Shown piece after piece: positions 1-64,000 of a DNA stretch of 64,000 nt (within the stretch, counting starts at the first letter, position 1; every line of letters starts with the position of its first letter). The notes beneath the pieces are model-generated. The model saw only the letters and a list, made by a program, of their open reading frames with translations, was not told the DNA's origin and did no database searches. The translations under genes were made by a program, and so were the position numbers. Origin of the DNA: Actinomadura harenae (GTDB lineage: Bacteria; Actinomycetota; Actinomycetes; Streptosporangiales; Streptosporangiaceae); contig NZ_RFFG01000016.1 in assembly GCF_003696215.1 (NCBI RefSeq), forward strand, positions 1 to 64,000, given 5' to 3'.

Positions 1-97
1 GACGACGGAACTGCCGAACCGACAACCCCGTGAACGTCGGCACCCACACCTGGTCATCCGCACAGAACACCCGCTCCACACCAAGATCATCGCGCAC
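1..97 (-). CDS. IS5-family transposase, N-terminal fragment (partial at window edge)
   Basis: A minus-strand frame starts at GTG (97) just after an in-frame stop and stays open to the window edge, giving 32 residues. It contains DDQVWVPTFTGLSVRQFRR, which matches the N-terminal pattern (W-x-x-x-FTGLS-x-x-QF) of IS5-type transposases of actinomycetes. The catalytic DDE residues would lie beyond the edge. Its position just inside the putative terminal repeat supports the call. Recognition is from memory of the family, not from a search. Confidence 0.55.
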   Translation of the reverse strand, partial: MRDDLGVERVFCADDQVWVPTFTGLSVRQFRR

Positions 98-123
98 AGC
101 ACCCGACCGTTACGGGACAACCC
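1..123 (-). mobile_element. End of an IS5-type insertion sequence (cut by window edge)
   Basis: Read on the minus strand, the block begins at 123 with GGGTTGTCCCGTAA, which resembles the terminal inverted repeat of actinomycete IS5-group elements, and runs directly into the transposase start. The four bases next to it (124-127, TTAG; CTAA on the other strand) fit the short YTAR-type target duplication usual for this group. Only one end is in the window, so the second repeat cannot be checked. Confidence 0.55.
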
Positions 124-177
124 TTAGGCGGCGCGGGCCGGAAGGGTATTGAACAAAGGCGACATAAACTCTGCCGT

Positions 178-921
178 GTGGGACGGGACGTTCGTGAGCT
201 GCGGAGTGCGTGGACCAGGTATCAGCGCCACACGTTTCACAGCCCGTCGCCAGTGCTCGCGCCATGGGTGGAGCATTACTGGGAGGCTCGCTGGGACTAC
301 GCCGAGCCCTACCGGCAGAAGATCGTGCCGTATCCGAGGGTGCACCTGTCGTTCGGCGGCGTCCGCGCGGACGTCAGCGGCGTGTGCAGCGGATACCAGA
401 TCAAGGTTCTCGAGGGCCACGACCACGTCTTCGGCGTCGCGTTCCGGCCGGGCGGCTTCCGCCCGTTCCTCAAGGCCTCCGTCTCGACGATCACCGACCG
501 TGTCGTTCCGGCGACCGAGGTGTTCGGCCCGGATCTGCCCACGGTGCTCGACGTGCCGTCCGTGGACGCGTTCCTGCTGAGACACCTGCCGGACGACGAC
601 TCCCGGGTGCGCCAGGCGACGGCCGCGGTCGAGCTGATCGCCGAGGACAAGACGGTGACCAGGGTCGAGCGCCTCGCCGACGAGCTGGGGCTGAGCGTGC
701 GGGGGCTGCAACGGCTGTTCGCGGAGTACGTCGGCATCGGGCCCAAGTGGGTGATCCGCCGCTACCGCCTGCACGAAGTGACCGCACGCATGGCCGCCGG
801 CGGGGCGATCGACTGGGCCGGGTTGGCGGCGGACCTCGGCTACGCCGACCAGGGCCACTTCGTCCGCGACTTCAAGAGCATGTTCGGCGAGCCACCGACG
901 TGGTACGCGCAGCGGTATTAG
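178..921 (+). CDS. AraC-family transcriptional regulator
   Basis: This 247-residue cytoplasmic DNA-binding protein has a double helix-turn-helix in its last ~85 residues: DELGLSVRGLQRLF (helix pair 1) and ADLGYADQGHFVRDFK (helix pair 2), the standard AraC signature. The N-terminal ~150 residues form a ligand-type domain like that of DUF6597-containing AraC proteins (PSPVLAPWVEHYW start, FRPGGFRPFL). The GTG at 178 is chosen because the protein then begins as related regulators do. The inferred IS end lies 54 bp upstream, so its native promoter may have been replaced. No target gene is obvious; the next intact gene is a HAD phosphatase. Confidence 0.85.
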   Translation: MGRDVRELRSAWTRYQRHTFHSPSPVLAPWVEHYWEARWDYAEPYRQKIVPYPRVHLSFGGVRADVSGVCSGYQIKVLEGHDHVFGVAFRPGGFRPFLKASVSTITDRVVPATEVFGPDLPTVLDVPSVDAFLLRHLPDDDSRVRQATAAVELIAEDKTVTRVERLADELGLSVRGLQRLFAEYVGIGPKWVIRRYRLHEVTARMAAGGAIDWAGLAADLGYADQGHFVRDFKSMFGEPPTWYAQRY

Positions 922-935
922 CGCTCGTCTCCGCC

Positions 936-1252
936 CTACCGGCGTAGCTCGGTGGCGAGCACTCGCCGGAGTGCTTCGACGATCTGCTCGCCGCTGAACC
1001 GCTCGGCAGCGATGGTCTCGGCCTGGTCCAGGGCGGAGGCCAGCGCGTCGTCCGGGGCCGTCCGCAGCATCGCCACGAGCCACCCCTCCAGGTCGTCCAC
1101 GGACTCGGGAAGCTCGAGCTGTTCCGGCGTGGGCACGAACACCCAGCGTGGCGCACCGCTCGGACGGCGCGCACCGCTTGGGTCTTCCTGCGGGACTGGC
1201 GGTAGAACCGAATACGATCGCCGATCGAGCTCTCCGGCAAGCCTGCTGCCAT
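936..1252 (-). pseudogene. Broken XRE-type regulator
   Basis: Reading from ATG at 1252, the first ~28 residues (MAAGLPESSIGDRIRFYRQ..RRKTQAV) are a typical start of an XRE helix-turn-helix regulator, but the helix-turn-helix itself is missing and the frame runs into nonsense. The remaining sensible protein, VFVPTPEQLELPE to a C-terminal LATELRR, lies in another minus-strand frame ending at 936. The break is near 1165. This is best explained by an internal deletion plus frameshift. The C-terminal part is not one I recognise, so two unrelated remnants joined by a deletion is also possible. Confidence 0.5.
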
Positions 1253-1286
1253 AGGACAAACCTAAGCCTCCGAAGGGACCTCCGAC

Positions 1287-1988
1287 ATGGCAAACCCGCC
1301 GCTCGTCCGTCTGGTCCTCTGGGACGTCGACCACACTCTGATGGAGACCGGCGGAGTCGGACGCAAGGTTTTCGCGGACGCTTTCGCCAATGCAACCGGA
1401 CGACCCATGGGGGCGATGGCCGAGGTCAGCGGACGCACCGAGCCTGATATCTTCCGCGAAACGGCCGAACTCCATGGCGTCCCGATCACCACCGAGTTGT
1501 TCGACACGTTCGCCACCCAGCTGGCCGAAGGATACCAGGATCAGATCGAGGAAATGCGGAAACGAGGCCGAGCCCTCCCCGGTGCTGCCGCAGCCTTGGC
1601 CGCCTTGGCGAAGGACACGACCATCGTGCAGTCGGTGCTCACCGGCAACATCCGCCCGGTCGCCGAAACAAAGCTGACAGCATTCGGGCTGGACGAACAC
1701 GTTGATTTCGAGGCTGGCGCATACGGCTCGGACGACGCCGTGCGGCCTCACCTAGTGAGAATCGCACAGCAACGCGCAGCAGCCCGATACGGCACAACCT
1801 TTGACTCGACCAACACCATCCTGATCGGAGACACCCCCAGCGACGTAACGACCGCCCGTCAAGGCGGTGCCCGGATCGTCGCCGTCGCCTCGGGCAGCAG
1901 CACCCCCGCAGAGCTGAGGTTCGCAGGAGCCGAGGTGGCCCTGACCGACCTCAGCAACTTGGACGGCCTCATCGCAGCACTTGCATGA
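1287..1988 (+). CDS. HAD-superfamily hydrolase
   Basis: This 233-residue protein has all four HAD motifs: DVDHT (nucleophile Asp13, acid Asp15), the motif II threonine in VLTGN, a lysine in AETKL, and GDTPSD as motif IV. It is therefore a probable soluble phosphomonoesterase of the phosphoglycolate-phosphatase-like branch, substrate unknown. Motif I has His where most members have Gly (DxDHT). A clear paralogue with the same DVDHT motif lies at 3752-4450 on the other strand, with an XRE/TPR regulator between them. ATG is preceded by a purine-rich stretch, so this start is chosen. Confidence 0.88.
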   Translation: MANPPLVRLVLWDVDHTLMETGGVGRKVFADAFANATGRPMGAMAEVSGRTEPDIFRETAELHGVPITTELFDTFATQLAEGYQDQIEEMRKRGRALPGAAAALAALAKDTTIVQSVLTGNIRPVAETKLTAFGLDEHVDFEAGAYGSDDAVRPHLVRIAQQRAAARYGTTFDSTNTILIGDTPSDVTTARQGGARIVAVASGSSTPAELRFAGAEVALTDLSNLDGLIAALA

Positions 1989-2172
1989 AGAGCCCAACAC
2001 GCCGCTGCCGATTCGGAAGCTGGGAGACGAGATCACGCGCCGAGAGGCCTTCAGCCTGGAACGTGGACACCCTGAGCTCTGGATCTCGAGGTCCGGGGCC
2101 GACGCCCTGCGCACCGGCCTCGACGCCGCATTTCGCCCACCTCAGTGTCCCCAGGGGTCAGCCACTGGCTGA
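1981..2172 (+). CDS. Possible small hypothetical protein
   Basis: A 63-codon frame starting at TTG overlaps the end of the HAD gene by 8 bases. It has strong G/C third positions (for example GGA CAC CCT GAG CTC TGG ATC) and reads as a plausible charged protein, but I recognise no family, see no ribosome binding site and no neighbour that explains it. It could be the tail of a decayed gene. Confidence 0.25.
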   Translation: MHEEPNTPLPIRKLGDEITRREAFSLERGHPELWISRSGADALRTGLDAAFRPPQCPQGSATG

Positions 2173-2483
2173 TCAGCGGACGTCCACGTAGTCGGCGGCG
2201 TTCCCGGGCAGGTCGAGAGCATCGCCGGTGAAGACCGCGTGCCAGGTGCCGTCTTGTTTGGCGGTGAAGGTTCGAGTGAAGGCGCCGTGGGCGTCGGTCC
2301 GGACGGTGGCCATGGCGACCCATTTCTTGGATCCGCAGGCTTGGAAGTAGACCTTCACGGTGCGTTTGGCGAGGGCCTTGGTGCCGAGTGCGAGAAGTGT
2401 TCCGTGGGTGGTGAGCCGGTGTCCCTTCCGCACAGGGTCGGGCTTGGCGGACGGTGCGCGCCCACATCCCGAATGAAACGCCA
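2173..2483 (-). pseudogene. C-terminal Ig-like domain fragment of a secreted protein
   Basis: The last ~85 residues of this minus-strand frame form one beta-rich domain: KRTVKVYFQACGSKKW, then AMATVRTDAHGAFTRTF, then DGTWHAVFTGDALDLPG and a terminal DYVDVR. Repeats of this kind occur at the C-terminus of secreted actinomycete proteins, where they act as wall or substrate-adhesion modules. There is no signal peptide and no natural N-terminus: upstream of about 2440 the sequence stops looking like this protein. I therefore call it the surviving 3' end of a larger secreted-protein gene. Confidence 0.5.
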
Positions 2484-2562
2484 TGTGCACACAGTGCGAT
2501 AGGCGGATACTGGGGGCGACTCTCGTCTCCCCCCTCAGGGAATCAGCGAATGGTGCACGCCG

Positions 2563-3765
2563 ATGACCCCGAACGATCGCCCAACTTGGGCTCGGCGACT
2601 TCAGGCCGAACGCGAGGCGCGCGCCTGGAGCAAGAAGGAGATGGCCAGGCAGCTCCAGGCAGCTGCTGGTCATCAGCACGGCGCAATCGACAGCCTCGCC
2701 CGGCAGATCCGCGAGTGGGAGAAAGGCCGCCACTTCCCTCGGGACTGGGCCAGCGCCTACGCGAGCGCGTTCGCCATCCCTGTGGAACAGCTCTTCGCTC
2801 CCGATCTGGACGACGTCTCCCCGTTGACCATGCTGCTGCAACGCCCAGCCATCACAAGCCCGACAACCACAGCACCACGCCTCGGCATCGACCACGTCGA
2901 GGCCCTGCTGGCACGCCTCTACCGGTTCGACGACGCGTTCGGCGGCAACGAACTGGTGAGCCTGATCGCCGACCAGGTCAACCACGCGACTGCGCTGCTG
3001 GCCGAACCCACCCTGCCGAGCGTTGAGCAGCGCCTTCACGCCGCCCTCGCCGGGCTCACACAGATGGCCGGATGGCTGTCGATCGACGCCAACCAGCACT
3101 CCGCTGCCAGTCGGCACCTCGCCGCCACGGTCTACGCCGCCCACGAAGCCGACGACACCGCGCTCGCAGCCCATGCCATGGGCTACATGAGCCTCCACGC
3201 CCTCTACCGCGACCAGCCGCGCCGAGCCCTGTCACTCGCTGATACGGCCGCCGCGCTGGCGAACGGGGCGGCGACACCTCGAACGCGGGCCGTCCTACAC
3301 ACGCGCGTCGCACGGGCCCATGCCCGCCTCGGTGAGGACGACGCATGCCGTCGTCAACTCGACCTGTCGCAGGCCGCCTACGCGGACAGGGAGGCCGACG
3401 GGGAGCCACATTGGACCACCTACGTCACCGACATCGAGGTCACCGCGCAGGCCGGCGCCTGCTACCTCGATCTACAGAGGCCGCGCGAGGCAATCACCAC
3501 GCTGACCAGCGCAGTTGAACTTGTTGAGTCCACGGCCCCAGACCATGTCCGCGACTTGGCCCACTACAAGACGCGACTCGCCACCGCCTATCTACTCGAT
3601 GGCGACCTGGAGGCCGCCGTCTCCACGGCTGTCGAAGCGAACAGCCTTGCTGTACAAATCGGTTCCGCGCGCGTTGGCGAACGGTTCCGTGAGCTGATCG
3701 ACAAGATGCGGCCATTCGACTCCCCGCTCGTGCAGCACCTGGTCGAGTCGATCAGCGCTGAGTAG
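2563..3765 (+). CDS. XRE-family regulator with TPR-like C-terminal region
   Basis: This 400-residue protein has an N-terminal helix-turn-helix (RRLQAEREARAWSKKEMARQL, then IREWEKGRHFP, residues ~10-60) followed by ~300 residues of helical pairs rich in Ala and Leu (for example RRALSLADTAAALANG, REAITTLTSAVELV), typical of TPR sensor domains in actinomycete XRE proteins. It probably binds DNA and senses a peptide or protein partner in the cytoplasm. It overlaps the HAD gene at 3752-4450 tail to tail by 14 bases and is flanked on the other side by a second HAD gene, which suggests it belongs functionally with these phosphatases. Confidence 0.85.
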   Translation: MTPNDRPTWARRLQAEREARAWSKKEMARQLQAAAGHQHGAIDSLARQIREWEKGRHFPRDWASAYASAFAIPVEQLFAPDLDDVSPLTMLLQRPAITSPTTTAPRLGIDHVEALLARLYRFDDAFGGNELVSLIADQVNHATALLAEPTLPSVEQRLHAALAGLTQMAGWLSIDANQHSAASRHLAATVYAAHEADDTALAAHAMGYMSLHALYRDQPRRALSLADTAAALANGAATPRTRAVLHTRVARAHARLGEDDACRRQLDLSQAAYADREADGEPHWTTYVTDIEVTAQAGACYLDLQRPREAITTLTSAVELVESTAPDHVRDLAHYKTRLATAYLLDGDLEAAVSTAVEANSLAVQIGSARVGERFRELIDKMRPFDSPLVQHLVESISAE

Positions 3766-4450
3766 CCCTCAGCACCGCCCGGACAACCGCGCCCGTGTCG
3801 GTGAGATCAGCGAGGACGATCTCCGCGCCCGCTGAGCGCAGCTCGTCGGAATCGCTGGCTCCCGTTGCCACAGCGACGACGCGCGCACCGCCCTCGTGCC
3901 CCGCGGTGACGTCCAGTGGCGTATCGCCGATCAGGACGGTGCTGTACTCATCGAAGGGCTGCTCGTACTTGGCCTCGGCTCGCTTCCTGGCCAACCTGAC
4001 CAGCGGAGGTCGCTCGGCATCGTCCAGCCCGTAGGCGCCGACGCTGAAGTCGACGAATTCGCCCAGGCAGAACGCAGCGAGCTTGCAGCGGGCGATCGGC
4101 TCCATGTTTCCGGTCAGCAGCGACTGGATGACGGGTTGGCGTGTGAGCGCTGCGAGCGCGGCTCGGGCACCGGGCAGTTCCTTGCCGCGTGCCGCGAGGT
4201 CCGCGCGACGGGCGTCGAACGCCCGTCCGAGGGCGGTGGCGAACCTGACGACCAGGTCTTCGGTCGGCTCGATGCCGTGAAGTCTCAAAGTTGCGGTGAT
4301 GATGGCTCGGTCGGTGCGGCCGGTCATGTCGGCGAGCTGCTGCATTGGCCGGCCGGTGACGTCCTCGAAGACTTCGGCGTAGATCTGGCCGCTCAAGTCT
4401 CCGATGCTGAGCAGGGTGTGGTCGACGTCCCAAAGCACCAGGGTTCGCAC
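3752..4450 (-). CDS. HAD-superfamily hydrolase (paralogue of 1287-1988)
   Basis: The 232-residue product begins at GTG with LVLWDVDHTL, giving nucleophile Asp8 and acid Asp10, followed by SLLTGN (motif II), a lysine in RCKLAAF and GDTPLD (motif IV). It aligns along its whole length with the HAD protein at 1287-1988, including DVDHT and a GGARVVAVATG segment near the end. Substrate is unknown; a small phosphorylated metabolite is expected for this cap type. It converges on and overlaps the XRE/TPR gene by 14 bases. The inverted pair of HAD genes around one regulator is probably an old duplication. Confidence 0.88.
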   Translation of the reverse strand: MRTLVLWDVDHTLLSIGDLSGQIYAEVFEDVTGRPMQQLADMTGRTDRAIITATLRLHGIEPTEDLVVRFATALGRAFDARRADLAARGKELPGARAALAALTRQPVIQSLLTGNMEPIARCKLAAFCLGEFVDFSVGAYGLDDAERPPLVRLARKRAEAKYEQPFDEYSTVLIGDTPLDVTAGHEGGARVVAVATGASDSDELRSAGAEIVLADLTDTGAVVRAVLRATQR

Positions 4451-4460
4451 CCCAGCGATC

Positions 4461-4870
4461 CTACGTGAGGCGTAGTCTCGGGAACTGCGTGCACCGGATG
4501 TTCCCGTCGCACCAGATCTCGTCCGGGTCCGCGAGCCGCTTGTCCTGGCCGGAGCCGCCGCCGGGGTTCACGCCCGCGCCGTAGAGCGAGACGAGAGCCG
4601 GTTCGGGAATTTGAAGCCTCTTCGGTGGCGAACCCGAGCAGGGGTGCCTCGTGGTGAGGGTGTCTGAGGGGGCGGGTTCAGGAACTGGAGTGCTGGTCGC
4701 GCAGGTCGGGGTGCTCGATCGTGCCCTCTCTCGGCGGCCTTCAGGCGGAGATTCCAGCGTACGAGGTTCTCCTTTCCTCCTCAGCGGTCAGAGTCGGCCG
4801 GGGTCGCCGGTCCGGGCGAATTCCATCACCACGTTCTTGAGCTGGGCGAGACAGTCGTCCTTGCCGGGGT
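4461..4870. other. Gene-free stretch with two coding-like remnants
   Basis: No intact gene is visible. On the minus strand, a frame ending with a stop at 4461-4463 reads SLYGAGVNPGGGSG..RLADPDEIWCDGNIRC, which looks like a real protein tail but has no start. A second minus-strand frame ending at 4788 reads LAQLKNVVMEFARTGDPGRL. Neither is recognised. Both suggest decayed genes between the HAD and sigma-factor genes. Confidence 0.35.
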
Positions 4871-5872
4871 TCAGCGGGGTGGGAGGGAGCGTGGGAGGCC
4901 GAAGGCGGGGAGCATGGTGTTCTCGAAGCGGGCCATGGCGCGGATGCGGGGGCCCGCGAGGGTGAGGACGAACAGGCCTGTGCCATGGCGTATGCCGGAT
5001 GCCGTGCGCAGGTAGATGCCGAACGCGGGCTGGCCGTTGGCCCGGGACGGGACGAGGTCGAAGCGGCGGCCGTTGGAGAAGACGTTGGCGCAGAAGCGAG
5101 CGACGACGTCCAGGCCCTCGTACTCCAGGGGCAGCGGCGGCATCGAGATGAACACGTCGTCGGTCAGGAGTCCGACCAGCGCGTCGACGTCGGCGGACTC
5201 GAAGGCGGTGACGAACTTCGCGACGATTGTGTCCTCGGTGGGCGAGCCTGGCGGTGGGGGCGGTTCATGGTCGGTGGACTGGTGTTCCCGAAGTCCCGCG
5301 CGTGCGCGCTTGAGGGCGCTCTTGACCGAGTCGACGGACGTGTCGAGCATGTCGGCGACCTGGGCGGCCGGGAAGTCCAGGACGTCTCGCAGGATGAGGA
5401 CGGCGAGCTGGCGGGGTGGCAGGAGCTGGAGGGCGGTCACGAAGGCCAGGGAGACGGCCTCGGCCTGTTCGGCGCGCGCTTCCGGGCCTGGCGGGCGGGC
5501 GATGGTGCCTTCGAGTAGGGCGTCCGGGTAGGGCTGGAGCCAGACGATCTCGCCGAGCCTCGTCGGTTCCGGGAGGTCGAAGGTGGGGAGGTCCGCGTGC
5601 TTGGCGGGACGACGGTTCGCCGCGCGGAGCGCGCTGAGGCAGGTGTTGGTGGCGATCCGGTAGAGCCAGGTGCGGAGCGAGGCGCGTCCGTCGAACCCGG
5701 CGAGGCCGCGCCAGGCGGACAGCAGGGTGTCCTGGAGGGCGTCCTCGGCGTCCTGGAAGGAACCGAGCATCCGGTAGCAGTGGACGAGGAGTTCGCGGTG
5801 GTGCGGTTCGGTCAGCGTTTGGAAGGCCTCGCCGTCCCCGCCTCGCGCCCTGCCGATCAGATCGGGTCTCAT
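4871..5872 (-). CDS. ECF sigma factor of the SigX5/SigG type (TIGR02960-like)
   Basis: This 333-residue protein has sigma region 2 (HCYRMLGSFQDAEDALQDTL, then DGRASLRTWLYRIATNTCLSAL, residues ~30-95), sigma region 4 (LPPRQLAVLILRDVLDFPAAQVADML..SVDSVKSALKRARAGL, ~150-200) and a SnoaL-like domain of ~120 residues at the C-terminus, which in this family modulates activity in place of an anti-sigma factor. ATG at 5872 is chosen over an upstream in-frame start because GGAGAGGAA lies just before it and the protein then starts like its relatives. No anti-sigma gene is adjacent. Its targets are not visible here. Confidence 0.88.
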   Translation of the reverse strand: MRPDLIGRARGGDGEAFQTLTEPHHRELLVHCYRMLGSFQDAEDALQDTLLSAWRGLAGFDGRASLRTWLYRIATNTCLSALRAANRRPAKHADLPTFDLPEPTRLGEIVWLQPYPDALLEGTIARPPGPEARAEQAEAVSLAFVTALQLLPPRQLAVLILRDVLDFPAAQVADMLDTSVDSVKSALKRARAGLREHQSTDHEPPPPPGSPTEDTIVAKFVTAFESADVDALVGLLTDDVFISMPPLPLEYEGLDVVARFCANVFSNGRRFDLVPSRANGQPAFGIYLRTASGIRHGTGLFVLTLAGPRIRAMARFENTMLPAFGLPRSLPPR

Positions 5873-5951
5873 CACGTTCAGGTTCCTCTCCCCTGCCGGT
5901 TCTCTGTCCACCTTGTATGGACGCCGTCCGAGGCGTGAAGGGGGCGGTGCG

Positions 5952-8186
5952 CTAAGGAATGGGGTCGTCGAACTGGTTCGGGGTGGATGGGGTCTGCTCG
6001 GTTCCGGCGACCGACACGATCAGGTCCAGGTCGCGCATGACCTCGGAGAACGCGACGGGCGGGACGTCCACGAGCGGTATCGGGGCGCCGCCGGATCCTG
6101 TTGGGGCGCCGTAGCGGCCGGGGGCGCGGCGTCCGCCGGTCAGGAAGCGGATCTCGCCGACGTGGACCTCCCCCATCCCGAAGAAGCCGCGGAAGTCGCA
6201 GCGCAGGGCGGCGATCAGGTCGCCGCCGGCGGCACGGGTCGCCTGGTAGGAGTCGTACTCGCCGTGCGTGAACCAGCCCCGTCCGGCCAGCAACTGGCCC
6301 GCGACCTTGCCGTCGACCGTCCGGCCCGCGAAGCGATGCGACACGTCGCCCGCTTCGCGTTCCTCCGGAGTGACGTAGTACAGCTCCCGGAACACCTGCT
6401 TGACCGGCTGCGTGAGGCGACGGCGCGCGATCTCCGCCTGCCAGTCGTCGAGTTCGCGTCGTTCGTGCAGGTCGAAGGGATGGACGGCGGTGACCGGGCC
6501 GCTCGTGTCGACCTGGTCGAGCAGGCCGATCGCGCCCGCTTCGTCCTGCCAGAGGAGGCCGGGCAGCATCGCGGCGCCGACGGGCAGCGACAGGAGCCGG
6601 GTCAGTTCGTCCGGCACGAGCGGGGCGGAGGTGGCGACGAGCCGCTCCAGCAGGCCGGTTCGCATGCGGCGCGCCTGGTCCTGGAGGAGCTTCTGAGATT
6701 CGCGTAGTTCCTTGTAGGCGGGGTCGGTGCGGACGGCGGACGGTACCGACTTCAGCGCCTTTCCTGCCCGGCTGACCGTCATCACCGGCTCGGCGCCCTC
6801 GAACCGCAAGGCGATCGAGTAGTCGCCGACCCGCGCTTCGGTGGTGGTGCCGGTGGCGATGCGGGCCTCGCAGTCCCATTCGAGGCGGCTCGCGTCCGGG
6901 AAACCGGCGACCTGCGCGAGGTGGTCGAGCGCGACCGAGACCGCGGCGGCGTGGCTGTGCCTGCGGTTCGGGCCGAGTTTGAGCCCCTTCTTCGCGGACT
7001 CGCGCAGCACCAGATAGCGGTCCAGGACGGTCTCGTCCGGGGCGAGCGGCAGCATGCCGAATGCGGCGAGGCCCTGCAGCGCGTTGTTCTTCACGCGTTT
7101 CAGCACCTGAGCGCGGTTCGAACCGGTGACCGCGGACGCCAGCTCGTTCGGGACGAGCCTCAGCAGGCGTCCGGCGGCGTCCTCGCCCGCCTCCTCGATC
7201 GCGGCGAGGAACGCGGCCCGGTCCTGCCGGACGACCTCGTCGGACGGCATCGCCTGGATCAGGTGGAACAGCGAGGTCGCCCCTTCGAGGCCGAACAACG
7301 GCAGGAGCGCGTCGGCGTCACCGGCGCGCAGCCGCCAGTCGAAGGCCCGGCGCCGATCCTCGTCGGGCAGGTCGCGCAGCAGGTCGAGCAGGGCGGCGCG
7401 TTCGGCGTCCGTCAGGTCCGCGACGCCGAGGTGGTCGGAGACGTGACGGTCGCCCTGCCAGCTCAGCGCCACCTGGACGAACCGCAGGCCGCGCGGGGCT
7501 GGTGCTTTGGGCAGGGCGTCCCAGCCGGTCGAGGGCGAGGCGTTGACGAGGCGCCAGGTCAGCTCGTCCACATGGTCACGGACGGCGTCCGCGCAGGGCA
7601 GTGGCGGTGGTCCCGCGATGGCCTTGCCGAGGTAGGGGTCGTTGGCGAAGGCCCGCTCGACCACGGCGTCGTCCATGGCGTCGTACAGGGTGTCCACGGC
7701 GTCGGACTGGTGGAGGGCGTTGAGGACCTGCGCCACGGTCTCCCTCCGCAGGGTGCCCAGCGGGCTGAGGACGAGCAGCCGCAGCAGGCGGACGTCGGCG
7801 GCGGCGACGGCGCGCTCGGCCAGCTCGTCGAGCTGGAGCCGGTGCCGGACGTCGACCCCGAGGTACGCGGCGAGCCGGGCCTTTCGGCGCGCCGACGGCC
7901 ATGGGGTGGTCAGGATGTCGGTGATGTCGTCCGGACGGCTCGCCGGGAAACCGACGTCGTACACCGCGTCGAGTTCCGTGAGGATGTCGCCGATGTGCGG
8001 CTCGAAGTTGCCGATCGTCAGGTCGTCGGCCCGCTTGATCTGGTCGAGGATCTCCTCGGCCAGGTCGCGCAGGGCCGGGCGGTCACCGGCGTTCGCCGCG
8101 GCCCACACCCGCTCCAGCCGCCGCCACAGCAGCTCGCGCTGTTCACCGACGGCGTCCGCGTAGAGGTCCGGAAGGGGACGTTCCAT
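5952..8186 (-). CDS. DUF4132 domain-containing protein
   Basis: The 744-residue protein is mostly alpha-helical repeats (residues 1-~450) and ends in a DUF4132-type region: QPVKQVFRELYYVTPEE followed by RFAGRTVDGKVAGQLLAGRGW and a beta-rich tail. DUF4132 proteins include E. coli MolR-like proteins; the biochemical role is not established. There is no signal peptide or membrane span, so it should be cytoplasmic. ATG at 8186 is preferred to an in-frame codon 30 bases upstream because MERPLPDLYAD resembles a natural start. It is transcribed away from the phosphatase at 8300. Further on lie a WD40/TPR protein and another ~750-residue helical protein. Confidence 0.8.
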   Translation of the reverse strand: MERPLPDLYADAVGEQRELLWRRLERVWAAANAGDRPALRDLAEEILDQIKRADDLTIGNFEPHIGDILTELDAVYDVGFPASRPDDITDILTTPWPSARRKARLAAYLGVDVRHRLQLDELAERAVAAADVRLLRLLVLSPLGTLRRETVAQVLNALHQSDAVDTLYDAMDDAVVERAFANDPYLGKAIAGPPPLPCADAVRDHVDELTWRLVNASPSTGWDALPKAPAPRGLRFVQVALSWQGDRHVSDHLGVADLTDAERAALLDLLRDLPDEDRRRAFDWRLRAGDADALLPLFGLEGATSLFHLIQAMPSDEVVRQDRAAFLAAIEEAGEDAAGRLLRLVPNELASAVTGSNRAQVLKRVKNNALQGLAAFGMLPLAPDETVLDRYLVLRESAKKGLKLGPNRRHSHAAAVSVALDHLAQVAGFPDASRLEWDCEARIATGTTTEARVGDYSIALRFEGAEPVMTVSRAGKALKSVPSAVRTDPAYKELRESQKLLQDQARRMRTGLLERLVATSAPLVPDELTRLLSLPVGAAMLPGLLWQDEAGAIGLLDQVDTSGPVTAVHPFDLHERRELDDWQAEIARRRLTQPVKQVFRELYYVTPEEREAGDVSHRFAGRTVDGKVAGQLLAGRGWFTHGEYDSYQATRAAGGDLIAALRCDFRGFFGMGEVHVGEIRFLTGGRRAPGRYGAPTGSGGAPIPLVDVPPVAFSEVMRDLDLIVSVAGTEQTPSTPNQFDDPIP

Positions 8187-8299
8187 GGCCGTCACCCTAG
8201 ACGCGCACGCGGACATTCCCGGTGATCCGCTGTGGAAGGTCCTCCCGGCGCCGGATATTCCTTTGCGTGCCGATTCGGCGCCTGCCTAGGCTCCCCCGG

Positions 8300-9305
8300 G
8301 TGCGGCGGACCATCATCATCGGCGACATCCACGGCTGCTTCGACGAGCTGATCGAACTGCTGGAGAAGGTCGGCCTCCAGCCGGACGACCTGTTGGTCAG
8401 CGTAGGTGACCTGGTCGATCGCGGGCCGTCTCCCGGCGAGGTGGTCCGGCTCTTCCGCGAGCGTCCGAACTCGGTCGCCGTGATGGGCAACCATGAACGC
8501 AAGCACGTGCGCGGGATCTTCTCCTACGCGCAGGAGATCACCCGCCTGCAACTCGGCGACGACTACGCCGAGACGGTCGACTGGATGCGGACGCTGCCGT
8601 ACTCCTTCGAGACCGACGACATCCGTGTGGTGCACGCGGCGATGCTGTCCGGAGTTCCCCTGGCCGACCAGAAGGCGGAGATCCTCTGCGGCTCGACCAG
8701 CGGCGAACGAGAGCTCGCCGCGCTCTTCCCGCACGGGCACTGGCACGACCACTACACCGACGCGAAGCCGGTCGTGTTCGGCCATCACGTGACCGGGCCC
8801 GAGCCGCTGACCCGCGACGGCCGGATCTTCGGCCTGGACACCGGCGCATGCCACGGCTGGAACCTGACCGCGCTCTGCGTCCCCGGCTTCACCGTGCACT
8901 CGGTGGCGGCCCGCGCGGATCACTGGTCGATCGTGAAGCGTGAGTGGCAGTTGCCCGTCCTCAAGACCCAGGCCGTGGCCCGACTTCACGTGGCAGGAGT
9001 TGGCCGAGGCGGTCACACGGTTCTCGTCGCGGTCCGACGCCGCCACGCGCGGCTGGCTCGAGACGGTCGAGACCTGGGCGGCCGAGCTGCGCTCATCGCT
9101 TCCGGCGCTGGTGACGGCGGTTCTCCGCGCGGCCGACGGGCTCAGCACGGAGGACATGCGGCGGCATCCCGCGGCACGGTTCCTGTTCCAGGCTCGCGCG
9201 GGCCGCCTCGACGAGGCCGGCCTGGGCAGGCAGTGCTCGACGCCTCGCAAGACGATCGACTTGGCCGCTGCGCTCGGCCTGGCCGTCCGCGGGTTCCCTG
9301 GCTGA
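8300..9305 (+). CDS. PPP-type metallophosphatase, frameshifted near its C-terminal extension
   Basis: From GTG at 8300 the protein opens with GDIHGCFDEL, GDLVDRGPSPGEV and GNHERKH, the metal-binding motifs of PPP-family phosphatases (PrpE/bis(5'-nucleosyl)-tetraphosphatase-like), followed by FGHHVTG and a final metal-site region. The catalytic domain (~215 residues) is intact. Around 8965-8975 the sensible reading moves to the +1 frame: KREWQLPVLK continues as RPWPDFTWQELAEAV and ends at 9305. In the original frame translation runs on to 9400 as unrelated sequence. A one-base insertion in this genome or a sequencing error would explain it. The phosphatase may still work with an altered tail. 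Confidence 0.72.
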
Positions 9306-9310
9306 CCTGG

Positions 9311-10198
9311 TCAGGGCTGGAGGACGTCGGCATCCGCGGGCCGTTCGCGGGGCGCGGCGCTGAGGTTCGCGAGGAGCTGCAGGGCCGCCGCCGACGGTGA
9401 GCCCTCCTCGGCCGTGAAGACCGCCATCCGCTGGCCGGGGTCGTGGGACAGCTCCATGAGCTCGTTGATCAGCGTCATCGAACCCACGAGCGGGTGCTGG
9501 AAGGCGCGGACGGGAGGGATGCACTTGGAAACAGGGTGTGCCGCCCACAGCGACGCGAACTCCGGGCTCTTCAGGGTGAGCTCGCCTATGAGCTCGGTGA
9601 AGTCCGGGTCGTCCGGGAAGCCGGCCGCGGTCATGCGCAGGTCGGCGACGGTGTCACGGGCCTTGCCCTCCCAGTCGGCGTACAGCTCGCGGGTGTGCGG
9701 GTCCAGGAAGACCAGGCGGGCGATGTTGGGACGCTGCCGGGGCCGCTCCGGCGCCTCATAGGGCAGGTGCCCGGCGAGCAGGGCGTGCGCCGGACGGTTC
9801 CAGGCCAGCACGTCCACGCGGCGGCCGACGACCAGCGCGGGGACGTCGCCGAACGCGTCGAGCATCAGCTTCACGCTCGGGCGCAGCCGCTCGGGACGGG
9901 GACGGCGGGCCGTCCTCGGGCTGTGGCGGGCCAGGCTGTGCAGGTGGGCCTGCTCGACCTCATCGAGCCGCAGGACGCGCGCGACGGCGTCGAGCACCGC
10001 GTCGGACGCGTTGGCGCTCTGTCCCTGCTCCAGGCGGGTGTAGTACCCGGCGCTGACGCCCGCGAGCTGCGCGAGCTCCTCCCGGCGCAGGCCGGGGACG
10101 CGCCGCCGTCCGCCGTAGTCGGGCAGTCCCACGTCCTCGGGACGCAGCCGGGCGCGCCGGGTGCGCAGGAATTCGCCGAGCTCCGATCGCTGGTCCAT
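9311..10198 (-). CDS. XRE-family regulator with MmyB-like ligand domain
   Basis: This 295-residue protein starts with an XRE helix-turn-helix containing the family hallmark VPGLRREELAQLAGVSAGYYTRLEQG (residues ~30-55 when read in short pieces) and continues with an MmyB-like domain (residues ~110-270: DVLAWNRPAHALL, ARLVFLDPHTRELYADWE, ELTLKSPEFASLWAAHPV). MmyB-type domains in actinomycete regulators are thought to bind fatty-acid-like ligands. ATG 10198 is preceded by GGAGGA with almost no spacing, so an upstream in-frame start remains possible. The gene ends 6 bases after the phosphatase reading frame ends, tail to tail. No dedicated target is adjacent. Confidence 0.85.
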   Translation of the reverse strand: MDQRSELGEFLRTRRARLRPEDVGLPDYGGRRRVPGLRREELAQLAGVSAGYYTRLEQGQSANASDAVLDAVARVLRLDEVEQAHLHSLARHSPRTARRPRPERLRPSVKLMLDAFGDVPALVVGRRVDVLAWNRPAHALLAGHLPYEAPERPRQRPNIARLVFLDPHTRELYADWEGKARDTVADLRMTAAGFPDDPDFTELIGELTLKSPEFASLWAAHPVSKCIPPVRAFQHPLVGSMTLINELMELSHDPGQRMAVFTAEEGSPSAAALQLLANLSAAPRERPADADVLQP

Positions 10199-10343
10199 TC
10201 CTCCAGGATGCCGCCTTTCGCCGGGGCGTGCCTGCACCCGTCAGGTGCACCCACGGCCGCCGGTTCCAGCCCTTCGTCCGGTGACCAGCCGCTTTCGCAA
10301 AGTGACCCGAAAGCGTCGGCGGGGCCCCCTAGCATCGCCGCAC

Positions 10344-13001
10344 ATGAAGATCACCGACACGACGGGGCGCGCCGTTCTGAACGCGCTGGAGGCCCAGGAC
10401 TGGGCCGCCTTCGAGCCTGAGCGCGACCTGCTCCCCCTGCGGACGGCGTTGAATCGGCTGGAACGCGACGAAGGCGTCGGCGCGGCCCATCGGCTCGCGA
10501 CCGAGCGGATCCGCGAGCGTGGGGCGCTGCTGCGCCATCCCGACGTCCATCGCGTCGAGATCACCGCGCAGGCGCTCAGCCCGTCCGGACGGTACCTCGC
10601 GGTCGGCGACTTCGGCGGCGACGACTATGACGCCGGGGCCACCCTGCAGATCTGGGAGGTCGCCACCGGCCGCTGCGTCAACGTCATCGACGGCATCGTG
10701 GGCGGGATCGGCTGGCCCGGGTACGGCGGGACGCTCCAGTGGTCGGCCGACGAGACCCGGCTGGCCGTGATGTACCGGTCCAACAACATCGGCGTGTGGG
10801 ATCCCTTCGGCGCGGACGTCGAGCCTTCCGAGACCGTCCGCCTCACCTTCAACGGCCGTCCCGATCCGTTCGCGTTCGCGCCGGGCGGGCTGCGTGCGTA
10901 CGCCATGGACGACGACTCCGACACGTTCGGTTCGATCGTGGGGTTCCCCGGTCTGGAGACCACGGCCGTCCCGGCGCTGGACCACGACGAGGAGGAGGAC
11001 TACGACGAGGACGAGGAGGTCGAGGACGACGAGGAGGGATTCGTCCTCCAGTGGCCGTCCTGGTCCCGCGACGAGAAGCGCCTGTACGGGGGCCTGCGGG
11101 ATGGAAGGCTCTGCTCGATCGACGTCGCATCCGGCGAAGTCTCCTGGATCGTCCAAGGCGACAGGGAGCACTCGCAGTCGCCTGGCGTCTGGAACCGGGA
11201 CGAGACGCGTCTCGCCTACCGCCGGGGCGGCGAACTCGTGATCGCGGACGCGGCGACCGGCCAGGACGCCGCCGTCTGCGCCGACGTGTCGCCCACCGGC
11301 GCGTACCTGTCCTGGGGGACGCGGCTCGCCGTCATCCTCCCCGCCGGACACGACTCCGACCGCCCGCGCGTCGCGATCGTGGACCCGGTCGGCCGGCACC
11401 GCCACGACCTCGACGTGACCGTCCAGAGCATGGGCCACGACCTGATGGTTCCGACCTGGGCCTGGGCGCCAGGCGGTGACCGCGCGGCCTTCCTCACCGC
11501 GGACGGACGGGTCGAGGTCTGGTCGATGGACGACGAGGGAGCCGGACGCGTCCGCGCGTTCGACGCACCGGCGAAGGCGACCGGGCTGCTGTGGGGCGTC
11601 GACGACGTGCTCGTGGTGATCGGTCCGACCGTCCTGCGCTTCATGCACGCGGGCACCGGCGAGGTCGTCGGCGACTTCACGCTGCTGCGCCAGCCCCCGG
11701 CGCCGCGCCCGCTGCTCCTGGACGGCGAGGACCATGGCGAGGAGATGCGGCCGGGTCCCAACCCGACGTTCGCGCTCGACGAGCGGACCTGGGCGGCCGC
11801 GTTCCCGGAGGGCGCCGTCATCGCGCCTCCCGGCCGCGAGGACGACCTGACCGGGGTCCTCGCGTGGGCCGTGGATCACCGCTACGCGTGGCCCGTCCAC
11901 TGGGGACCGCTGGACGTCTTCCCCAACGCGTCCGCCGCGGCGGCTCAGGGCGATGGCCCGCTGCGCGAGAAGCTGGAGCCGTTCCTCGGCCTCGATCCTG
12001 ACGCGTCGGCGCCTGAGGACGGGGAGTGGCCGCCGCCCGGACCGTCCACGGTGGACGACCTGTTCCGGGCCTTTCACGAAACGGTCGTCGAGTACGGCGC
12101 CGACTCACTCCCCTGGACCGGCGCGGCCCTGCACGAGGCCGCGCTCCTCCAGGCCAGGCGCGGCGAGCCGGACGGCGTGCGCGCGCTGGTCGAAGCGTCC
12201 ACGGGACGCCGCCGCCCGTTCACGGCGGCCGAGGCCGCGCTGGTCCTGGCGTCCGAGGGGGTGCCGGACGGCGCGCGTTCGCTCCTGGCCGACCACGCGG
12301 CGGCCTGCGAGGAGCGGTGGGCCGAGCCGGTCTGGTACCCGGCGGAGCAGGGCAGCCAGGCCCGTGCCGCCGCCGCCGTGGGCGGGGCGTACGCGCTGCT
12401 CGGCGACCAGGAGCGGGCCGACCGGTGGTTCCGGCGGGCCCGCGAGGCCCTTCGCGACCTGCACGACGGCTGGGATCACCGCCTGCCGGTCGTCTGGGCG
12501 CTGCTGGAGTGCGGACGAGAGGACGAGGCGCTGGCGCTCCTGGACGAGGGCACCGGCGACCCCGGCGACACCGCCGGAGTCCCCTTCGTCGCCTACCTCC
12601 TGCGCAAGGGACGCGTCGACCTGGCCTCCCGCGTCCTGCGTGAGGCGGAGGACTGGTTCGGCGAGTGGACGGTGATGACCCTCCTCCGCCACCACGGACA
12701 GGCCGACCTGCTGCGGGAATGGGCCGAGCGCAACGGCCTCTCCCCCGACGAACCGGACGAGGACGCCGACCTTGCCCGCAGGCACGCCGAGATCGAGCTG
12801 ATCCCGCCCGCGCAGCGGCAGGGCCCGATCGCGGACCTGCTCATCCGCGCGGCCGGACGGCACCGGATCGACGCGGTGCTCGCGCTCCTCCCGAAGCTGC
12901 CGATGCCGTCGTGCGACGGTTTGAGCTCGCACGAACGTCCGTACGCGGCCCTGAGCGCGCTCCGGATCGTCACGGCCGGAGTCGACCACGAAACCTGGTG
13001 A
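10344..13001 (+). CDS. WD40-like and TPR-like repeat protein
   Basis: The 885-residue protein has a first half of WD40/beta-propeller-like blades (residues ~70-450: LSPSGRYLAVGDFGGDD, LQIWEVATGRCVNVI, GRVEVWSMDDEGAG) and a second half of helical repeats (GGAYALLGDQERADRWF, WALLECGREDEALALLDEG). Residues ~212-232 are an unusual acidic run dominated by Asp and Glu. It has no signal peptide or enzyme motif, so it is probably an intracellular scaffold. A strong terminator-like hairpin follows at 13019. The convergent gene 13066-15315 and the DUF4132 gene upstream are similar large non-enzymatic proteins. Confidence 0.75.
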   Translation: MKITDTTGRAVLNALEAQDWAAFEPERDLLPLRTALNRLERDEGVGAAHRLATERIRERGALLRHPDVHRVEITAQALSPSGRYLAVGDFGGDDYDAGATLQIWEVATGRCVNVIDGIVGGIGWPGYGGTLQWSADETRLAVMYRSNNIGVWDPFGADVEPSETVRLTFNGRPDPFAFAPGGLRAYAMDDDSDTFGSIVGFPGLETTAVPALDHDEEEDYDEDEEVEDDEEGFVLQWPSWSRDEKRLYGGLRDGRLCSIDVASGEVSWIVQGDREHSQSPGVWNRDETRLAYRRGGELVIADAATGQDAAVCADVSPTGAYLSWGTRLAVILPAGHDSDRPRVAIVDPVGRHRHDLDVTVQSMGHDLMVPTWAWAPGGDRAAFLTADGRVEVWSMDDEGAGRVRAFDAPAKATGLLWGVDDVLVVIGPTVLRFMHAGTGEVVGDFTLLRQPPAPRPLLLDGEDHGEEMRPGPNPTFALDERTWAAAFPEGAVIAPPGREDDLTGVLAWAVDHRYAWPVHWGPLDVFPNASAAAAQGDGPLREKLEPFLGLDPDASAPEDGEWPPPGPSTVDDLFRAFHETVVEYGADSLPWTGAALHEAALLQARRGEPDGVRALVEASTGRRRPFTAAEAALVLASEGVPDGARSLLADHAAACEERWAEPVWYPAEQGSQARAAAAVGGAYALLGDQERADRWFRRAREALRDLHDGWDHRLPVVWALLECGREDEALALLDEGTGDPGDTAGVPFVAYLLRKGRVDLASRVLREAEDWFGEWTVMTLLRHHGQADLLREWAERNGLSPDEPDEDADLARRHAEIELIPPAQRQGPIADLLIRAAGRHRIDAVLALLPKLPMPSCDGLSSHERPYAALSALRIVTAGVDHETW

Positions 13002-13018
13002 CATCCGCTGAGACCAAC

Positions 13019-13055
13019 CTGCGTCCGCGCTGCGAGCGAGCGAGCGCGGACGCAG
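13019..13055. terminator. Bidirectional hairpin between convergent genes
   Basis: CTGCGTCCGCGCT (13019-13031) pairs perfectly over 13 bp with AGCGCGGACGCAG (13043-13055), loop of 11. It sits between the stops of the WD40/TPR gene and the convergent large gene, as expected for a shared terminator. No U-tract is seen, which is usual in actinomycetes. Confidence 0.7.
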
Positions 13056-13065
13056 GGCGGTGGGG

Positions 13066-15315
13066 CTAGCGCGTGGCGGCCGTCGCGATCGCGGCGGTGG
13101 TGAACAGTTCGGTGATGGTGCCCGTGAAGTCCGGCAGCATGTGCAGGGCGAGGACCCAGGTGTCGCGGGACGGGTCGAGATGCTCGCGGACCAGCGGGCC
13201 CACGGTCGCCCGGGCGTCCTCGACCGGCACGGCGGCCAGCGCCAGAGCGGCCGGACGGGCGAGGGCGGCCACCTGCTCCCAGGTCACCGCCTCGGCCCGG
13301 ACGGCCTTGCCCAGCCACGATCGCGTGCTGCCGGCAAGACCACCGCTCAGCAAGGACTGCGCGTCGACGTCGACCCCGAGGATCTCCTCCGGTGTGTCAC
13401 CGCTGATGACCTTGTTCTCGTAGTCGACCCAGCGCCACCGGTTCCGGTCGGCCTCGTCCCGGAACTCTTGGGGGCAGTCGGGGTTCTCGGCCAGGCCGAG
13501 CAGGATGATCGTGCCGAGCGGTTCACGCCGGTGCTCGGCGAGGAGCTCGTCCCATCGCCACAGGTGCGCCTCGCGGAAGATCTCCGCGGACGGGTGGATG
13601 CCGCGCATGCGGAGGATCGCGATCTGGTCCTCGGCGGTCTCACCCGTGGCGACGGTGGCGCGCAGCGTCTCCAGCGCGGCGTCGGCGTCCGGCTCGTTCA
13701 CCAGCTTGGTGAAGAACCGGCGCGAGTCGGGACGGATGACGTTGCGGGAGAAGTTCCGTCCCTTCGGCTCGTTTTCCAGCAGGTCGCGCACTGCGGCGAC
13801 GCCGCCGCGTTCCCACAGGTTCAGCATCAGACGCTGCTGCGGGACGAGCCCGCGGACGCGCACCAGGGTCAGGATGTGCCGCTGTAGTTCCGTGTTGGAG
13901 CAGCTGACCGCGTCGCGGGCACGGAACCCGCCCGTGCGCTCCAGGAGGCGTTCGACCAGTTCCTTGGTCAGGCGCCCGGACAGCAGTCGTTCGCGCTGGG
14001 TTCCGGTGGCGGCGGTCCGCAGGAAGAGCCGGGCGTTGATCGCCGGGTCGTCCCGGCCCATCAGCGTCTCGATCGCCTCGGCGGTGAGCGAGGGCCGCTG
14101 CGCCAGCGCGAACCGGTACCGCTTCAGCCTCGCCTTCATGGCGAAGTCGAGCCAGTCATCATGCCAGGTGCCCTGGCCGAACAGCTCGGCGACCGTGCGG
14201 TCGTCCAGGTGCCGGAGCAGCTTCAGCTGTGTTTCGACGGACGCGGCGTCCAGCAGGGCCAGGAACTTCGCGCGGGCTCCCGAGACGGAGGCGACGGCGT
14301 CCCAGGCGGGCAGGTCGCCCGCGCCCGGCCATGCGGCGGTCTTTCCGGCGCGTCCCTTGGCGGGGGCCTCCTCGCCGATCTCCGGCAGCAGGTCGGCGAG
14401 TTCCCCCTTGAAGCGGGTCAGGCGGGCGCGGGCGGCGCGCCACGCCTCCACCCGGTCGCCGAGATGCTTGGCGACGAGCGCGGGAAGGTCCGGGTCGCTC
14501 GCGGCGGCCTTCAGGGGATGCAGGGGCGGGTGCAGCTCCGCGGGGCAGTCGTGGCGCGACCTCAAGGTCGCGAGCGCGTTCGCGCCGAACGGACGGTCGG
14601 CGTGCGCTCGCGTTAGCGCCTCCCAGTCGACCTGGACGCGCAGGCCCAGCATGTCCAGGGCGAACGTCGGGACGTTGCGGATCGTCTCCTGCTCGTACAG
14701 CTCCTCGATGAGCCCGTCGGTGCCCTCGGCGATGGCCACCGCCTCGCGCAACACGGTCACGTCACCGCCGGCCAGGACGGTTCGGAGAACCTCGGCGACC
14801 GCCGGGCGGAACCTGTCCTGGTCGAAATTTCCCAGCTGTTCCAGGCCTCCGTCGTGGTCATGGACGGTGAGCAGTCCCCGGAGCTGCTCGGCGCGGGTGA
14901 GGTCGGAGGTGATCTCGATGAGCGTCGAGCGCGCCCACCGGCCGATCGGGCACACCACCAGGGTGCGACGCCAACGCAGATAGCTGTGTTCCAGTCTCGG
15001 AAGGGCGCCGTCCGGGCCCGTCCAGGCCTCATGCGGGCGCGCCGCGGCCAGCAGTTCTCGGAATCCGCGCAGCAGCCACCATTCCGTTGAACGGTGGCCG
15101 TGCTGGTTGAGGACGACGGCCCTGGCGACCTGGGAGAGGCCCAGTGCGGCGAGGCGCGAAAGGAGCTCCGGGTCGTCCTCGAGGAGTTCCTGGTTCAGCG
15201 CCAGGTAGGCGAGGGACTCGGCGCGCCCGTCCTCCAGGACGGCTTCGACGACCTCCCTGGGCAACGCCCCCTCGGACAGCGCCTCGGTGAAGCAGTCGGG
15301 TGCCGAGGTCAGCAC
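13066..15315 (-). CDS. Large uncharacterised helical protein
   Basis: I do not recognise this 749-residue protein. It is strongly helical and leucine/arginine rich, has no signal peptide, transmembrane span or enzyme motif, and contains many Ala-Arg-Leu helices in HEAT-like succession (for example RLFLRTAATGTQRERLLSGRL, given here in part). GTG 15315 is the first conventional start, with GAGG 11 bases upstream. However, the same frame stays open and protein-like for ~26 codons further (NTVQRAYSTLFAASDLEDW) up to a TAG, with no ATG, GTG or TTG there. The true start may therefore be a rare codon (see findings). It converges on the WD40/TPR gene. Confidence 0.7.
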   Translation of the reverse strand: MLTSAPDCFTEALSEGALPREVVEAVLEDGRAESLAYLALNQELLEDDPELLSRLAALGLSQVARAVVLNQHGHRSTEWWLLRGFRELLAAARPHEAWTGPDGALPRLEHSYLRWRRTLVVCPIGRWARSTLIEITSDLTRAEQLRGLLTVHDHDGGLEQLGNFDQDRFRPAVAEVLRTVLAGGDVTVLREAVAIAEGTDGLIEELYEQETIRNVPTFALDMLGLRVQVDWEALTRAHADRPFGANALATLRSRHDCPAELHPPLHPLKAAASDPDLPALVAKHLGDRVEAWRAARARLTRFKGELADLLPEIGEEAPAKGRAGKTAAWPGAGDLPAWDAVASVSGARAKFLALLDAASVETQLKLLRHLDDRTVAELFGQGTWHDDWLDFAMKARLKRYRFALAQRPSLTAEAIETLMGRDDPAINARLFLRTAATGTQRERLLSGRLTKELVERLLERTGGFRARDAVSCSNTELQRHILTLVRVRGLVPQQRLMLNLWERGGVAAVRDLLENEPKGRNFSRNVIRPDSRRFFTKLVNEPDADAALETLRATVATGETAEDQIAILRMRGIHPSAEIFREAHLWRWDELLAEHRREPLGTIILLGLAENPDCPQEFRDEADRNRWRWVDYENKVISGDTPEEILGVDVDAQSLLSGGLAGSTRSWLGKAVRAEAVTWEQVAALARPAALALAAVPVEDARATVGPLVREHLDPSRDTWVLALHMLPDFTGTITELFTTAAIATAATR

Positions 15316-15529
15316 CGGACGCCAATCCTCCAGGTCAGAGGCGGCGAACAGGGTCGAGTACGCACGCTGGACGGTGTTGATGAGAAGCTCCCGCTAGGCC
15401 CGATTCGGCCCGGAATCGTAGCCCGCTGAAGATCATCATCGCCACCGATTCCAGGACACCGGTCTCATACCGGTCGCCGTGGCCTGCCACCATGGGCCGA
15501 TCACCGATCCGAGGACTGGGAGGCCGCGC

Positions 15530-16402
15530 GTGGAGCCGACCGGCACGTTGGCGGAGGCCGACTGGGAGGCGCATCGCCCCGCCGTCTTCGGAGCCGCCTA
15601 CCGGATCCTCGGCAGCGTCACCGAAGCCGAGGACGTCACGCAGGACGTCTGGCTGCGCGCCGCCGGCGCCGACCTTTCCGAGGTGCGGGACCTGCGGGCC
15701 TGGCTCGTGACCCTCGCCGCCCGGACGTCGTACAACGTGCTGAATTCGGCCCGCGTCCGCCGCGAGTCCTACGTCGGCCCCTGGCTGCCCGAACCCCTGC
15801 TGACCGGGCCCGACGCGGCCGCGCAGGTGCTGGTGGACGACATGGTCGGCACCGCGATGCTGGTGGTCATGGAGTCGCTCAGCCCGGACGAACGCGTCGC
15901 GCTGGTGCTGCACGACGTGTTCGGCTTCCCGTTCGCCCAGATCGCCGAGGTGCTCGACGGGACGCCCGCCGCGAGCCGCAAGCTGGCCTCCCGTGCGCGG
16001 GCGCGGGTCGCCGCCGTCCAGAAGGAACCGCGGGCGTCCCGGGCCGAGACCGAACGCGTCCTCCGGGCGTTCAAGGCGGCCGCCGACGCGGGAGACATGG
16101 CCACCCTCATCAGGCTGCTGAACCCCGAGGCCGTCTACGTCGCCGACGGCGGCGGCAAGGCGACCGCCGCGCGCCGCCCGGTCCGAGGCGTCGAGACGAT
16201 CGCGCTGCTCGCGGTCAGGCAGATCCAGATCAGGCGCCCCGATACGTTCCGGATCGTCGAAGTGAACGGCCACCCGGCCCTCGCGACCTACCAGGACGGC
16301 AACCTCGTCTGGCTCGACACCATCGAGGTCGCCGACGGCCGGATCACAACCCTACGCAGACTCGCCAACCCCGAAAAGCTGGCTCGCATCGCCCACATCT
16401 GA
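15530..16402 (+). CDS. ECF41-type sigma factor (SigJ-like)
   Basis: This 290-residue protein has sigma region 2 (GAAYRILGSVTEAEDVTQDVWLRA), sigma region 4 (RVALVLHDVFGFPFAQIAEVLDG, then ASRKLASRARARV) and a C-terminal SnoaL-like domain with the ECF41 hallmarks DGGGK (residues ~205-210) and ANPEKL close to the end. In ECF41 this domain both inhibits and supports activity, so no anti-sigma factor is needed. GTG at 15530 is chosen because GGGAGG lies 7-8 bases upstream. ECF41 genes normally sit beside a carboxymuconolactone-decarboxylase, oxidoreductase or epimerase target; none is adjacent here. Confidence 0.9.
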   Translation: MEPTGTLAEADWEAHRPAVFGAAYRILGSVTEAEDVTQDVWLRAAGADLSEVRDLRAWLVTLAARTSYNVLNSARVRRESYVGPWLPEPLLTGPDAAAQVLVDDMVGTAMLVVMESLSPDERVALVLHDVFGFPFAQIAEVLDGTPAASRKLASRARARVAAVQKEPRASRAETERVLRAFKAAADAGDMATLIRLLNPEAVYVADGGGKATAARRPVRGVETIALLAVRQIQIRRPDTFRIVEVNGHPALATYQDGNLVWLDTIEVADGRITTLRRLANPEKLARIAHI

Positions 16403-16491
16403 GATCGACTGGGCGGTCCGCCAACCCCTGACGACGAAAGCCCCTGCGCCGTAGCCTGAGAGCGCGACCACTCAGGAAGGCGCAGAGCCCT

Positions 16492-17682
16492 ATGACTCAG
16501 GATGCCGCCCCGGAGACCGTCGGCGTTCGCATCGCTCGTGCGCGAAAGCGACGCGGCCTCACGCAACATGGCCTGGCGGACAAGAGCAGGTACTCGCGTG
16601 GCCACATCGCCCAGGTCGAGTCAGGACAGAAGGTTGCCATACCCTCCTTCGTCGCCGCTGTTGCCGCCGCACTCGGACTGGACCCGGGCGAGTTGTACGG
16701 CCAGCCCTACCGGGCGCGCGGCCACGACGACCGCGTCCACACGTGGATCCCCGAGCTGAGGCGTGTTCTGGCATACGTGGACGTCGGCCCCGAACTCGCC
16801 GGACGGCCGCGCGGCCTCGACGTCCTCGCCGAAGAGGTCGCGACCGCTCGCCGCCTGCTGCTGGACGCCAAGCTGAGCCGCCTCGGTGGCAGGCTGCCCG
16901 GCGTCCTGGAGGAGCTGACGTACTACGCCCACGAGACCGACGACCATGCCGTCTGGGCGCTGCTCTCCAAGGGGCACTACGCCGCCGTGAGCCTCGCGCG
17001 GCGACTCGGGTACACCGGCGACGCGCTCGCACTCATGGACCGGGCGATGGAGGCCGCTCGCCGTTCTCAGGACCCGCACCTGCCGCTCGTGGTGACACTG
17101 CCGCGGACGCTCCTGCTGATGGCGATGGACCAGACCCGTCCGGCGTTGACGCTGCTCGACCGTGCGGCCGCCGAGATCGACCCGGCGCTGTCCGACGCCG
17201 ACGAGGTGGCGGGAGCCCTGGAGCTGCGGTCGGCGATCGTCGCCGCACGGTCTCCGCACGCCGGTTCGCAGGCGTGGGACTACTACGGCCGGGCCGTCAC
17301 CCGCGCCCAGTCCTCGACGAGGCGGGCGGCCGTTCACGACCTCCAGTTCACGGCCGCGAACGTCGCCGTCCACGGCGCGGCCGTCGCCGTCGAGCTCGGC
17401 GACCTGGACGAGGCCGCACGGCGGGACCACGAGATCGGCGAGCGAACACTGACCGCGCTTCCGCCGGAGCGGCGCGCACATCACGAGATCGACATGTCCC
17501 GGGTTCACGTCGAGGTCGGCGACTACGGCAAGGCGCTCGAGCGGCTGGCGAGCGCCGACCGGGTCGCACCCCAGATGGTCACCTTCCACCCGACCGCGCG
17601 GTCCGTGGTGGCACACCTGGTGGACGTCCGCCGCTCACTGCCCGAACCGCTGCGACGCCTACACGCGCGAATGAGCACCTAA
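16492..17682 (+). CDS. XRE-family regulator with TPR-like region
   Basis: The 396-residue protein opens with a helix-turn-helix: RIARARKRRGLTQHGLADKS followed by HIAQVESGQKVAIPSF (residues ~12-55), then ~320 residues of TPR-like helix pairs (DALALMDRAMEAARRSQDP, ALTLLDRAAAEIDPALSDAD, DYGKALERLASADRVA). This architecture matches the cytoplasmic XRE/TPR regulators common in Streptosporangiales. It is followed on the same strand by small genes of unknown function from 17764 on, with short gaps, and may control them. The ATG start has AGGAAGG upstream at a slightly long distance. Confidence 0.85.
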   Translation: MTQDAAPETVGVRIARARKRRGLTQHGLADKSRYSRGHIAQVESGQKVAIPSFVAAVAAALGLDPGELYGQPYRARGHDDRVHTWIPELRRVLAYVDVGPELAGRPRGLDVLAEEVATARRLLLDAKLSRLGGRLPGVLEELTYYAHETDDHAVWALLSKGHYAAVSLARRLGYTGDALALMDRAMEAARRSQDPHLPLVVTLPRTLLLMAMDQTRPALTLLDRAAAEIDPALSDADEVAGALELRSAIVAARSPHAGSQAWDYYGRAVTRAQSSTRRAAVHDLQFTAANVAVHGAAVAVELGDLDEAARRDHEIGERTLTALPPERRAHHEIDMSRVHVEVGDYGKALERLASADRVAPQMVTFHPTARSVVAHLVDVRRSLPEPLRRLHARMST

Positions 17683-17763
17683 CACGGACGCGCCCCACCA
17701 GCAAGCAGCTCGCTGCACCACTTTGGAACATCACGGAACGTGCGGACGACAACGCTGTCCGTC

Positions 17764-18102
17764 ATGACACAGCCACGCCAGCCGAGGCCAAGCGATGCCC
17801 AACACGAACCCGTGCCCTACGCCGTGCTCGGGCCCATTCTTGTGCGGCAGCACCTTGCCGCGCTGAGCATGCACTGCCGCGGACAAGGGCTGAGTGTGGA
17901 GCCGACTGCGGTCGGGATCGTCGTCCGGGATCCGGAGCGGCCCGGCGCGGCCGCCCGGGTCGAGTGCCGGGAGCGGCCGTCCGACGGCGACCGGATGTGG
18001 TTCTGGGGTCCGCTCGGCCCGCTGGTCGAGGCCGACCGGATCCCGGACGCGATCGTCGCGATCCGGAGCCTCCTCACCCACCCCTCGGACGGGGCACGGT
18101 GA
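17764..18102 (+). CDS. Small hypothetical protein downstream of XRE regulator
   Basis: A 112-residue protein starting MTQPRQPRPSD with a compact middle (YAVLGPILVRQHLAALSMHC, then DRMWFWGPLGPLVE) and no membrane span. I do not recognise a named family. Proteins of this size next to XRE/TPR regulators are common in this group of actinomycetes and could be their partner or target. An upstream in-frame ATG-like start at 17740 would add 8 residues; 17764 is chosen because the protein is then better shaped. Confidence 0.55.
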   Translation: MTQPRQPRPSDAQHEPVPYAVLGPILVRQHLAALSMHCRGQGLSVEPTAVGIVVRDPERPGAAARVECRERPSDGDRMWFWGPLGPLVEADRIPDAIVAIRSLLTHPSDGAR

Positions 18103-18132
18103 CCATGCCTCGCCGTGCGGGGGCGGTGCGTC

Positions 18133-18360
18133 GTGGGTGAGATCCCGGACGGTCTGCCCGACCCGGAGTCCATGCGCTTCGACCACCTGACGGATGATCA
18201 GCGCCTCGCCGTCGCGCTGTGGGCCTTCAACAAGTTCTTGGACGCCGCGCCGGGGGTGTTCGAGCAGGGCGCCGGCAAGAAGGCGGACCCCGAGGCCGCC
18301 CGCGTGTACGGCGACATCCTCGAGCGAGCGACGGCCCGCGCCCGGGAGGGACGGGCATGA
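18133..18360 (+). CDS. Small hypothetical protein
   Basis: A 75-residue acidic-to-neutral helical protein (VGEIPDGLPDPESMRFDHL, then LAVALWAFNKFLDAAPGVFEQG, ending ATARAREGRA). It follows the 112-residue gene by 30 bases on the same strand, so co-transcription is likely. No family is recognised. An in-frame GTG at 18115 would add six residues. An ATG at 18357 overlaps its stop (ATGA) and opens a 70-codon frame, but that frame overlaps the better-supported zinc-ribbon gene at 18479 and is probably not real. Confidence 0.5.
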   Translation: MGEIPDGLPDPESMRFDHLTDDQRLAVALWAFNKFLDAAPGVFEQGAGKKADPEAARVYGDILERATARAREGRA

Positions 18361-18424
18361 CGAAACGGCTTGTCGTCTGTGCTGCCTCCCGTTCGGTGCG
18401 CATGTTCGAGGCGGCGGCCACATT

Positions 18425-18452
18425 TGTCACACCCTTCGGTGCGCAGACCGTC
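18425..18452 (+). promoter_or_regulatory. Possible ECF41-type promoter
   Basis: TGTCACA at 18425-18431 and CGTC at 18449-18452, separated by 17 bases, closely match the published ECF41 promoter (TGTCACA, 16-base spacer, CGTC). It lies 27 bases upstream of the zinc-ribbon mini-gene. Two ECF41 sigma factors are encoded in this window. The spacer is one base longer than the consensus, which weakens the call. Confidence 0.35.
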
Positions 18453-18478
18453 GACGCCTTCCGTCCTAGCGTGGCGGC

Positions 18479-18610
18479 ATGGGCGACACCAAGCAGTGCA
18501 CCGAGCCGCACTGCGGTGGGAGCGGGGGCTGGTGGGTGGCCAAGAACGGGAAGCCGGAACGTTGGGTGACGTGCCCGCGTTGCGGTGGGTCAGGGAGGAT
18601 CCCCAAGTGA
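18479..18610 (+). CDS. 43-residue zinc-ribbon mini-protein
   Basis: The short frame MGDTKQC..HCGGSGGWW..CPRCGGSGRIPK carries two CGGSG-type turns (C-x4-HCGGSG and CPRCGGSG), like half of a DnaJ zinc-finger repeat, and could bind one zinc ion. It is too short for most gene finders. Its stop overlaps the GTG of the next zinc-ribbon gene (AAGTGA), so the two are probably translationally coupled. Function is unknown; RNA, DNA or protein binding are all possible for this fold. Confidence 0.5.
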   Translation: MGDTKQCTEPHCGGSGGWWVAKNGKPERWVTCPRCGGSGRIPK

Positions 18611-18870
18611 ACGACCCGTGGACCGATCCCCCGTGCCCGGACTGCCGCGGCGTTGGGTCGCTCGTCCTGACCGGCCGGAGCTGGATCGAGCTGCGCTGCG
18701 AGACGTGCGATGGGTCAGGGGTCACCGGGACGCGCAACACCCCGCCCGCAACCGAGGAGTTCGACGCCCAGACGCATGTGTGCGGCGAGTGTGGAGCGTT
18801 CAAGGTCCGGCCGGGCGGGGTGTGGCGGTGCCCGAACGGACATTCGGCGTTGCCCGGCGAGCCTGAGTAA
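18607..18870 (+). CDS. 87-residue double zinc-ribbon protein
   Basis: The protein reads PCPDCRGVGS, then RCETCDGSGVTG (a DnaJ-like CxxCxGxG pair) and a second ribbon HVCGECGAFKV..WRCPNGH near the C-terminus. Eight Cys/His ligands suggest two zinc sites. It starts at GTG 18607, overlapping the previous mini-gene's stop by four bases. The longer frame upstream of this GTG is not protein-like. No enzyme domain is present, and no family name is recognised. Confidence 0.6.
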   Translation: MNDPWTDPPCPDCRGVGSLVLTGRSWIELRCETCDGSGVTGTRNTPPATEEFDAQTHVCGECGAFKVRPGGVWRCPNGHSALPGEPE

Positions 18871-19018
18871 GGACGTCGCGATCTCGGCGAGGCCGACGCA
18901 TTCCCGTGTAGGTCAGAGGCCTGCTGTCCAAGGGCGGTCACATTTTACGGCGCCGTCTTGTCTCCCTGCCGCCCCCGATCCTCGTGGGGCGCGGCAACAC
19001 GGAGAAGGGACTTTTGCG

Positions 19019-20242
19019 ATGGCGCATGTTGTGATCATCGGGGGCGGGTTCGCGGGTGTGTGGAGTGCGGCGGGTGCGGCGTTGGCGCGCGAGCGGGCGG
19101 GCGCGACGGACGTGAAGTTGCGCATCACGCTCATCGCGCCGAACGAGCACCTGGTGCTGCGGCCGCGTCTTTACGAGCCGGAGCCCGAGCTGGCCAAGGT
19201 GGAGCTGAGTCGGGTTCTCGGGCCGATCGGCGTTCGTCACCTGCGTGCGTCGGTGAGCACGATCGACACCGCCCGCCACGTGGTGGTGGCCGACGGTCGG
19301 GAGGTCGGGTACGACCGGCTGGTGCTGGCGTCCGGGAGTCGGCTCGTCCGGCCGCTTGACCTGCCCGGCGCCGAGCGGCTCTTCGACATCGACACCCTCG
19401 ACGGAGCCCGGCGCCTCACCGGCCACCTGCGCGGCCGGGAGGACGTCGCCACCGTGGTCGTCGGCGCCGGTTTCACCGGCCTGGAGGCCGCGACCGCGTT
19501 GGCCGCCCGGGGCCGGGTGTTCCTGGTGGACCGGTCCGAGGTGGTCGCGGACGCGCTTGGCTCGGGGCCGCGCGCGCACATCGAGGCCGCCTTGGACGAA
19601 CTGGGCGTCGAGCGCCGCCTCGGGACGACGGTGACGGAGGTCGGCGACGGGTACGCCGCCCTGTCCGACGGCACCAAGGTCGACGCGGACGCGGTGGTCT
19701 GGACGGTCGGGATGCGGGCCAGCGAGCTCACCCGGCAGGTCTCCGCCGACCTCGACCACCTCGGCCGGGTCCCGGTCGACCGGCGGCTCCGCGCCCTTCC
19801 CGAGGTGTTCGCCGCCGGGGACACCGCGGCCGCGCCGTTCGACGACGAGCACACGGTCATGCAGGCGTGCCAGCACGCCACCCCGCTCGGCAAGGTCGCC
19901 GGGTACAACGCGGCGGCCGACCTGCTCGGCACGCCGCTGCGCGACTTCACCCCCAGCCCCTACGTCACCTGCCTGGACATGGGGGCCGCCGGTGGGATCT
20001 TCACGCGTGGCTGGGACCGGAAGGTGATGGCGTCGGGCGCCGAGGGCAAGGAGATCAAGACGCTGATCAACCGGGCGATCCACCCGCCGGTCGACGACAT
20101 GGAGAAGATCCTCGCCGCCGCCGACCGCATCAGCGTCGAGCATCCCTTCTTCCCCCGGGAAGAGGAAGAGGCCGCTCCCGTCACGGGCGACGGGCGTCCG
20201 GGCGCACGTGCGAACGGACGCCTTGCAGGCCGAACAGGATGA
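19019..20242 (+). CDS. NAD(P)/FAD-dependent oxidoreductase, type II NADH dehydrogenase-like
   Basis: This 407-residue flavoprotein has an FAD-binding GGGFAG motif at residues 8-13, a second nucleotide site [16 protein letters not shown] (~155-170) for NADH, and the FAD-ribityl motif [12 protein letters not shown] (~265-275). This is the Ndh-2/sulfide-quinone-reductase-like pattern, expected to be membrane-associated and to pass electrons from NADH to quinone or another acceptor. There is no transmembrane segment. ATG is preceded by AGAAGGGA at 8 bases, which fixes the start. A DinB-like fragment overlaps its 3' end. Confidence 0.85.
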
Positions 20243-20462
20243 GGAGCTCGACCGAGCCGCCGTCGGCGCTGCCCAGCCAGTGCGGCAGGACGCCGTGCTC
20301 GACGGGTGCGCCGACCTCGGCGCACCCGTCCTCCGGCCCCGGCCGGGGCGTCCCGCCCCCAGCGTCCGGTGGGCGCTCACCCACATGATCGAGGAGACCG
20401 GCCGCCACGTGGGCCACGCGGACATCCTCCGCGAACTGATCGACGGGACGACCGGACGCTGA
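20208..20462 (+). pseudogene. DUF664/DinB-like protein, C-terminal remnant
   Basis: The last ~55 residues ([20 protein letters not shown], then [16 protein letters not shown]) match the C-terminal helix bundle of DUF664/mini-DinB proteins, in which the two His residues help bind a metal. Intact members are ~160-180 residues; the N-terminal half is absent and the frame overlaps the end of the flavoprotein gene. It is probably a truncated remnant, though the 84-codon frame could still be translated. Confidence 0.5.
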
Positions 20463-20479
20463 CCGGGCCGCAGCCCGGT

Positions 20480-21364
20480 TCAGTTGGGCAGCGCGGCCTC
20501 GAGCCGCTCCAGGTCCGCCGCGCTCAGCTCGACGTCGGCGGCCTCGGCCGAGTCCTGGATGGAGGCCGGACGGCTCGCGCCCGGCACCGGGATCACCCTC
20601 GGCGAGCGGGCCAGCAGCCAGGCCAGCGCGATCCGCTGGGGGCTGACGCCGTGCGCGGCGGCGACGTCGTGGAAGGCCGTGTTCGCCGAGGTCGAGCCGG
20701 ACGGGCCGTCCAGGGAACTGCGGGAGATGCCGCCGAGCGGGCTCCAGGGCAGGAACGCCAGGCCCAGCTCGGTGCTCAGCCGCAGCTCGGGCTCGCTGTC
20801 GCGGACCGCCGGCGAGTACCGGTTCTGGACGGAGGCCAGCCCGTCTCCGAGGATCGCGTGCGCCTCGCGGATCTGGTCGGCGGTCACGTTGGACAGGCCC
20901 GCGGCGCGGATCGTCCCGGCGTCCAGCAGGTCGCGCAGCGCCCCGACGGAGTCGGCCCACGGGACGGTCGGGTCCGGCTTGTGCAGCTGGTACAGGCCGA
21001 TGGCCTCGACGCCCAGCCGCTTGGCGGACGCCTCGGCGGCGCGCTTGAGGTGGTCCGGGGATCCGTTGACGGTCCAGCTGCCGTCGCCGGGGCGTCCGCG
21101 TCCTCCCTTGGTGGCCACCAGGACGCCGGAGGTGTCGCCGCCGTAGGCGGCCAGGGCGCGGGCGATGAGGAGCTCGTTGTGTCCTTCCTCACCGGCGTGC
21201 CAGTGGTAGCTGTCGGCGGTGTCGATGAGGGTGACCCCGGCGTCCAGGGCGGCGTGGAGGGTGGCGATGGCGCGCTGCTCGTCCGGGCGGTGCTCGATGG
21301 ACAGCGGCATGGCGCCCAGGCCGACGGCGCTGACGGCGGTGTTCCCGATGGTGCGGTACTGCAT
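20480..21364 (-). CDS. Aldo/keto reductase
   Basis: The 294-residue protein begins QYRTIGNTAVSAVGLGAM and carries the AKR catalytic residues in order: Asp and Tyr in LIDTADSYHWHAGEEGHNE, Lys in VLVATKGGRGR, and His in YQLHKPDPTVP. A C-terminal NADPH-binding segment (VIPVPGASRPASIQDSAEAA) is present. It should be a soluble NADPH-dependent reductase of carbonyl compounds. It starts 14 bases after the end of the epimerase gene on the same strand, so the two form an operon divergent from the LysR gene at 22388. Confidence 0.9.
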   Translation of the reverse strand: MQYRTIGNTAVSAVGLGAMPLSIEHRPDEQRAIATLHAALDAGVTLIDTADSYHWHAGEEGHNELLIARALAAYGGDTSGVLVATKGGRGRPGDGSWTVNGSPDHLKRAAEASAKRLGVEAIGLYQLHKPDPTVPWADSVGALRDLLDAGTIRAAGLSNVTADQIREAHAILGDGLASVQNRYSPAVRDSEPELRLSTELGLAFLPWSPLGGISRSSLDGPSGSTSANTAFHDVAAAHGVSPQRIALAWLLARSPRVIPVPGASRPASIQDSAEAADVELSAADLERLEAALPN

Positions 21365-21378
21365 GGTGGCTCTGTTCC

Positions 21379-22317
21379 TCAGATCGTGGAGACGGCGGAG
21401 ACGGAGAGGGCTTCGGCGACGGCGCCGGGCAGCCAGTCGTTGGTGTGGGAGAACGAGAAGCCCAGCCGCTTGGCGCGGGCGTTGCTCATCGCGTAGTGGT
21501 GGTCGAAGGAGAACGGTGAGGCGGTCTCGCCCGGGGCGACGGTCCGGTACAGCGGCTGCCGTCCGGCCTGCGCGGCGATCACGGCCCCCAGGTCGCGGAC
21601 GTCGAGCAGGCCGTCGGAGCAGGCGTTGACCGGGCCGGTGAAGTCGGTGGCCGTGGCCGCCCACAGCAGCAGGTCCGCGAGCTCCTCGTAGTGGACGAAG
21701 ACCGTGGGCAGCGTATCGGCATGGACGGCGATCTCCCGACCTGCGGCGATGCGCTCGACGTAGTGCGCGAGGCGGCCGGTGAACTCCTGGGCGCCGCCGC
21801 CGAGCACGTGGGCGCTCCGCACGGACGCGAACGCGAACCCGGCCGCCGTGAGGACGGCCTCGGCCTGCCGCTTGCCCTCGGCGTAGTGCGTCTCGAGGTA
21901 CGCCGCGTCGTGCCAGGGCAGGTCCGTCGCCGCCACCCAGGCGGACGGGTCCACGGTCTCCTCCGGCACCGGGGTGCCCACCGGCACGGCCGGGAGCGCG
22001 GCGGTCGCCGGGTCGTAGACCTCGATCGTGGACGTCATGACGTAGCGCCGTGTACGGCCGCCGAAGACGCGGGCGGCGATGGACGCCTGCACGGGCGTGT
22101 AGCAGACCTGGTCGACGACCGTGTCGAAGGTCCGGGCGCCGAGGGCGGTCACGAGGGCGTCCTCGTCGTCGCGGTCCACGACGAGGTGCTCGACCCCGGC
22201 GGGCGGCCGGACGGAGCCGCGGTTGATCACGGTGACCTGGTGACCGGCCGCCTGAAGGCGTCCGACCAGCAGTTTCCCGAAGTACCGGCTCCCGCCGACG
22301 ACGCAGATCCTTTGCAT
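21379..22317 (-). CDS. NAD-dependent epimerase/dehydratase (extended SDR)
   Basis: This 312-residue protein starts with a Rossmann dinucleotide site, ICVVGGSRYFGKLLVGRL, and has the extended-SDR layout with a TSTIEVYDP segment after strand 4-5 and a YAEGKRQAE motif containing the active-site Tyr-x3-Lys (Y-A-E-G-K). The substrate is not clear; NAD-dependent sugar or isoflavone-type reduction is possible. ATG at 22317 is the first start in the compact reading. Together with the downstream aldo/keto reductase it is divergently transcribed from a LysR regulator, across a marked dyad. Confidence 0.85.
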   Translation of the reverse strand: MQRICVVGGSRYFGKLLVGRLQAAGHQVTVINRGSVRPPAGVEHLVVDRDDEDALVTALGARTFDTVVDQVCYTPVQASIAARVFGGRTRRYVMTSTIEVYDPATAALPAVPVGTPVPEETVDPSAWVAATDLPWHDAAYLETHYAEGKRQAEAVLTAAGFAFASVRSAHVLGGGAQEFTGRLAHYVERIAAGREIAVHADTLPTVFVHYEELADLLLWAATATDFTGPVNACSDGLLDVRDLGAVIAAQAGRQPLYRTVAPGETASPFSFDHHYAMSNARAKRLGFSFSHTNDWLPGAVAEALSVSAVSTI

Positions 22318-22332
22318 GCCTCCATCCTGGAG

Positions 22333-22373
22333 ACCTATGGTCATCAGCAGAAGTACCGACCTGCTGGATAGGT
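22333..22373. promoter_or_regulatory. Nested dyad, probable LysR operator
   Basis: ACCTAT (22333-22338) pairs with ATAGGT (22368-22373), and inside it CAGCAG (22345-22350) pairs with CTGCTG (22361-22366). The nested dyad fills the gap between the divergent LysR and epimerase genes, the usual place for a LysR-type regulator to bind and control both promoters. Confidence 0.55.
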
Positions 22374-22387
22374 ATTAAGGAAAACTG

Positions 22388-23293
22388 TTGATCGATGTGC
22401 AGCGGCTCCGCGTCCTGCGGGCGGTGGCGGAACACGGCAGCTTCAACCGGGCGGCGACCGCCCTGCGCCTGACCCCCTCGGCCGTGTCCCAGCACGTGGC
22501 CGTCCTGGAACGCAGCCTCGGCGCCGAGGTCGTCACCCGCAGCACCCGCGGCGTCGCCCTCACCCGGGCCGGGCAGATCATGGTCGGCGCCGCCGAGTCG
22601 GTCGCCGCCGAGCTCGAACACGCGAGACGGCAGGTCGACCGGCTCAACACCGGGCGCACCCAGCTCACCGTCGCCACCTTCACCAGCGGCGGCAGGCTGC
22701 TGCTCCCCGGCGCGTTCGCGCGCCTCACGGCCGCCCACCCCGACACCGTCCTCCACGTCCGGGAGAACGAACCCGAGGACAGCCTGCCCCTCGTCCGGCA
22801 GGGCGCCGTGGACCTCGCCCTCGCCTACTCCTTCGACGGCCCCCTGCCCGGACGCCAGGGCCGCACCCACGACCTCCACTGGACGCCGCTCATGGAGGAC
22901 CCTCTGCACGTCGTCCTGCCGGACGGGCATCCCCTCGCCGACCGCGACGCACTCGACCTCGCCGAACTGGCCGCCGAACCCTGGGTGCTCGGCTGCCACA
23001 AGACCGAGGTGTACCTGCGCCGCTACGCCGAGCGCGCCGGGTTCGCCCCGGAGATCCGCGCCACGACCAGCGACTACTTCTTCGCCCGCTCCCTCGTCGG
23101 GGCGAGCATGGGCATCACCCTGACCCCGTCCATCGCGCTGGACCCGCCGATCCCGGGCCTGCGCACCGTCCCGATCGCCTCACCGGCCCCGGGACGGCAC
23201 ATCGGCGTCGCCACGATCGGCCGCCGCGACCACCCGCAGGTCGCGACCCTCATCGAGGCCCTCCAAGATCAGGCGGCGCGCCGACGCCCCTGA
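22388..23293 (+). CDS. LysR-family transcriptional regulator
   Basis: The 301-residue protein has the LysR helix-turn-helix at the N-terminus (LRVLRAVAEHGSFNRAATAL, then SAVSQHVAVLERSLGAEVV) and a periplasmic-binding-like effector domain (residues ~90-290). The start is a TTG, supported by AAGGA seven bases upstream and by the fact that IDVQRLRVLRAV is where the family begins. It is divergent from the epimerase-aldo/keto reductase pair and most likely controls it. A terminator hairpin follows. Confidence 0.9.
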   Translation: MIDVQRLRVLRAVAEHGSFNRAATALRLTPSAVSQHVAVLERSLGAEVVTRSTRGVALTRAGQIMVGAAESVAAELEHARRQVDRLNTGRTQLTVATFTSGGRLLLPGAFARLTAAHPDTVLHVRENEPEDSLPLVRQGAVDLALAYSFDGPLPGRQGRTHDLHWTPLMEDPLHVVLPDGHPLADRDALDLAELAAEPWVLGCHKTEVYLRRYAERAGFAPEIRATTSDYFFARSLVGASMGITLTPSIALDPPIPGLRTVPIASPAPGRHIGVATIGRRDHPQVATLIEALQDQAARRRP

Positions 23294-23298
23294 ACCCG

Positions 23299-23334
23299 GC
23301 CTCCTGGCCGGGCGGGCTCCCCGGGCCAGGAGGC
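23299..23334. terminator. Bidirectional hairpin between LysR and CMD genes
   Basis: GCCTCCTGGCC (23299-23309) and GGCCAGGAGGC (23324-23334) form a perfect 11-bp stem with a 14-base loop between two convergent genes. Confidence 0.7.
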
Positions 23335-23350
23335 TTCGCGTCCGCGGGTG

Positions 23351-23905
23351 CTACCGGCTGTAGTTCTTCCCGATGGGCCGCCCGGGGATCGGCTTGCCGA
23401 TGAGGGCGACCGGGACGAACAACCCGAACTGGCCGATCGCCATGGTCAGCGTCCAGATCGCCTCGTCGTCGTAGTGCTCGGACGCCCGCGCGAACAGGTC
23501 GTCCGAGACGCGCTCCCCGAACGGGTTCGGGGTGAAGACGGCCTCCACGAGCTCCAGCGCGATCCGCTCCTCGTCGGTGAAGTAGGGGGCGTCCTGCCAC
23601 GTCGCCACGGCGGTGATCCGCGTCTCGGTCTCCCCCGCCTTGCGGAGGCTGCCGGTCAGTGAGACCGCGTGGTAGGTGCTGCCGACAATCTGCGCGCCGC
23701 GCAGCAGCATCAGCGTGATCGTGGTCTGCGGGACCGGCCCGTTCCAGACGGCGTTGCGCATGGACGCGGACAGCTTGGCCATTTCGGGGTACAGCTTGGT
23801 GGGGTCGGGCAGGCGCGACTGGATGCCGTCCTGCTCCGCCGCCGTGCCGGTCGTCGTGCCGGTCGTCGTGTCGGTCGTCGTGTCGGTCGTCATTGGCGTC
23901 GACAT
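23351..23905 (-). CDS. Carboxymuconolactone decarboxylase-family protein, ECF41 partner
   Basis: The 184-residue protein has a CMD/AhpD-like helical core (LMLLRGAQIVGSTYHAVSL, then TRITAVATWQDAPYFTDEER and a WTLTMAIGQFGLFVPVA end). The usual CxxC redox motif reads GSTYH, and the protein has no cysteine at all, so thiol-disulfide chemistry is excluded. Residues ~5-21 are a low-complexity Thr run made by a 12-base DNA repeat. It is divergent from the ECF41 sigma gene at 24056, the standard arrangement in which the sigma factor controls the CMD gene, and a matching promoter lies between them. Confidence 0.82.
   Translation of the reverse strand: MSTPMTTDTTTDTTTGTTTGTAAEQDGIQSRLPDPTKLYPEMAKLSASMRNAVWNGPVPQTTITLMLLRGAQIVGSTYHAVSLTGSLRKAGETETRITAVATWQDAPYFTDEERIALELVEAVFTPNPFGERVSDDLFARASEHYDDEAIWTLTMAIGQFGLFVPVALIGKPIPGRPIGKNYSR
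23843..23892. repeat. Short tandem repeat within the CMD gene
   Basis: Imperfect 12-base units of the form GTCGTCGTGTCG are repeated about four times, encoding the Thr/Asp/Gly low-complexity N-terminus of the CMD protein. Slippage here would change tail length in frame because the unit is a multiple of three. Confidence 0.6.
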
Positions 23906-23925
23906 GATCGGGTCGTCCTTCCTTT

Positions 23926-23952
23926 GACGGATGGTGTCTCACCCGTCCGACA
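23926..23952 (-). promoter_or_regulatory. Probable ECF41-type promoter for the CMD gene
   Basis: On the minus strand TGTCGGA (23952-23946) and CGTC (23929-23926) are separated by exactly 16 bases, matching the ECF41 consensus (TGTCACA, 16, CGTC) at 5 of 7 and 4 of 4 positions. It is ~21 bases upstream of the CMD start and next to the divergent ECF41 gene. Confidence 0.55.
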
Positions 23953-24055
23953 GCACGGGAACGCGGAATGCAAGGCGGGGCGCCGGCATCACGTTCGGGG
24001 ACGCTGTCTTGTCGAACCACTGAGGACGGACGCGACCGAGGGGGCCGACGACAGC

Positions 24056-25003
24056 ATGACCATCCCGACCGGACCGGAGGACGGCCGCACCGACCCGACC
24101 CTGAGCGCGATCATGAGCGAGCGGCGTCAGCTGATCAACCTCGCCTACCGGCTCCTCGGCTCGCTCGCCGAGGCCGAGGACGCCGTCCAGGAGACCTACG
24201 CCCGCTGGTACACGCTGTCCCGGGAGCAGCAGCGGGAGATCCGCTCCCCCGGCGCCTGGCTCACGAAGGTCGCCGGACGCGTCTGCCTCAACGTGCTCGG
24301 CTCGGCGCGGGCCCGGCGGGAGAACTACGTCGGAGCCTGGATCCCCGAGCCCCTGCCCGAACCCGCCGAATGGCCGGGCGGACGGCAGGGCGGCACCCTC
24401 GACCCGGCCGACAGCGTCACCCTGGACGAGTCGATCAGCATGGCCTTCCTCGTCGTCCTCGAGTCGATGACCCCGGCCGAACGCGTCGCCTTCGTCCTCC
24501 ACGACGTCTTCCGCTACCCGTTCGCCGAGGTCGCCGACATCGTCGGGCGCTCCCCCGGGGCCTGCCGCCAGCTGGCGTCCTCGGCCCGACGCCGCGTCGA
24601 GGCCGCGCGGACGCCCGAACCCCCGACCGCCCGGCAGGCCGCCATCGTCCGGGACTTCAAGCGGGCGTGGGAGGCCAAGGACATCGACGCCCTCATCGGC
24701 CTCCTCGACCCGGACGTCATCGGGACGGGCGACGGCGGCGGCCTCGCCACCACCGCGCTCCACCCGCGCACGGGCGCCGAGCAGCTGGCGCGCGGCCTCG
24801 CCGACCTCGTCCGCAGGCAGGACGGCCTGACCTTCCTGGAACGCACCGTCAACGGCCGTCCCGGCCTGGTCGCCCAGCAGGACGGCGTCGTCGTGACCGT
24901 GTACGCCTTCGACATCACCGACGACCGGATCACCCGCATCTGGGCCATCCGCAACCCCGAGAAACTCCGCCCCTGGACAACGGCGATCTCCCCTCGCCCC
25001 TGA
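24056..25003 (+). CDS. ECF41-type sigma factor
   Basis: The 315-residue protein has sigma region 2 (NLAYRLLGSLAEAEDAVQETYARW), region 4 (ERVAFVLHDVFRYPFAEVADIVG, ACRQLASSARRRV) and a SnoaL-like domain with DGGGL in place of DGGGK (residues ~222-226) and the conserved RNPEKL near the C-terminus. It is divergent from the CMD gene, the classic ECF41 target, and resembles the second ECF41 factor at 15530-16402. The Lys-to-Leu change in DGGGK falls in the motif known to affect ECF41 activity. ATG 24056 is chosen; frames upstream are not protein-like. Confidence 0.9.
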   Translation: MTIPTGPEDGRTDPTLSAIMSERRQLINLAYRLLGSLAEAEDAVQETYARWYTLSREQQREIRSPGAWLTKVAGRVCLNVLGSARARRENYVGAWIPEPLPEPAEWPGGRQGGTLDPADSVTLDESISMAFLVVLESMTPAERVAFVLHDVFRYPFAEVADIVGRSPGACRQLASSARRRVEAARTPEPPTARQAAIVRDFKRAWEAKDIDALIGLLDPDVIGTGDGGGLATTALHPRTGAEQLARGLADLVRRQDGLTFLERTVNGRPGLVAQQDGVVVTVYAFDITDDRITRIWAIRNPEKLRPWTTAISPRP

Positions 25004-25164
25004 CCGCCGGCTCACGAACCGGGCCGTCCGTTTGGGGGTTTCGGAACTTCCGTCACATATTGCGCGTCATGCTGCGAGAGGGGCGGCGCTCGACTGCGCC
25101 CGGCGGCCGGAGGTCGGCGGCGGTCCCCGGTCCCCCGCAGAGCGGTACGCGAACGGAGCAATCG

Positions 25165-26082
25165 ATGATCATCGGCCTCATGACGGCCATCTCGGCATCG
25201 GCCTGTTACGGCGTCGGGTCGGTCCTCCAGGCCATGGGGTCCCGCAGGTCCAGCCGCCAGGAGGCCGCCGCGAGCTCCGCGAGCGGCACCACCCAGCGCG
25301 GCGGCCCCAGTCTCTCCTCCACCGCGAAAGCCGCTGTGACCTGGGAATTCATGCTGGGAAGCGTCCTGGACTTCGTCGGATTCGGGCTCGGCGCGCTGGC
25401 CGCGCGACTCCTGCCCCTGTTCCTGTCGCAGACCGTGATCAGCGCCAACCTGGTGATCACCGCGGTGCTGGGCATCAAGCTGCTGGGCGTCAAGCTGACC
25501 GGGCGCGAGTGGGGCTCCATCGGCGTGGTCTGCGCGGCCCTGGTGCTGCTGGCCGGCGCCGCCGGCCCGGAAGGCAGCGGCCACACCCCGATCACCACCC
25601 ACTGGTGGCTGCTGGCGGCGTCCGCGCTGCTGATCGGCGGTGGCACCCTGGCGGTCCGCTGGCTGGGAGCGAACGCGGCGATCGCGGCCGGTCTGCTGTC
25701 CGGCCTGGGCTTCGGCGTCGTCGGCATCGGGGTACGGGTGCTGAACGGCGTGGACCCGCTCGACCTGGGCGCGCTGCTCACCGACCCGGCCCTCTACGCC
25801 ATCCTGATCGGCGGCGTCGGCGGCATGTACCTCCACACCGTCGCCCTGCAGATCGGCTCGATCAACGGCGCGACCGCGGCCCTGGTCGTGGGCGAGACCG
25901 TCGTCCCCGGCGCCCTCGGCGTCCTCTGGCTCGGCGACGCCTCGCGCTCCGGCTATGCCTGGCTGGCGGTCGTCGGCTTCCTGCTCGCCGTGGTGGGCGC
26001 CGTCGCCGTCGCCTGGTTCGGCCAGTCCGAGGAGACCCACGCCCAGGAACCCCGCCCCGAGGAAGTCCCCGCCTCGAACTGA
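25165..26082 (+). CDS. DMT/EamA-like integral membrane protein
   Basis: The 305-residue protein has about nine to ten hydrophobic helices (for example IIGLMTAISASACYGVGSVL, LVITAVLGIKLLGVKL, VVCAALVLLAGAAG, LLAASALLIGGGTLAV, WLAVVGFLLAVVGAVAVAWF) and short loops. The arrangement fits a DMT-superfamily transporter or a related membrane protein; the substrate cannot be read. A Ser-rich hydrophilic loop follows helix 1 (residues ~28-50). It is followed by a hairpin terminator. Confidence 0.75.
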   Translation: MIIGLMTAISASACYGVGSVLQAMGSRRSSRQEAAASSASGTTQRGGPSLSSTAKAAVTWEFMLGSVLDFVGFGLGALAARLLPLFLSQTVISANLVITAVLGIKLLGVKLTGREWGSIGVVCAALVLLAGAAGPEGSGHTPITTHWWLLAASALLIGGGTLAVRWLGANAAIAAGLLSGLGFGVVGIGVRVLNGVDPLDLGALLTDPALYAILIGGVGGMYLHTVALQIGSINGATAALVVGETVVPGALGVLWLGDASRSGYAWLAVVGFLLAVVGAVAVAWFGQSEETHAQEPRPEEVPASN

Positions 26083-26105
26083 CCCGACCACGAGAAATGT
26101 GAAGC

Positions 26106-26133
26106 GGCCCCCGATCCGAAGGGATCGGGGGCC
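26106..26133. terminator. Hairpin shared by membrane-protein and protease genes
   Basis: GGCCCCCGATCC (26106-26117) pairs over 12 bp with GGATCGGGGGCC (26122-26133), loop GAAG. It lies between convergent genes. Almost the same hairpin with the same flanking TGAAGC occurs at 35357-35384 behind the paralogous protease. Confidence 0.75.
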
Positions 26134-26187
26134 GTGATGTGGACGGTGCGTCGATCCCGGTCATCTATGGGCGCGCCGACCTTTGGT

Positions 26188-27447
26188 TCAGTTGGTCTTC
26201 ACGGTGATCCCGAAGTCGCGCCAGGCCGTGCCGAAGTCCTGGTAGTAGAGCGTGGAGGTGTGGTTGGTGTCGGTGCCGGTGACCGTCCCCTTGGCCACGA
26301 CGTCGTAGTCGCCGCTGACGGAGAAGACCGGTCCGCCGCTGTCGCCATCCCGGCTGGCCGGCCCGCCGCCGACACGGCGAGCGACGATCAGGTCATAGAA
26401 GAACCCTCTGTTGCCGTAGTCATCGGCGTTGAACCACTCGGCGTAGGTGAAGTTCTCGGTGTTCTGGATCCCGCAGACGGCGCCGCTGGTCGCGCCGGAC
26501 TGGCAGACCCATTCGTAGGCGTAGGCCCAGTCCCAGCCGACGACGTGCTTGGTGAAGTCGCCCCAGCGACTACCGTCCCAGATACGTCCCGTCGAAGGGG
26601 CGTTGATGAGGAGCAGGTCGTGCCCGACGTGCTCCTGGGTGGCCCGTCCGACCCACTTGCCGGTCCCGGGCGTCGACCATTGGCCGTTGTGCCAGCCGCC
26701 TCCGGGGCGGCCACAGTGACCAGCGGTCAAGAGGTAGCTGTTGCCCCAGGTGTCGATGACGCCCCACCCGGCCGTGCACATCTTCTTTGGTTCGCCTGGG
26801 AAGTCGTCGTTGAGGATGGCACCACCCCCCGCGTACTCCCCATCGTCGTCGAGCCGGCCGTTGAGGCTGGGAGCGCCGCCGTCGACGTAGGTCACCGGAA
26901 CACCGCCGAGGGTCGTGGGCCGCGCCGCGAGTCCCCTGCCCTTGTCCCTGGTGGTCAGGACCAGACCGTCTCCCTTGAGCGAGCCGGCGACCTGGTTGAT
27001 CGGATAGTCCGGGTCCTTCTTCATGTCGGCTATGAGTCCCGAGGCCGCCGCCTTGAGTTCGGCCTGGGAGTAGCGGGCGGGTTTCACCTCGACCGCCGCG
27101 ACACCGCGCGCCTGCCCGACCGCCTTGCTCACAGCGGCGGGCAGCTTGCCCTTCCACCACAACTCCACCGACTTGGGCTGCAGGGCGATACCCGCGAACC
27201 CTCCTCTCTGTCCCGATTTCTCCATCGCCCAGGAGATCTTCGACGCTGCTTCCTTCAGCGGCACCTGGTCATGCATCTTCTGCCGGATGTCCGCCGGAAT
27301 GTAGCTGAACGGAACCGGCTCGACGGCGCCCTTGCCGCTGCTCGATGCCTGCCCTGCGGTGGCGGACACCATGCCCGACACCGCCACACTCAGCACCGCC
27401 GCGCCCAAGACCCCGACGAACCGTGCCGAGCCCTGCCTGAAACCCAT
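26188..27447 (-). CDS. Secreted S1-type serine protease (copy 1)
   Basis: The 419-residue preproprotein has a signal peptide (RFVGVLGAAVLSVAVSGMVSATA), a ~150-residue pro-region (KISWAMEKSG, SQAELKAAASGLIADMKKDP) and a chymotrypsin-fold domain with His in LLTAGHCGRPGGG, Asp in GHDLLLINAP and Ser in RDGDSGGPVFSV. It should be exported and act on extracellular proteins. A paralogue with the same layout and 420 residues is at 35428-36690, and the copies share promoter-region and terminator sequence, so the duplication took whole transcription units. Cysteine pairs around GWGV..TAGHC and CQSGATSGAVCG probably form disulfides. Confidence 0.9.
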   Translation of the reverse strand: MGFRQGSARFVGVLGAAVLSVAVSGMVSATAGQASSSGKGAVEPVPFSYIPADIRQKMHDQVPLKEAASKISWAMEKSGQRGGFAGIALQPKSVELWWKGKLPAAVSKAVGQARGVAAVEVKPARYSQAELKAAASGLIADMKKDPDYPINQVAGSLKGDGLVLTTRDKGRGLAARPTTLGGVPVTYVDGGAPSLNGRLDDDGEYAGGGAILNDDFPGEPKKMCTAGWGVIDTWGNSYLLTAGHCGRPGGGWHNGQWSTPGTGKWVGRATQEHVGHDLLLINAPSTGRIWDGSRWGDFTKHVVGWDWAYAYEWVCQSGATSGAVCGIQNTENFTYAEWFNADDYGNRGFFYDLIVARRVGGGPASRDGDSGGPVFSVSGDYDVVAKGTVTGTDTNHTSTLYYQDFGTAWRDFGITVKTN

Positions 27448-27511
27448 GTGGTCCTCTCAAGTAGACCCGTGACCTGGCGAGAGTATTGATCAACTTCACG
27501 GGAAAAGGCAG

Positions 27512-27547
27512 GCACAGGCGTGCGGTCCGGCTGTGCAACGCGTGCGG
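27512..27547 (-). promoter_or_regulatory. Conserved direct repeat upstream of protease copy 1
   Basis: GCACAGGCGTGCGG (27512-27525) and TGCAACGCGTGCGG (27534-27547) are two near-identical 14-base boxes 22 bases apart. The same pair, with the same spacing, lies upstream of protease copy 2. Conservation in a non-coding region suggests binding sites for a common regulator. Confidence 0.5.
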
Positions 27548-27592
27548 CGATACCCGGAGCTTTTCGGCGCGACCTCCGTACCGTGCGGGACG

Positions 27593-27820
27593 TAGATATC
27601 CGGGGGGAGACAAGCCGCCAGGCCGTCGATATTTAGTGCAACGAATTGCGACGGCTTCCACACCGAAGGTGCCCCGCTGGACTTGGGGCCCGCATGGGTG
27701 TCCGAGTTCCCCTCCTTCTCGTTCGACCCCGCCGGGGCGCGCCAGTCCGGCACCTGGGCGATCGGCGCAGCGGGTGTGTCTTGGTTCGCTCGCCTGGGTG
27801 GCGCGGTGCGCGACGAGTAG
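27593..27820 (+). other. Coding-like remnant in a 440-base gap
   Basis: Between the protease and the ROK gene no intact gene is visible. One plus-strand frame, from just after an in-frame TAG to the stop at 27818-27820, reads NCDGFHTEGAPLDLGPAWVS and AGARQSGTWAIGAAGVSWFA with strong G/C third positions, like the end of a real protein, but it has no ATG and a GTG only inside it. I do not recognise it. The stretch nearest the protease holds the duplicated promoter boxes. Confidence 0.3.
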
Positions 27821-27891
27821 GTAACTTCTCTGCCTACTTGTCTCGGTGACGTCGTTCGCGGCGTCCGATGCACCACCCGCCGGAGGTGGAC

Positions 27892-29082
27892 GTGGCTGAT
27901 GAGGGGTACCTGGCCGGGCCGCAGGCTCTGCTCGGGTCGTTGAACGCGCGTGCCGTGCTGGACGCGCTGGACCGGTCGGACGAGCCGCGCGCCCGACCCG
28001 ACCTGGTGCGGGCGACCGGCCTGTCGAAGCCGACCGTGACCAAGGCGCTGGACGCGCTGCTGGCGCACGGCGTCGTCTCCGAGGCCGGGATCGACACCGA
28101 CCGGCGCGGCCCCGCCGCCACCCTCTACACCGTCGACCCGGGACACGGACATGCCCTCGGTGTCCAGATCGGGCATCGGCGCGTCCGGGTCTGTGTCATC
28201 GACCTGGCTGGGGCCGAGCTGTCCCGTGCCGAGGCCGACGTCGGCGGGGAGACGGCCGACAGTCCCAAGGCGCTGGCGGACGCCGTCGCCCGGACGGCCG
28301 AGCGCGCCTGCACCGACGCGGGGATCGCGGCGGACCGGCCCGCGCACGCGGTCGTCGGTGTGCCCGCCATCGTCGGCGCCGACCGCCGGACCATCCGGGT
28401 CGGGCGGGGCCTGCCACGGTCGGGCGAAGGGCTGGTGGCGGCGCTGGACGACGCGCTGCCCGTCCCGTTCGTGTTGGAGAACGACGCCAACCTCGCGGCC
28501 CTTGCCGAGCGGCGCGTCGGCACCGTCCGGGACCTGGACGACTTCGTCGTGCTGCGGCTCGGCACCGGGCTGGGCGCGGGCGTCTTCCTCGGCGGACGCC
28601 TGCACCGGGGCATCGCCGGGGGCGCGGGCGAAGTCGGGTTCCTGCCGCAGCCGGGCGTTCCACTGGGCGAGTCCGTCCTCGCGCGGCGGACCGTCGACCC
28701 GGACGGCGAGACGTTCGCCCGCGCCGCCGCGGGCGACGCCGAGGCCCTCGCATGGACCAGGGAGTACGCCCGCGCGCTGGCCCAGGTCGTCGCCGCCGTC
28801 AGCCTGATCGTCGAGCCCGGCGTGTTCGTCGTCAACGCCCCCGACACCGCCGACGGACCCGACCGCGCAGGCGGGCACACGCTGGTGCGCCTGGTCGAGG
28901 AACTGCTCGCCGAGCTCGCGCCCGAACTGGTTTGCCAGCTGCGGCTGTCGGGCGTCCCGCACGACACCGCCGTCCTCGGCGGCGCGGGCTGGCTGGCCCG
29001 CGACGAGTTGAAGGAGCGGCTGTTCGCGGCCGCGAGCCGCGCTCCCCTCCACCCCCGTCCCCCGACCCCGGAGCACTCGTGA
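27892..29082 (+). CDS. ROK-family transcriptional regulator
   Basis: The 396-residue protein has an N-terminal winged helix (RPDLVRATGLSKPTVTKALD, residues ~35-60) and a ROK sugar-kinase-like domain with VVGVPAIVG, VLENDANLAALAE and LRLGTGLGAGVFLGGRLHRG followed by GAGEVGFLP. The zinc-binding CGRxGC motif of ROK kinases is missing, as is common in regulators of this group (NagC/XylR type). GTG 27892 is chosen because GGAGG lies five bases upstream; an ATG at 27868 has no such site. It overlaps the ydjC start by four bases (GTGA), so it controlled a ydjC-transporter operon. Confidence 0.88.
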   Translation: MADEGYLAGPQALLGSLNARAVLDALDRSDEPRARPDLVRATGLSKPTVTKALDALLAHGVVSEAGIDTDRRGPAATLYTVDPGHGHALGVQIGHRRVRVCVIDLAGAELSRAEADVGGETADSPKALADAVARTAERACTDAGIAADRPAHAVVGVPAIVGADRRTIRVGRGLPRSGEGLVAALDDALPVPFVLENDANLAALAERRVGTVRDLDDFVVLRLGTGLGAGVFLGGRLHRGIAGGAGEVGFLPQPGVPLGESVLARRTVDPDGETFARAAAGDAEALAWTREYARALAQVVAAVSLIVEPGVFVVNAPDTADGPDRAGGHTLVRLVEELLAELAPELVCQLRLSGVPHDTAVLGGAGWLARDELKERLFAAASRAPLHPRPPTPEHS

Positions 29083-29498
29083 ACCTCGCCGAACGCCTGG
29101 GCCACGCCCCCGACGCGCGCCTGCTCATCGTCAACGCCGACGACCTCGGCATGTGCCTGTCGGCCAACACCGGCATCCTCGCGCTGCTGGACGCGGGCGC
29201 GATCAGCTCCGCTACCGTCATGACGCCCTGCTCTTGGGCGCCCGCCGCGATCGGCGCCGCAGGCGGGCACGACGTCGGCGTCCACCTGACTCTCACCAGC
29301 GAATGGGACTCCTACCGGTGGGGCCCGGTCACCCGCGACGCCCCGGTCTCGTCCCTCGTGGACGCCGACGGGTACTTCCCCCGCGACTGCCGAACCGTCG
29401 AGGAACGCGCCAACCCCGACGAGGTGTACCGGGAACTGCGTGCGCAGGTCCTGAAGGCGATCTCCCTCGGCCTGGACCCCTCGCACGCCGACAACCAC

Positions 29499-29700
29499 GT
29501 GACTCCTCCTCCCGGATGAATTCGGGGGGCTTCTCCTGTTGGTGGTTAGGCCACGTCGGGAAGGACCAGCCCGGCCCTGTGTGCGATGTTCCAGGCGCCT
29601 ACCCGGTCCGCGTGGTCGCGGTGGTCGCAGGAGGTGCACTGGAATCTTTCGCCGTCGCGGTTTCGGGCGTCCACGTGCCCGCACCTGGGGCAGGTGCGGG
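29499..29700 (-). ncRNA. Predicted guide (omega/re) RNA region at the tnpB 3' end
   Basis: In this family an RNA overlapping the 3' end of tnpB and running to the element's right end guides TnpB. Here the tnpB stop is at 29546-29548 and the element ends at 29499, so the scaffold would cover roughly 29700-29499 and its guide would be the flank just beyond (GTGGTTGTCGGCGTGCGAGG on the minus strand). The 5' limit is a guess from the family; only the hairpin near the end is visible. Confidence 0.4.
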
Positions 29701-30754
29701 AGGTGTTGCGGGGGTCCACCGGGATCAGTACGCGAGCGGCGCTTTCAGCCTTCTGCGCGAGGATGCCCAGGAACACCCCCCAACCCGCGTCGAGAATGCT
29801 CCGGTTGAGCCCGGCCTTGGCGGCGGCACCGTTCGGCAGGAACGTGCCGGGCGTCTGGGGGGCGGGCTTGGGCTTGGGGGCGCGGACCATGTTCGCGATG
29901 TTCAGCCGCTCGTGCGCCACCTGGTCGTAGCAGCGGACCAGGGCGAGCGCGGTCTTGTGGGCATGGTCCAGGCGCCGGCGACGCGCCTTGCGGTGCAGCG
30001 TGGCAACCTTCTCCACGGCCCGGCGGTGCCTGGCGGTGCGGTCATCCCGCTTCCGCCGGGGAAATGTCTTGAGGGCCCGTTGCGCATCGGCGAGGGCATC
30101 GGCGTTGCGCCTGCCGTGCCTGGGGTTTTGGACGTGCGTGCCCTCGGAGGTGGTGAGGAAGTGCGTGATGCCCATGTCGATGCCGGTCACCGCCCCTGTG
30201 GCGGGCAGCGGCTCGGCGGGCACGTTGTCACAGGCGAGGACGACGTACCACCGGCGTCCCTCGCGCTTGACCGAGACGGTCTTGACGCGTCCTTTCACCG
30301 GCCGGTGCTGGTGGACGCGGATGTGTCCGACGCCTTGCAGGCGGACACGAGTGACGGTGTCGCGGGGGGTGGAATCCCACCGGCACCCGTCGCCGTCCTT
30401 CGGGAACTCCACGGTGTCGAACCAGTTGACGCCCCGGAACCGGGGATAGCCGGGCCTCTCCCCGGCCTTCACACGCCGGTAGAACGCCCGGAACGCCTTG
30501 TCCAGGCGGCGCAAGGTGGCCTGCTGCGAGGAGAACGACCAGCGTCCCTGACGCTCCGGGTCGAACGCCCGGATCTCCTTGAGCTGGGCGGACTGCTGCC
30601 CGTAGGTGACCGAGGTCTTCGACCTGTGCCGGTAGGCGTCGCGGCGTTCCTGCAACGCGCTGTTGTAGAGCGAGCAGTGATCCCGCAGCATCTCCTCCAG
30701 TGCCTGCACCTGACCGACAGTGGGACGGAGAAGGAACTTATACGCCCGGTGCAC
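29546..30754 (-). CDS. tnpB: TnpB RNA-guided endonuclease-like protein of an IS200/IS605 element
   Basis: The 402-residue protein is complete. It has the N-terminal MHRAYKFLLRPT helix-turn region, then a RuvC-like domain with Asp in TGIDMGITHFL (~residue 195), Glu in VAHERLNIANM, the four-cysteine zinc ribbon TCPRCGHV..FQCTSCDH, and the final Asp in DHADRVGAWNIAHRAG. All three RuvC carboxylates and all zinc ligands are present, so it may still be an active RNA-guided nuclease although the neighbouring tnpA is dead. It starts at GTG 30754, overlapping the tnpA frame by 17 bases. Confidence 0.9.
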   Translation of the reverse strand: MHRAYKFLLRPTVGQVQALEEMLRDHCSLYNSALQERRDAYRHRSKTSVTYGQQSAQLKEIRAFDPERQGRWSFSSQQATLRRLDKAFRAFYRRVKAGERPGYPRFRGVNWFDTVEFPKDGDGCRWDSTPRDTVTRVRLQGVGHIRVHQHRPVKGRVKTVSVKREGRRWYVVLACDNVPAEPLPATGAVTGIDMGITHFLTTSEGTHVQNPRHGRRNADALADAQRALKTFPRRKRDDRTARHRRAVEKVATLHRKARRRRLDHAHKTALALVRCYDQVAHERLNIANMVRAPKPKPAPQTPGTFLPNGAAAKAGLNRSILDAGWGVFLGILAQKAESAARVLIPVDPRNTSRTCPRCGHVDARNRDGERFQCTSCDHRDHADRVGAWNIAHRAGLVLPDVA

Positions 30755-31200
30755 GGCCGGCCTCCTTGTCCTTCTTCTCCTTCCGCTTCTTCACCCGAGG
30801 GCGTTCCCACTGGGTGTCGATGTACTTCTCCACCGCATCCGCCGAAACGGCACCCACCAAAGCGACGAAGAACGACGACGACCACAGCGTGGGCATAGGG
30901 GACTCCAGGTGAGGGAACTCCTCCCGCAACACGCGGGAAGTGAAGCCCTTGAACTGGTTCGCCACGTAGGAGGCGGACGCCTCCGGCTCGTGCTCGACGA
31001 ACACGCGCACGTGATCCGGCATCACCTCAAACGCGATGATCTCCCAGCCCTTCTCCTCAGCCTTCTACTCGATCAGCTCACGCAGCCGGACCCCGACCCG
31101 GCCGCCAAGAACCCGGCGGCGGTACTTGGGCACCACACCACATACAAGCCAAGTCGTACACACCGCCGAAGCACCGGCGAACCTTCCGCGCCACAGCCAC
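30738..31200 (-). pseudogene. tnpA: IS200-type Y1 transposase, inactivated
   Basis: The last 95 residues read cleanly (MPDHVRVFVEHEPEASASYV, FKGFTSRVLREEFP, VEKYIDTQWERP with the catalytic-type Tyr). Upstream the normal start GVYDLGLYVVWCPKYRRRVLG is spread over three frames: GVYDL, then GLYVVWCP, then KYRRRVLGG, so there are two frameshifts. A TAG lies in frame between ELIE and KAEEKGWEI. In addition the metal-binding HUH motif is HVR instead of HVH. Transposition by this copy is not possible. Confidence 0.85.
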
Positions 31201-31657
31201 ACCACCACCATAAACGCGGCACACATCTAGCCGAGGCCAGAACGGCCCGAGAGAAACGACTCCCCGATACCTAAAGGCACAGGCCCCCTCGCCAGCTATC
31301 GGATGGGCAGCGTCCACGGCCTGGGGACCGGCCGCCACTTCCTGGAACCGGTGCTGCTCGTGTGCGCCGAGTTTCCGGCTCCCCCGCCACCCTGCCGGCA
31401 GCCTGGTCCCAGGGCTGGCGCTGCCCGCCGAGATCGTGGACGTGGCCCGAGCCGCCGCGGCGGGCGTGGTCATCCCCGACCGTCTGTGGACGCTGTCGTT
31501 CCCCCTCCTGGACGGCGAGACCCACGACTCGCTCGAACGCGACCTCATCGACCTCGTCCGCGGCATCCCCAAGGGCGTGAACGAGCTGTTCGTCCGCCCT
31601 CATCGGCTGGCGAGACCTGCGCGACCTCCAGCGGGGCGCCGTGCGGACCGGCGCCCG

Positions 31658-32965
31658 GTGAGCAGGGCGCGGCGGCCCCTGGCCTACGGGGCCGGGAACC
31701 TGGGCGTCCAACTCCTCGCGCAGACCTTCACCAACTACGCCACCTTCTACTACGTCGACCGGCTCGGCCTGAACGCCGCGCTCGTCGGCGCCGTCATGAT
31801 CGCCAGCGGGGCGGCGCTGGCGATCCTCAACCCCGTGATCGGGCACCTCTCCGACCGGACCCGCACCCGCTGGGGACGCCGCGTCCCCTACATCGCCGCC
31901 GGAACCCTCCCCCTGGCCGTAGTCAGCGCCGCGATCTGGGCACCGCCGTTCCACGGGCACACCGCCCTGCTGTGGTACTTCCTGGTCACCGTCCTGGTCT
32001 TCGACCTGCTGACCATCACGGTGGTGCTCAACTACGGCGCGCTGTTCCCCGAGATGTTCCGCACGACGCGCGAGCGGGCGGCGGTCGCGCCCGCACGCCA
32101 GCTGTTCGGGATCGCCGGGATGATCCTCGGCGTGGCCGGGGCTCCCCTGCTGTACGGGTCGATCGGCTGGCCCGCGATGGGCGCCTGCTTCGCGCTGCTC
32201 GCCGCGGCGTCACTCGCGCTGTCGCTGCACGGATCGGTCGAGCGCGCCGATGTGCCGCACGCGTCGTTCGGGTTCACCGCGGCCGTCCGGTACACGCTCG
32301 CCAACAGGGCGTTCGTCACCTACGCCGTCGGCGGGCTCCTCCTCCAGCTGGCCATGGCGATCTTCCAGGGCGGCCTGCCGTTCTACACCGAGTACGCGCT
32401 GGGCCTGGGCGACGCCGCCAACACCGCGATCCTCGGCTCGCTGTTCGCCGCGGCGATCCCGACGCTGTTCGTCTGGGGACGCCTCATCACCCGCTGGGGG
32501 CCGCGCTCGGCGGTCCTCGCGGCGACCGCGGTGCTCGCGGCGGCGCTGCTGCCCTTCCTCGGAGCGTCCGGGCTGCCCGCCGCGATGGCCACGGGAGCGC
32601 TGGTCGGCGTCGGGGCGGCCGGGGTCATGGTCCTGCTGGAGGTGCTGCTGGCGGACGTCATCGACGACGACACGGCACGCACCGGCGCGCGCCGCGAAGG
32701 CATGTACACCGGAATGAACGGCTTCGTCGTCCGCTGGGGGACGTCCCTGCAAGCGGTGCTCATCAGCGGCGTCCTCGGCGCCTCCGGGTACCACGCGGGC
32801 GCCGGGCATCAGCCGGGCTCGGTCGACACCGGGGTGCGGCTGCTTCTCGGGGCGGTGCCGATCGCCGTCCTGCTTCTGGCGGCCGCGTCGTTCCTGCTGT
32901 ACCCGCTGCGCGACCGCACCCGCGCGGTCAGCATGGCGGTCGAACCCGTGGGCGAGGCGGGCTGA
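31658..32965 (+). CDS. GPH-family sugar:cation symporter (MFS)
   Basis: The 435-residue protein has ~12 hydrophobic helices and the glycoside-pentoside-hexuronide family signature between helices 2 and 3, GHLSDRTRTRWGRRVPYI. It should import a glycoside, probably the chito-oligosaccharide-type substrate of the neighbouring ydjC product. GTG 31658 overlaps the ydjC stop (GTGAG), so it was coupled to that gene; a longer upstream frame belongs to the ydjC remnant. Its promoter now lies before the ROK gene or inside the IS element. Confidence 0.88.
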   Translation: MSRARRPLAYGAGNLGVQLLAQTFTNYATFYYVDRLGLNAALVGAVMIASGAALAILNPVIGHLSDRTRTRWGRRVPYIAAGTLPLAVVSAAIWAPPFHGHTALLWYFLVTVLVFDLLTITVVLNYGALFPEMFRTTRERAAVAPARQLFGIAGMILGVAGAPLLYGSIGWPAMGACFALLAAASLALSLHGSVERADVPHASFGFTAAVRYTLANRAFVTYAVGGLLLQLAMAIFQGGLPFYTEYALGLGDAANTAILGSLFAAAIPTLFVWGRLITRWGPRSAVLAATAVLAAALLPFLGASGLPAAMATGALVGVGAAGVMVLLEVLLADVIDDDTARTGARREGMYTGMNGFVVRWGTSLQAVLISGVLGASGYHAGAGHQPGSVDTGVRLLLGAVPIAVLLLAAASFLLYPLRDRTRAVSMAVEPVGEAG

Positions 32966-32970
32966 CACAA

Positions 32971-33002
32971 GGGCGGGCCCTGACCGTGGTCAGGGCCCGC
33001 CC
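32971..33002. terminator. Strong hairpin between transporter and VOC genes
   Basis: GGGCGGGCCCTGACC (32971-32985) pairs with GGTCAGGGCCCGCCC (32988-33002), 14 or more base pairs with a tiny loop, between two convergent genes. Confidence 0.75.
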
Positions 33003-33023
33003 CGTCTTGCTGAGCGGTGTGCG

Positions 33024-33761
33024 TCAGGCCGGGCGGAGGATGCAGAACTCGTTGCCCTCGGGGTCGGCCAGGACCGTCCACGGGACGTCGCCCTGACCGA
33101 TGTTGACGTCGACGGCGCCGAGCGCGCGCAGCCGGTCCGCCTCCGCCTCGCGGTCGTCACCCGCGTACGGCCGGAGGTCGAGGTGGATGCGGTTCCGCAC
33201 GGTCTTCACGTCCGGCGTGCGGACGAACTCCAGGTACGGCCCGACGCCCTTGGACGAACGCATCGTCGCCTGGTCGTCGGTCACCTCGTGGACGGTCCAG
33301 TCCATCGCCTCGCCCCAGAACCGCGCCATGGCCCGCGGGTCCACGCAGTCGACGACCACGGCGGCCATCGGCCCGGTGTCCCGGTAGATCTCCCGAGGCT
33401 CGAGGACGCAGAACTCGTTGCCCTCCGGGTCGGCCAGGACCGTCCACGGGACGTCGCCCTGACCGATGTCGGCGGGCGTCGCGCCGAGCTCCGTGAGACG
33501 GGCGACCAGCTCCGCCTGGTGGGCCTCGGAGGTGGTGGCGAGATCGACGTGCGCGCGGTTCTTCACCGTCTTGGCGCCCTCGTCGCGGACGACGTCGATG
33601 TAGAGGGCCGAGGGGTCCGGGTAGGTGAGGCCCTTGGGCCCGAGGTTGGTCACCCCGGGTCCCTCGCTGTCCATCCCCCAGTCGAGAACCTCCGCCCAGA
33701 ACCGTCCGAGCGCGGCGTCGTCCCCGGCCTTCATGTGAATCTGCACAAGCCTCGTTGCCAT
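33024..33761 (-). CDS. Two-domain VOC (glyoxalase-like) protein
   Basis: The 245-residue protein consists of two tandem VOC half-barrels: residues 1-~125 (RLVQIHMKAGDDAALGRFW to WTVLADPEGNEFCVLEP) and ~130-245 (AAVVVDCVDPRAMARFWGE to a second WTVLADPEGNEFCILRP). Each has the fold's start helix and the Glu near its end used for metal or ligand binding in the family. Such proteins can act in resistance or as small-molecule isomerases or dioxygenases; no substrate can be named. The end of each domain is encoded by a nearly identical 62-base DNA stretch. Confidence 0.85.
   Translation of the reverse strand: MATRLVQIHMKAGDDAALGRFWAEVLDWGMDSEGPGVTNLGPKGLTYPDPSALYIDVVRDEGAKTVKNRAHVDLATTSEAHQAELVARLTELGATPADIGQGDVPWTVLADPEGNEFCVLEPREIYRDTGPMAAVVVDCVDPRAMARFWGEAMDWTVHEVTDDQATMRSSKGVGPYLEFVRTPDVKTVRNRIHLDLRPYAGDDREAEADRLRALGAVDVNIGQGDVPWTVLADPEGNEFCILRPA
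33042..33468. repeat. 62-base direct repeat inside the VOC gene
   Basis: 33042-33103 and 33407-33468 are identical except for one base. They encode the ends of the two VOC domains (the IGQGDVPWTVLADPEGNEFC region). The rest of the two domains is far more different, so this part has probably been homogenised by recombination. Confidence 0.8.
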
Positions 33762-33830
33762 GCGGCAGATCCTATTCCGTCCGGGTATCGGCCCAGCCGA
33801 GGCAGGTCGTCGCCTGGGCCGGGCGGCCCG

Positions 33831-35237
33831 TCAGAGGAGGCCGAGCACCTCGTTGAGCGCCTCGGTGGCGCTCGGGTGCGTGTAGATCGCGTCGCGCAGT
33901 TCGGTGGCCGTCACGTCGTGCCGGATGGCGAGGGCGATGGTGTTGATCATCTCCTGGGAGTCGGTGCCGAGCAGCGCCGCGCCGAGGACGAGGTCGGTGT
34001 CCGCGTCGACGACGACCTTGAACAGGCCCCGCGTCTCCCCCACGATCCGGGCGCGGGGCATGGCCGCGATCTGCGCGACCGGCTTCGCCGCGACCTTGAC
34101 GTTGTGCCCTGCCTCGCGCGCGGCCTTCTCGGTCAGCCCGACCGTGGACAGTGGCGGCGTGATGAACGTCGTGGTGGGGACGGCGCGCCGGTCGGCCGTG
34201 CTGCGCCGTCCGGACCCGACCAGCTGGTCCGCGACGATGCGGTGGTCGTCCAGGGAGATGTAGGTGAACTGCGGGCCCCCGTTGACGTCGCCGATGGCGA
34301 AGACACGCGGGTTGCTGGCGCGCAGATGCTCGTCGACCGCGATGGCGCCGCGCTCGGTGAGCTCGACGCCCGCTGCGTCCAGGCCGAGTCCGTTGGTGGC
34401 CGGCCTGCGGCCGGTGGCCGCGAGCACCCGGTCCACGAGGACCTCGCCCTTCGTGCCCTCGATCTCGTAGCGGACGATGGCACCGCCCTCGGTGTCCTCG
34501 ACCTCGGTCACGGACGCGCCGGTCACCACCCTGATCCCGTCGCCGGTGAGGATCGCCGCGAGGGTCCCGGCGATGTCGTCGTCCTCGCGTCCGGCCAGGC
34601 GCGGAGAGGACTCGAGGACGGTCACCTCGGAGCCGAAGCGGCGGTACATCTGCGCGAACTCCAGGCCGAGCGGGCCGCCGCCGATGACGGCCAGGTGGCG
34701 GGGCAGCTCGGTGCCGCGCAGCAGGTCCGTGCTGGTGGCCAGGTGGGCGCTCTCCCGCAGCCCGGGAATCGGGGGCACGACGGGAACGGCTCCGGTGTTC
34801 ACCACGATCGCGCCCGCGGAGACGAGAAGCCGGTCGTCGCCGGCGCGCACTTCGACGGTCTCCGGGCCCAGGAAGCGGGCCTTCCCTGTGACGACGGTGA
34901 CGGTGTCTATTCCGTCGAGCATCGCGTAGTTCTTCTGGTTCAGGAAGGCGGTCAGGTCCTGCACGTCGCGCGCGTTCTTCTCGAACCACACCGCCGGGTC
35001 GTCGGCGCCGGGCCGTTCCCCGGAGCGGTGCACGAGCGCCTTGGTCGGGACGCAGCCGATGTTGATGCAGGTGCCGCCGTACATCTGATCGGACTGCTCC
35101 ACCAGGACGACCCGCTGCCCCTTACGTCCGAGGGCACTCGCGAGCGTCTTCCCGCCCTTGCCGAACCCGATCACCAGCAGATCGGCCTGAAGGGCCGCGT
35201 CGCCCTCGGCCGCCGTCTTGTCCGTCAATGCCGTCAT
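33831..35237 (-). CDS. Pyridine nucleotide-disulfide oxidoreductase, RclA/MerA-like
   Basis: The 468-residue flavoenzyme has an FAD site (GFGKGGKTLASALG) and the redox pair in GGTCINIGCVPTKA (Cys-x4-Cys), an NAD(P)H site (GGGPLGLEFAQMYRRFGSE), the VFAIGDVNGG motif and a C-terminal dimerisation domain with YTHPSATEALNEV supplying the usual His-Glu pair. This matches RclA-like (reactive chlorine, Cu(II)) or mercuric-reductase-like enzymes; it lacks the C-terminal cysteine pair of MerA. ATG 35237 is chosen because the next in-frame upstream starts extend into sequence without protein character. No regulator is adjacent. Confidence 0.88.
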   Translation of the reverse strand: MTALTDKTAAEGDAALQADLLVIGFGKGGKTLASALGRKGQRVVLVEQSDQMYGGTCINIGCVPTKALVHRSGERPGADDPAVWFEKNARDVQDLTAFLNQKNYAMLDGIDTVTVVTGKARFLGPETVEVRAGDDRLLVSAGAIVVNTGAVPVVPPIPGLRESAHLATSTDLLRGTELPRHLAVIGGGPLGLEFAQMYRRFGSEVTVLESSPRLAGREDDDIAGTLAAILTGDGIRVVTGASVTEVEDTEGGAIVRYEIEGTKGEVLVDRVLAATGRRPATNGLGLDAAGVELTERGAIAVDEHLRASNPRVFAIGDVNGGPQFTYISLDDHRIVADQLVGSGRRSTADRRAVPTTTFITPPLSTVGLTEKAAREAGHNVKVAAKPVAQIAAMPRARIVGETRGLFKVVVDADTDLVLGAALLGTDSQEMINTIALAIRHDVTATELRDAIYTHPSATEALNEVLGLL

Positions 35238-35356
35238 GGCCTCGACGAACACCCACACCCCGAGGCGTATTCCGGTTCCCCGCCCCTGAACCCCCATCGC
35301 GCAATCCAGCGACCACTGGGCCGACCGCCGGACATGACCGCCTGGGCACATGAAGC

Positions 35357-35384
35357 GGCCCCCGATCTGTTCGGATCGGGGGCC
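35357..35384. terminator. Hairpin between flavoprotein and protease copy 2
   Basis: GGCCCCCGATC (35357-35367) pairs with GATCGGGGGCC (35374-35384), loop TGTTCG. It lies downstream of the protease stop on the minus strand. It is nearly the same hairpin as at 26106-26133, including TGAAGC before it. Confidence 0.7.
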
Positions 35385-35427
35385 GTGGTGGCGACGGGGT
35401 CACCCGCGAGCAGATCCGGCCGTTGGC

Positions 35428-36690
35428 TCAGCCCAGCTTCACGTTGATCCCGAAGTCGCGCCAGGCCGTGCCGAAGTCCTGGTAATAGATCATGGACATG
35501 TCCTTGTTGTCGAGGCCGGTGAGCGTTCCCTTGGCTATGACCTCGCGGTCACCGTTGGTGAGGGAGAAGATGGGGCCGCCGCTGTCACCATGCTGGGCCG
35601 GTAGCCCGCCGTCGGCACGGCGAGCGACGACCAGGTCGGTGTACCACTCCTTGTTGCCGTAGGCGTCGGGGCCGAACCAGCCGACGAAGGCGAAATCGGA
35701 CGTGTTCTGGATGCCGCAGATAGCGCCGCTGGCCGCACCGGACTGGCAGACCCACTCGTTGGCATAGGCCCAGTCCCAACCGCTGACACCCTTGATGAAG
35801 GTGCCCGCTTTGCTGCCGTCCCACATACGCCCGGCCGAGTCGGCGTCGATGAGGAGCAGGTCATGCCCGACGTTCTCCCGGACGGCCCGCCCGATCCACA
35901 AACCGGTCCAGTCCGTCGTCCATGCGCCGTTGTGCCAGCCGCCTCCGACGCGGCCGCAGTGACCGGCGGTCAAGAGGTAACTGTGGCCGCTGCCGTCAGA
36001 GACCCCCCACCCCGCTGTACAAAAGGACTTGACGTTGCCTTTGATGTCGTCGTTGAGGATGGCGCCACCCCCCTTGAAGGACGGTTGGTCGTCCCACCGG
36101 CCGGCAGGGCTGGCTATGCCACCTTCGACATAGCTCACCGGAACACCGGCGAGGGTCTTGGGCCGCGCCGCGAGTCCCTTCCCCTTGCCATTGGTGGTCA
36201 GGACGAGCCCGTCTCCCTTGAGTGAGCCGGCGACCCGGCTGATCGGATACGCCGGGTCCTTCTTCATGTCGGCCATCAGTCCCGAGGCCGCGGCCTTGAG
36301 CTCGGCCTGCGAGTAGCGGGCGGGCTTCACCTCGACCGCCGCGATACCGCGCGCCTGCCCGACGGCCTTGCTCACAGCGACAGGGAGCTTGCCCTTCCAC
36401 CACAACTCGACCGACTTGGGTTGCAGGACGATACCCGCGAACCCGCCTCCGCGTCCCGACTTCTCCATCGCCCAGGAGATCTTCGACGCGGCCTTCTTCA
36501 GCGGCTCCTGGTCGTGCATCTTCTGCCGGATGTCGGCGGGAATATTGCTGAACGGTGCCGGCTTGACGGTGTTCTTTCCGCCGCCGGACGCCGGCCCCGC
36601 GGCCGCGGGCACCATGCCCGCCACCGCCACACTCAGCACTGCGGCGCCCAAGACCCCGACGAACCGTGCCGAGCCGTACTTGAAACCCAT
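35428..36690 (-). CDS. Secreted S1-type serine protease (copy 2)
   Basis: The 420-residue preproprotein mirrors copy 1: signal peptide (RFVGVLGAAVLSVAVAGMVPA), pro-region (KISWAMEKSGRGGGFAGIV, SQAELKAAASGLMADMKKDP) and a catalytic domain with TAGHCGRVGGG, GHDLLLIDAD and QHGDSGGPIFSL for His, Asp and Ser. Most differences are in surface parts of the mature domain (for example SFKGGGAILNDDIKGN versus the corresponding part of copy 1), which may reflect different substrates. It should be exported. The conserved 14-base double box lies upstream and a matching hairpin downstream. Confidence 0.9.
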   Translation of the reverse strand: MGFKYGSARFVGVLGAAVLSVAVAGMVPAAAGPASGGGKNTVKPAPFSNIPADIRQKMHDQEPLKKAASKISWAMEKSGRGGGFAGIVLQPKSVELWWKGKLPVAVSKAVGQARGIAAVEVKPARYSQAELKAAASGLMADMKKDPAYPISRVAGSLKGDGLVLTTNGKGKGLAARPKTLAGVPVSYVEGGIASPAGRWDDQPSFKGGGAILNDDIKGNVKSFCTAGWGVSDGSGHSYLLTAGHCGRVGGGWHNGAWTTDWTGLWIGRAVRENVGHDLLLIDADSAGRMWDGSKAGTFIKGVSGWDWAYANEWVCQSGAASGAICGIQNTSDFAFVGWFGPDAYGNKEWYTDLVVARRADGGLPAQHGDSGGPIFSLTNGDREVIAKGTLTGLDNKDMSMIYYQDFGTAWRDFGINVKLG

Positions 36691-36753
36691 GCGTTCCCCT
36701 CATGTAGGGCGTGACCTGGCGAAAGTATCGATCGAATTCGCAGGAGAATGCTT

Positions 36754-36789
36754 GCACAGGCGTGCGGCTCGGCTATGCAACGCGTGCGG
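36754..36789 (-). promoter_or_regulatory. Conserved direct repeat upstream of protease copy 2
   Basis: GCACAGGCGTGCGG (36754-36767) and TGCAACGCGTGCGG (36776-36789) repeat the pair seen at 27512-27547 with the same 22-base phasing, here starting 64 bases upstream of the protease start. Confidence 0.5.
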
Positions 36790-36799
36790 AGATATCGAG

Positions 36800-37065
36800 C
36801 GAAAAATGAATCGTCACGGTCCGGCGCGGCCTTTTCACTGCGCGCAGAACGCATGTCCGAGAAGGTGAATTTCCATTGAAGGAGCGGCAAATCCGCCGGA
36901 AACAATCGGAGACAAGAAATCCTGGTTCGAGTGGCTCGCCCGAGTGGCATCCGAAGGGACCCGGCTGGATTTGCCCGGGTCTCGGAACACGACCGGCTCG
37001 TGTGGGCGGAGGAGCGATGGAGGATAGGTGCGGCTCTCTTGTGGTGACACCCCTGAGCCGGGTGG
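36800..37065. other. Gap upstream of protease copy 2
   Basis: No gene is supported here. Parts (for example around 36945-36975, CATCCGAAGGGACCCGGCTG) resemble the coding-like remnant upstream of protease copy 1, so the duplicated block may extend this far in degraded form. Confidence 0.3.
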
Positions 37066-37575
37066 ATGGTGCCCCGAGAACGAGCAGTGTGTGTCCCCGC
37101 CACCCTCACCACGGTCACGGCCACGGCCGCGCCGACCTGGCTCGCCCCCGCCGACGTCACCCTGGCCCGCGAACAAGGCCGTCGTGTCCGCCGCCAGGGC
37201 GACATCTACGCGGTAGAAATCACGCCCGGACATGACACGTCAACCGGCTGGGTCGACACCGCCAGCGCCGACCGGTCTCCGTCGCACAACTGGAACGCCA
37301 CCACCCGGTACCTGGCCCACCACCCCGCTGACGGGCGCAAACACCGCCCTGTGAGGCTGGTGTGGCCTGTCCGCTTCGTTCAGCGGAACATCCTGCAGAT
37401 GGGGCGTGGCAGCGGGTGGGCGCCCGGCGACCGACCGAGCGTCGAAGTCCGGGGAGCGGAAGGCGCGCGCATGGCCGCCGGACCCCCTTGGGCTGTCCGA
37501 CCGGGTTTCACCGCGCCTTCGGCGCAGGTGGTCAGCCCTGTCCGCGTCGCCCGCTGTGGGCCGGAAGTCGATTGA
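37066..37575 (+). pseudogene. Hypothetical coding remnant
   Basis: From ~37095 to ~37380 this frame has strong coding third-position bias and reads TWLAPADVTLAREQGRRVRR, then QGDIYAVEITPGHDT and HRPVRLVWPVRFVQ. After that the protein character fades, and no convincing start or ribosome binding site is seen. I do not recognise it. A truncated gene is the most likely explanation. Confidence 0.3.
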
Positions 37576-37714
37576 GGACCACGATCATGAACGTCGCGAA
37601 CGGGCCGATGAACAACGAGGCGACCCACCAGTTGAGTCCGCTGCGCCCCTTCGCCTGGGCGAGGCCGGCGTTGATCAGAGTGAGCGTGCCCCAGCCGACC
37701 GCATAGTCGTGCAT
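37532..37714 (-). CDS. Small two-helix membrane protein
   Basis: A 60-residue protein with two hydrophobic segments (GWGTLTLINAGLAQAKG, then NWWVASLFIGPFATFMIVVL) and a basic tail, so it should sit in the cytoplasmic membrane. ATG 37714 has AAGGGA four bases upstream. A longer in-frame version has no such site. No family or function is recognised. Confidence 0.6.
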   Translation of the reverse strand: MHDYAVGWGTLTLINAGLAQAKGRSGLNWWVASLFIGPFATFMIVVLNRLPAHSGRRGQG

Positions 37715-37910
37715 TGTGTCCCTTCGTGCCCGTATTGAGATCGCATGAGCGTATCCCGGCCGTGCACCCATCGTTGTCCCGAGCTCTTGCTGGTCGAGGT
37801 CGATTGGTTGCACTTTCGAACCTTCAGCAAGGAAGAACCGCCGCCAATCACCCGCAGTCCCTCGACCTTGGCGCCCATGAAGGATGGTCGAGCGCCTTGT
37901 GGCCGGGTGT

Positions 37911-37935
37911 GGGAGGGCCGGGGTCCGGCCCTCCC
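37911..37935. terminator. Hairpin downstream of the epimerase gene
   Basis: GGGAGGGCCGG (37911-37921) and CCGGCCCTCCC (37925-37935) form an 11-bp stem with loop GGT, 10 bases beyond the stop of the minus-strand epimerase gene. Confidence 0.7.
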
Positions 37936-37944
37936 ATCGCGGTG

Positions 37945-38841
37945 TCAGACCGTCAGTGCTTCGCGGAGGGTTGACGGCTTGAGGCCGAAGGTGTCGCGGA
38001 TGTCGCTGTCGTCCACGAGGAACGGGCGCTCGGCCATGTAGTTCATCTCGGCGAACTCCCGCCAGATCGGATCGGTGAAGGACAGGAGCATCAGGTCCCG
38101 TTCGGTGAGCGGCTCCAGGCGCGGTTCGGGCGCTCCGTGGAGTTCGGCGAGAGCGGTCGCGGCCTGGCGCAGCGTCGTGGTGATGACCGGGGCGTGCCAG
38201 GCCCGTCCCCAGGCCCGCTCGTCGTCGCCGACCGCGACCAGGGCCGCTGCGACGTCCTCGGTGTACGAGAACGAATGCGCCGCGTCGGGGTTGCCGTGGA
38301 CGAGCGCCAGCTCACCCTCGAGGACACGGGGCGCGACCAGCAGCGTGAACGCCGAGACCGCGCCCGGGCCCAGGTACTGGCCGGCTCGCACCTCGGTGAC
38401 CCGCAGCCGCCCCTCGTCGTGGGCGTCCTTGGCCTGCTGCCACAGCTCGGCCCTCACCCGGCCCTTGCGGGTGGTCGGGACCATCGGGGTGCGCTCGGTG
38501 AGCGGCTCGTCGGTCGGCTGGTAGCCGTAGTGGTTGCCGAGCATCACGTAGTCGGCCCCGGCCCGCTCGGTCGCGGCGAGGATCGACGCGAACAGCGGCG
38601 GCATGGTCTCTGGCCAGGTGTGATAGGCGGTCATGGCGGCGTTGAAGACCGTGGTCGCTCCGGCGAGAGCCTTGGCCAGCTCGTCGGTGCTGCCCGCGTC
38701 CAGGGCGATCCGTTCGATGCCGGGGTGGTCGGGGCCGCTGCCGCTGCGGGTGATGAGGCGGACCTGCTCGCCCCTGCCGGCCAGCTGCCTGGCGGTGGCG
38801 ACCCCGGTCGCGCCTGCCCCGATGACGACTGATTCAGCCAT
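37945..38841 (-). CDS. NAD-dependent epimerase/dehydratase (SDR)
   Basis: The 298-residue protein opens with an SDR nucleotide site (SVVIGAGATGVATARQLAGRG) and continues with GATTVFNAAMTAYHTWPE, a YVMLGNHYGYQP segment and a HSFSYTEDVAAALVAVGDDE motif typical of atypical extended SDRs. The exact reaction is unclear; NAD(P)H-dependent reduction or epimerisation is expected. It is divergent from a GlxA-type regulator, which likely controls it. ATG 38841 is chosen because the longer frame upstream is not protein-like. Confidence 0.85.
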   Translation of the reverse strand: MAESVVIGAGATGVATARQLAGRGEQVRLITRSGSGPDHPGIERIALDAGSTDELAKALAGATTVFNAAMTAYHTWPETMPPLFASILAATERAGADYVMLGNHYGYQPTDEPLTERTPMVPTTRKGRVRAELWQQAKDAHDEGRLRVTEVRAGQYLGPGAVSAFTLLVAPRVLEGELALVHGNPDAAHSFSYTEDVAAALVAVGDDERAWGRAWHAPVITTTLRQAATALAELHGAPEPRLEPLTERDLMLLSFTDPIWREFAEMNYMAERPFLVDDSDIRDTFGLKPSTLREALTV

Positions 38842-38986
38842 GACGTTGTCTCCGTGTCTCGCAGAAATGGAACGCTCCCCTGAAGGGGAAGGTGGTGCGC
38901 GGGGGCCCGACCGCTTGGTCAACTCTGCCGTTCGGACGCGGGGTAGGGTCAGTGGCCTGATAGCCATGAGCCCCAAGGATCTAGCC

Positions 38987-39949
38987 ATGTATCGTGTCGC
39001 CGTCCTGGCCGTCCCTCCGGTCAAGCCCTTCGACCTGTCCATGCCGTCGACACTGCTCGGCGCCGCCGAACTCGAGGGACACCCCGCCTATGAGGTGACG
39101 GTGTGCACCGCCGTGCCCGGCACGGTCGCCGCCTCCGGTGGCATCGACGTGGTGATCCGGCACGGCCTCGAGGCGGTCGCGGCGGCGGACACGGTGATCG
39201 TCCCCTCGACGGCCAGCCGGCACGACGCCGATCCGGCCACCCTGGACGTCCTCCGGGAGGCGGTCGCCGCGGGCAAGCGCGTCGCCTCGATCTGCAGCGG
39301 CGCGTTCGTCCTCGCCCAGGCCGGGCTCCTCGACGGCCGTGCCGCCACCACTCACTGGGGCCTGGCCGAGGAACTGCAGCGCGCCTTCCCCTCAGTGCGC
39401 GTGGACGCCGACCGGCTGTTCGTCGAGGACGGATCGATCGTCACCGGCGCGGGCTCGGCCGCCGGGATCGACCTGTGCCTGCACCTGATCGACTGCGACT
39501 ACGGCGCGGCCGTGGCCAACGCCGCGGCCCGTGCCGCCGTCGTCACCCCGGTGCGCCAGGGCGGGCAGGCGCAGTTCGTGCAGACCCCGCTGCCCGCCAA
39601 GACCGACTCCTCATTGGACGCGGCCCGCGTCTGGGCACTGCAACATCTGGACCAGCCGATCTCTCTGCACGACCTGGCCGGTCAGGCCGGGGTCAGCGTG
39701 CGGACCCTGACCCGCCGCTTCGTGACCGAGACCGGTGTGACCCCGTTCCAGTGGCTGCTCCAGCAGCGGCTGCTGCGGGCCCGCGAACTGCTGGAGACCA
39801 CCGACCTCACCGTCGAGCATGTGGCCCGCCGCAGCGGCCTCGGCTCCGGCGAGTCGCTCCGCCAGCACCTGAGCCGCCAGATCGGCATGACCCCGGCCGC
39901 CTACCGGGGCGCCTTCACTCACCGCCCGGCCGTGAAGGCCGGTCGGTGA
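38987..39949 (+). CDS. GlxA-family regulator (DJ-1/PfpI plus AraC HTH)
   Basis: The 320-residue protein has an N-terminal DJ-1/PfpI-like domain (RVAVLAVPPVKPFDLSMPST; nucleophile-elbow-like Cys in ASICSGAFVLAQAGLLDG) and a C-terminal AraC double helix-turn-helix (SLHDLAGQAGVSVRTLTRRF, VEHVARRSGLGSGESLRQHL). Such regulators sense metabolites through the first domain. ATG 38987 has AAGGAT seven bases upstream; an ATG at 38966 would add seven residues without such a site. It is divergent from the epimerase gene. Confidence 0.88.
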   Translation: MYRVAVLAVPPVKPFDLSMPSTLLGAAELEGHPAYEVTVCTAVPGTVAASGGIDVVIRHGLEAVAAADTVIVPSTASRHDADPATLDVLREAVAAGKRVASICSGAFVLAQAGLLDGRAATTHWGLAEELQRAFPSVRVDADRLFVEDGSIVTGAGSAAGIDLCLHLIDCDYGAAVANAAARAAVVTPVRQGGQAQFVQTPLPAKTDSSLDAARVWALQHLDQPISLHDLAGQAGVSVRTLTRRFVTETGVTPFQWLLQQRLLRARELLETTDLTVEHVARRSGLGSGESLRQHLSRQIGMTPAAYRGAFTHRPAVKAGR

Positions 39950-39965
39950 CGGTGCGTGACTCGGC

Positions 39966-40652
39966 TCAGTGAACCGGCGAAGGGTCCTCCTCGATCGCGA
40001 CGCCCTGGTGGCCCGTGACCTCGGACAGGTGGGCGATCAGGTGCGTCGCGCCGGCGGTTCGGAGTCTTTCGGAGGGCGTCAGGGCGGTGTAGCCGAGGAC
40101 GTCCATGCCTGCGGCGCGAGCGGCCAGGACGCCGTTCGGGCTGTCCTCGACGACCAGGCAGTTTCGCGGCGCGACGCCGAGGGACGCGGCGGCGCGCAGG
40201 AAGAGGTCGGGGGCGGGTTTGCCCACGCCGCCGACGTCCTCGGCGCTGAAGACGGTCTCGGGACGAAAGTGGGAGCGCAGGCCGGTCAGGTCGAGGGCGA
40301 GGTCGATCCAGGCGCGGTCGGACGACGAGGCCAGGCAGTAGGGAACTCCGGATCGGCGCAGGTCGGTGAGCAGGTCGGCGGCCCCCGGGGTGGCGGTGAG
40401 GCTTTGCCGGAAGGCGGCGTAGACGCGTTCCTGCCAGCGCGCCGTGAAGTCGTCGGGCAGGCGGCCGCCGTGACGGTCCGCGATCACGGTGTGGACGTTG
40501 CGCGCGGCGGTTCCGAGGAAGTGCTGGAGGGACTCCTCCAGCGTCATCGGATAGCCCAGCTCGGTCAGGTACTCGGCCAGGACGCGGTGCGCGATGCGCT
40601 CGCTGTCGACGAGCACACCGTCGTTGTCGAAGATCACCAGTTCGTAGGGCAT
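39966..40652 (-). CDS. HAD-IA phosphatase (phosphoglycolate/sugar phosphatase-like)
   Basis: The 228-residue protein has motif I FDNDGVLVDSE (Asp9 nucleophile, Asp11), a helical cap domain, motif II SSSDRAW, the lysine in GGVGKPAPDLFL and motif IV VVEDSPNGVLAARAAGM. This fits the beta-phosphoglucomutase/sugar-phosphatase branch, acting on a small phosphosugar in the cytoplasm. It begins 25 bases after the metallophosphoesterase gene on the same strand, so the two are probably one operon, divergent from a MocR regulator. Confidence 0.88.
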   Translation of the reverse strand: MPYELVIFDNDGVLVDSERIAHRVLAEYLTELGYPMTLEESLQHFLGTAARNVHTVIADRHGGRLPDDFTARWQERVYAAFRQSLTATPGAADLLTDLRRSGVPYCLASSSDRAWIDLALDLTGLRSHFRPETVFSAEDVGGVGKPAPDLFLRAAASLGVAPRNCLVVEDSPNGVLAARAAGMDVLGYTALTPSERLRTAGATHLIAHLSEVTGHQGVAIEEDPSPVH

Positions 40653-40677
40653 GCGTGGGCTCCGGAGCGTTGAACGG

Positions 40678-41433
40678 TCAGAGGAGGACGGACCGGTAGT
40701 GCGTCGTCAGGCGTCCCGTGTCGTCCAGGACGTGGAACGCGAACGCGGGCGGCTGGTCGAGGAACACGTGGTCCAGCGGGTGGGCGCGCTGTTCCCACGG
40801 GAGGCGGAGCGTGGAGACCACGCCCGGCGCCACCAGCAGCGGCCGTCCGGCGAAGGTGGTGGACGCCGCGGTGTGGGCGTGCCCGCACAGGAAGGCCACC
40901 AGGTTGGGATGGCGGGCGGCGAGGGCTTCGAGCCGTTCGGCGCGGAACTGGCGGATGCCGTCGATGTACGGATCGTGCAGCTCGACAGGCGGGTGGTGGA
41001 ACCCGACGAGGACGGGCGTCGTCTCCGGGGTCTCCGCCAGCACCTGTTCCAGCCAGGCCAGGGTCTCGTCCTGCACCAGGCCCTCATGCCTGCCCGGTAC
41101 CGAGGAGTCGCAGAGCGCGACGACGGCGCCGCCCACATGACGAACCTCGTCGACCAGGGCTTTTGAAGGCGGCTGCTGAAGCAGGAACTCCCGGAAGGCG
41201 GCACGGTCGTCGTGGTTGCCGGGGCAGACCATCACCGGGTGCCTCGAAACGAACAGCTCCCGGGCCAGTTCGTACTCCTCCGGACGGCCGTGATCGGCGA
41301 TGTCCCCGGTGATGAGGACGGCGTCCAGGTCGTACGGGAGGTCTTCGAGGTAGGACATGACGGCCCGGGTGCGCTCGGTGCTGCGCTCGCCGGTGTCGAG
41401 ATGGACGTCACTGACATGGGCGATCACGATCAA
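40678..41433 (-). CDS. Calcineurin-like phosphoesterase (CpdA-like)
   Basis: The 251-residue protein carries the class III phosphodiesterase metal motifs in order: DVHLD, GDIADHG, GNHDDR, GFHHPP and CGHAHT. It is probably a cytoplasmic phosphodiesterase of cyclic nucleotides or a related phosphate ester. The proposed start is TTG 41433, since GAAGGGA lies eight bases upstream and the protein then begins IVIAHVSDVHLD as relatives do; a further in-frame start exists 42 bases upstream. It is the first gene of an operon with the HAD phosphatase and divergent from the MocR gene. Confidence 0.87.
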   Translation of the reverse strand: MIVIAHVSDVHLDTGERSTERTRAVMSYLEDLPYDLDAVLITGDIADHGRPEEYELARELFVSRHPVMVCPGNHDDRAAFREFLLQQPPSKALVDEVRHVGGAVVALCDSSVPGRHEGLVQDETLAWLEQVLAETPETTPVLVGFHHPPVELHDPYIDGIRQFRAERLEALAARHPNLVAFLCGHAHTAASTTFAGRPLLVAPGVVSTLRLPWEQRAHPLDHVFLDQPPAFAFHVLDDTGRLTTHYRSVLL

Positions 41434-41484
41434 CGCGGCGGTCCCTTCGGTCGGTGCGATGCCGGAACCCGACACTAGAAGGCG

Positions 41485-41535
41485 ACTGGACCAGATTTAA
41501 GATCCAGTTCCATGACGCGTTCTTGGTCCAGTTCC
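41485..41535 (+). promoter_or_regulatory. MocR-type operator with direct and inverted half-sites
   Basis: TCCAGTTCC occurs at 41503-41511 and again at 41527-41535 (24 bases apart, just inside the gene), and its inverted form ACTGGA is at 41485-41490. Direct repeats of this kind are bound by dimeric MocR regulators. TAAGAT at 41497-41502 could be the -10 element, which would put the transcript start close to the ATG and give a nearly leaderless mRNA. Confidence 0.5.
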
Positions 41536-42900
41536 GGTGTCGACCTGCACCTCGATCTGGAGGGCACCTCGAAACGGCGGGCGGGCCTGGAAGCCGCCCT
41601 GCGCGCGGCGATCCAGGACGGACGCCTGCCCGCCGGGACACTCCTGCCGTCCACGCGCGGGTTGGCGCAGGACCTCGGCCTCTCGCGCGGCACCGTCACG
41701 GCCGCCTACGACCAGCTGACCGAGGAAGGGTTCCTGACGACGCGTCCAGGGTCGGGCACCACGGTCGTGGGGCTGGCCTCACAGGCCCCGGTGTCGGAGC
41801 CGTCTCCGCAGGTCGAGCCGGCGTTCCGCCACGACCTCCGGCCCGGACGCCCCGACCTCAGCGCCTTCCCGACCGGCGCCTGGCTCGCGGCGACCCGCCG
41901 GGTGCTGACCGGCTCCCGTCCGGAGATCTTCGCCGCCGGTGACCCACAGGGGCGGATCGAGCTCCGCCGGGCGCTCGCCGACCATCTCGGCCGCACCCGC
42001 GGCGTCGTCGCCTCGCCCGACCGAATTGTGATCACGTCCGGCCACTACCAGGGCGTTCGCCTCCTCAGCGGGGTGCTGGCCGCCGCCGGGACGACGTCCG
42101 CCGCCGTGGAGGACCCCGGCCACAACGTCTTCCGGCGGGCCGTCCGGCGCGGCGGGCTCGCCACCCTGCCCGTGCCGGTCGACGGGCACGGCGCCCGGGT
42201 GGACGAGGTGCCACCCGACGCCGGGGCCGTGTTCCTCACTCCGTCGCACCAGTACCCGACCGGCGTCCCGCTCCACCCCGACCGCCGCCACGCCGTGTGC
42301 GCGTGGGCCCGCTCCACCGGCGGCGTGATCGTGGAGGACGACTACGACGGCGAGTTCCGCTACGAACGCCACCCCGTCGGGGCCTTGCAGGGAATCGCTC
42401 CCGACCACGTCGTCTACTGCGGGACGGCGTCCAAGACGCTCAGCCCGGCACTCCGCCTGGCGTGGATGGTGCTGCCTCCCCGGCTCGTGCCCGAGGTCGT
42501 CCGGGCCAAGCAGGACGCCGACCTGTACACCGAGTCCCTCGGCCAGCTGGTCCTGGCCGACCTCATCGCCGGGCACGTCTACGACCGCCACATCCGCGCC
42601 GCCCGCCTGCGCTACCGCCGTCGCCGCGCGCTCCTGCTCGAACGCGCGTCCGCCGTCCCCGGTCTCACCGTCCATGGCGTCCCGGCCGGGCTGCACAGCC
42701 TGCTCACCCTCCCCGCCGACGGGCCGGACGAGACCGAGATCCTCAACCACTGCGCGGCGCGCAGCGTCGGAATCCGCACTTTCACCGAACTCCACCACGA
42801 CCCCGCCGGTCGCCCCCAAGGCATCCTCGTCGGCTTCGCGGCCCCCTCAGAAAGCGCCTACCCGGCGGCCCTGGACGCCCTGTTCTCCGCCTTCACCTGA
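41512..42900 (+). CDS. MocR/PdxR-type regulator (GntR HTH fused to aminotransferase domain)
   Basis: The 462-residue protein has a GntR winged helix (LEAALRAAIQDGRLPAGTLL, STRGLAQDLGLSRGTVTAAY, residues ~22-75) joined by a linker to a fold-type I aminotransferase domain. That domain has a PLP lysine in YCGTASKTLSPALRLAW and VEDDYDGEFRYE before it. Such proteins use PLP or a PLP adduct as effector rather than catalysing a transamination, and often regulate PLP synthesis or amine metabolism. It is divergent from the CpdA-like/HAD phosphatase operon, its likely target. Confidence 0.9.
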   Translation: MTRSWSSSGVDLHLDLEGTSKRRAGLEAALRAAIQDGRLPAGTLLPSTRGLAQDLGLSRGTVTAAYDQLTEEGFLTTRPGSGTTVVGLASQAPVSEPSPQVEPAFRHDLRPGRPDLSAFPTGAWLAATRRVLTGSRPEIFAAGDPQGRIELRRALADHLGRTRGVVASPDRIVITSGHYQGVRLLSGVLAAAGTTSAAVEDPGHNVFRRAVRRGGLATLPVPVDGHGARVDEVPPDAGAVFLTPSHQYPTGVPLHPDRRHAVCAWARSTGGVIVEDDYDGEFRYERHPVGALQGIAPDHVVYCGTASKTLSPALRLAWMVLPPRLVPEVVRAKQDADLYTESLGQLVLADLIAGHVYDRHIRAARLRYRRRRALLLERASAVPGLTVHGVPAGLHSLLTLPADGPDETEILNHCAARSVGIRTFTELHHDPAGRPQGILVGFAAPSESAYPAALDALFSAFT

Positions 42901-42901
42901 A

Positions 42902-43807
42902 TCAGGCGTGCTCGCTGCACAGACATCCGACGCCCTTCTCGATCCATTCCCGCCCGACCCACTCCGGGTGCCGCTCGATCAGCAGCGCCCGGACCTCGGC
43001 CGCGATCTCGCCCTCCCCCATCGCGGAGTCGCGACGCCGCCAGGTCTCGTCGCGGAGCAGGCGCAGGTAGTCGCGGACGTCGGCCAGCACCCGCGGGCCG
43101 CCGACCTCGCCATGACCGGGGACCACGACCCGGTGCCCACCGGCCGCGAGCCGTTCCATCACCGCCAGCCAGCCGATCCCGGAGACGTCGGTGTCGTACG
43201 GCGGGAACCAGGGGAAGATCGCGAACTGCCCGGCCTCGGCGAGGTCGCCGGTGAACAGGACCCCGGCGTCCGGCACCTCGATGACCTGGTCGCCCTTGGT
43301 GTGGCCGCGGCCGGTGGGTCGCAGCCGCACCGTGCGTCCGCCGAGGTCCAGGTCGTAGGCGCCGTCGTAGACCTCGTCGGGGGCCGGCACGCGGACGTCG
43401 CCGTCGAGCCGGTCGGCGACCGGGGAACCGAAGCCGCGGAACATCTCCAGGTAGCCGGGCCCCTTCGCCTCCAGGTCGTCCGCCTGGGCACGGTTGGCGA
43501 GGTAGGTCGCCGCGCCGCCGAACACATGCGCCCCGAAGGCGTGCTCGGGATGGAAGTGCGTCGTCGTCAGGTACAGCCGACGCCCCTTGGCCACCTCGGA
43601 CGCGAACGCGAGGACCTGTTCGGCGTTGGCGGTGCCCATGCCCGTGTCGACGACGAGCACGGCCCGCTCACCACCGATGACACCGATGTTGGGAACCAGC
43701 TGGACGCCGCGGTCCGGGATCACCAGAACGTCCGGAGCGACCTCCTGGACACCGGCCACATGGACGGCGGGATCGAGAACGGGGTCGGGAATCTGCGTGT
43801 CGCTCAT
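42902..43807 (-). CDS. MBL-fold metallo-hydrolase
   Basis: The 301-residue protein has the metallo-beta-lactamase-fold signature TTTHFHPEHAFGAH, with Glu replacing the usual Asp of HxHxDH, then GRGHTKGDQVIEV (third His) and VLFTGDLAE (Asp bridging the metals) and VVPGHGEVGG (final His). It may be a thioesterase- or lactonase-like hydrolase; the substrate is unknown. It is divergent from a LysR gene with a palindromic site between the two. It has no signal peptide. Confidence 0.85.
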   Translation of the reverse strand: MSDTQIPDPVLDPAVHVAGVQEVAPDVLVIPDRGVQLVPNIGVIGGERAVLVVDTGMGTANAEQVLAFASEVAKGRRLYLTTTHFHPEHAFGAHVFGGAATYLANRAQADDLEAKGPGYLEMFRGFGSPVADRLDGDVRVPAPDEVYDGAYDLDLGGRTVRLRPTGRGHTKGDQVIEVPDAGVLFTGDLAEAGQFAIFPWFPPYDTDVSGIGWLAVMERLAAGGHRVVVPGHGEVGGPRVLADVRDYLRLLRDETWRRRDSAMGEGEIAAEVRALLIERHPEWVGREWIEKGVGCLCSEHA

Positions 43808-43861
43808 GCCGCGATTCCACAGCCCGGGGCGTCCGGCCGTCCAAGACCGATGCGGAGGCCC

Positions 43862-43880
43862 CGATACCCCATCGGTATCG
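43862..43880. promoter_or_regulatory. Palindromic LysR-type operator
   Basis: CGATACC (43862-43868) and GGTATCG (43874-43880) form a perfect 7-bp inverted repeat with a 5-base spacer, eight bases before the LysR start and in the divergent promoter region shared with the MBL-fold gene. It contains a T-N11-A core typical of LysR sites. Confidence 0.6.
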
Positions 43881-43887
43881 TCGCACC

Positions 43888-44739
43888 ATGGAGCTGCGAA
43901 CGCTGCGCTACTTCGTCGCCGTCGCCGAGGAACTCCACTTCGGCCGGGCCGCCGCCCGGCTGCACATGAGCCAGCCTCCGCTGAGCCGGGCGATCAAGCG
44001 GCTGGAGACCCACCTCGGCGCCACCCTCCTGCACCGCTCGCCCACGGGCGTCACCCTCACCCCCGCCGGGACGGTCCTGCTGAACGAGGCCCGCGACCTG
44101 CTCGACCGGGCCGACCTGATCCCCGCGCGCGTCGCCGCGGAGGCCGGCGCCGCGTCCCTCACCATCGGGCTCCTCGGCGACGGCACCGACCTGGGCGCCG
44201 TCCGGCTGGCCGACTCCTACCGGGAGCGGCATCCGGGCGTCGAGGTCCGCGTCCGCGAGGCCGACCTCACCGACCCGACCTGCGGGCTGCGGGCCGGACT
44301 GGTCGACGTCGCGCTGACCCGCGCGCCGTTCGACGAGACCGGCCTTGCCGTGCGCGAGCTGCGCGCCGACCCGGTCGGCGCGGTGCTCCGCGCCGACGAC
44401 CCGCTCGCCGACCGCGCCCACCTGGAGCTGGCCGACCTGGCCGGCCGCCGCTGGTTCCAGTTCCCGGACGGCACCGACCCGCAGTGGTGGTCGTACTGGA
44501 ACGGCGGCGAGCCCCGCGAAGGACCGGTGGTGCGGGCCGTCCAGGAATGCCGGAGCGCCGTGCTCTGGAACGGCACGGTCGGCATGACCCCGCTCGGGCA
44601 CGCCATGCCCGAGGGGCTGACCGCGGTGCCGCTGGCCGACATGGCTCCGAGCCGCGTCGTCGCGGCGTGGAGCGCGGGCGACACGAACCCGCTGATCCCC
44701 TCGTTCGTCCGCCTCGCCACGGCCGCCTACCGCCGCTGA
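43888..44739 (+). CDS. LysR-family transcriptional regulator
   Basis: The 283-residue protein begins ELRTLRYFVAVAEELHFGRA with the LysR helix-turn-helix (AARLHMSQPPLSRAIKRLE) and has a shortened effector domain (LTIGLLGDGTDLGAVRLADS). It most likely regulates the divergent MBL-fold hydrolase and itself through the palindrome at 43862-43880. The ATG start is fixed by that site and by the family's usual N-terminus. Confidence 0.9.
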   Translation: MELRTLRYFVAVAEELHFGRAAARLHMSQPPLSRAIKRLETHLGATLLHRSPTGVTLTPAGTVLLNEARDLLDRADLIPARVAAEAGAASLTIGLLGDGTDLGAVRLADSYRERHPGVEVRVREADLTDPTCGLRAGLVDVALTRAPFDETGLAVRELRADPVGAVLRADDPLADRAHLELADLAGRRWFQFPDGTDPQWWSYWNGGEPREGPVVRAVQECRSAVLWNGTVGMTPLGHAMPEGLTAVPLADMAPSRVVAAWSAGDTNPLIPSFVRLATAAYRR

Positions 44740-44747
44740 GCGCTCCG

Positions 44748-45431
44748 CTACTCGAGCGCGCCACCGCCGAGGTCGGTGTCGATCCGGTAGCCGACACCGG
44801 GCACCGTGGCGATGAGCCACGGTTCGCCGAGTCGTTTGCGCAGGGCGGAGACGGTGATGCGGACGGCGTTGGTGAACGGGTCGACGTTCTCGTCCCAGGC
44901 CCGTTCGAGGAGCTCCTCGGCGCTGACGACCCCGCCCCCAGCGGCGACGAGGACCTCGAGCACGGCGAACTGCTTCCGGGTGAGCGCCACGTAGCGTCCG
45001 TCGCGGAAGACCTCCCGGCGGAACGGGTCCAGCCGGACGCCCGCGATCTCCAGGACCGGAGGGCGGACGTGCGCGCGCCTGCGGTCGAGCGCCCTCAGCC
45101 GCATGACGAGCTCCCTCAGCTCGAACGGCTTGGTGAGGTAGTCGTCGGCGCCGAGCTCGAACCCGGACGCCTTGTCGTCGATCCGGTCGGCGGCGGTGAG
45201 CATGAGGATCGGGATGCCGCTGCCGGACGCGACGATGTGCCGGGCGACCTCGTCACCGGACGGGCCGGGAATGTCGCGGTCGAGGACGGCGAGGTCGTAG
45301 GAGTTGACGCTGAGCAGCTCTAGGGCGGAGTCGCCGTCGCCCGCGATGTCGGCGGCGATCGCCTCCAGCCGGAGCCCGTCCCGGACGGCCTCGGCCAGGT
45401 AGGGCTCGTCCTCCACGATCAGCACGCGCAT
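44748..45431 (-). CDS. VanR-like OmpR-family response regulator (orphan)
   Basis: The complete 227-residue regulator has a receiver domain (VLIVEDEPYLAEAVRDGLRL, phospho-acceptor Asp in LAVLDRDIPGPSGDE, Lys in YLTKPFELRELV) and a winged-helix DNA-binding domain (LTRKQFAVLEVLVAAGGGVV, TVSALRKRLGEPWLIATVPG). LDRDIPGPSGDE and the whole order match actinomycete VanR proteins. No histidine kinase is adjacent. It aligns with the deleted vanR at 59088-59402, and a 21-bp site shared with that gene and vanH lies 21 bases upstream of its start. It probably acts on vanH and its own promoter, receiving phosphate from VanS. Confidence 0.85.
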   Translation of the reverse strand: MRVLIVEDEPYLAEAVRDGLRLEAIAADIAGDGDSALELLSVNSYDLAVLDRDIPGPSGDEVARHIVASGSGIPILMLTAADRIDDKASGFELGADDYLTKPFELRELVMRLRALDRRRAHVRPPVLEIAGVRLDPFRREVFRDGRYVALTRKQFAVLEVLVAAGGGVVSAEELLERAWDENVDPFTNAVRITVSALRKRLGEPWLIATVPGVGYRIDTDLGGGALE

Positions 45432-45451
45432 GCCCGAAGCCTAGGCGGCGC

Positions 45452-45472
45452 GGCATATCGCCGGCGTATGCA
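45452..45472. promoter_or_regulatory. VanR-type site upstream of the orphan regulator
   Basis: The 21-bp box starts GGCATATCG and ends GCGTATGCA. It matches boxes at 53993-54013 (upstream of vanH) and 59424-59444 (upstream of the deleted vanR) at most positions. The distance to the start codon (21 bases) is nearly the same as for the vanR copy (22). Confidence 0.65.
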
Positions 45473-45487
45473 AGCGGGCGGACCCGC

Positions 45488-46084
45488 TCAGCGTCCCGGC
45501 GCCGGGGCGGAGAGCGGCCGGTCCTCCTCGGACGCGCCGGCCGCGGCCCGCCACCAGCGGCGCGAGGCCAGCGCGGCCAGCCCGGCTCCGGCGGCGTTGA
45601 CCAGGACGTCGTCCACGGACGACACCCGGTCCAGCCGCAGGACGTACTGCGCGGTCTCGACCAGGGCCGAGCACCCCGCCCCGAGCGCCAGGGCCCGCGG
45701 CACCGACGCCAGCGCCGGGAACCGCTGCGGGCAGAAGAACCCCAGCGCCGCGAACACCAGCAGGTTGCCGACGATCTGCGCCGTCGCCGTCACCGGACTG
45801 CCGCTGAGGATCGCGAACAGGTCCCGCAGCGGCACCAGGCTCACCCGGGGGTCGGCGCCGGGGTGACTGCCCGGCAACAGGATCATCCACACCCATGGCA
45901 CCGTCCCGTAGACGATGCCGACCTCGGCCAGTGACCATCGCCGCGCCAGCGCGGTCGGAACCCCGGCGGCCCTGCGGCGGCGCGCCAGGACCCCGACGAC
46001 CAGCGCGGCCACCGGCAGGACGGCCACCGTGATGAGCGCGACGCCCGTGAACGTGCCGAACAAGCCGTGCCACCCCTTGAGCAT
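45488..46084 (-). CDS. VanZ-family membrane protein
   Basis: The 198-residue protein has four to five transmembrane helices (GTFTGVALITVAVLPVAALV, IVYGTVPWVWMILLPG, NLLVFAALGFFCPQRFP) and the VanZ-like motif VETAQYVLRLDRVSSVDDVLVNAAGAGLA (the ETAQ and DVxxN elements). VanZ proteins give low-level resistance to teicoplanin and related lipoglycopeptides by an unknown mechanism in the membrane. ATG 46084 is chosen, with GGAGG shortly upstream; a longer frame only adds a Gly-rich stretch. It ends 57 bases upstream of the VanR-like start on the same strand. Confidence 0.8.
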   Translation of the reverse strand: MLKGWHGLFGTFTGVALITVAVLPVAALVVGVLARRRRAAGVPTALARRWSLAEVGIVYGTVPWVWMILLPGSHPGADPRVSLVPLRDLFAILSGSPVTATAQIVGNLLVFAALGFFCPQRFPALASVPRALALGAGCSALVETAQYVLRLDRVSSVDDVLVNAAGAGLAALASRRWWRAAAGASEEDRPLSAPAPGR

Positions 46085-46266
46085 GCCGCCTCCGCCTCCG
46101 CTTCCCGTCGAGCCGCGGATCCCGGATGGTTCCGCGTCCCCCACTGAAGCAGCAAGGCTGTTTCGAGGGCGTATGCGTTTTCAACGTGCTTGTCGCCGGT
46201 CGTGTGCGGCTTCCGTGTCGACCGTCCGGGTTCGTCCGCCACTGGAGTGGCTCAAGGTGCCGGACG

Positions 46267-46305
46267 AAAAAACCGCTTGAAACCGGCCATCGCGTTTCGT
46301 AGGTT
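46267..46305 (+). promoter_or_regulatory. Promoter of the DUF1062 leader, with WhiB7-like A-tract
   Basis: TTGAAA (46277-46282) and TAGGTT (46300-46305) are a good -35/-10 pair with 17-base spacing. AAAAAA (46267-46272) lies four bases before the -35 box, the placement of the AT-rich element in WhiB7-dependent promoters of antibiotic-response genes. A small dyad, CGTAGG/CCTACG (46298-46312), covers the -10 and the expected start. Confidence 0.5.
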
Positions 46306-46345
46306 GCCTACGGCCCATCATCGTGAAGACAGAGGACGGACCCGC

Positions 46346-46366
46346 GTGACCCCGCCTGCCCTTTAG
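46346..46366 (+). CDS. Six-codon leader peptide
   Basis: GTG ACC CCG CCT GCC CTT TAG encodes MTPPAL. GAGGA at 46332-46336 is nine bases upstream, a good ribosome binding site. Its stop codon lies at the start of the outer helix of the leader RNA, the layout of attenuator peptides upstream of antibiotic-resistance genes. The two adjacent prolines are a plausible stalling context. Confidence 0.5.
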   Translation: MTPPAL

Positions 46367-46490
46367 ACCTGACAGCTTCTCCGCTCTCCTGTAGCCGACG
46401 CGCTCTCGTCGGTTCCGCCGGGCTGCCCTCGCGCGCCCGGTTCTACAGCGTTCGAGGCCGCGCGTAATCGGCCTCGTGTCAGGTCTAGAG
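46361..46490 (+). promoter_or_regulatory. Highly structured leader RNA upstream of the DUF1062 gene
   Basis: Five helices fit without conflict. P1: AGACCTGACA (46365-46374) with TGTCAGGTCT (46477-46486), extendable by CTTT/AGAG to 46361 and 46490. P2: CTGTAG (46389-46394) with CTACAG (46443-46448). P3: CCGACG/CGTCGG (46395-46412). P4: CCGGGC/GCCCGG (46418-46440). P5: CGAGGCCG/CGGCCTCG (46453-46476), stacked on P1. The 3' side of P1 reaches the purine-rich ribosome binding region just before the ATG at 46496. I cannot match it to a known riboswitch class. Confidence 0.75.
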
Positions 46491-46495
46491 AGATC

Positions 46496-47056
46496 ATGTC
46501 TTCACAACCTCATATCGTGCTGCCCTGGGTCGTCCGTCGTACCCGGCTGCCCCTGCTGTCGCTGCGGTGCGTCGACTGCGGGTCGGAGTCGGCGACCACC
46601 GGCGAGGGCAGATTCCGCGTCAACTCCAACGGCAAGCTGGTCGACGTGTGGCTGCTCGTCCGCTGCGTGTCCTGCAACCGGACGGGCAAGCTCACCGTGC
46701 ACGACCGGGTGCCGGTCAGGTCCCTCGATCCGGCCGTGTTCCGCGGCTACCGCGTCAACGATCCGGGCCTGGTGGCGTCCACGCTGCTGGATCCGCTGCT
46801 CGCCCGCCGCAACCGCTTCACCCTGGACTGGACGGGGGCCTGGCGGCTCGACACCCCGTCGCCGTGGCTCGACGAGGCATGGCCCGTCCGGGTGGAGGTC
46901 CGCTTCGAGGACCCGGTGCCCGTGCGTCCGGACCGCCTCATCGCGCGGGTCGTCGGCCTCAGCAGGGCTGAGGCGCTGCGCCGGATCAAGTCCGAAACGC
47001 CGCTCCGCCGTCCGACCAGCACCGGGTTCACGTTCGACGTGATGCCCGGCGACTAG
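46496..47056 (+). CDS. DUF1062 domain-containing zinc-ribbon protein
   Basis: The 186-residue protein has a zinc ribbon formed by RCVDCGSESATT and LLVRCVSCNRTGK (two CxxC pairs, residues ~23-62) framing the conserved RFRVNSNGKLVDVW segment. A C-terminal part (NRFTLDWTGAWRLDTPSPWL, EALRRIKSETPL) completes the DUF1062 fold. The function of this family is not established. Soluble cytoplasmic location is expected. ATG 46496 sits six to ten bases after purine-rich AGAGAGA, which is part of the leader's outer helix. The gene is alone, with a terminator hairpin downstream, so the leader serves only this gene. Confidence 0.85.
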   Translation: MSSQPHIVLPWVVRRTRLPLLSLRCVDCGSESATTGEGRFRVNSNGKLVDVWLLVRCVSCNRTGKLTVHDRVPVRSLDPAVFRGYRVNDPGLVASTLLDPLLARRNRFTLDWTGAWRLDTPSPWLDEAWPVRVEVRFEDPVPVRPDRLIARVVGLSRAEALRRIKSETPLRRPTSTGFTFDVMPGD

Positions 47057-47064
47057 CGGACGAC

Positions 47065-47098
47065 GAGGCCGCGGCGGGCCATCCGGCTCGCCGCGGCC
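47065..47098. terminator. Bidirectional hairpin between DUF1062 and WYL genes
   Basis: GGCCGCGGCG (47066-47075) pairs with CGCCGCGGCC (47088-47097); an additional A-T pair extends the stem to 47065 and 47098. It lies between two convergent genes. Confidence 0.7.
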
Positions 47099-47114
47099 TT
47101 CGGGCTTCGTGCCC

Positions 47115-48068
47115 TCACGTCCGGATCGCGGCCGTGCACCGGCGGGCGAGGATCTCGAGCTGCTCGACCAGCTCGGGGGGCTCGGTGACGGTGAAGTCGG
47201 TGTCGATGGACGTGATCATCCAGGACAGCGCCCACGGGGAGTCGGCGCCCACATGGAGCAGGCAACTGCCGTCGTCGACCGCCTCCAGGACGCCCTTGCC
47301 CGTCCAGATGCGGTCGGCCAGTTCGGCGGCCGAGCGGTGCAGGGTGACCGTGGCCCGGTAGGGCCACGCCCACACGGACAGCTGATTCGAGAGGTAGGTG
47401 ACCACGTCCCCCTCCGGCGCCTCGCGGGGTGGGAATCGCGGGCCGTTGGGCGTCAGGACGTGGAGCCGGTCGACCCGGTAGGAGCGCCAGTCCGTGGCCG
47501 CCGTGTCCCACGCGACCAGGTACCAGTGCCGGTTGAAGTTGACGAGTGAGTGCGGCTCGACATCCTTGACCGACTCCCGGCCGTGGAAGTTCGTGTACTC
47601 GAAACGCAGCCGCTCGTGACGGTGGCACGCGTCGGAGATGGCGATGAGGGTGTCGGGTTCCACGCGTGGCGCGGACGCCTCCACGCGGACGACGGCGCGC
47701 TGCAGCACTTGCAGACGGTGCCGCAGGCGCGAGGGCATGACCTGTTCGAGCTTGGTGAGGGCGCGCAGCGCGGCGTCCTCGAAGCCGCCCACGGTCCCGC
47801 CCGTCGTGGTGCGCAGTCCGACGGCGACGGCCAGCGCCTCCTCATCGTCCAGGAGCAGCGGCGGCAGGGTGCTGCCCGCGGCCAGCCGGTACCCGGCCGT
47901 GCCCTGGACGGCGTCCACCGGGTAGCCGAGTTCGCGCAGCCGGTCCACGTCCCGCCGGACGGTCCGGGTGCTGACGCCGAGACGTTCGGCCAGATCGCCG
48001 CCCGACCAGTCGCGACGCATCTGGAGCAGGGACAGCAGGCGAAGGAGCCGGGCCGAGGTTTCGAGCAT
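47115..48068 (-). CDS. YafY-type regulator (HTH plus WYL domain)
   Basis: The 317-residue protein begins with a DeoR-like winged helix (RLLRLLSLLQMRRDWSGGDLA, STRTVRRDVDRLRELGY) and has a WYL domain in which the tract NFNRHWYLVAWDTAATDWRS contains the WYL motif, followed by a C-terminal WCX-type tail. WYL domains bind ligands such as nucleic acid or small molecules. It is divergent from the epoxide hydrolase gene, a common pairing, with a clear dyad between them. Confidence 0.88.
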   Translation of the reverse strand: MLETSARLLRLLSLLQMRRDWSGGDLAERLGVSTRTVRRDVDRLRELGYPVDAVQGTAGYRLAAGSTLPPLLLDDEEALAVAVGLRTTTGGTVGGFEDAALRALTKLEQVMPSRLRHRLQVLQRAVVRVEASAPRVEPDTLIAISDACHRHERLRFEYTNFHGRESVKDVEPHSLVNFNRHWYLVAWDTAATDWRSYRVDRLHVLTPNGPRFPPREAPEGDVVTYLSNQLSVWAWPYRATVTLHRSAAELADRIWTGKGVLEAVDDGSCLLHVGADSPWALSWMITSIDTDFTVTEPPELVEQLEILARRCTAAIRT

Positions 48069-48087
48069 GCCCCAAGAATGCCACCGG

Positions 48088-48110
48088 CTTAGGAACGAGC
48101 CTGTCCTAAG
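48088..48110. promoter_or_regulatory. Dyad between WYL regulator and epoxide hydrolase
   Basis: CTTAGGA (48088-48094) and TCCTAAG (48104-48110) are a perfect 7-bp inverted repeat with a 9-base spacer, in the only gap between the divergent genes. It is the probable operator of the WYL regulator. Confidence 0.6.
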
Positions 48111-48130
48111 GCCCTCCTAGCTTGGAGGAC

Positions 48131-49267
48131 ATGACGAAGATCGTTCCTTTCAGCATCGACATCTCCGACGCCGACCTCGAGGATCTGCACCGCCGGCTCG
48201 CCGCCACCCGCTGGCCCGACGAGCTGCCCGGCGTCGGCTGGACCTACGGCATCCCGACCGCCTATGTGCGGGAGCTGGCCGACTACTGGCGTACCGGCTT
48301 CGACTGGCGGACGCAGGAGGCCGCCCTGAACCGGTATCCGCAGTTCCTCGCCGACATCGATGGGCAGCGGATGCATTTCCTGCACATCCGCTCGGCCGAG
48401 CCCGACGCACTGCCGCTCGTCCTCGTGCACGGCTGGCCGTTCGAGGACTTCACCGCCACGATCGACGCTCTCACCGATCCGGTCGCGCACGGAGGCACCG
48501 CAGAGGACGCCTTCCACCTGGTGATTCCGACGCTCCCGGGGTTCGGCTTCTCCGGCCCGACGCGCGAGGCCGGTGCGGCGTCCACCGACCGTGGTGCCGA
48601 GCTCATCGCGAAACTCATGGCGGAACTGGGATACGAGCGCTACGGCGCACAGGGCGGCGACGCCGCCTCGTTCATCGCACCTCAGCTGGGACGCATCGAC
48701 ACCGGGCACGTGGCGGGAATCCACCTCAACGATCCGATCACCGTTCCGTCCTGGGGCGACGACGGATCCGGATACAGCGCGAGCGACCAGGAGAAGCTGG
48801 CGCGAATGAAGGACTGGAGCAGCAAGCAGACCTCGGGCTACGCGGGCATGCACTCCACCCGTCCGCAGACCCTCGCGCCCGCGGTCGCCGACTCCCCCGC
48901 GGGCATGCTGGCCTGGGTACTGGACGTGGTGAACACCTTCAAGGACCCCGCCAAGGCCACGCCCTCCGACGCGATCGACCTCGACATGCTGCTCACGAAC
49001 ATCTCGATCCTGTGGTTCACCAACACCACCGGCTCGTCCATGTGGATGTACAAGGAAATGCGGCAGTGGGGCGGGGAGCTCTCCAACTCGGGCGTGCCCA
49101 CGGGCGTCGCGGCCTTCCCGGGGAACAACACGATCCGCGGCATCGCCGAGAAGCAGAACACCGTGGTGCACTGGTCCGAGTTCGACCGCGGCGGCCACTT
49201 CGCCCCCATGGAGACCCCCGACCTCATGATCGGCGACCTCCGCGCGTTCTTCCGCGAACTCCGCTGA
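48131..49267 (+). CDS. Epoxide hydrolase (alpha/beta-hydrolase with EHN domain)
   Basis: The 378-residue protein has the N-terminal EHN segment (PFSIDISDADLEDLHRRLAA, TRWPDELPGVGWTYG), the oxyanion motif LVHGWPFED, the nucleophile Asp in YGAQGGDAASFIAPQ and the catalytic His in DRGGHFAPMETPDL. It belongs to the microsomal-type epoxide hydrolase family: epoxide to diol, cytoplasmic. GGAGG lies directly before the ATG with a very short spacing. The divergent WYL regulator probably controls it. Confidence 0.88.
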   Translation: MTKIVPFSIDISDADLEDLHRRLAATRWPDELPGVGWTYGIPTAYVRELADYWRTGFDWRTQEAALNRYPQFLADIDGQRMHFLHIRSAEPDALPLVLVHGWPFEDFTATIDALTDPVAHGGTAEDAFHLVIPTLPGFGFSGPTREAGAASTDRGAELIAKLMAELGYERYGAQGGDAASFIAPQLGRIDTGHVAGIHLNDPITVPSWGDDGSGYSASDQEKLARMKDWSSKQTSGYAGMHSTRPQTLAPAVADSPAGMLAWVLDVVNTFKDPAKATPSDAIDLDMLLTNISILWFTNTTGSSMWMYKEMRQWGGELSNSGVPTGVAAFPGNNTIRGIAEKQNTVVHWSEFDRGGHFAPMETPDLMIGDLRAFFRELR

Positions 49268-49310
49268 CGCGGACCACCCGGTCTGGCAGGGAGCGGACCG
49301 GCCCACGATA

Positions 49311-50048
49311 ATGGCCGCCGTGGATGAGGTCGAGGTCGTCGTCGCCCATCGCGAGCGCGCGACACTGCGCGTCGGCGACGTGTTCCTGAAGATCGACGCC
49401 GATCAGGCGCGCACCGACGTCGAGGTCGAGGCGATGGCCAGGGCACCGATCCCCACCCCGGAGGTCCTGTGGCGGAAGCCGCCCGCGCTGGCGCTCGCCG
49501 CCCTCCCCGGGACGGCCCTCGGCCGCCTCGGGGAGCCGTCGCCCGCGTCCCCGGCGGCGTGGGGCGCGGCGGGCGCCGCCGCGCGGACACTGCACGACGC
49601 GCCTCCGCCGCCGTGGCCGGGACGGAGCCTCGACGACGTCGCGTCCGAACTCGACCGCGAATGCGCGTGGCTCGTCGCCAACGACGTCCTCCCCGCCGAC
49701 GTGGTCCACCGCAACCGGCGGGTCGCCGAGGTCGCACTGCGACCGTGGACGCCGGTGTTCGCGCACGGAGACCTGCAGGTCACCCACGTGTTCGTCGACG
49801 GCGACGAGGTCACCGGCGTGATCGACTGGTCCGAAGCGGCCCCGGGCGACGCCCTGTTCGACCTCGCCACCCTGACGCTCGGGCACGGGGAGCACCTCGA
49901 CGACGTCGTCGCCGGCTACGGCGCCGACGTCGATCTCGACGTGATCCGCGCCTGGTGGTCGTGGCGAAGCCTGCGCGTGGTCCGCTGGCTGATCGAGCAC
50001 GGCTTCGACCCGTGGCCCGAGCTCGCCGTCCTGAAGGCCCAGTCCTGA
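49311..50048 (+). CDS. APH-like phosphotransferase family protein
   Basis: The 245-residue protein has the aminoglycoside/choline kinase fold: catalytic loop FAHGDLQVTHVFVDGDEV and metal motif TGVIDWSEAAPGDALFDLA. In the usual HGDxxxxN loop the final Asn is His here. Members of this group include small-molecule kinases not tied to antibiotic resistance, so the substrate is open. The N-terminal lobe is short (ERATLRVGDVFLKIDADQAR). The gene is single, with an inverted repeat after its stop. Confidence 0.8.
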   Translation: MAAVDEVEVVVAHRERATLRVGDVFLKIDADQARTDVEVEAMARAPIPTPEVLWRKPPALALAALPGTALGRLGEPSPASPAAWGAAGAAARTLHDAPPPPWPGRSLDDVASELDRECAWLVANDVLPADVVHRNRRVAEVALRPWTPVFAHGDLQVTHVFVDGDEVTGVIDWSEAAPGDALFDLATLTLGHGEHLDDVVAGYGADVDLDVIRAWWSWRSLRVVRWLIEHGFDPWPELAVLKAQS

Positions 50049-50075
50049 AACGTCGGTCGTCACGCCGGACGTTTC
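50047..50075. terminator. Inverted repeat after the phosphotransferase gene
   Basis: GAAACGTC (50047-50054) and GACGTTTC (50068-50075) form an 8-bp stem with a 13-base loop between convergent genes; weaker than the other hairpins. Confidence 0.45.
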
Positions 50076-50080
50076 GATCC

Positions 50081-51565
50081 TCAGCTTTCGGTGCGACTCG
50101 ACCGGCCCTGGCCCGGCTCACCGACCGGGGCCGTGGCCGGATCGGTCTCGGGTGAGCGTCGGCGGGCGAGGGCGAGGCTCGCCATCGTCGTGATCGCCAT
50201 CGCGGCGACGCCGACCAGCGCCGCGGTCGTGTAGGCGTCCTCGTTCGGGAAGAGGTGGCCCGTGGCGGTGCCGGCGGCCAGGACCAGACCGCCGATGGCG
50301 CTGCCCAGGGAGTACCCGACGCTGCGGACGACGTAGTTGAAGCTCATGGCGCTCGACGTCTCGCTCTTGGGCGTGACGGCCAGGATGACGCCGGGCATGG
50401 CGGCCGAGAAGCCGCCGACGCCGAAGCCCAGCACGCCCATGGCCGCGAGCAGTTCGGCCAGGTCGGACCGGGCGGTGGCGAACAGGACGAACCCGCCGCC
50501 GACGATGGCGGCGCTGCCGGCCAGGAGCAGGGGGCCGTCGATCCGTTCCCGGACCCGCTGCGTGAGCCTGCCGGCGACGAACCCCAGCACGGAGAACGGG
50601 ATGAGGACCAGCCCCGCAACGAAGGTGGTCAGTCCGAAGCCGTAGCCGGCGCTGTGCGGCGTCTGCGCGTAGCGGGTGATGAGCGTGAGCAGGAGGTACA
50701 TGCCGCTCCCGCCGACGAACATGGCGATGTTCGCCCCGGCGACCGCCGGGTGCCGTACCGCCCGGACGTCGACCAGGGGCGTCGTGGTCCGCAGCTCGGA
50801 AACGGTCCAGGCGCAGAGCAGGAGCACGGCGGCGACGGCAAGGGTCACCGCCACGGCGAGGTGTCGGCTCCACAGGCTCCTCTCGCCGACCAGGAACAGG
50901 ACGAGGAGCAGTCCACCCGTCAGGACGAACGCACCAGCCACGTTCACCTGAGCGGAGCGGCCTTCGGGAGCTACGGGCATGGAGCGCCACGCGGTCACGA
51001 AGGCGAGGGCGGTGACGAGCAGGCCGAGGCCGTAGGCGGCCCGCAGTCCGCCGAACTCGGCGAGCAGCGCGGCCAGCGGGTAGCCGACGCCGGCTCCGAT
51101 GATGGAGACCACGGAGATCAGGGCGATCGTGGCCGCGCTGCGCCGCTCGGGAAGATGGTCGCGGGCCACGCCCATCATCAGCGCCGTGAGGCCGAGTCCG
51201 ACGCCCTGGGCCGCCCTGCCCACGAGCAGCCAGGCGAACGGCAGCGGCAGCACGGTGAGCGCGCTGCCGACGACGACGATCGCCAGCGTGGCGAGAATCG
51301 TGGCCCGCCGGTGCGGACCGGCCCCGAGCCGGCCGAGGACGGGTGTGGCGACGGCGCCGCTGAGCAGGGCGATGGTCAGCGTCCACTGCGCGCTGTCGAG
51401 GGAAACGTGGAACGTGGTCGCCACGCTGGTGATGAGCGGCGTCCCGAGGCTGCCGACCGCCGCCACGACCAGGGCGACGAAGATCAGGGCGGGGACCAGC
51501 AGACGTGCCTCGGAACGTTTCGGGGCGGTGTTCACGGGCTGGTCATGAGCCTGGGCCTCGGTCAC
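50081..51565 (-). CDS. MFS drug transporter (DHA2/EmrB-like)
   Basis: The 494-residue membrane protein has about 14 hydrophobic helices and the DHA2-type motifs QWTLTIALLSGAVATPVLGRLG after helix 1-2 and GRAAQGVGLGLTALMMGV (motif C-like region). Proton-driven export of drugs is expected. It starts with GTG and overlaps the stop of the MarR gene by four bases on the same strand, so MarR and the pump form one operon under MarR control. The N-terminal 15 residues are hydrophilic. Confidence 0.88.
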   Translation of the reverse strand: MTEAQAHDQPVNTAPKRSEARLLVPALIFVALVVAAVGSLGTPLITSVATTFHVSLDSAQWTLTIALLSGAVATPVLGRLGAGPHRRATILATLAIVVVGSALTVLPLPFAWLLVGRAAQGVGLGLTALMMGVARDHLPERRSAATIALISVVSIIGAGVGYPLAALLAEFGGLRAAYGLGLLVTALAFVTAWRSMPVAPEGRSAQVNVAGAFVLTGGLLLVLFLVGERSLWSRHLAVAVTLAVAAVLLLCAWTVSELRTTTPLVDVRAVRHPAVAGANIAMFVGGSGMYLLLTLITRYAQTPHSAGYGFGLTTFVAGLVLIPFSVLGFVAGRLTQRVRERIDGPLLLAGSAAIVGGGFVLFATARSDLAELLAAMGVLGFGVGGFSAAMPGVILAVTPKSETSSAMSFNYVVRSVGYSLGSAIGGLVLAAGTATGHLFPNEDAYTTAALVGVAAMAITTMASLALARRRSPETDPATAPVGEPGQGRSSRTES

Positions 51566-52020
51566 CGGTCCGACTCCTGCCGGGCGTGGCTTTCGAGCTC
51601 CGCGAGATGCAGCAGCGCCGGAAGGGCCGCTGCCAAGGCCTCGACCTCGTCACCGGTGAGTTCGTCGATCAACCGCGCGTACGCGTCGACGCCCGCCTGG
51701 TGCCGCGTCCGGACGTACGACGCGCCGGCCTCGGTCAGGCACACCAGCGTGACCCGCTTGTCGGACGGATCGCCCTTCCGCTCGACCAGCCCGGATTCCT
51801 CCATCACCCGGACCAGGACGGTCATCGCGGGCTGGGTGACGCCCTCGGCCACCGCCAGGTCGGTGATGCGTCGCGGGCCGGTCCTGTCCAGGGTGGCCAA
51901 GGTGGCGGCGGACGTCAGGCTCATGTCGCGGGGAAGGCGTTTCACGGCCCTGGTGGCCAGACCGTAGAGGGCTGTCCCGATGGCATCGGAAGCGCCGTGC
52001 GCGGCGTCTCGGTGGCTCAT
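51562..52020 (-). CDS. MarR-family transcriptional regulator
   Basis: The 152-residue protein has a MarR winged helix: SLTSAATLATLDRTGPRRIT, VAEGVTQPAMTVLVRVMEES and the wing GLVERKGDPSDKRVTLVCLT. It is first in an operon with the MFS pump, to which it is translationally coupled (GTGA overlap). The AT-rich stretch just upstream (TTCATATAAAAGTGCTATG, about 52025-52045) probably holds the promoter and the MarR site. Confidence 0.9.
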   Translation of the reverse strand: MSHRDAAHGASDAIGTALYGLATRAVKRLPRDMSLTSAATLATLDRTGPRRITDLAVAEGVTQPAMTVLVRVMEESGLVERKGDPSDKRVTLVCLTEAGASYVRTRHQAGVDAYARLIDELTGDEVEALAAALPALLHLAELESHARQESDR

Positions 52021-52160
52021 GCCGGAAACATAGCACTTTTATATGAAGCCTTTATGTATCTCCCGGTCGGGGTTCGGCGGTACTCGGCTGACAACGCGTT
52101 CATGGTCAAACTCGAAGACCCGTCATGAGGCCGCGACGTCAGGGGTGAGAACGGGCGTTC

Positions 52161-52190
52161 AGGCCCCGGAACCGGTGACGGTCCGGGGCT
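52161..52190. terminator. Hairpin downstream of MFS gene at 52203
   Basis: AGGCCCCGGA/ACCG and CGGTCCGGGGCT form a stem of about 11 bp with one bulged base, just after the stop of the minus-strand MFS gene. Confidence 0.55.
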
Positions 52191-52202
52191 CCGGTCAGAG
52201 GG

Positions 52203-53390
52203 TCACGCCTCGGCCGGCTCCGGGGTGGAGGGGGTCGGCTGGGGTGCCGCGGCCGGACGGCGGCGCACGGTCGTCAGGTGGTAGAGCAGCGCCAGCGTCG
52301 TGACCGCGGCGGCGGGCAGGCCGAGGGAGCGGGGCGCGATGCCGAACGACTCCTGGGCGAGTCCGCCCAGTCCGCCGCCGAGGGCGATCCCGATGTAGAT
52401 GGCCGAGGAGTTCAGGCCGAGCAGGACCGGCGCCGCGGCCGGGCTGAGCGCGATGAGCCGGTGCTGCTGGGGCACGACGACGATGCCCAGGGCCACGCCC
52501 CACACCGCCGCCCAGACCAGGGTGGACGCGTACGTGGACGTCGCGACCGAGGTGAGGGCGAGGGCGGCGGCGGCGATGACGAGCGGAGCGGTCAGCACAC
52601 GCGCGGGGTCGTGCCGGTCGACGAGCCGTCCGGCGATGATGTTCCCGGCAAGGATGCCGAGTCCCCAGGCCAGAAGGACGATGGTGAACAGCGACTCGGA
52701 GCCGTCCGTCGCGTCCTTCAGGGCCGGGGCGATGTAGGTGTAGAGGATGTAGGCGCCGACGAAGGCCAGCGCGGTGACGGCCAGCAGCGAGAGGACCCGT
52801 CCCTGCTTGAGTGGACGCAGCCGGTCCCCCAGTGAGGCGGCGGGGAGCGTCACCTTGGGCAGGCCGACGACGATTCCGACGATCGCGACAAGGCCGACAC
52901 CGGCGACGGCCCACAGGGTGACGTGCCAGTCGCTACGGCCGATCAGCGTGCCCAGGGGAAGGCCCAGCGCCGTCGCCAACGTGAGGCCGCCCAACACGAA
53001 CGCCAACGCACTGCCCCGGCGTTCGGGGGGCGCGATGGCCCCCGCCGTGCTGGACGCGGCGGAGTTGATCATCCCGGCTCCGACCGCGGTGACGACGCGG
53101 GCGAACATCACGACCTCGTAGCTGGTGCCGACGGCGGTGACGGCGTTGCCGACCACGAAGACGCTCAACGCGATCAGCAGCGCGGACCGCCTGTCCAGCC
53201 CGCTGGTGATCGCGCCCATGACCGGCGCCGACACGGCCATCACCAGGGCGAACACCGTCACCAGCTGCCCGGCGGCGGGCGTGGACACCCGCAGGTCGGT
53301 GGCGATGGCCGGGAGCAGGCCCGCGATGACGTAGCTGTCGGTGCCTACGGCGAACGTCGCCAGGGCCAGGGGAAGCAGTCGTTTCAACAC
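52203..53390 (-). CDS. MFS transporter (DHA1-type)
   Basis: The 395-residue protein has 12 hydrophobic helices, with the DHA1 pattern AVGTDSYVIAGLLPAIATDL at the first helix and GAITSGLDRRSALLIALSVF in the loop after helix 2 (motif A-like). Export of a drug or amino-acid-like compound is likely. GTG 53390 is chosen: AAGGCGG lies upstream and the protein then starts LKRLLPLALATFAVG; the longer upstream frame is not typical of a membrane protein. It is divergent from an ArsR gene with a perfect dyad in between. Confidence 0.87.
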   Translation of the reverse strand: MLKRLLPLALATFAVGTDSYVIAGLLPAIATDLRVSTPAAGQLVTVFALVMAVSAPVMGAITSGLDRRSALLIALSVFVVGNAVTAVGTSYEVVMFARVVTAVGAGMINSAASSTAGAIAPPERRGSALAFVLGGLTLATALGLPLGTLIGRSDWHVTLWAVAGVGLVAIVGIVVGLPKVTLPAASLGDRLRPLKQGRVLSLLAVTALAFVGAYILYTYIAPALKDATDGSESLFTIVLLAWGLGILAGNIIAGRLVDRHDPARVLTAPLVIAAAALALTSVATSTYASTLVWAAVWGVALGIVVVPQQHRLIALSPAAAPVLLGLNSSAIYIGIALGGGLGGLAQESFGIAPRSLGLPAAAVTTLALLYHLTTVRRRPAAAPQPTPSTPEPAEA

Positions 53391-53450
53391 CGGAGGGTGC
53401 CGCCTTTCCAGAGGAACCTCGGAAGTACAGAGCGGAACCCTAGGCCAATA

Positions 53451-53476
53451 CATTGATACTTGTCCATGTATCAATG
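53451..53476. promoter_or_regulatory. Perfect dyad, probable ArsR operator
   Basis: CATTGATAC (53451-53459) and GTATCAATG (53468-53476) are perfect 9-bp arms separated by 8 bases in the gap between the divergent MFS and ArsR genes. Confidence 0.7.
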
Positions 53477-53515
53477 AGTGCTAGGGTGCGGGTGTGCGGA
53501 CCACGAGGAGCGGCG

Positions 53516-53857
53516 ATGCGTGAGGTGTCTCAACCGGCGACCGAGGCCATCCGGCTGGTGGAGGTGCTTCGCGCTCTCGCCGACCCGGTGCGACTGGACC
53601 TCGTCCTGCGGCTCGACCAGATGGGCGAGGACTTCTGCAACGCGATCGGCGCCGAACTCGACGTGCACCAGACGACGCTGTCGCACCACTACCGGGTACT
53701 GCGCGAGGCCGGCGTGACGTGGACGACGGTGCAGGGCCGATCCCGGCTGGTCCGACTGCGCCGGGAAGAACTCAACGAGCTGTTCCCCGGCCTGCTCGAC
53801 TCCGTACTCACCGCGCAGCGCAAAACACGCGCCACCGCGACCGTCGAGGCCTCGTAG
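53516..53857 (+). CDS. ArsR-family regulator
   Basis: The 113-residue protein has an ArsR winged helix (EVLRALADPVRLDLVLRLDQ, DVHQTTLSHHYRVLREAGV, VQGRSRLVRLRREEL). The metal-binding CxC of ArsR/SmtB proteins is absent, so it probably senses something other than a heavy metal. ATG 53516 has GAGGAG five bases upstream; the longer in-frame version starts inside the operator. It most likely represses the divergent MFS gene. Confidence 0.88.
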   Translation: MREVSQPATEAIRLVEVLRALADPVRLDLVLRLDQMGEDFCNAIGAELDVHQTTLSHHYRVLREAGVTWTTVQGRSRLVRLRREELNELFPGLLDSVLTAQRKTRATATVEAS

Positions 53858-53878
53858 GCGCGGCTCCCCACAAAACGA

Positions 53879-53907
53879 CCGGCCGCCCCGAACCACTCCG
53901 CGGCCGG
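53879..53907. terminator. Hairpin after the ArsR gene
   Basis: CCGGCCGC (53879-53886) and GCGGCCGG (53900-53907) form an 8-bp GC-only stem with a 13-base loop, 22 bases after the ArsR stop. Confidence 0.6.
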
Positions 53908-53992
53908 CCTTCCACGCCTCGGACTCGGTCATCCGGGGGAAGCACCGATGTGCGCCCTGTCCAGGCGGCGCCCTGCGCAGTCAGATCAGAGC

Positions 53993-54013
53993 GGAATATC
54001 GGCCGCGTATCGA
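53993..54013. promoter_or_regulatory. VanR-type site upstream of vanH
   Basis: The 21-bp box starts GGAATATCG and ends GCGTATCGA. It matches the boxes at 45452 and 59424 and lies 46 bases before the vanH start, where VanR activates vanHAX in related clusters. Confidence 0.65.
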
Positions 54014-54058
54014 GATTCGCATACGTGCTGACAACACGGCGCTGTCTTGACTTGAGAC

Positions 54059-55111
54059 ATGCCCTTCAGCGAATCGGGTTCGATCTACAGCGAAGTGGCC
54101 ACGGACCGTCGCGCCCGAACGATGGCCGAGCCATCTTCCTCGCCCATCCCACCAACAGGACTCGCGGTCTTCGGATGCGGTCAGGACGATGCCGCCTTGT
54201 TCCGGGAGATGGGGGCACGCCTTGGATTGTCGCTGACCATCACCGAGGGCGCCGTCTGCGAGACCAACGCTGAACTTGCACGTGGCAACCGATGCGTCAG
54301 CGTGAACCACAAGACCCAGGTCACCGGTCCCATGCTTCTGGCGCTCAGCAAAGCCGGTGTGGAATACATCTCCACCAGAAGCATCGGCTGCAACCACATC
54401 GACCTGGAGTACGCCGAGCGCGTCGGTATCTCGGTCGGCAATGTCGCCTACTCGCCGGACAGCGTGGCCGACTACACGTTGATGTTGATGCTGATGGCCG
54501 TGCGCCACGCGAAATCCACCATCCGCCGCACCGACGCTCATGACTATCGGCTGAGCGAAACTCGCGGCAAGGAGCTGCGGGACCTGACCGTCGGGGTGAT
54601 CGGCACAGGCCGCATCGGCGCAGCGGTCATCCAGCGTCTGCGAGGTTTCGGCTGCCGCGTGCTGGCCCACAACAACCGATCTCACGATTCACCCGGCCAC
54701 GTGCCTTTCGACGAACTGATCGAACTGAGCGACATCGTGACGCTCCACACCCCGCTCACCGCGGACACCCACCATCTCCTCGACCGCCATCGCATCGAGC
54801 GGATGAAGCCCGGCGCGTACATCGTCAACACAGGTCGCGGACCGCTGCTCGATACCGAGGCGCTCCTCGCCGCACTGGAGAGCGGCAGGCTGGGCGGCGC
54901 GGCACTGGACGTCCTCGAAGGCGAGGACGGCATCTTCTACACCGACCGTCGAAACAGGCCTTTCGAGAACGAGGCCCTGGCGCGACTGCAGCGCCTGCCG
55001 AACGTGCTGATCAGTCCGCACTCCGCCTATGACACCGACCACGCCCTGAAAGACATCGTCGAGAACACTCTCATCAACTGCCTGAGCTTCGAGAGCGGGA
55101 GAACAGCATGA
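54059..55111 (+). CDS. vanH: D-lactate dehydrogenase VanH
   Basis: The 350-residue enzyme reduces pyruvate to D-lactate with NADH, supplying VanA. It has the D-2-hydroxyacid dehydrogenase layout: nucleotide site VGVIGTGRIGAAVIQRLRGFG, the substrate Arg in IVNTGRGPLLDTEAL, the conserved Glu in DVLEGEDGIF and the catalytic His in ISPHSAYDTD. Order and spacing match VanH of actinomycete glycopeptide-resistance clusters. Its stop overlaps the vanA ATG (ATGA). An internal ATG at 54122 could be the start instead. Base composition is visibly less extreme than in neighbouring genes, suggesting transfer. Confidence 0.93.
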   Translation: MPFSESGSIYSEVATDRRARTMAEPSSSPIPPTGLAVFGCGQDDAALFREMGARLGLSLTITEGAVCETNAELARGNRCVSVNHKTQVTGPMLLALSKAGVEYISTRSIGCNHIDLEYAERVGISVGNVAYSPDSVADYTLMLMLMAVRHAKSTIRRTDAHDYRLSETRGKELRDLTVGVIGTGRIGAAVIQRLRGFGCRVLAHNNRSHDSPGHVPFDELIELSDIVTLHTPLTADTHHLLDRHRIERMKPGAYIVNTGRGPLLDTEALLAALESGRLGGAALDVLEGEDGIFYTDRRNRPFENEALARLQRLPNVLISPHSAYDTDHALKDIVENTLINCLSFESGRTA

Positions 55112-56148
55112 GCAGATTGAAGGTCGGATTCATCTTCGGAGGCGCTTGCGAGGAGCACTCCGTCTCCGTCAAGTCAGCGCGCGAGGTGGCGAGGAACCTC
55201 GACACCGAGAAGTACGAGCCGCTCTGGATCGGCATCACGGCCGACGGCGACTGGATACTGTGCGACGGCCCTGCCGCGGGCTGGGAGAGCGGCAGCGCCC
55301 GACCCGTCACGCTGTCACCTGACCGAAGCGTGCACGGTCTGCTGGTCATGGGGCAGGTTGGCTATGAGACGGTGCGCCTCGACCTCGTCTTCCCCATACT
55401 TCACGGCAGGCTCGGCGAAGACGGCGCGATCCAGGGTTTGTTGGAGCTCTCCGGCATCCCCTACGTCGGCTGCGACATCCAGGGCTCGGCCGTGTGCATG
55501 GACAAGTCCCTGGCCTACACCGTCGCGAAGAGCGCAGGAATCGCGACGCCGGTTTTCTGGGTCGTCGCGGAGAACGAGAAGGTCGACCCCGACCGCCTCC
55601 CTTATCCCGTGTTCGTGAAGCCGGCCCGATCAGGTTCATCGTTCGGCGTCAGTAAAGTCACCGAGAAAGATGAGCTGCCGAGCGCGCTGAGCGCAGCGCG
55701 ACAGTACGACCTCAAGGTTCTGATCGAGGAGGCGGTGGCCGGCGGCGAGATCGGCTGCGCGGTCCTCGAAGAACGGTCCGGCCTGGTCACCGGCGAGGTG
55801 GACCGCGTCGACCTCTCGCACGGATTCTTCAGAATCCACCAGGAGGACTCCCCCGAGACCGGCTCGGAGAACTCGACGTTCATCGTTCCCGCCGACATCT
55901 CCGACGACTCGCGCCGGCTCGCCCAACAGACCGCCAAGACCGTCTACCGCGCCCTGGGCTGCAGGGGACTCGCCCGCGTCGACATGTTCCTCACCGACGA
56001 CGGACAGGTGGTGCTCAACGAGGTCAACACCATGCCCGGCATGACGTCCTACAGCCGCTACCCGCGAATGATGGCCGCCGCGGGACTGTCGCTCTCGGAC
56101 GTGATCGACCGGCTCATCTCGATGACGCTGCACGGGACGAAGCGATGA
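55108..56148 (+). CDS. vanA: D-alanine--D-lactate ligase VanA
   Basis: The 346-residue ATP-grasp ligase joins D-Ala to D-Lac to form the depsipeptide that replaces D-Ala-D-Ala in peptidoglycan precursors. It has the N-terminal FGGACEEHSVSVKSAREVA, the grasp loop VKPARSGSSFGVSKV, and LARVDMFLTDDGQVVLNEVNTMPGM (shown in pieces) at the metal site. In the omega loop, FRIHQEDSPE carries the His that in VanA/VanB-type ligases selects D-lactate over D-alanine. It is coupled to vanH by ATGA and its own stop overlaps the vanX start, so the operon is tightly packed. Confidence 0.93.
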   Translation: MSRLKVGFIFGGACEEHSVSVKSAREVARNLDTEKYEPLWIGITADGDWILCDGPAAGWESGSARPVTLSPDRSVHGLLVMGQVGYETVRLDLVFPILHGRLGEDGAIQGLLELSGIPYVGCDIQGSAVCMDKSLAYTVAKSAGIATPVFWVVAENEKVDPDRLPYPVFVKPARSGSSFGVSKVTEKDELPSALSAARQYDLKVLIEEAVAGGEIGCAVLEERSGLVTGEVDRVDLSHGFFRIHQEDSPETGSENSTFIVPADISDDSRRLAQQTAKTVYRALGCRGLARVDMFLTDDGQVVLNEVNTMPGMTSYSRYPRMMAAAGLSLSDVIDRLISMTLHGTKR

Positions 56149-56753
56149 ACGACGACTTCGTCTACATCGACGACTGGGTTCCGGGCGTCCGCTGGGACGC
56201 CAAGTACGCCACCTGGGACAACTTCACCGGCAAACCGGTGGACGGCTATCTCGCGAATCGAATCGTCGGCACCCGGTCCCTGAGCGCGGCCCTGGAGCGA
56301 GCGCGCCGGAAGGCGGCCTCTCTCGGCTTCGGGCTGCTTCTCTGGGACGGGTATCGCCCCCAACGCGCCGTCGACTGTTTCCTCCGCTGGTCGGAACAGC
56401 CCGAGGACGGCCGGACCAAGTCGCACCACTACCCGAACATCGATCGGGCCGAGATGGTCACGCAGGGGTATGTGGCCGCGAAGTCGGGCCACAGCAGGGG
56501 CGGCGCCGTGGATCTGACCCTCTATCACCTTGCCACCGGTGAGCTTGTTCCCATGGGTGGCGGCCATGACCTCATGGACCCGATCTCACGTCATCAAGCC
56601 AGCGAAATCACGCCGGCCGAGGCCCACAACCGCGAGCATCTCCGTTCCATCATGGAGGACTGCGGATTCGATCGTTACGACTGCGAATGGTGGCACTACA
56701 CGCTAAGAAACGAGCCCCATCCTGATGCCTACTTCGACTTCCCCATCACGTGA
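56145..56753 (+). CDS. vanX: D-Ala-D-Ala dipeptidase VanX
   Basis: The 202-residue zinc peptidase hydrolyses D-Ala-D-Ala so that only D-Ala-D-Lac enters the wall. Residue numbers match the prototype exactly: Arg71 in WDGYRPQ, His116 and Asp123 in SGHSRGGAVDLTL, Glu181 and His184 in DCEWWHYTL. It is cytoplasmic and overlaps the vanA stop by four bases. It is followed on the same strand by a C39-like peptidase gene. Confidence 0.94.
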   Translation: MNDDFVYIDDWVPGVRWDAKYATWDNFTGKPVDGYLANRIVGTRSLSAALERARRKAASLGFGLLLWDGYRPQRAVDCFLRWSEQPEDGRTKSHHYPNIDRAEMVTQGYVAAKSGHSRGGAVDLTLYHLATGELVPMGGGHDLMDPISRHQASEITPAEAHNREHLRSIMEDCGFDRYDCEWWHYTLRNEPHPDAYFDFPIT

Positions 56754-56811
56754 CCGAAGTCTCCATTGCATCTCCCAGTGGAGGAATTTGGACCGCAATG
56801 ACGAGGTCGTC

Positions 56812-57396
56812 ATGCGGCGCACCGGCCCGTCCGGGCTGGAGGTCTTCCTGGGCGGGGCCGATCCATCGCGACTGCACGACTGGGCCGCCGACGGATACCG
56901 CTCAAGCAGGGAGTACCTGTTCTGGTCCCGCAAGGTCTGCGGTCTGGCGTGTCTACAGTCGCTGCTCCACGGCTGGACCGACATCCGGCTACCGATGGGT
57001 GAACTCCTCGCACAAGCCCTCGACTGGGGCTGCTACGTGGTGGAGCCCTCCGGCAAGGTTCAAGGACTCATCTACCGGCCGTTCATGGCCTGGGTCGGCT
57101 CACAATTCGGATTTCACTGCGAACTGGTCGAGCACACGCCCATCCAGGTATCCGGCCGAGAGGTGGAACCCGGGCAGGTCATGATCGCGTCGGTATCACC
57201 TGAGATTCGCGACCCGAACACTCGCGAGCCCCAGCGCGGGGGCCACCTCGTGCTGGTCTATGCGGTCGATGACGGCGTAGTGCGTTTCCATAATCCGTCG
57301 GGCTACTCCCACAATTCAGACTCCGCATCGCTACCCATGCATGTGTTCGAGCGGTTTCACGCGAAACGAGGAATAATGATCAGGAGGACATCGTGA
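56812..57396 (+). CDS. C39-like cysteine peptidase-type protein in the van operon
   Basis: The 194-residue protein has a papain-like triad pattern: Cys in [17 protein letters not shown], His in [23 protein letters not shown] and the following Asn/Asp. This fits a C39-like or BtrH-like cysteine peptidase. It lacks a signal peptide, so it should act in the cytoplasm. It begins 58 bases after vanX (an in-frame reading overlaps vanX), and its stop overlaps the start of the murG remnant. ATG 56812 has GAGG six bases upstream; a TTG at 56788 preceded by GGAGGA is an alternative. Its substrate is unknown; a peptidoglycan precursor peptide is an obvious candidate. Confidence 0.7.
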
Positions 57397-58029
57397 TGCC
57401 AGGCGAGCCGCCACCGCGCGTCGTTGTCGCCGGTGGCCATTCGGCAGGACACATCGAGCCGCGATGAACTGCGCCGACGCCCTACGTCGTCTGGAGCCCA
57501 CGGCCGAGGCCGTGCTCCACCGCGTCCTGGCCGAGGTCGTGGTGGGCTTCGGCGGCCATGTGGCCATGCCGGCCTACCTTGCCGCCCACAGGCAGGGCCT
57601 GCCGATCGTCATCCACGAGGCGAACGCCCGGCCCGGAGCGGCCAACCGGCTGGCGGCCCGGATGACGACGCACGTGTTCACCGCCCCCGCCGAGCGACCG
57701 GCGTGCAGGTGCTGCACATCACCGAGCCGCAGCACGTGGTCGAAGGGCCGGGCCCCGACCCCGCCGACCCGCCCTACGTCGTCATGCCCTACGTAGACGA
57801 GATGCAGTACGCCTACGCCGCGGCCGACTTCGTGATCTGTCGCTCGAGAGCGATGACGTGCGCGGAACTGGCCGCCGTCGGCCTGCCGGCCGTGTACGTC
57901 CCGCTACCGCTGCGCGGCGGTGAGCAGCGGCTGAACGCCGAGCCGGGCGACACGGGTACACCGGCCAGGCTGGAAGCTCGTCCCGCTTCTACCGGGCCTG
58001 CCGGGCTGTCGCAGGTAGCCGTACCGTGA
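57396..58029 (+). pseudogene. Degenerate murG-like glycosyltransferase gene
   Basis: The start is good (ATG 57396, CAGGAGGACA upstream) and reads [15 protein letters not shown], the MurG G-loop. It then meets a stop, and the frame resumes as [17 protein letters not shown] deletion of ~75 residues follows before [17 protein letters not shown] and [20 protein letters not shown] second frameshift near 57700 leads to [20 protein letters not shown] and [20 protein letters not shown], ending abruptly after [10 protein letters not shown]. MurG adds GlcNAc to lipid I. Extra murG copies occur beside some actinomycete van operons; this one is dead. Confidence 0.8.
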
Positions 58030-59095
58030 CGCGTAGCCCGCCATCGGCGCGCGGGGTGAGCGAGAGCGTTCCGTCGTGCGCTCGGGTGATGCTCTTGGCG
58101 ATCGCCAGACCGAGGCCGACCCCTGCATGGTCGCTGCGGATGCGTTCAGTGCCGCGCTGGAACGGCTCGGTAAGGGTGGAGACCACGTGCGGGCTGAGCT
58201 TGTCGCCGGTGTTCTCGACCGTGAGCACGGCGTCCTCAGGGCCGACGGCGGTGCTGACCTGAACGGTGCCGGACTCCGGCAGGTTGTGGACGATCGCGTT
58301 GTGCAGGAGATTCGTGGTCAACTGCAGCAGGAGCGCATGAGAGCCGGTGGTGGGGGTGATGTCCCCGGAGGTTTCGATGACGACGCCATGCTTCTCGGCA
58401 AGCGGGAGGAGTGTCTCGGTGGCTTCTTCCGCGATGAGAGACAGATCGACGTCATCTCGGGCGAAAAAGCGCTGGTCACTGCGGCTGAGCAGGAGCAGCG
58501 CCTCGGTGAGGTCGATCGCTCGGGCGTTGACGACGCGGAGGCGTTCATCGAGCTCGCTGCTTTCCCGGCTCGGATCGTTGCGAGCGACGTCGAGCAAGGT
58601 CTGCGTGATCGCCAGTGGAGTACGCAGCTCGTGGGAGGCGTTGGCCGCGAAGCGCTGCTGTTCGGCGACATGCGCTTCGAGCCGCGCGAGCATGCCGTCG
58701 AAGACGTCGGCGAGCTCTCGGAACTCGTCCCGGCGCCCCTCCAACTCGATCCGGTGAGAGAGCGCCCCCCTCGCAGCCGTGCGCGTGGCATCGGTGATGC
58801 GGGCCAGCGGAGCCAGCATCCGCCCGGCGAGAATCCACCCTCCGGCGAGACCGAACACCAGCAGGAACGCCAGCACCAGTATCGCGGCCGGAACGAAGAC
58901 GGCTGGGCCGAAATTGCTGCTCGGGTGGAAAACCCGCAGGAAGTCGGACAGATCTGCGACATACAGGCCTTTCGACCTTCCTCGCAGGAGGAACACCCAC
59001 ACAGCGGCGAGCAGCAAGGCGCCTGCGATCATGAGGAATCCGGCATAGCTGAAGGCGAGCTTGAGGCGGACGCTCAACCCAGGTGCCCTATCCAC
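57989..59095 (-). CDS. vanS: Histidine kinase VanS
   Basis: The 368-residue sensor kinase has two transmembrane helices ([21 protein letters not shown] and [20 protein letters not shown], with an extracytoplasmic loop of ~37 residues), a HAMP segment ([19 protein letters not shown]), the H-box [20 protein letters not shown], the N-box [14 protein letters not shown] and the G-box [20 protein letters not shown]. It matches actinomycete VanS. GTG 59095 overlaps the end of the vanR remnant, so the original vanRS coupling is kept. It converges on the van operon and overlaps the murG remnant's end. All kinase motifs are intact. Confidence 0.9.
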
Positions 59096-59402
59096 GTTCG
59101 TCTCCCTCACTCCCGGCTTCCGGTCCTGTACCGATGCGGTGGCCGACGCCAGGCACCGTGGCGATCGACCAGGGTTCGCCGAGCCGCTTGCGCGGGTCGG
59201 CGAACTCCCGCACTGGCGGCCTCTTATGGGCATGCCTGCGGTCGAGAGCTCCGGGACGGAGTACGAGTTCTTGCAGCTCGAACGGCTTGGTGAGGTAGTC
59301 ATCAGCGCCGAGCTCGAACCCGGAAGCCCTGGCTTCCAGGCGCAGTCCGGCGCGGATGGCCTCAGCCATGTAGGGCTCATTCTCCACAACCGGCACACGC
59401 AT
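59088..59402 (-). pseudogene. vanR: vanR with two internal deletions
   Basis: The frame is open from ATG 59402 (PVVENEPYMAEAIRAGLRLE) to the stop, but only 104 codons remain of the ~227 expected. Against the full-length relative at 44748 it jumps from GLRLEA straight to RASGFELGADDYLTKPFEL, losing the phospho-acceptor Asp, and from RPPVREFAD to RKRLGEPWSIATVPGVG, losing most of the winged helix. Both deletions keep the frame. The product could neither be phosphorylated nor bind DNA. Start, VanR box upstream and overlap with vanS are still present. Confidence 0.88.
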
Positions 59403-59423
59403 GCTCTCAATCGTAGGAACGGA

Positions 59424-59444
59424 GGGATATCGCCGACGTATCGA
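59424..59444. promoter_or_regulatory. VanR-type site upstream of the deleted vanR
   Basis: The 21-bp box starts GGGATATCG and ends ACGTATCGA, 22 bases before the vanR start. It matches the boxes at 45452 and 53993. Confidence 0.65.
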
Positions 59445-59556
59445 AACCGCGCGCTGGCCGGCAACACGGTGCCGCCTTGGACGGCGAACGGGCCGCCCTC
59501 CTGGCCGTTCTCGACCACGAACCCGCCGTGCCGCTTGCTGAACTCCTTGACTGAGG

Positions 59557-59640
59557 CCCTTCAGTTCTCCGGTGAGGAACTCCAGACCGACGTCGCTCGC
59601 CTTCAGTTCCTCAGCGAGGATGGCGAGTTCGATGTGTGCC
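59557..59640 (-). pseudogene. Serine recombinase fragment
   Basis: On the minus strand about 28 codons read ELAILAEELKASDVGLEFLTGELKG (in part), the middle of a resolvase-type serine recombinase domain. The catalytic Ser region and the rest are missing. It lies just upstream of the vanR remnant, consistent with mobile-element activity at this border of the van cluster. No other gene is seen in 59445-59650. Confidence 0.5.
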
Positions 59641-59652
59641 GCACGGCGGCGT

Positions 59653-60651
59653 TCAGCCGGCCGCCAGGGCTGCGCCCAGCGGCGTGTGCTCGTAGCGGAC
59701 GGCCCGGCCGGTGCGAGTGCGGGTGACCAGACCAGCATCGCGCAGCACCGCCAGATGGCTGCCGACGGTTCCGAGGCTCAGGCCGAGCTGGGCGACCAAC
59801 TGCGTCGTCGTTGCCGGCACGTCCAGCGCACGCAGCACGTCCGCGCGGCGCGGGCCGACCAGTCGGCTCAGGGCCTCGCCGCCCGGTGCACGCGCCACAG
59901 GGCCGAGCAGGTCCGCGATGCCCCAGGCGGGATAGACCAGGGCGTAGGGCCATGGCGGCTCGACGTAGCTGATCAGAGTGCCGAACACCGTCGGCATCAG
60001 CAGCAGGCCCTTGCCGGCCAACTGGTGCCGGTCCCACTCGGTACGCGAGCCCGTGCGCACCTTGATGGTCCCGGCCTGTCCCTCGGAGCGCCAGTTCACC
60101 CGGGGGTCGAGATCGGACAGTGCCGCCGCCCACCCGTACATCGCCAGGTACCCGGCGCGGCGGACGAGGTCACGCTCCAGTACCGCCCGCAGCCGCGGCC
60201 AGTCCGGCTCGACCAGCGCCTGCCAGCTCGCCTCGAGCGCATCGGCGAGCCGGGTGACCACGTCCGGCGCGTCGAGGATGCGCTGCACGTAGCGTGGCGG
60301 CGTCCGCAGTCCCTCCAGGTTGCGGTCCAGTTCCAGACGTGCGCGGCGCAGGGGCGTGGCGCGCACGGCGGCCAGCTCAGCGGCGAAATCGCCACCGGAG
60401 CCGGACGGCGGCGGATGGATGAAGTCGGCGTTGTAGGCGCCGTGGCGGAACAGCGCCGTCAGCGCCCCGACTGCGGGCACCTGCCGGCGCAGCTGCTCGT
60501 ACCGGGGCGCGATGCGCTCGGCCCACGGCCGGAGCGGGCCGGCGGCCTGCACGCCGGCTGCGACGCGCAGCGCCTGCATCGCCTCGCCCAGCGGTGAGAT
60601 CGCGTAGCGGGTACGCGCCACGTCGACGGGTCCCACCTCGATGGCCAGCAT
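59653..60651 (-). CDS. ArsR-family regulator with DUF5937 domain
   Basis: The 332-residue protein has a ~240-residue N-terminal DUF5937-like domain (YAISPLGEAMQALRVAAG, RLELDRNLEGLRTPPRYVQR, LVEPDWPRLRAVLERDLVRR) and a C-terminal ArsR helix-turn-helix (DVPATTTQLVAQLGLSLGTV, SHLAVLRDAGLVTRTRTGRA). The pattern occurs in actinomycete regulators that sit beside MFS genes. A truncated transporter start lies divergent from it at 60711, so its target appears lost here. Confidence 0.85.
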   Translation of the reverse strand: MLAIEVGPVDVARTRYAISPLGEAMQALRVAAGVQAAGPLRPWAERIAPRYEQLRRQVPAVGALTALFRHGAYNADFIHPPPSGSGGDFAAELAAVRATPLRRARLELDRNLEGLRTPPRYVQRILDAPDVVTRLADALEASWQALVEPDWPRLRAVLERDLVRRAGYLAMYGWAAALSDLDPRVNWRSEGQAGTIKVRTGSRTEWDRHQLAGKGLLLMPTVFGTLISYVEPPWPYALVYPAWGIADLLGPVARAPGGEALSRLVGPRRADVLRALDVPATTTQLVAQLGLSLGTVGSHLAVLRDAGLVTRTRTGRAVRYEHTPLGAALAAG

Positions 60652-60710
60652 GTTCTGCCTCCGGGCGAAAGAATAGTCACCGTTGATGGGCTGCCGTGAA
60701 GCTGCCGGCC

Positions 60711-60869
60711 ATGACCACCACGCGCAGCCGAACCGTGCCCGCCTCCGCCAGCTCGACCGGACAAACCTCTGCTGCCTCGGACCGGTCGCCTTGGGGCCAC
60801 CTTGCGCTCACCTCCGGACGGGGCGCGGTTGACACCTTGCCGCGTCGGGAAGTAGCTCAGAGTATTTGA
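60711..60869 (+). pseudogene. Truncated 5' end of an MFS-type gene
   Basis: The frame starts MTTTRSRTVPASASSTGQTS and reaches RSPWGHLALTS, a typical hydrophilic N-terminus of an MFS pump just before its first helix. It then continues into unrelated sequence and stops at 60867. Position divergent from a DUF5937/ArsR regulator supports this. The remaining 130 bases before the ligase gene show no gene. Confidence 0.45.
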
Positions 60870-61001
60870 ACGAACGCATACAGCGAGCTTCGATCGCTTC
60901 GCGTTCCTGCTGGTGGACCCACCGCTGCCATCGCGGACGTTCCTGTCCGTCCCAACGGCGGCCCGGCGGCGATCGGACGCCCCAGCGAGGTGGGAAGCCG
61001 A

Positions 61002-63068
61002 ATGCTGTTGTTGCGCGATGACTCCACGCGAGCCGCGGTGGCGGCGCTGATGCGTTCGCATCTGCGAGCCATCCAGGCGGCCCAGGCGGGCTCGGACGAA
61101 CTGCACCGCATCCAGTGGGACAAGCTGGTCTCCACGGTGGGGAGCGCGGCGTCCGCGCCCCTCGCCACCGAGCCGCTGCGCCGGTCGCGAGAGCTGACCC
61201 CGTCCGCCGTGCCGGCGGGGGTCTCACCGCGGCAGGCGATCAGGGACCTCCTGAGCGCGCTCCCCCTGCTGGAGCGCTCGGTGCTGCGCGCGCGGCCGAA
61301 CGCGGCGCTGAACATCCCGCCGTCCCGGTTCGTGCACTACTACGAGTCGTCCGGGACGACCGGAGATCCGGTCGCGGCGCCCAAGGCGGTGGACGACCTG
61401 GTGGTCAACACCATGAACATCGGTGAGATGTGGGGGCGCTTCCTGGTCCCCGGGGATGTGGCCCTCATCCTGATCAACGGGCCGTTCGCGCCGGCGGGGT
61501 ACCAGTTCGAGAAGGTCCTGGAGTACCTCGGGGTGATGTCGGCCCGGCTGTGGACCGACAATGTCACCGGCGACTACGGCCGGATCCTGGCGATCGTGCG
61601 GGAGATCGAGGCCAACGTCTACGTCGGCACCGCGTCGCGGTTGCTGGAGATGACGCAGTTCGCGCTGGACCACGCCGAGCCGGTGCCGCGGTTCGCCCGG
61701 CTGCTGCTGATGGCCGAGCAGACCGGCCCCCACCTGCTCAGGCATCTGGAGGAGCTGACTGGGAGCGTGGCCCTGGTGTGCTCCTACGGGTCCTCGGAGA
61801 CCGGCACGGTCGCGGTCACCTGCGAGCGGGGTCGCCTGCACCTGCAGTCCCAGAGCTACCTGGCCGAGATCGGCGACGACTCGGGGATCCGCCTGATCGA
61901 CGGCGGTCCGGACCGCGGAGAGCTGGTGGTCACCACCCTTGACCTGCCGAGCCGGCCGCTGGTGCGCTACCGCACCGGGGACCTGGTCGAGATCACCGGT
62001 GAACGATGTCGCTGCGGGTCGGCGCAGCCCGTCGTCCGGACGCTGGGCCGCGAACAGGACGTCTTCGCGCTCGGCGATCTCCATGTCCGGCAGGGTGATG
62101 TCGAGGCGCTGCTCTGGCCGTCGGACGTGGCCGTCGGCGAGGGGCCGCGTCCGCTGAACTACATGCTGGTCCTGCGCGGGCGCCATGTCGTCTGCCTGAT
62201 CACCACCGACCGTCCGGCGTCCACGAGCTGGTGCGCGGCCCTTCAGCGGCGCCTGGCGGAGATGTTCTCGGCCAGGACGTTCGCGCTGCGTGTGGTGGAG
62301 TCCTTGCCGCCGCTGGCGACCCAGGGCGCCTACGTGGGATGGAAGCTGTCCCGGGTGCTCGACCTGGACGACACCACCCTGTGGGACAGACTGCCGGCGC
62401 CGATCCGCGGGGTGCTGCAGGAGACCCTGCAGACGCTGGACGCCATCCCCGACATGCCGTCCGTCACCGCGCGCGATGTCCCCCGCCCCCGCACCGAACC
62501 CGCCGGGACCCCGATGGCCGCCCAAGGGACGATGACCGCCGAGCAGCAAGCCCAGTTCGTCCTCGGCGTGTACTTCCGCACCCAGGCGGCCATCGAACGG
62601 TACATGGGCGCCGACCGGCTGCCCCAATGGACGCAGCACGTCGCCGAGATCAACGCCGCCGCGATGCGCCGCCAGCTGCCCGACCGGGCCGCGCAGGCGC
62701 GCGACCTGCTGACCGGCCTGAACAGCATGCTGGACGTCTACGGGTCCGACACGACGCGGGTCGACGAGGCCGACCGGACCGTCCTGGAAGTGCGTCGGTG
62801 CGGGATCTACGACTACCGCGAACGCGCCCGGGAGCAGGGCGTGCAGCTGACCCTGGGCCGTCCATGCGAGTACTGCGTGGACCTGCATCACCGTACCGCC
62901 GCTGAACTGGGGATCAGCGTCCGGAACGAACTCGGTGAGCGCAACTGCCGGTGGGTGACCGACGTCCCCGTCACCGGTGCCCCGACCGGCGGGGATCCGA
63001 CCGGTGTGGAGTCCGCGGCCGACACCGCCCACGGCACGCAGGACGAGCGCGGAGAGCAGGAGCGATGA
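61002..63068 (+). CDS. PaaK-like adenylate-forming ligase with extra C-terminal domain
   Basis: The ~688-residue protein has an AMP-dependent ligase domain of the phenylacetate-CoA ligase type: HYYESSGTTGDPVAAPKA (ATP loop), LVCSYGSSETGTVAV, PLVRYRTGDLVEI and a zinc-like CRCGSAQP. After a Pro-rich linker (~residues 490-510) comes a ~150-residue domain ending in RRCGIYDYRERARE, RPCEYCVDLHHRTAAEL and ERNCRW, which resembles the L-2-amino-thiazoline-4-carboxylate hydrolase/V4R-like fold. It should activate a carboxylic acid. ATG 61002 follows GAGGTGGGAAG; GTG 60990 is an alternative. It is coupled to the P450 gene by ATGA. Confidence 0.75.
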   Translation: MLLLRDDSTRAAVAALMRSHLRAIQAAQAGSDELHRIQWDKLVSTVGSAASAPLATEPLRRSRELTPSAVPAGVSPRQAIRDLLSALPLLERSVLRARPNAALNIPPSRFVHYYESSGTTGDPVAAPKAVDDLVVNTMNIGEMWGRFLVPGDVALILINGPFAPAGYQFEKVLEYLGVMSARLWTDNVTGDYGRILAIVREIEANVYVGTASRLLEMTQFALDHAEPVPRFARLLLMAEQTGPHLLRHLEELTGSVALVCSYGSSETGTVAVTCERGRLHLQSQSYLAEIGDDSGIRLIDGGPDRGELVVTTLDLPSRPLVRYRTGDLVEITGERCRCGSAQPVVRTLGREQDVFALGDLHVRQGDVEALLWPSDVAVGEGPRPLNYMLVLRGRHVVCLITTDRPASTSWCAALQRRLAEMFSARTFALRVVESLPPLATQGAYVGWKLSRVLDLDDTTLWDRLPAPIRGVLQETLQTLDAIPDMPSVTARDVPRPRTEPAGTPMAAQGTMTAEQQAQFVLGVYFRTQAAIERYMGADRLPQWTQHVAEINAAAMRRQLPDRAAQARDLLTGLNSMLDVYGSDTTRVDEADRTVLEVRRCGIYDYRERAREQGVQLTLGRPCEYCVDLHHRTAAELGISVRNELGERNCRWVTDVPVTGAPTGGDPTGVESAADTAHGTQDERGEQER

Positions 63069-64000
63069 CCGGCCACACCGCGGGCGAGGACCACGCCGCA
63101 GCGGCCCTCGGCACACTGCCGCTGCCCTACCGCCGCGACGAGGCGTGCCCCTTCGACCCCGATCCGCGGTTGCGGCGGCTACAGGACGAGGAGCCGATCT
63201 CGCGGGTGCGGATCAACAGCGGCGACATATGGCTGGTCACCCGGTTCGCCGACGGCAGGAGGGTTCTGGGCGACCGCCGCTTCAGCAGCCAGCTGACGCC
63301 GCTGGGGATCGTCCTGCCCGAGGCGCGGGACGCCTCCCTGGCCGCCGAGCTTCAGAACCAACAGCCCGGGACGTTCATCGAATGCGACCCGCCCGAGCAC
63401 ACCCGGCTGCGGGCGATGGTCGCCGGAGAGTTCTCCCCGTCGCGGATGCGCCGGTTGTCTCCGCGCGTGGAGGCCATCGTGGACCGCCTGCTGTCGGACA
63501 TGGAGGCCGCCGGGCCGCCCGTCGACCTCATCTCCGCCTTCGCGCTGCCCTTCCCCTCCACCGTCATCCGTGAGCTGCTCGGCGTCCCGGACGGCCACGG
63601 CTTCGACTTCGCCGCCCTCACCAAGGTCATGACCGACGTGATGACCCCGGTGGAGGATCTCATCCCCACTCGCGACGCGCTGCGCGCCGGTATGCGAGCC
63701 CTGGTCAAGGCCAACCGGAACGCCCCGGGCGACAACGCGCTCGGCCGGATCATCCGAGCCCACGGGCCGGACGTGACGGACGAGGAACTGGTGGGCATCG
63801 GCAACCTGCTGCTGGTCGCCGGGCACGAGACCACGGCGAACATGCTGGGCATCGGCACCCTGGCCCTGCTGCGCCATCCCGAGCAGCTGCGGCGGCTGCG
63901 CGAGGACCCTTGGATCGTCGACCGGGCGGTCGACGAACTGGTGCGGTACGTCTCGATCCCCAACCACGGAGAGATCCGCACGGCGCTGCAGGACGTGCGC
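63065..64000 (+). CDS. Cytochrome P450 (partial, cut by window end)
   Basis: The first 312 residues of a bacterial class I P450 are present: HTRLRAMVAGEFSPSRMRRL (helix C region), the oxygen-binding I-helix LLVAGHETTANMLGIGTLAL and the start of the K-helix region (DPWIVDRAVDELVRYVSIPN). The haem-Cys motif would lie beyond the edge. The AGHETT motif suggests a CYP105/CYP107-like monooxygenase as found in secondary metabolism. Its ATG overlaps the stop of the ligase gene, so ligase and P450 form an operon. Electron partners are not seen in the window. Confidence 0.9.
   Translation, partial: MTGHTAGEDHAAAALGTLPLPYRRDEACPFDPDPRLRRLQDEEPISRVRINSGDIWLVTRFADGRRVLGDRRFSSQLTPLGIVLPEARDASLAAELQNQQPGTFIECDPPEHTRLRAMVAGEFSPSRMRRLSPRVEAIVDRLLSDMEAAGPPVDLISAFALPFPSTVIRELLGVPDGHGFDFAALTKVMTDVMTPVEDLIPTRDALRAGMRALVKANRNAPGDNALGRIIRAHGPDVTDEELVGIGNLLLVAGHETTANMLGIGTLALLRHPEQLRRLREDPWIVDRAVDELVRYVSIPNHGEIRTALQDVR

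Follow-up and report, generated by a model that had tools for sequence, protein, structure and literature searches.

The stretch of DNA analysed here (the window) is the first 64,000 bases of a contig of 125,356 bases in the 9.35 Mb genome of Actinomadura harenae. Near its right edge, a single open reading frame on the forward strand runs from 60990 (GTG) or, more likely, from 61002 (ATG), which matches the point where the ligases of related loci begin in alignment, to a stop codon at 63066-63068; residue and codon numbers of its product are counted from the GTG at 60990. The first ~490 residues (61002-62456) resemble a PaaK-like adenylate-forming (ANL) ligase, with the motifs YESSGTTG, YGSSETG, RYRTGDL, and GWKLSR. 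After a Pro/Ala/Arg-rich linker (codons 490-514, 62457-62531), a second domain of ~140 residues begins at about residue 516 and carries four cysteines (Cys604, 626, 629, and 653), the stretch 62535-63068 covering this domain, a variable tail, and the stop codon. A preliminary description of this DNA had one protein joining an adenylate-forming domain to a domain with a C-E-Y-C motif, its stop overlapping the start of a cytochrome P450 gene, and both observations hold: the frame is open throughout, the N-terminal part has PaaK-like matches, C-E-Y-C occupies residues 626-629, and the P450 ATG (63065-63067) overlaps the TGA of the fused gene (63066-63068). The P450 is CYP105-like and occupies 63065-64000 of the window on the forward strand, ending at contig position 64309; its in-window part scores 25.8 bits against PF00067 (cut-off 22.8), and 469 distinct solved sequences match the P450. 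A DUF5937/ArsR-type regulator gene (59653-60651, reverse strand) diverges from the operon, in which its role is only putative.

Beyond the window the forward strand continues with a VOC protein gene (64353-64745; PF00903, 23.6 bits against a cut-off of 20.6), a second P450 gene (64729-66009) whose closest solved chain is PDB 3p3l, presumably AurH, and an O-methyltransferase gene (~66048-67094) whose closest match is CalO6, followed on the reverse strand by an MFS transporter gene (67177-68598). The preliminary description had suggested looking past 64000 for ferredoxin, carrier protein, or transporter genes and had supposed that the fusion could mark a small cluster continuing there; these four genes bear out the continuation. 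Regulator, catalase-like, P450, and terpene synthase genes lie further downstream and are not counted in the cassette described below; the P450 beside the terpene synthase (PF19086; contig 73328-75681) is likely part of a separate small terpene cluster. Upstream, the window holds a glycopeptide-resistance operon of vanH, a D-Ala-D-Lac ligase gene (VanO-like), and vanX (54059-56753), the ligase and VanX scoring above general NCBIfam cut-offs; a glycopeptide link of the present genes to these van genes was considered and found no support in the cassette or its relatives. The MurG-like gene at 57424-58029 seems to be truncated; in the reverse-strand region 57989-59738 a sensor kinase gene appears whole, and the adjoining response regulator frame (59088-59738) seems to be disrupted.

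One scan of genome contigs for exact short peptides yielded seven relative loci, a lower bound, in Amorphoplanes auranticolor, Actinoallomurus purpureus (counted once in the family tallies), Amycolatopsis kentuckyensis, Kibdelosporangium aridum, Amycolatopsis vastitatis, Rhodococcus rhodnii (where the contig begins inside the ligase gene and supplies only its end), and Kibdelosporangium banguiense. The cluster comparison proposed in the preliminary description thereby recovers a four-gene cassette in other actinobacteria, with the order ligase, four-cysteine protein, P450, VOC protein in the window and in 7/7 relatives. The ligase and the four-cysteine protein are encoded by separate genes in different frames in all seven relatives and are fused only in the window. 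The stop of the four-cysteine gene (or of the fused gene) overlaps the P450 start by 4 bases in all eight loci, and the ligase and four-cysteine genes overlap by 4 bases (ATGA) in five of the seven relatives and by 11 bases in A. auranticolor, with a gap in A. purpureus. Among the relatives only A. purpureus has the second P450 (53% identity). Because the annotated neighbours of the cassette in several relatives are mostly unrelated housekeeping, regulatory, and secreted proteins (methionine synthase, GH62, regulators), the four genes appear to form a stand-alone unit. The cassette on the contig assigned to Rhodococcus rhodnii NRRL B-16535 is highly similar to the Kibdelosporangium and Amycolatopsis ones, which could reflect a recent transfer or a misnamed strain. 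A search of the open-access literature by family and gene names returned no paper on the cassette or the four-cysteine family, which is weak evidence of absence.

Since a one-base change could fuse the two genes, a sequencing or assembly error, with the organism carrying the usual two genes, has to be weighed against a genuine fusion. The different frames in 7/7 relatives, whose ligases end at positions equivalent to window codons 485-515 and which all have a gene end and a new start where the linker lies, fit such an error, and the four-cysteine domain was found in 1 of 65 genomes of the genus, that of A. harenae itself, leaving no second isolate for comparison. However, when codon usage is taken from 30 genes nearby, the 25 codons of the linker (490-514) give a score of +1.55 for the fused frame, compared with -6.72 and -6.92 for the remaining two. 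Their score difference relative to frame +1 lies inside the range of true coding sequence (12% of 373 real 25-codon windows are lower), and would be reached by 0.5% of real windows if the true frame were +1. Codon statistics, though resting on 25 codons, thus argue that the fusion is real, and we regard an error as quite improbable. By comparison with the relatives, the fusion would be a single joining of two normally separate genes and not a defining trait of the cassette.

The ligase domain can be placed in the ANL superfamily, and as PaaK-like, on the basis of its motifs and nearest solved relatives. PF00501 (AMP-binding) matches residues 120-282 with E 3e-6 and 26.7 bits, under the curated cut-off of 29.9, and the ligase motifs together with the GWKLSR lysine are invariant in 7/7 aligned rows. 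The nearest solved sequences are AjiA1 (5e-23), NatL2 (5e-21), and ClxA (1e-20), three PaaK-like adenylate-forming enzymes of benzoxazole pathways that yield esters or amides, with a Bacteroides phenylacetate-CoA ligase behind them (1e-13). PDB entry 9s3l is the one that we take to be ClxA. Entry 6siw is taken as NatL2 through its sister entries 6SIX and 6SIY (PMC12519233). Membership in a named family is not indicated: the domain scores 36.1 bits with TIGR02155 (phenylacetate-CoA ligase PaaK; curated equivalog score 646.3), and 80.9 bits (E 9e-23) with NF041217, the BagE/FevW synthetase family, whose cut-off is 800. NatL2 is described as adenylating 3-hydroxyanthranilate, after which a second molecule attacks to give an unstable ester that a zinc enzyme converts to the benzoxazole (PMC7204872), and both NatL2 and ClxA link an aryl adenylate with a phenol or an amine (PMC7204872, PMC12519233). 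BagE/FevW, the bagremycin-ferroverdin synthetase, couples an aryl acid to a phenol (PMC9221444); like NatL2, it and ClxA turn aryl acids into esters or amides (PMC12519233, PMC9221444).

The comparison with these enzymes has bounds, in that the alignment covers only residues 79-377 of the fused ligase. The C-terminal extension by which NatL2-type enzymes give a lysine to the partner monomer, without a CoA step, would, if present here, lie past residue 377, where the alignment has ended and the full-length model is too poor to use. Glu235 of NatL2, reported to hold the hydroxyl of 3-hydroxyanthranilate, aligns with a serine in the fused ligase and in its relatives, so the substrate acid probably differs from that of NatL2. 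The partners differ as well: NatL2 works with a second zinc enzyme that acts on the unstable ester (PMC7204872), whereas the partner here, in place of that of NatL2 or BagE/FevW, is the four-cysteine protein. The scan of the downstream genes found no amidohydrolase.

The four-cysteine domain falls into no Pfam or NCBIfam family. With ten members searched, the best Pfam match has a chance-like E of 0.0074 and the best NCBIfam match, AhpD core, reaches 0.0012, under its cut-off; matches to Mx_ML (PF17536), Thioredoxin_3, Tag1_N, and Lar (E 0.007-0.18) were taken as chance, and the alignment profile found only chance-level matches among PDB sequences. The preliminary description had likened the domain to ATC hydrolases, a kinship that we reject: profile, genome, and profile-profile tests were all negative, with no PF14196 match and an hhalign probability of 1.8% against a profile of eight PF14196 proteins (0.2% with a narrower profile), although several cysteines fall roughly in register. 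It had also named two outcomes that would tell against its proposal, and neither came about, since the C-terminal part corresponds to no known accessory domain of ligases and the genes downstream include biosynthetic ones.

Across the 20 aligned rows of the family all four cysteines are invariant, a pattern that suggests a metal site, probably zinc. Other positions conserved in 20/20 rows include Q17, E21, W32, Y69, S71, Y94, R95, T106, and W140 (domain numbering), and the Glu of CEYC is present in ten. In a model of the domain (eight sequences, mean pLDDT 77) three helices precede an alpha/beta part, in which CEYC sits at a helix start. Its top PDB fold matches are de novo designed proteins, which we take to reflect common topology and not kinship. 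The natural matches (TRAPP subunits, H-NOX, MopR, YslB, and BcsD) have low scores, with Foldseek E of ~0.005 or worse, and the VIA fold match to 5kbg has Z 5.4 and rmsd 4.7 over 120. With scores this low and designs ranked first, a V4R/TRAPP-like fold is only a lead, not a result. MopR and DmpR are sensors of the V4R/TRAPP type whose likeness to the four-cysteine domain is a weak one of fold, without a sequence match; the zinc site of DmpR is cysteine-rich with three Cys and one Glu, in contrast to four Cys here, and the fused protein has no ATPase or DNA-binding domain. The model of the full-length fused protein is poor (pLDDT 57.7, with low confidence at residues 489-527) and gives no usable domain contact.

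Family members also occur outside the ligase cassette. Searches with the domain, A. harenae included, were positive in 1/65 genomes (the genus search), at least 1/396, and at least 3/394, nine candidates having been scored per genome in the latter two, and 20 loci were compared in all: the window, the seven relatives, and 12 distant loci, ten from 297 genomes of the order and two from 394 of the class. The window and its relatives have ligase, P450, and VOC genes beside the four-cysteine gene; L032, L033, and L034 have AsnB-like and HpaB-like genes; L066 has AsnB-like, class-II DAHP synthase, luciferase-like, and AMP-binding genes; L035 has the last three of these; L067 has an HpaB-like gene; and L036 and L058-L062 have Rieske and CMD genes. 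A gene for DAHP synthase, the entry to the shikimate pathway, is present in L033, L035, and L066. Three proteins (L032, L034, and L067) have an extra N-terminal stretch resembling a second copy of the helical half. In the six Rieske loci, a group of glycosyltransferase-like, Rieske dioxygenase, MFS-like, CMD, and four-cysteine genes is conserved and near-identical among the genomes; their Rieske proteins are 94-97% alike, so these loci carry the weight of roughly a single independent case, and the window's close relatives are likewise non-independent. As raw counts, 20/20 loci have a gene for an oxygenase, be it a P450, HpaB, luciferase-like, or Rieske enzyme, and 13/20 have one for a carboxylate-activating enzyme, there being none in the stretch searched at the six Rieske loci and L067.

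In our interpretation, to which we assign a probability of about one half, the genes form an uncharacterised cassette for an aryl acid, and its four-cysteine domain, which probably carries a metal, accepts this acid in activated form ahead of the oxidation. The ligase would adenylate an acid of aryl or aryl-like type, and the activated acid, or an ester or amide derived from it, would be received by the four-cysteine domain, probably a zinc protein that has a pocket for small molecules; the P450 would then oxidise the product. The VOC protein may bind that product, relieving product inhibition or protecting the cell. In this strain the second P450 and the O-methyltransferase probably tailor the product, and the MFS pump may export it. 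The coupling of an acid-activating enzyme to a second domain and a P450, as put forward in the preliminary description, is supported by gene content, and the fusion and gene overlaps favour direct transfer from ligase to four-cysteine domain, with which the ester-forming relatives of the ligase are also in keeping. A precedent for pairing a P450 with a VOC protein comes from doxorubicin synthesis, where the two genes also share an operon and DnrV is described as binding doxorubicin and relieving inhibition of DoxA (PMC12979805); that pathway is a different one, the order here is P450 then VOC, and the likeness to DnrV is by gene context only.

Counting against our reading are the ligase profile scores, which lie far below cut-offs, the serine in place of NatL2 Glu235, the poor full-length model, the weak fold matches, and the make-up of the 20 loci. 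Since an oxygenase is the constant partner (20/20) and a ligase or AsnB-like enzyme is not (13/20), the four-cysteine domain may serve oxidation instead of acyl hand-over: in the chief rival to our reading, it is an oxygenase accessory that presents an aromatic substrate or product to a P450, HpaB, luciferase-like, or Rieske enzyme, the joining to the ligase being incidental. The low-scoring fold similarity to MopR, a sensor of phenol, would fit such a role, as the sensor domain of the related DmpR is reported to bind phenol and zinc (PMC7264223). However, the four kinds of oxygenase are unrelated, which makes a shared docking role hard to picture, and in five of the seven relatives the four-cysteine gene is coupled to the ligase gene as tightly as to the P450 gene; we consider this alternative rather unlikely. 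Improbable, in our estimate, is an ordinary aryl-CoA ligase whose four-cysteine domain acts on the thioester or adenylate as a thioesterase, acyl carrier substitute, or sulfur donor. The PaaK family of the ligase, the CxxC pair at the predicted helix start, and the weak AhpD-core match seen in 5 of 10 members point that way, but the match stays under the cut-off (15.4 against 27.8 bits for member 1), the histidine of CxxC-x3-H, four residues past the second Cys, is present in only 8 of 20 members, and the six Rieske loci and L067 offer, in the stretch searched, no activating enzyme. A role of the cassette in aryl-CoA catabolism is a further, less likely alternative; the two P450s, the methyltransferase, and the pump argue for synthesis.

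Apart from the four-cysteine domain, all of the enzymes belong to known superfamilies, and the cassette can be described as PaaK-like, probably acting on an aryl acid, with an unnamed accessory domain. For the family as a whole we propose, tentatively and at somewhat less than even odds, that four-cysteine proteins are undescribed enzymes that depend on a metal, or else domains that hold intermediates, in the specialised metabolism of aromatic compounds. They would be common to three or more unrelated cluster types (ligase-P450-VOC; AsnB/HpaB/DAHP synthase or luciferase-like; and Rieske-CMD), and in A. harenae the fusion would let a short-lived aryl adenylate or ester pass straight to the four-cysteine domain. 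That the two are naturally fused gives a hint of the enzyme with which the four-cysteine protein works. As the four genes recur in actinobacteria distant from one another, they point to a compact pathway, probably with an aromatic product, that is small enough to be expressed whole, and the four-cysteine family, unmatched in Pfam and NCBIfam, would mark further such clusters for mining.
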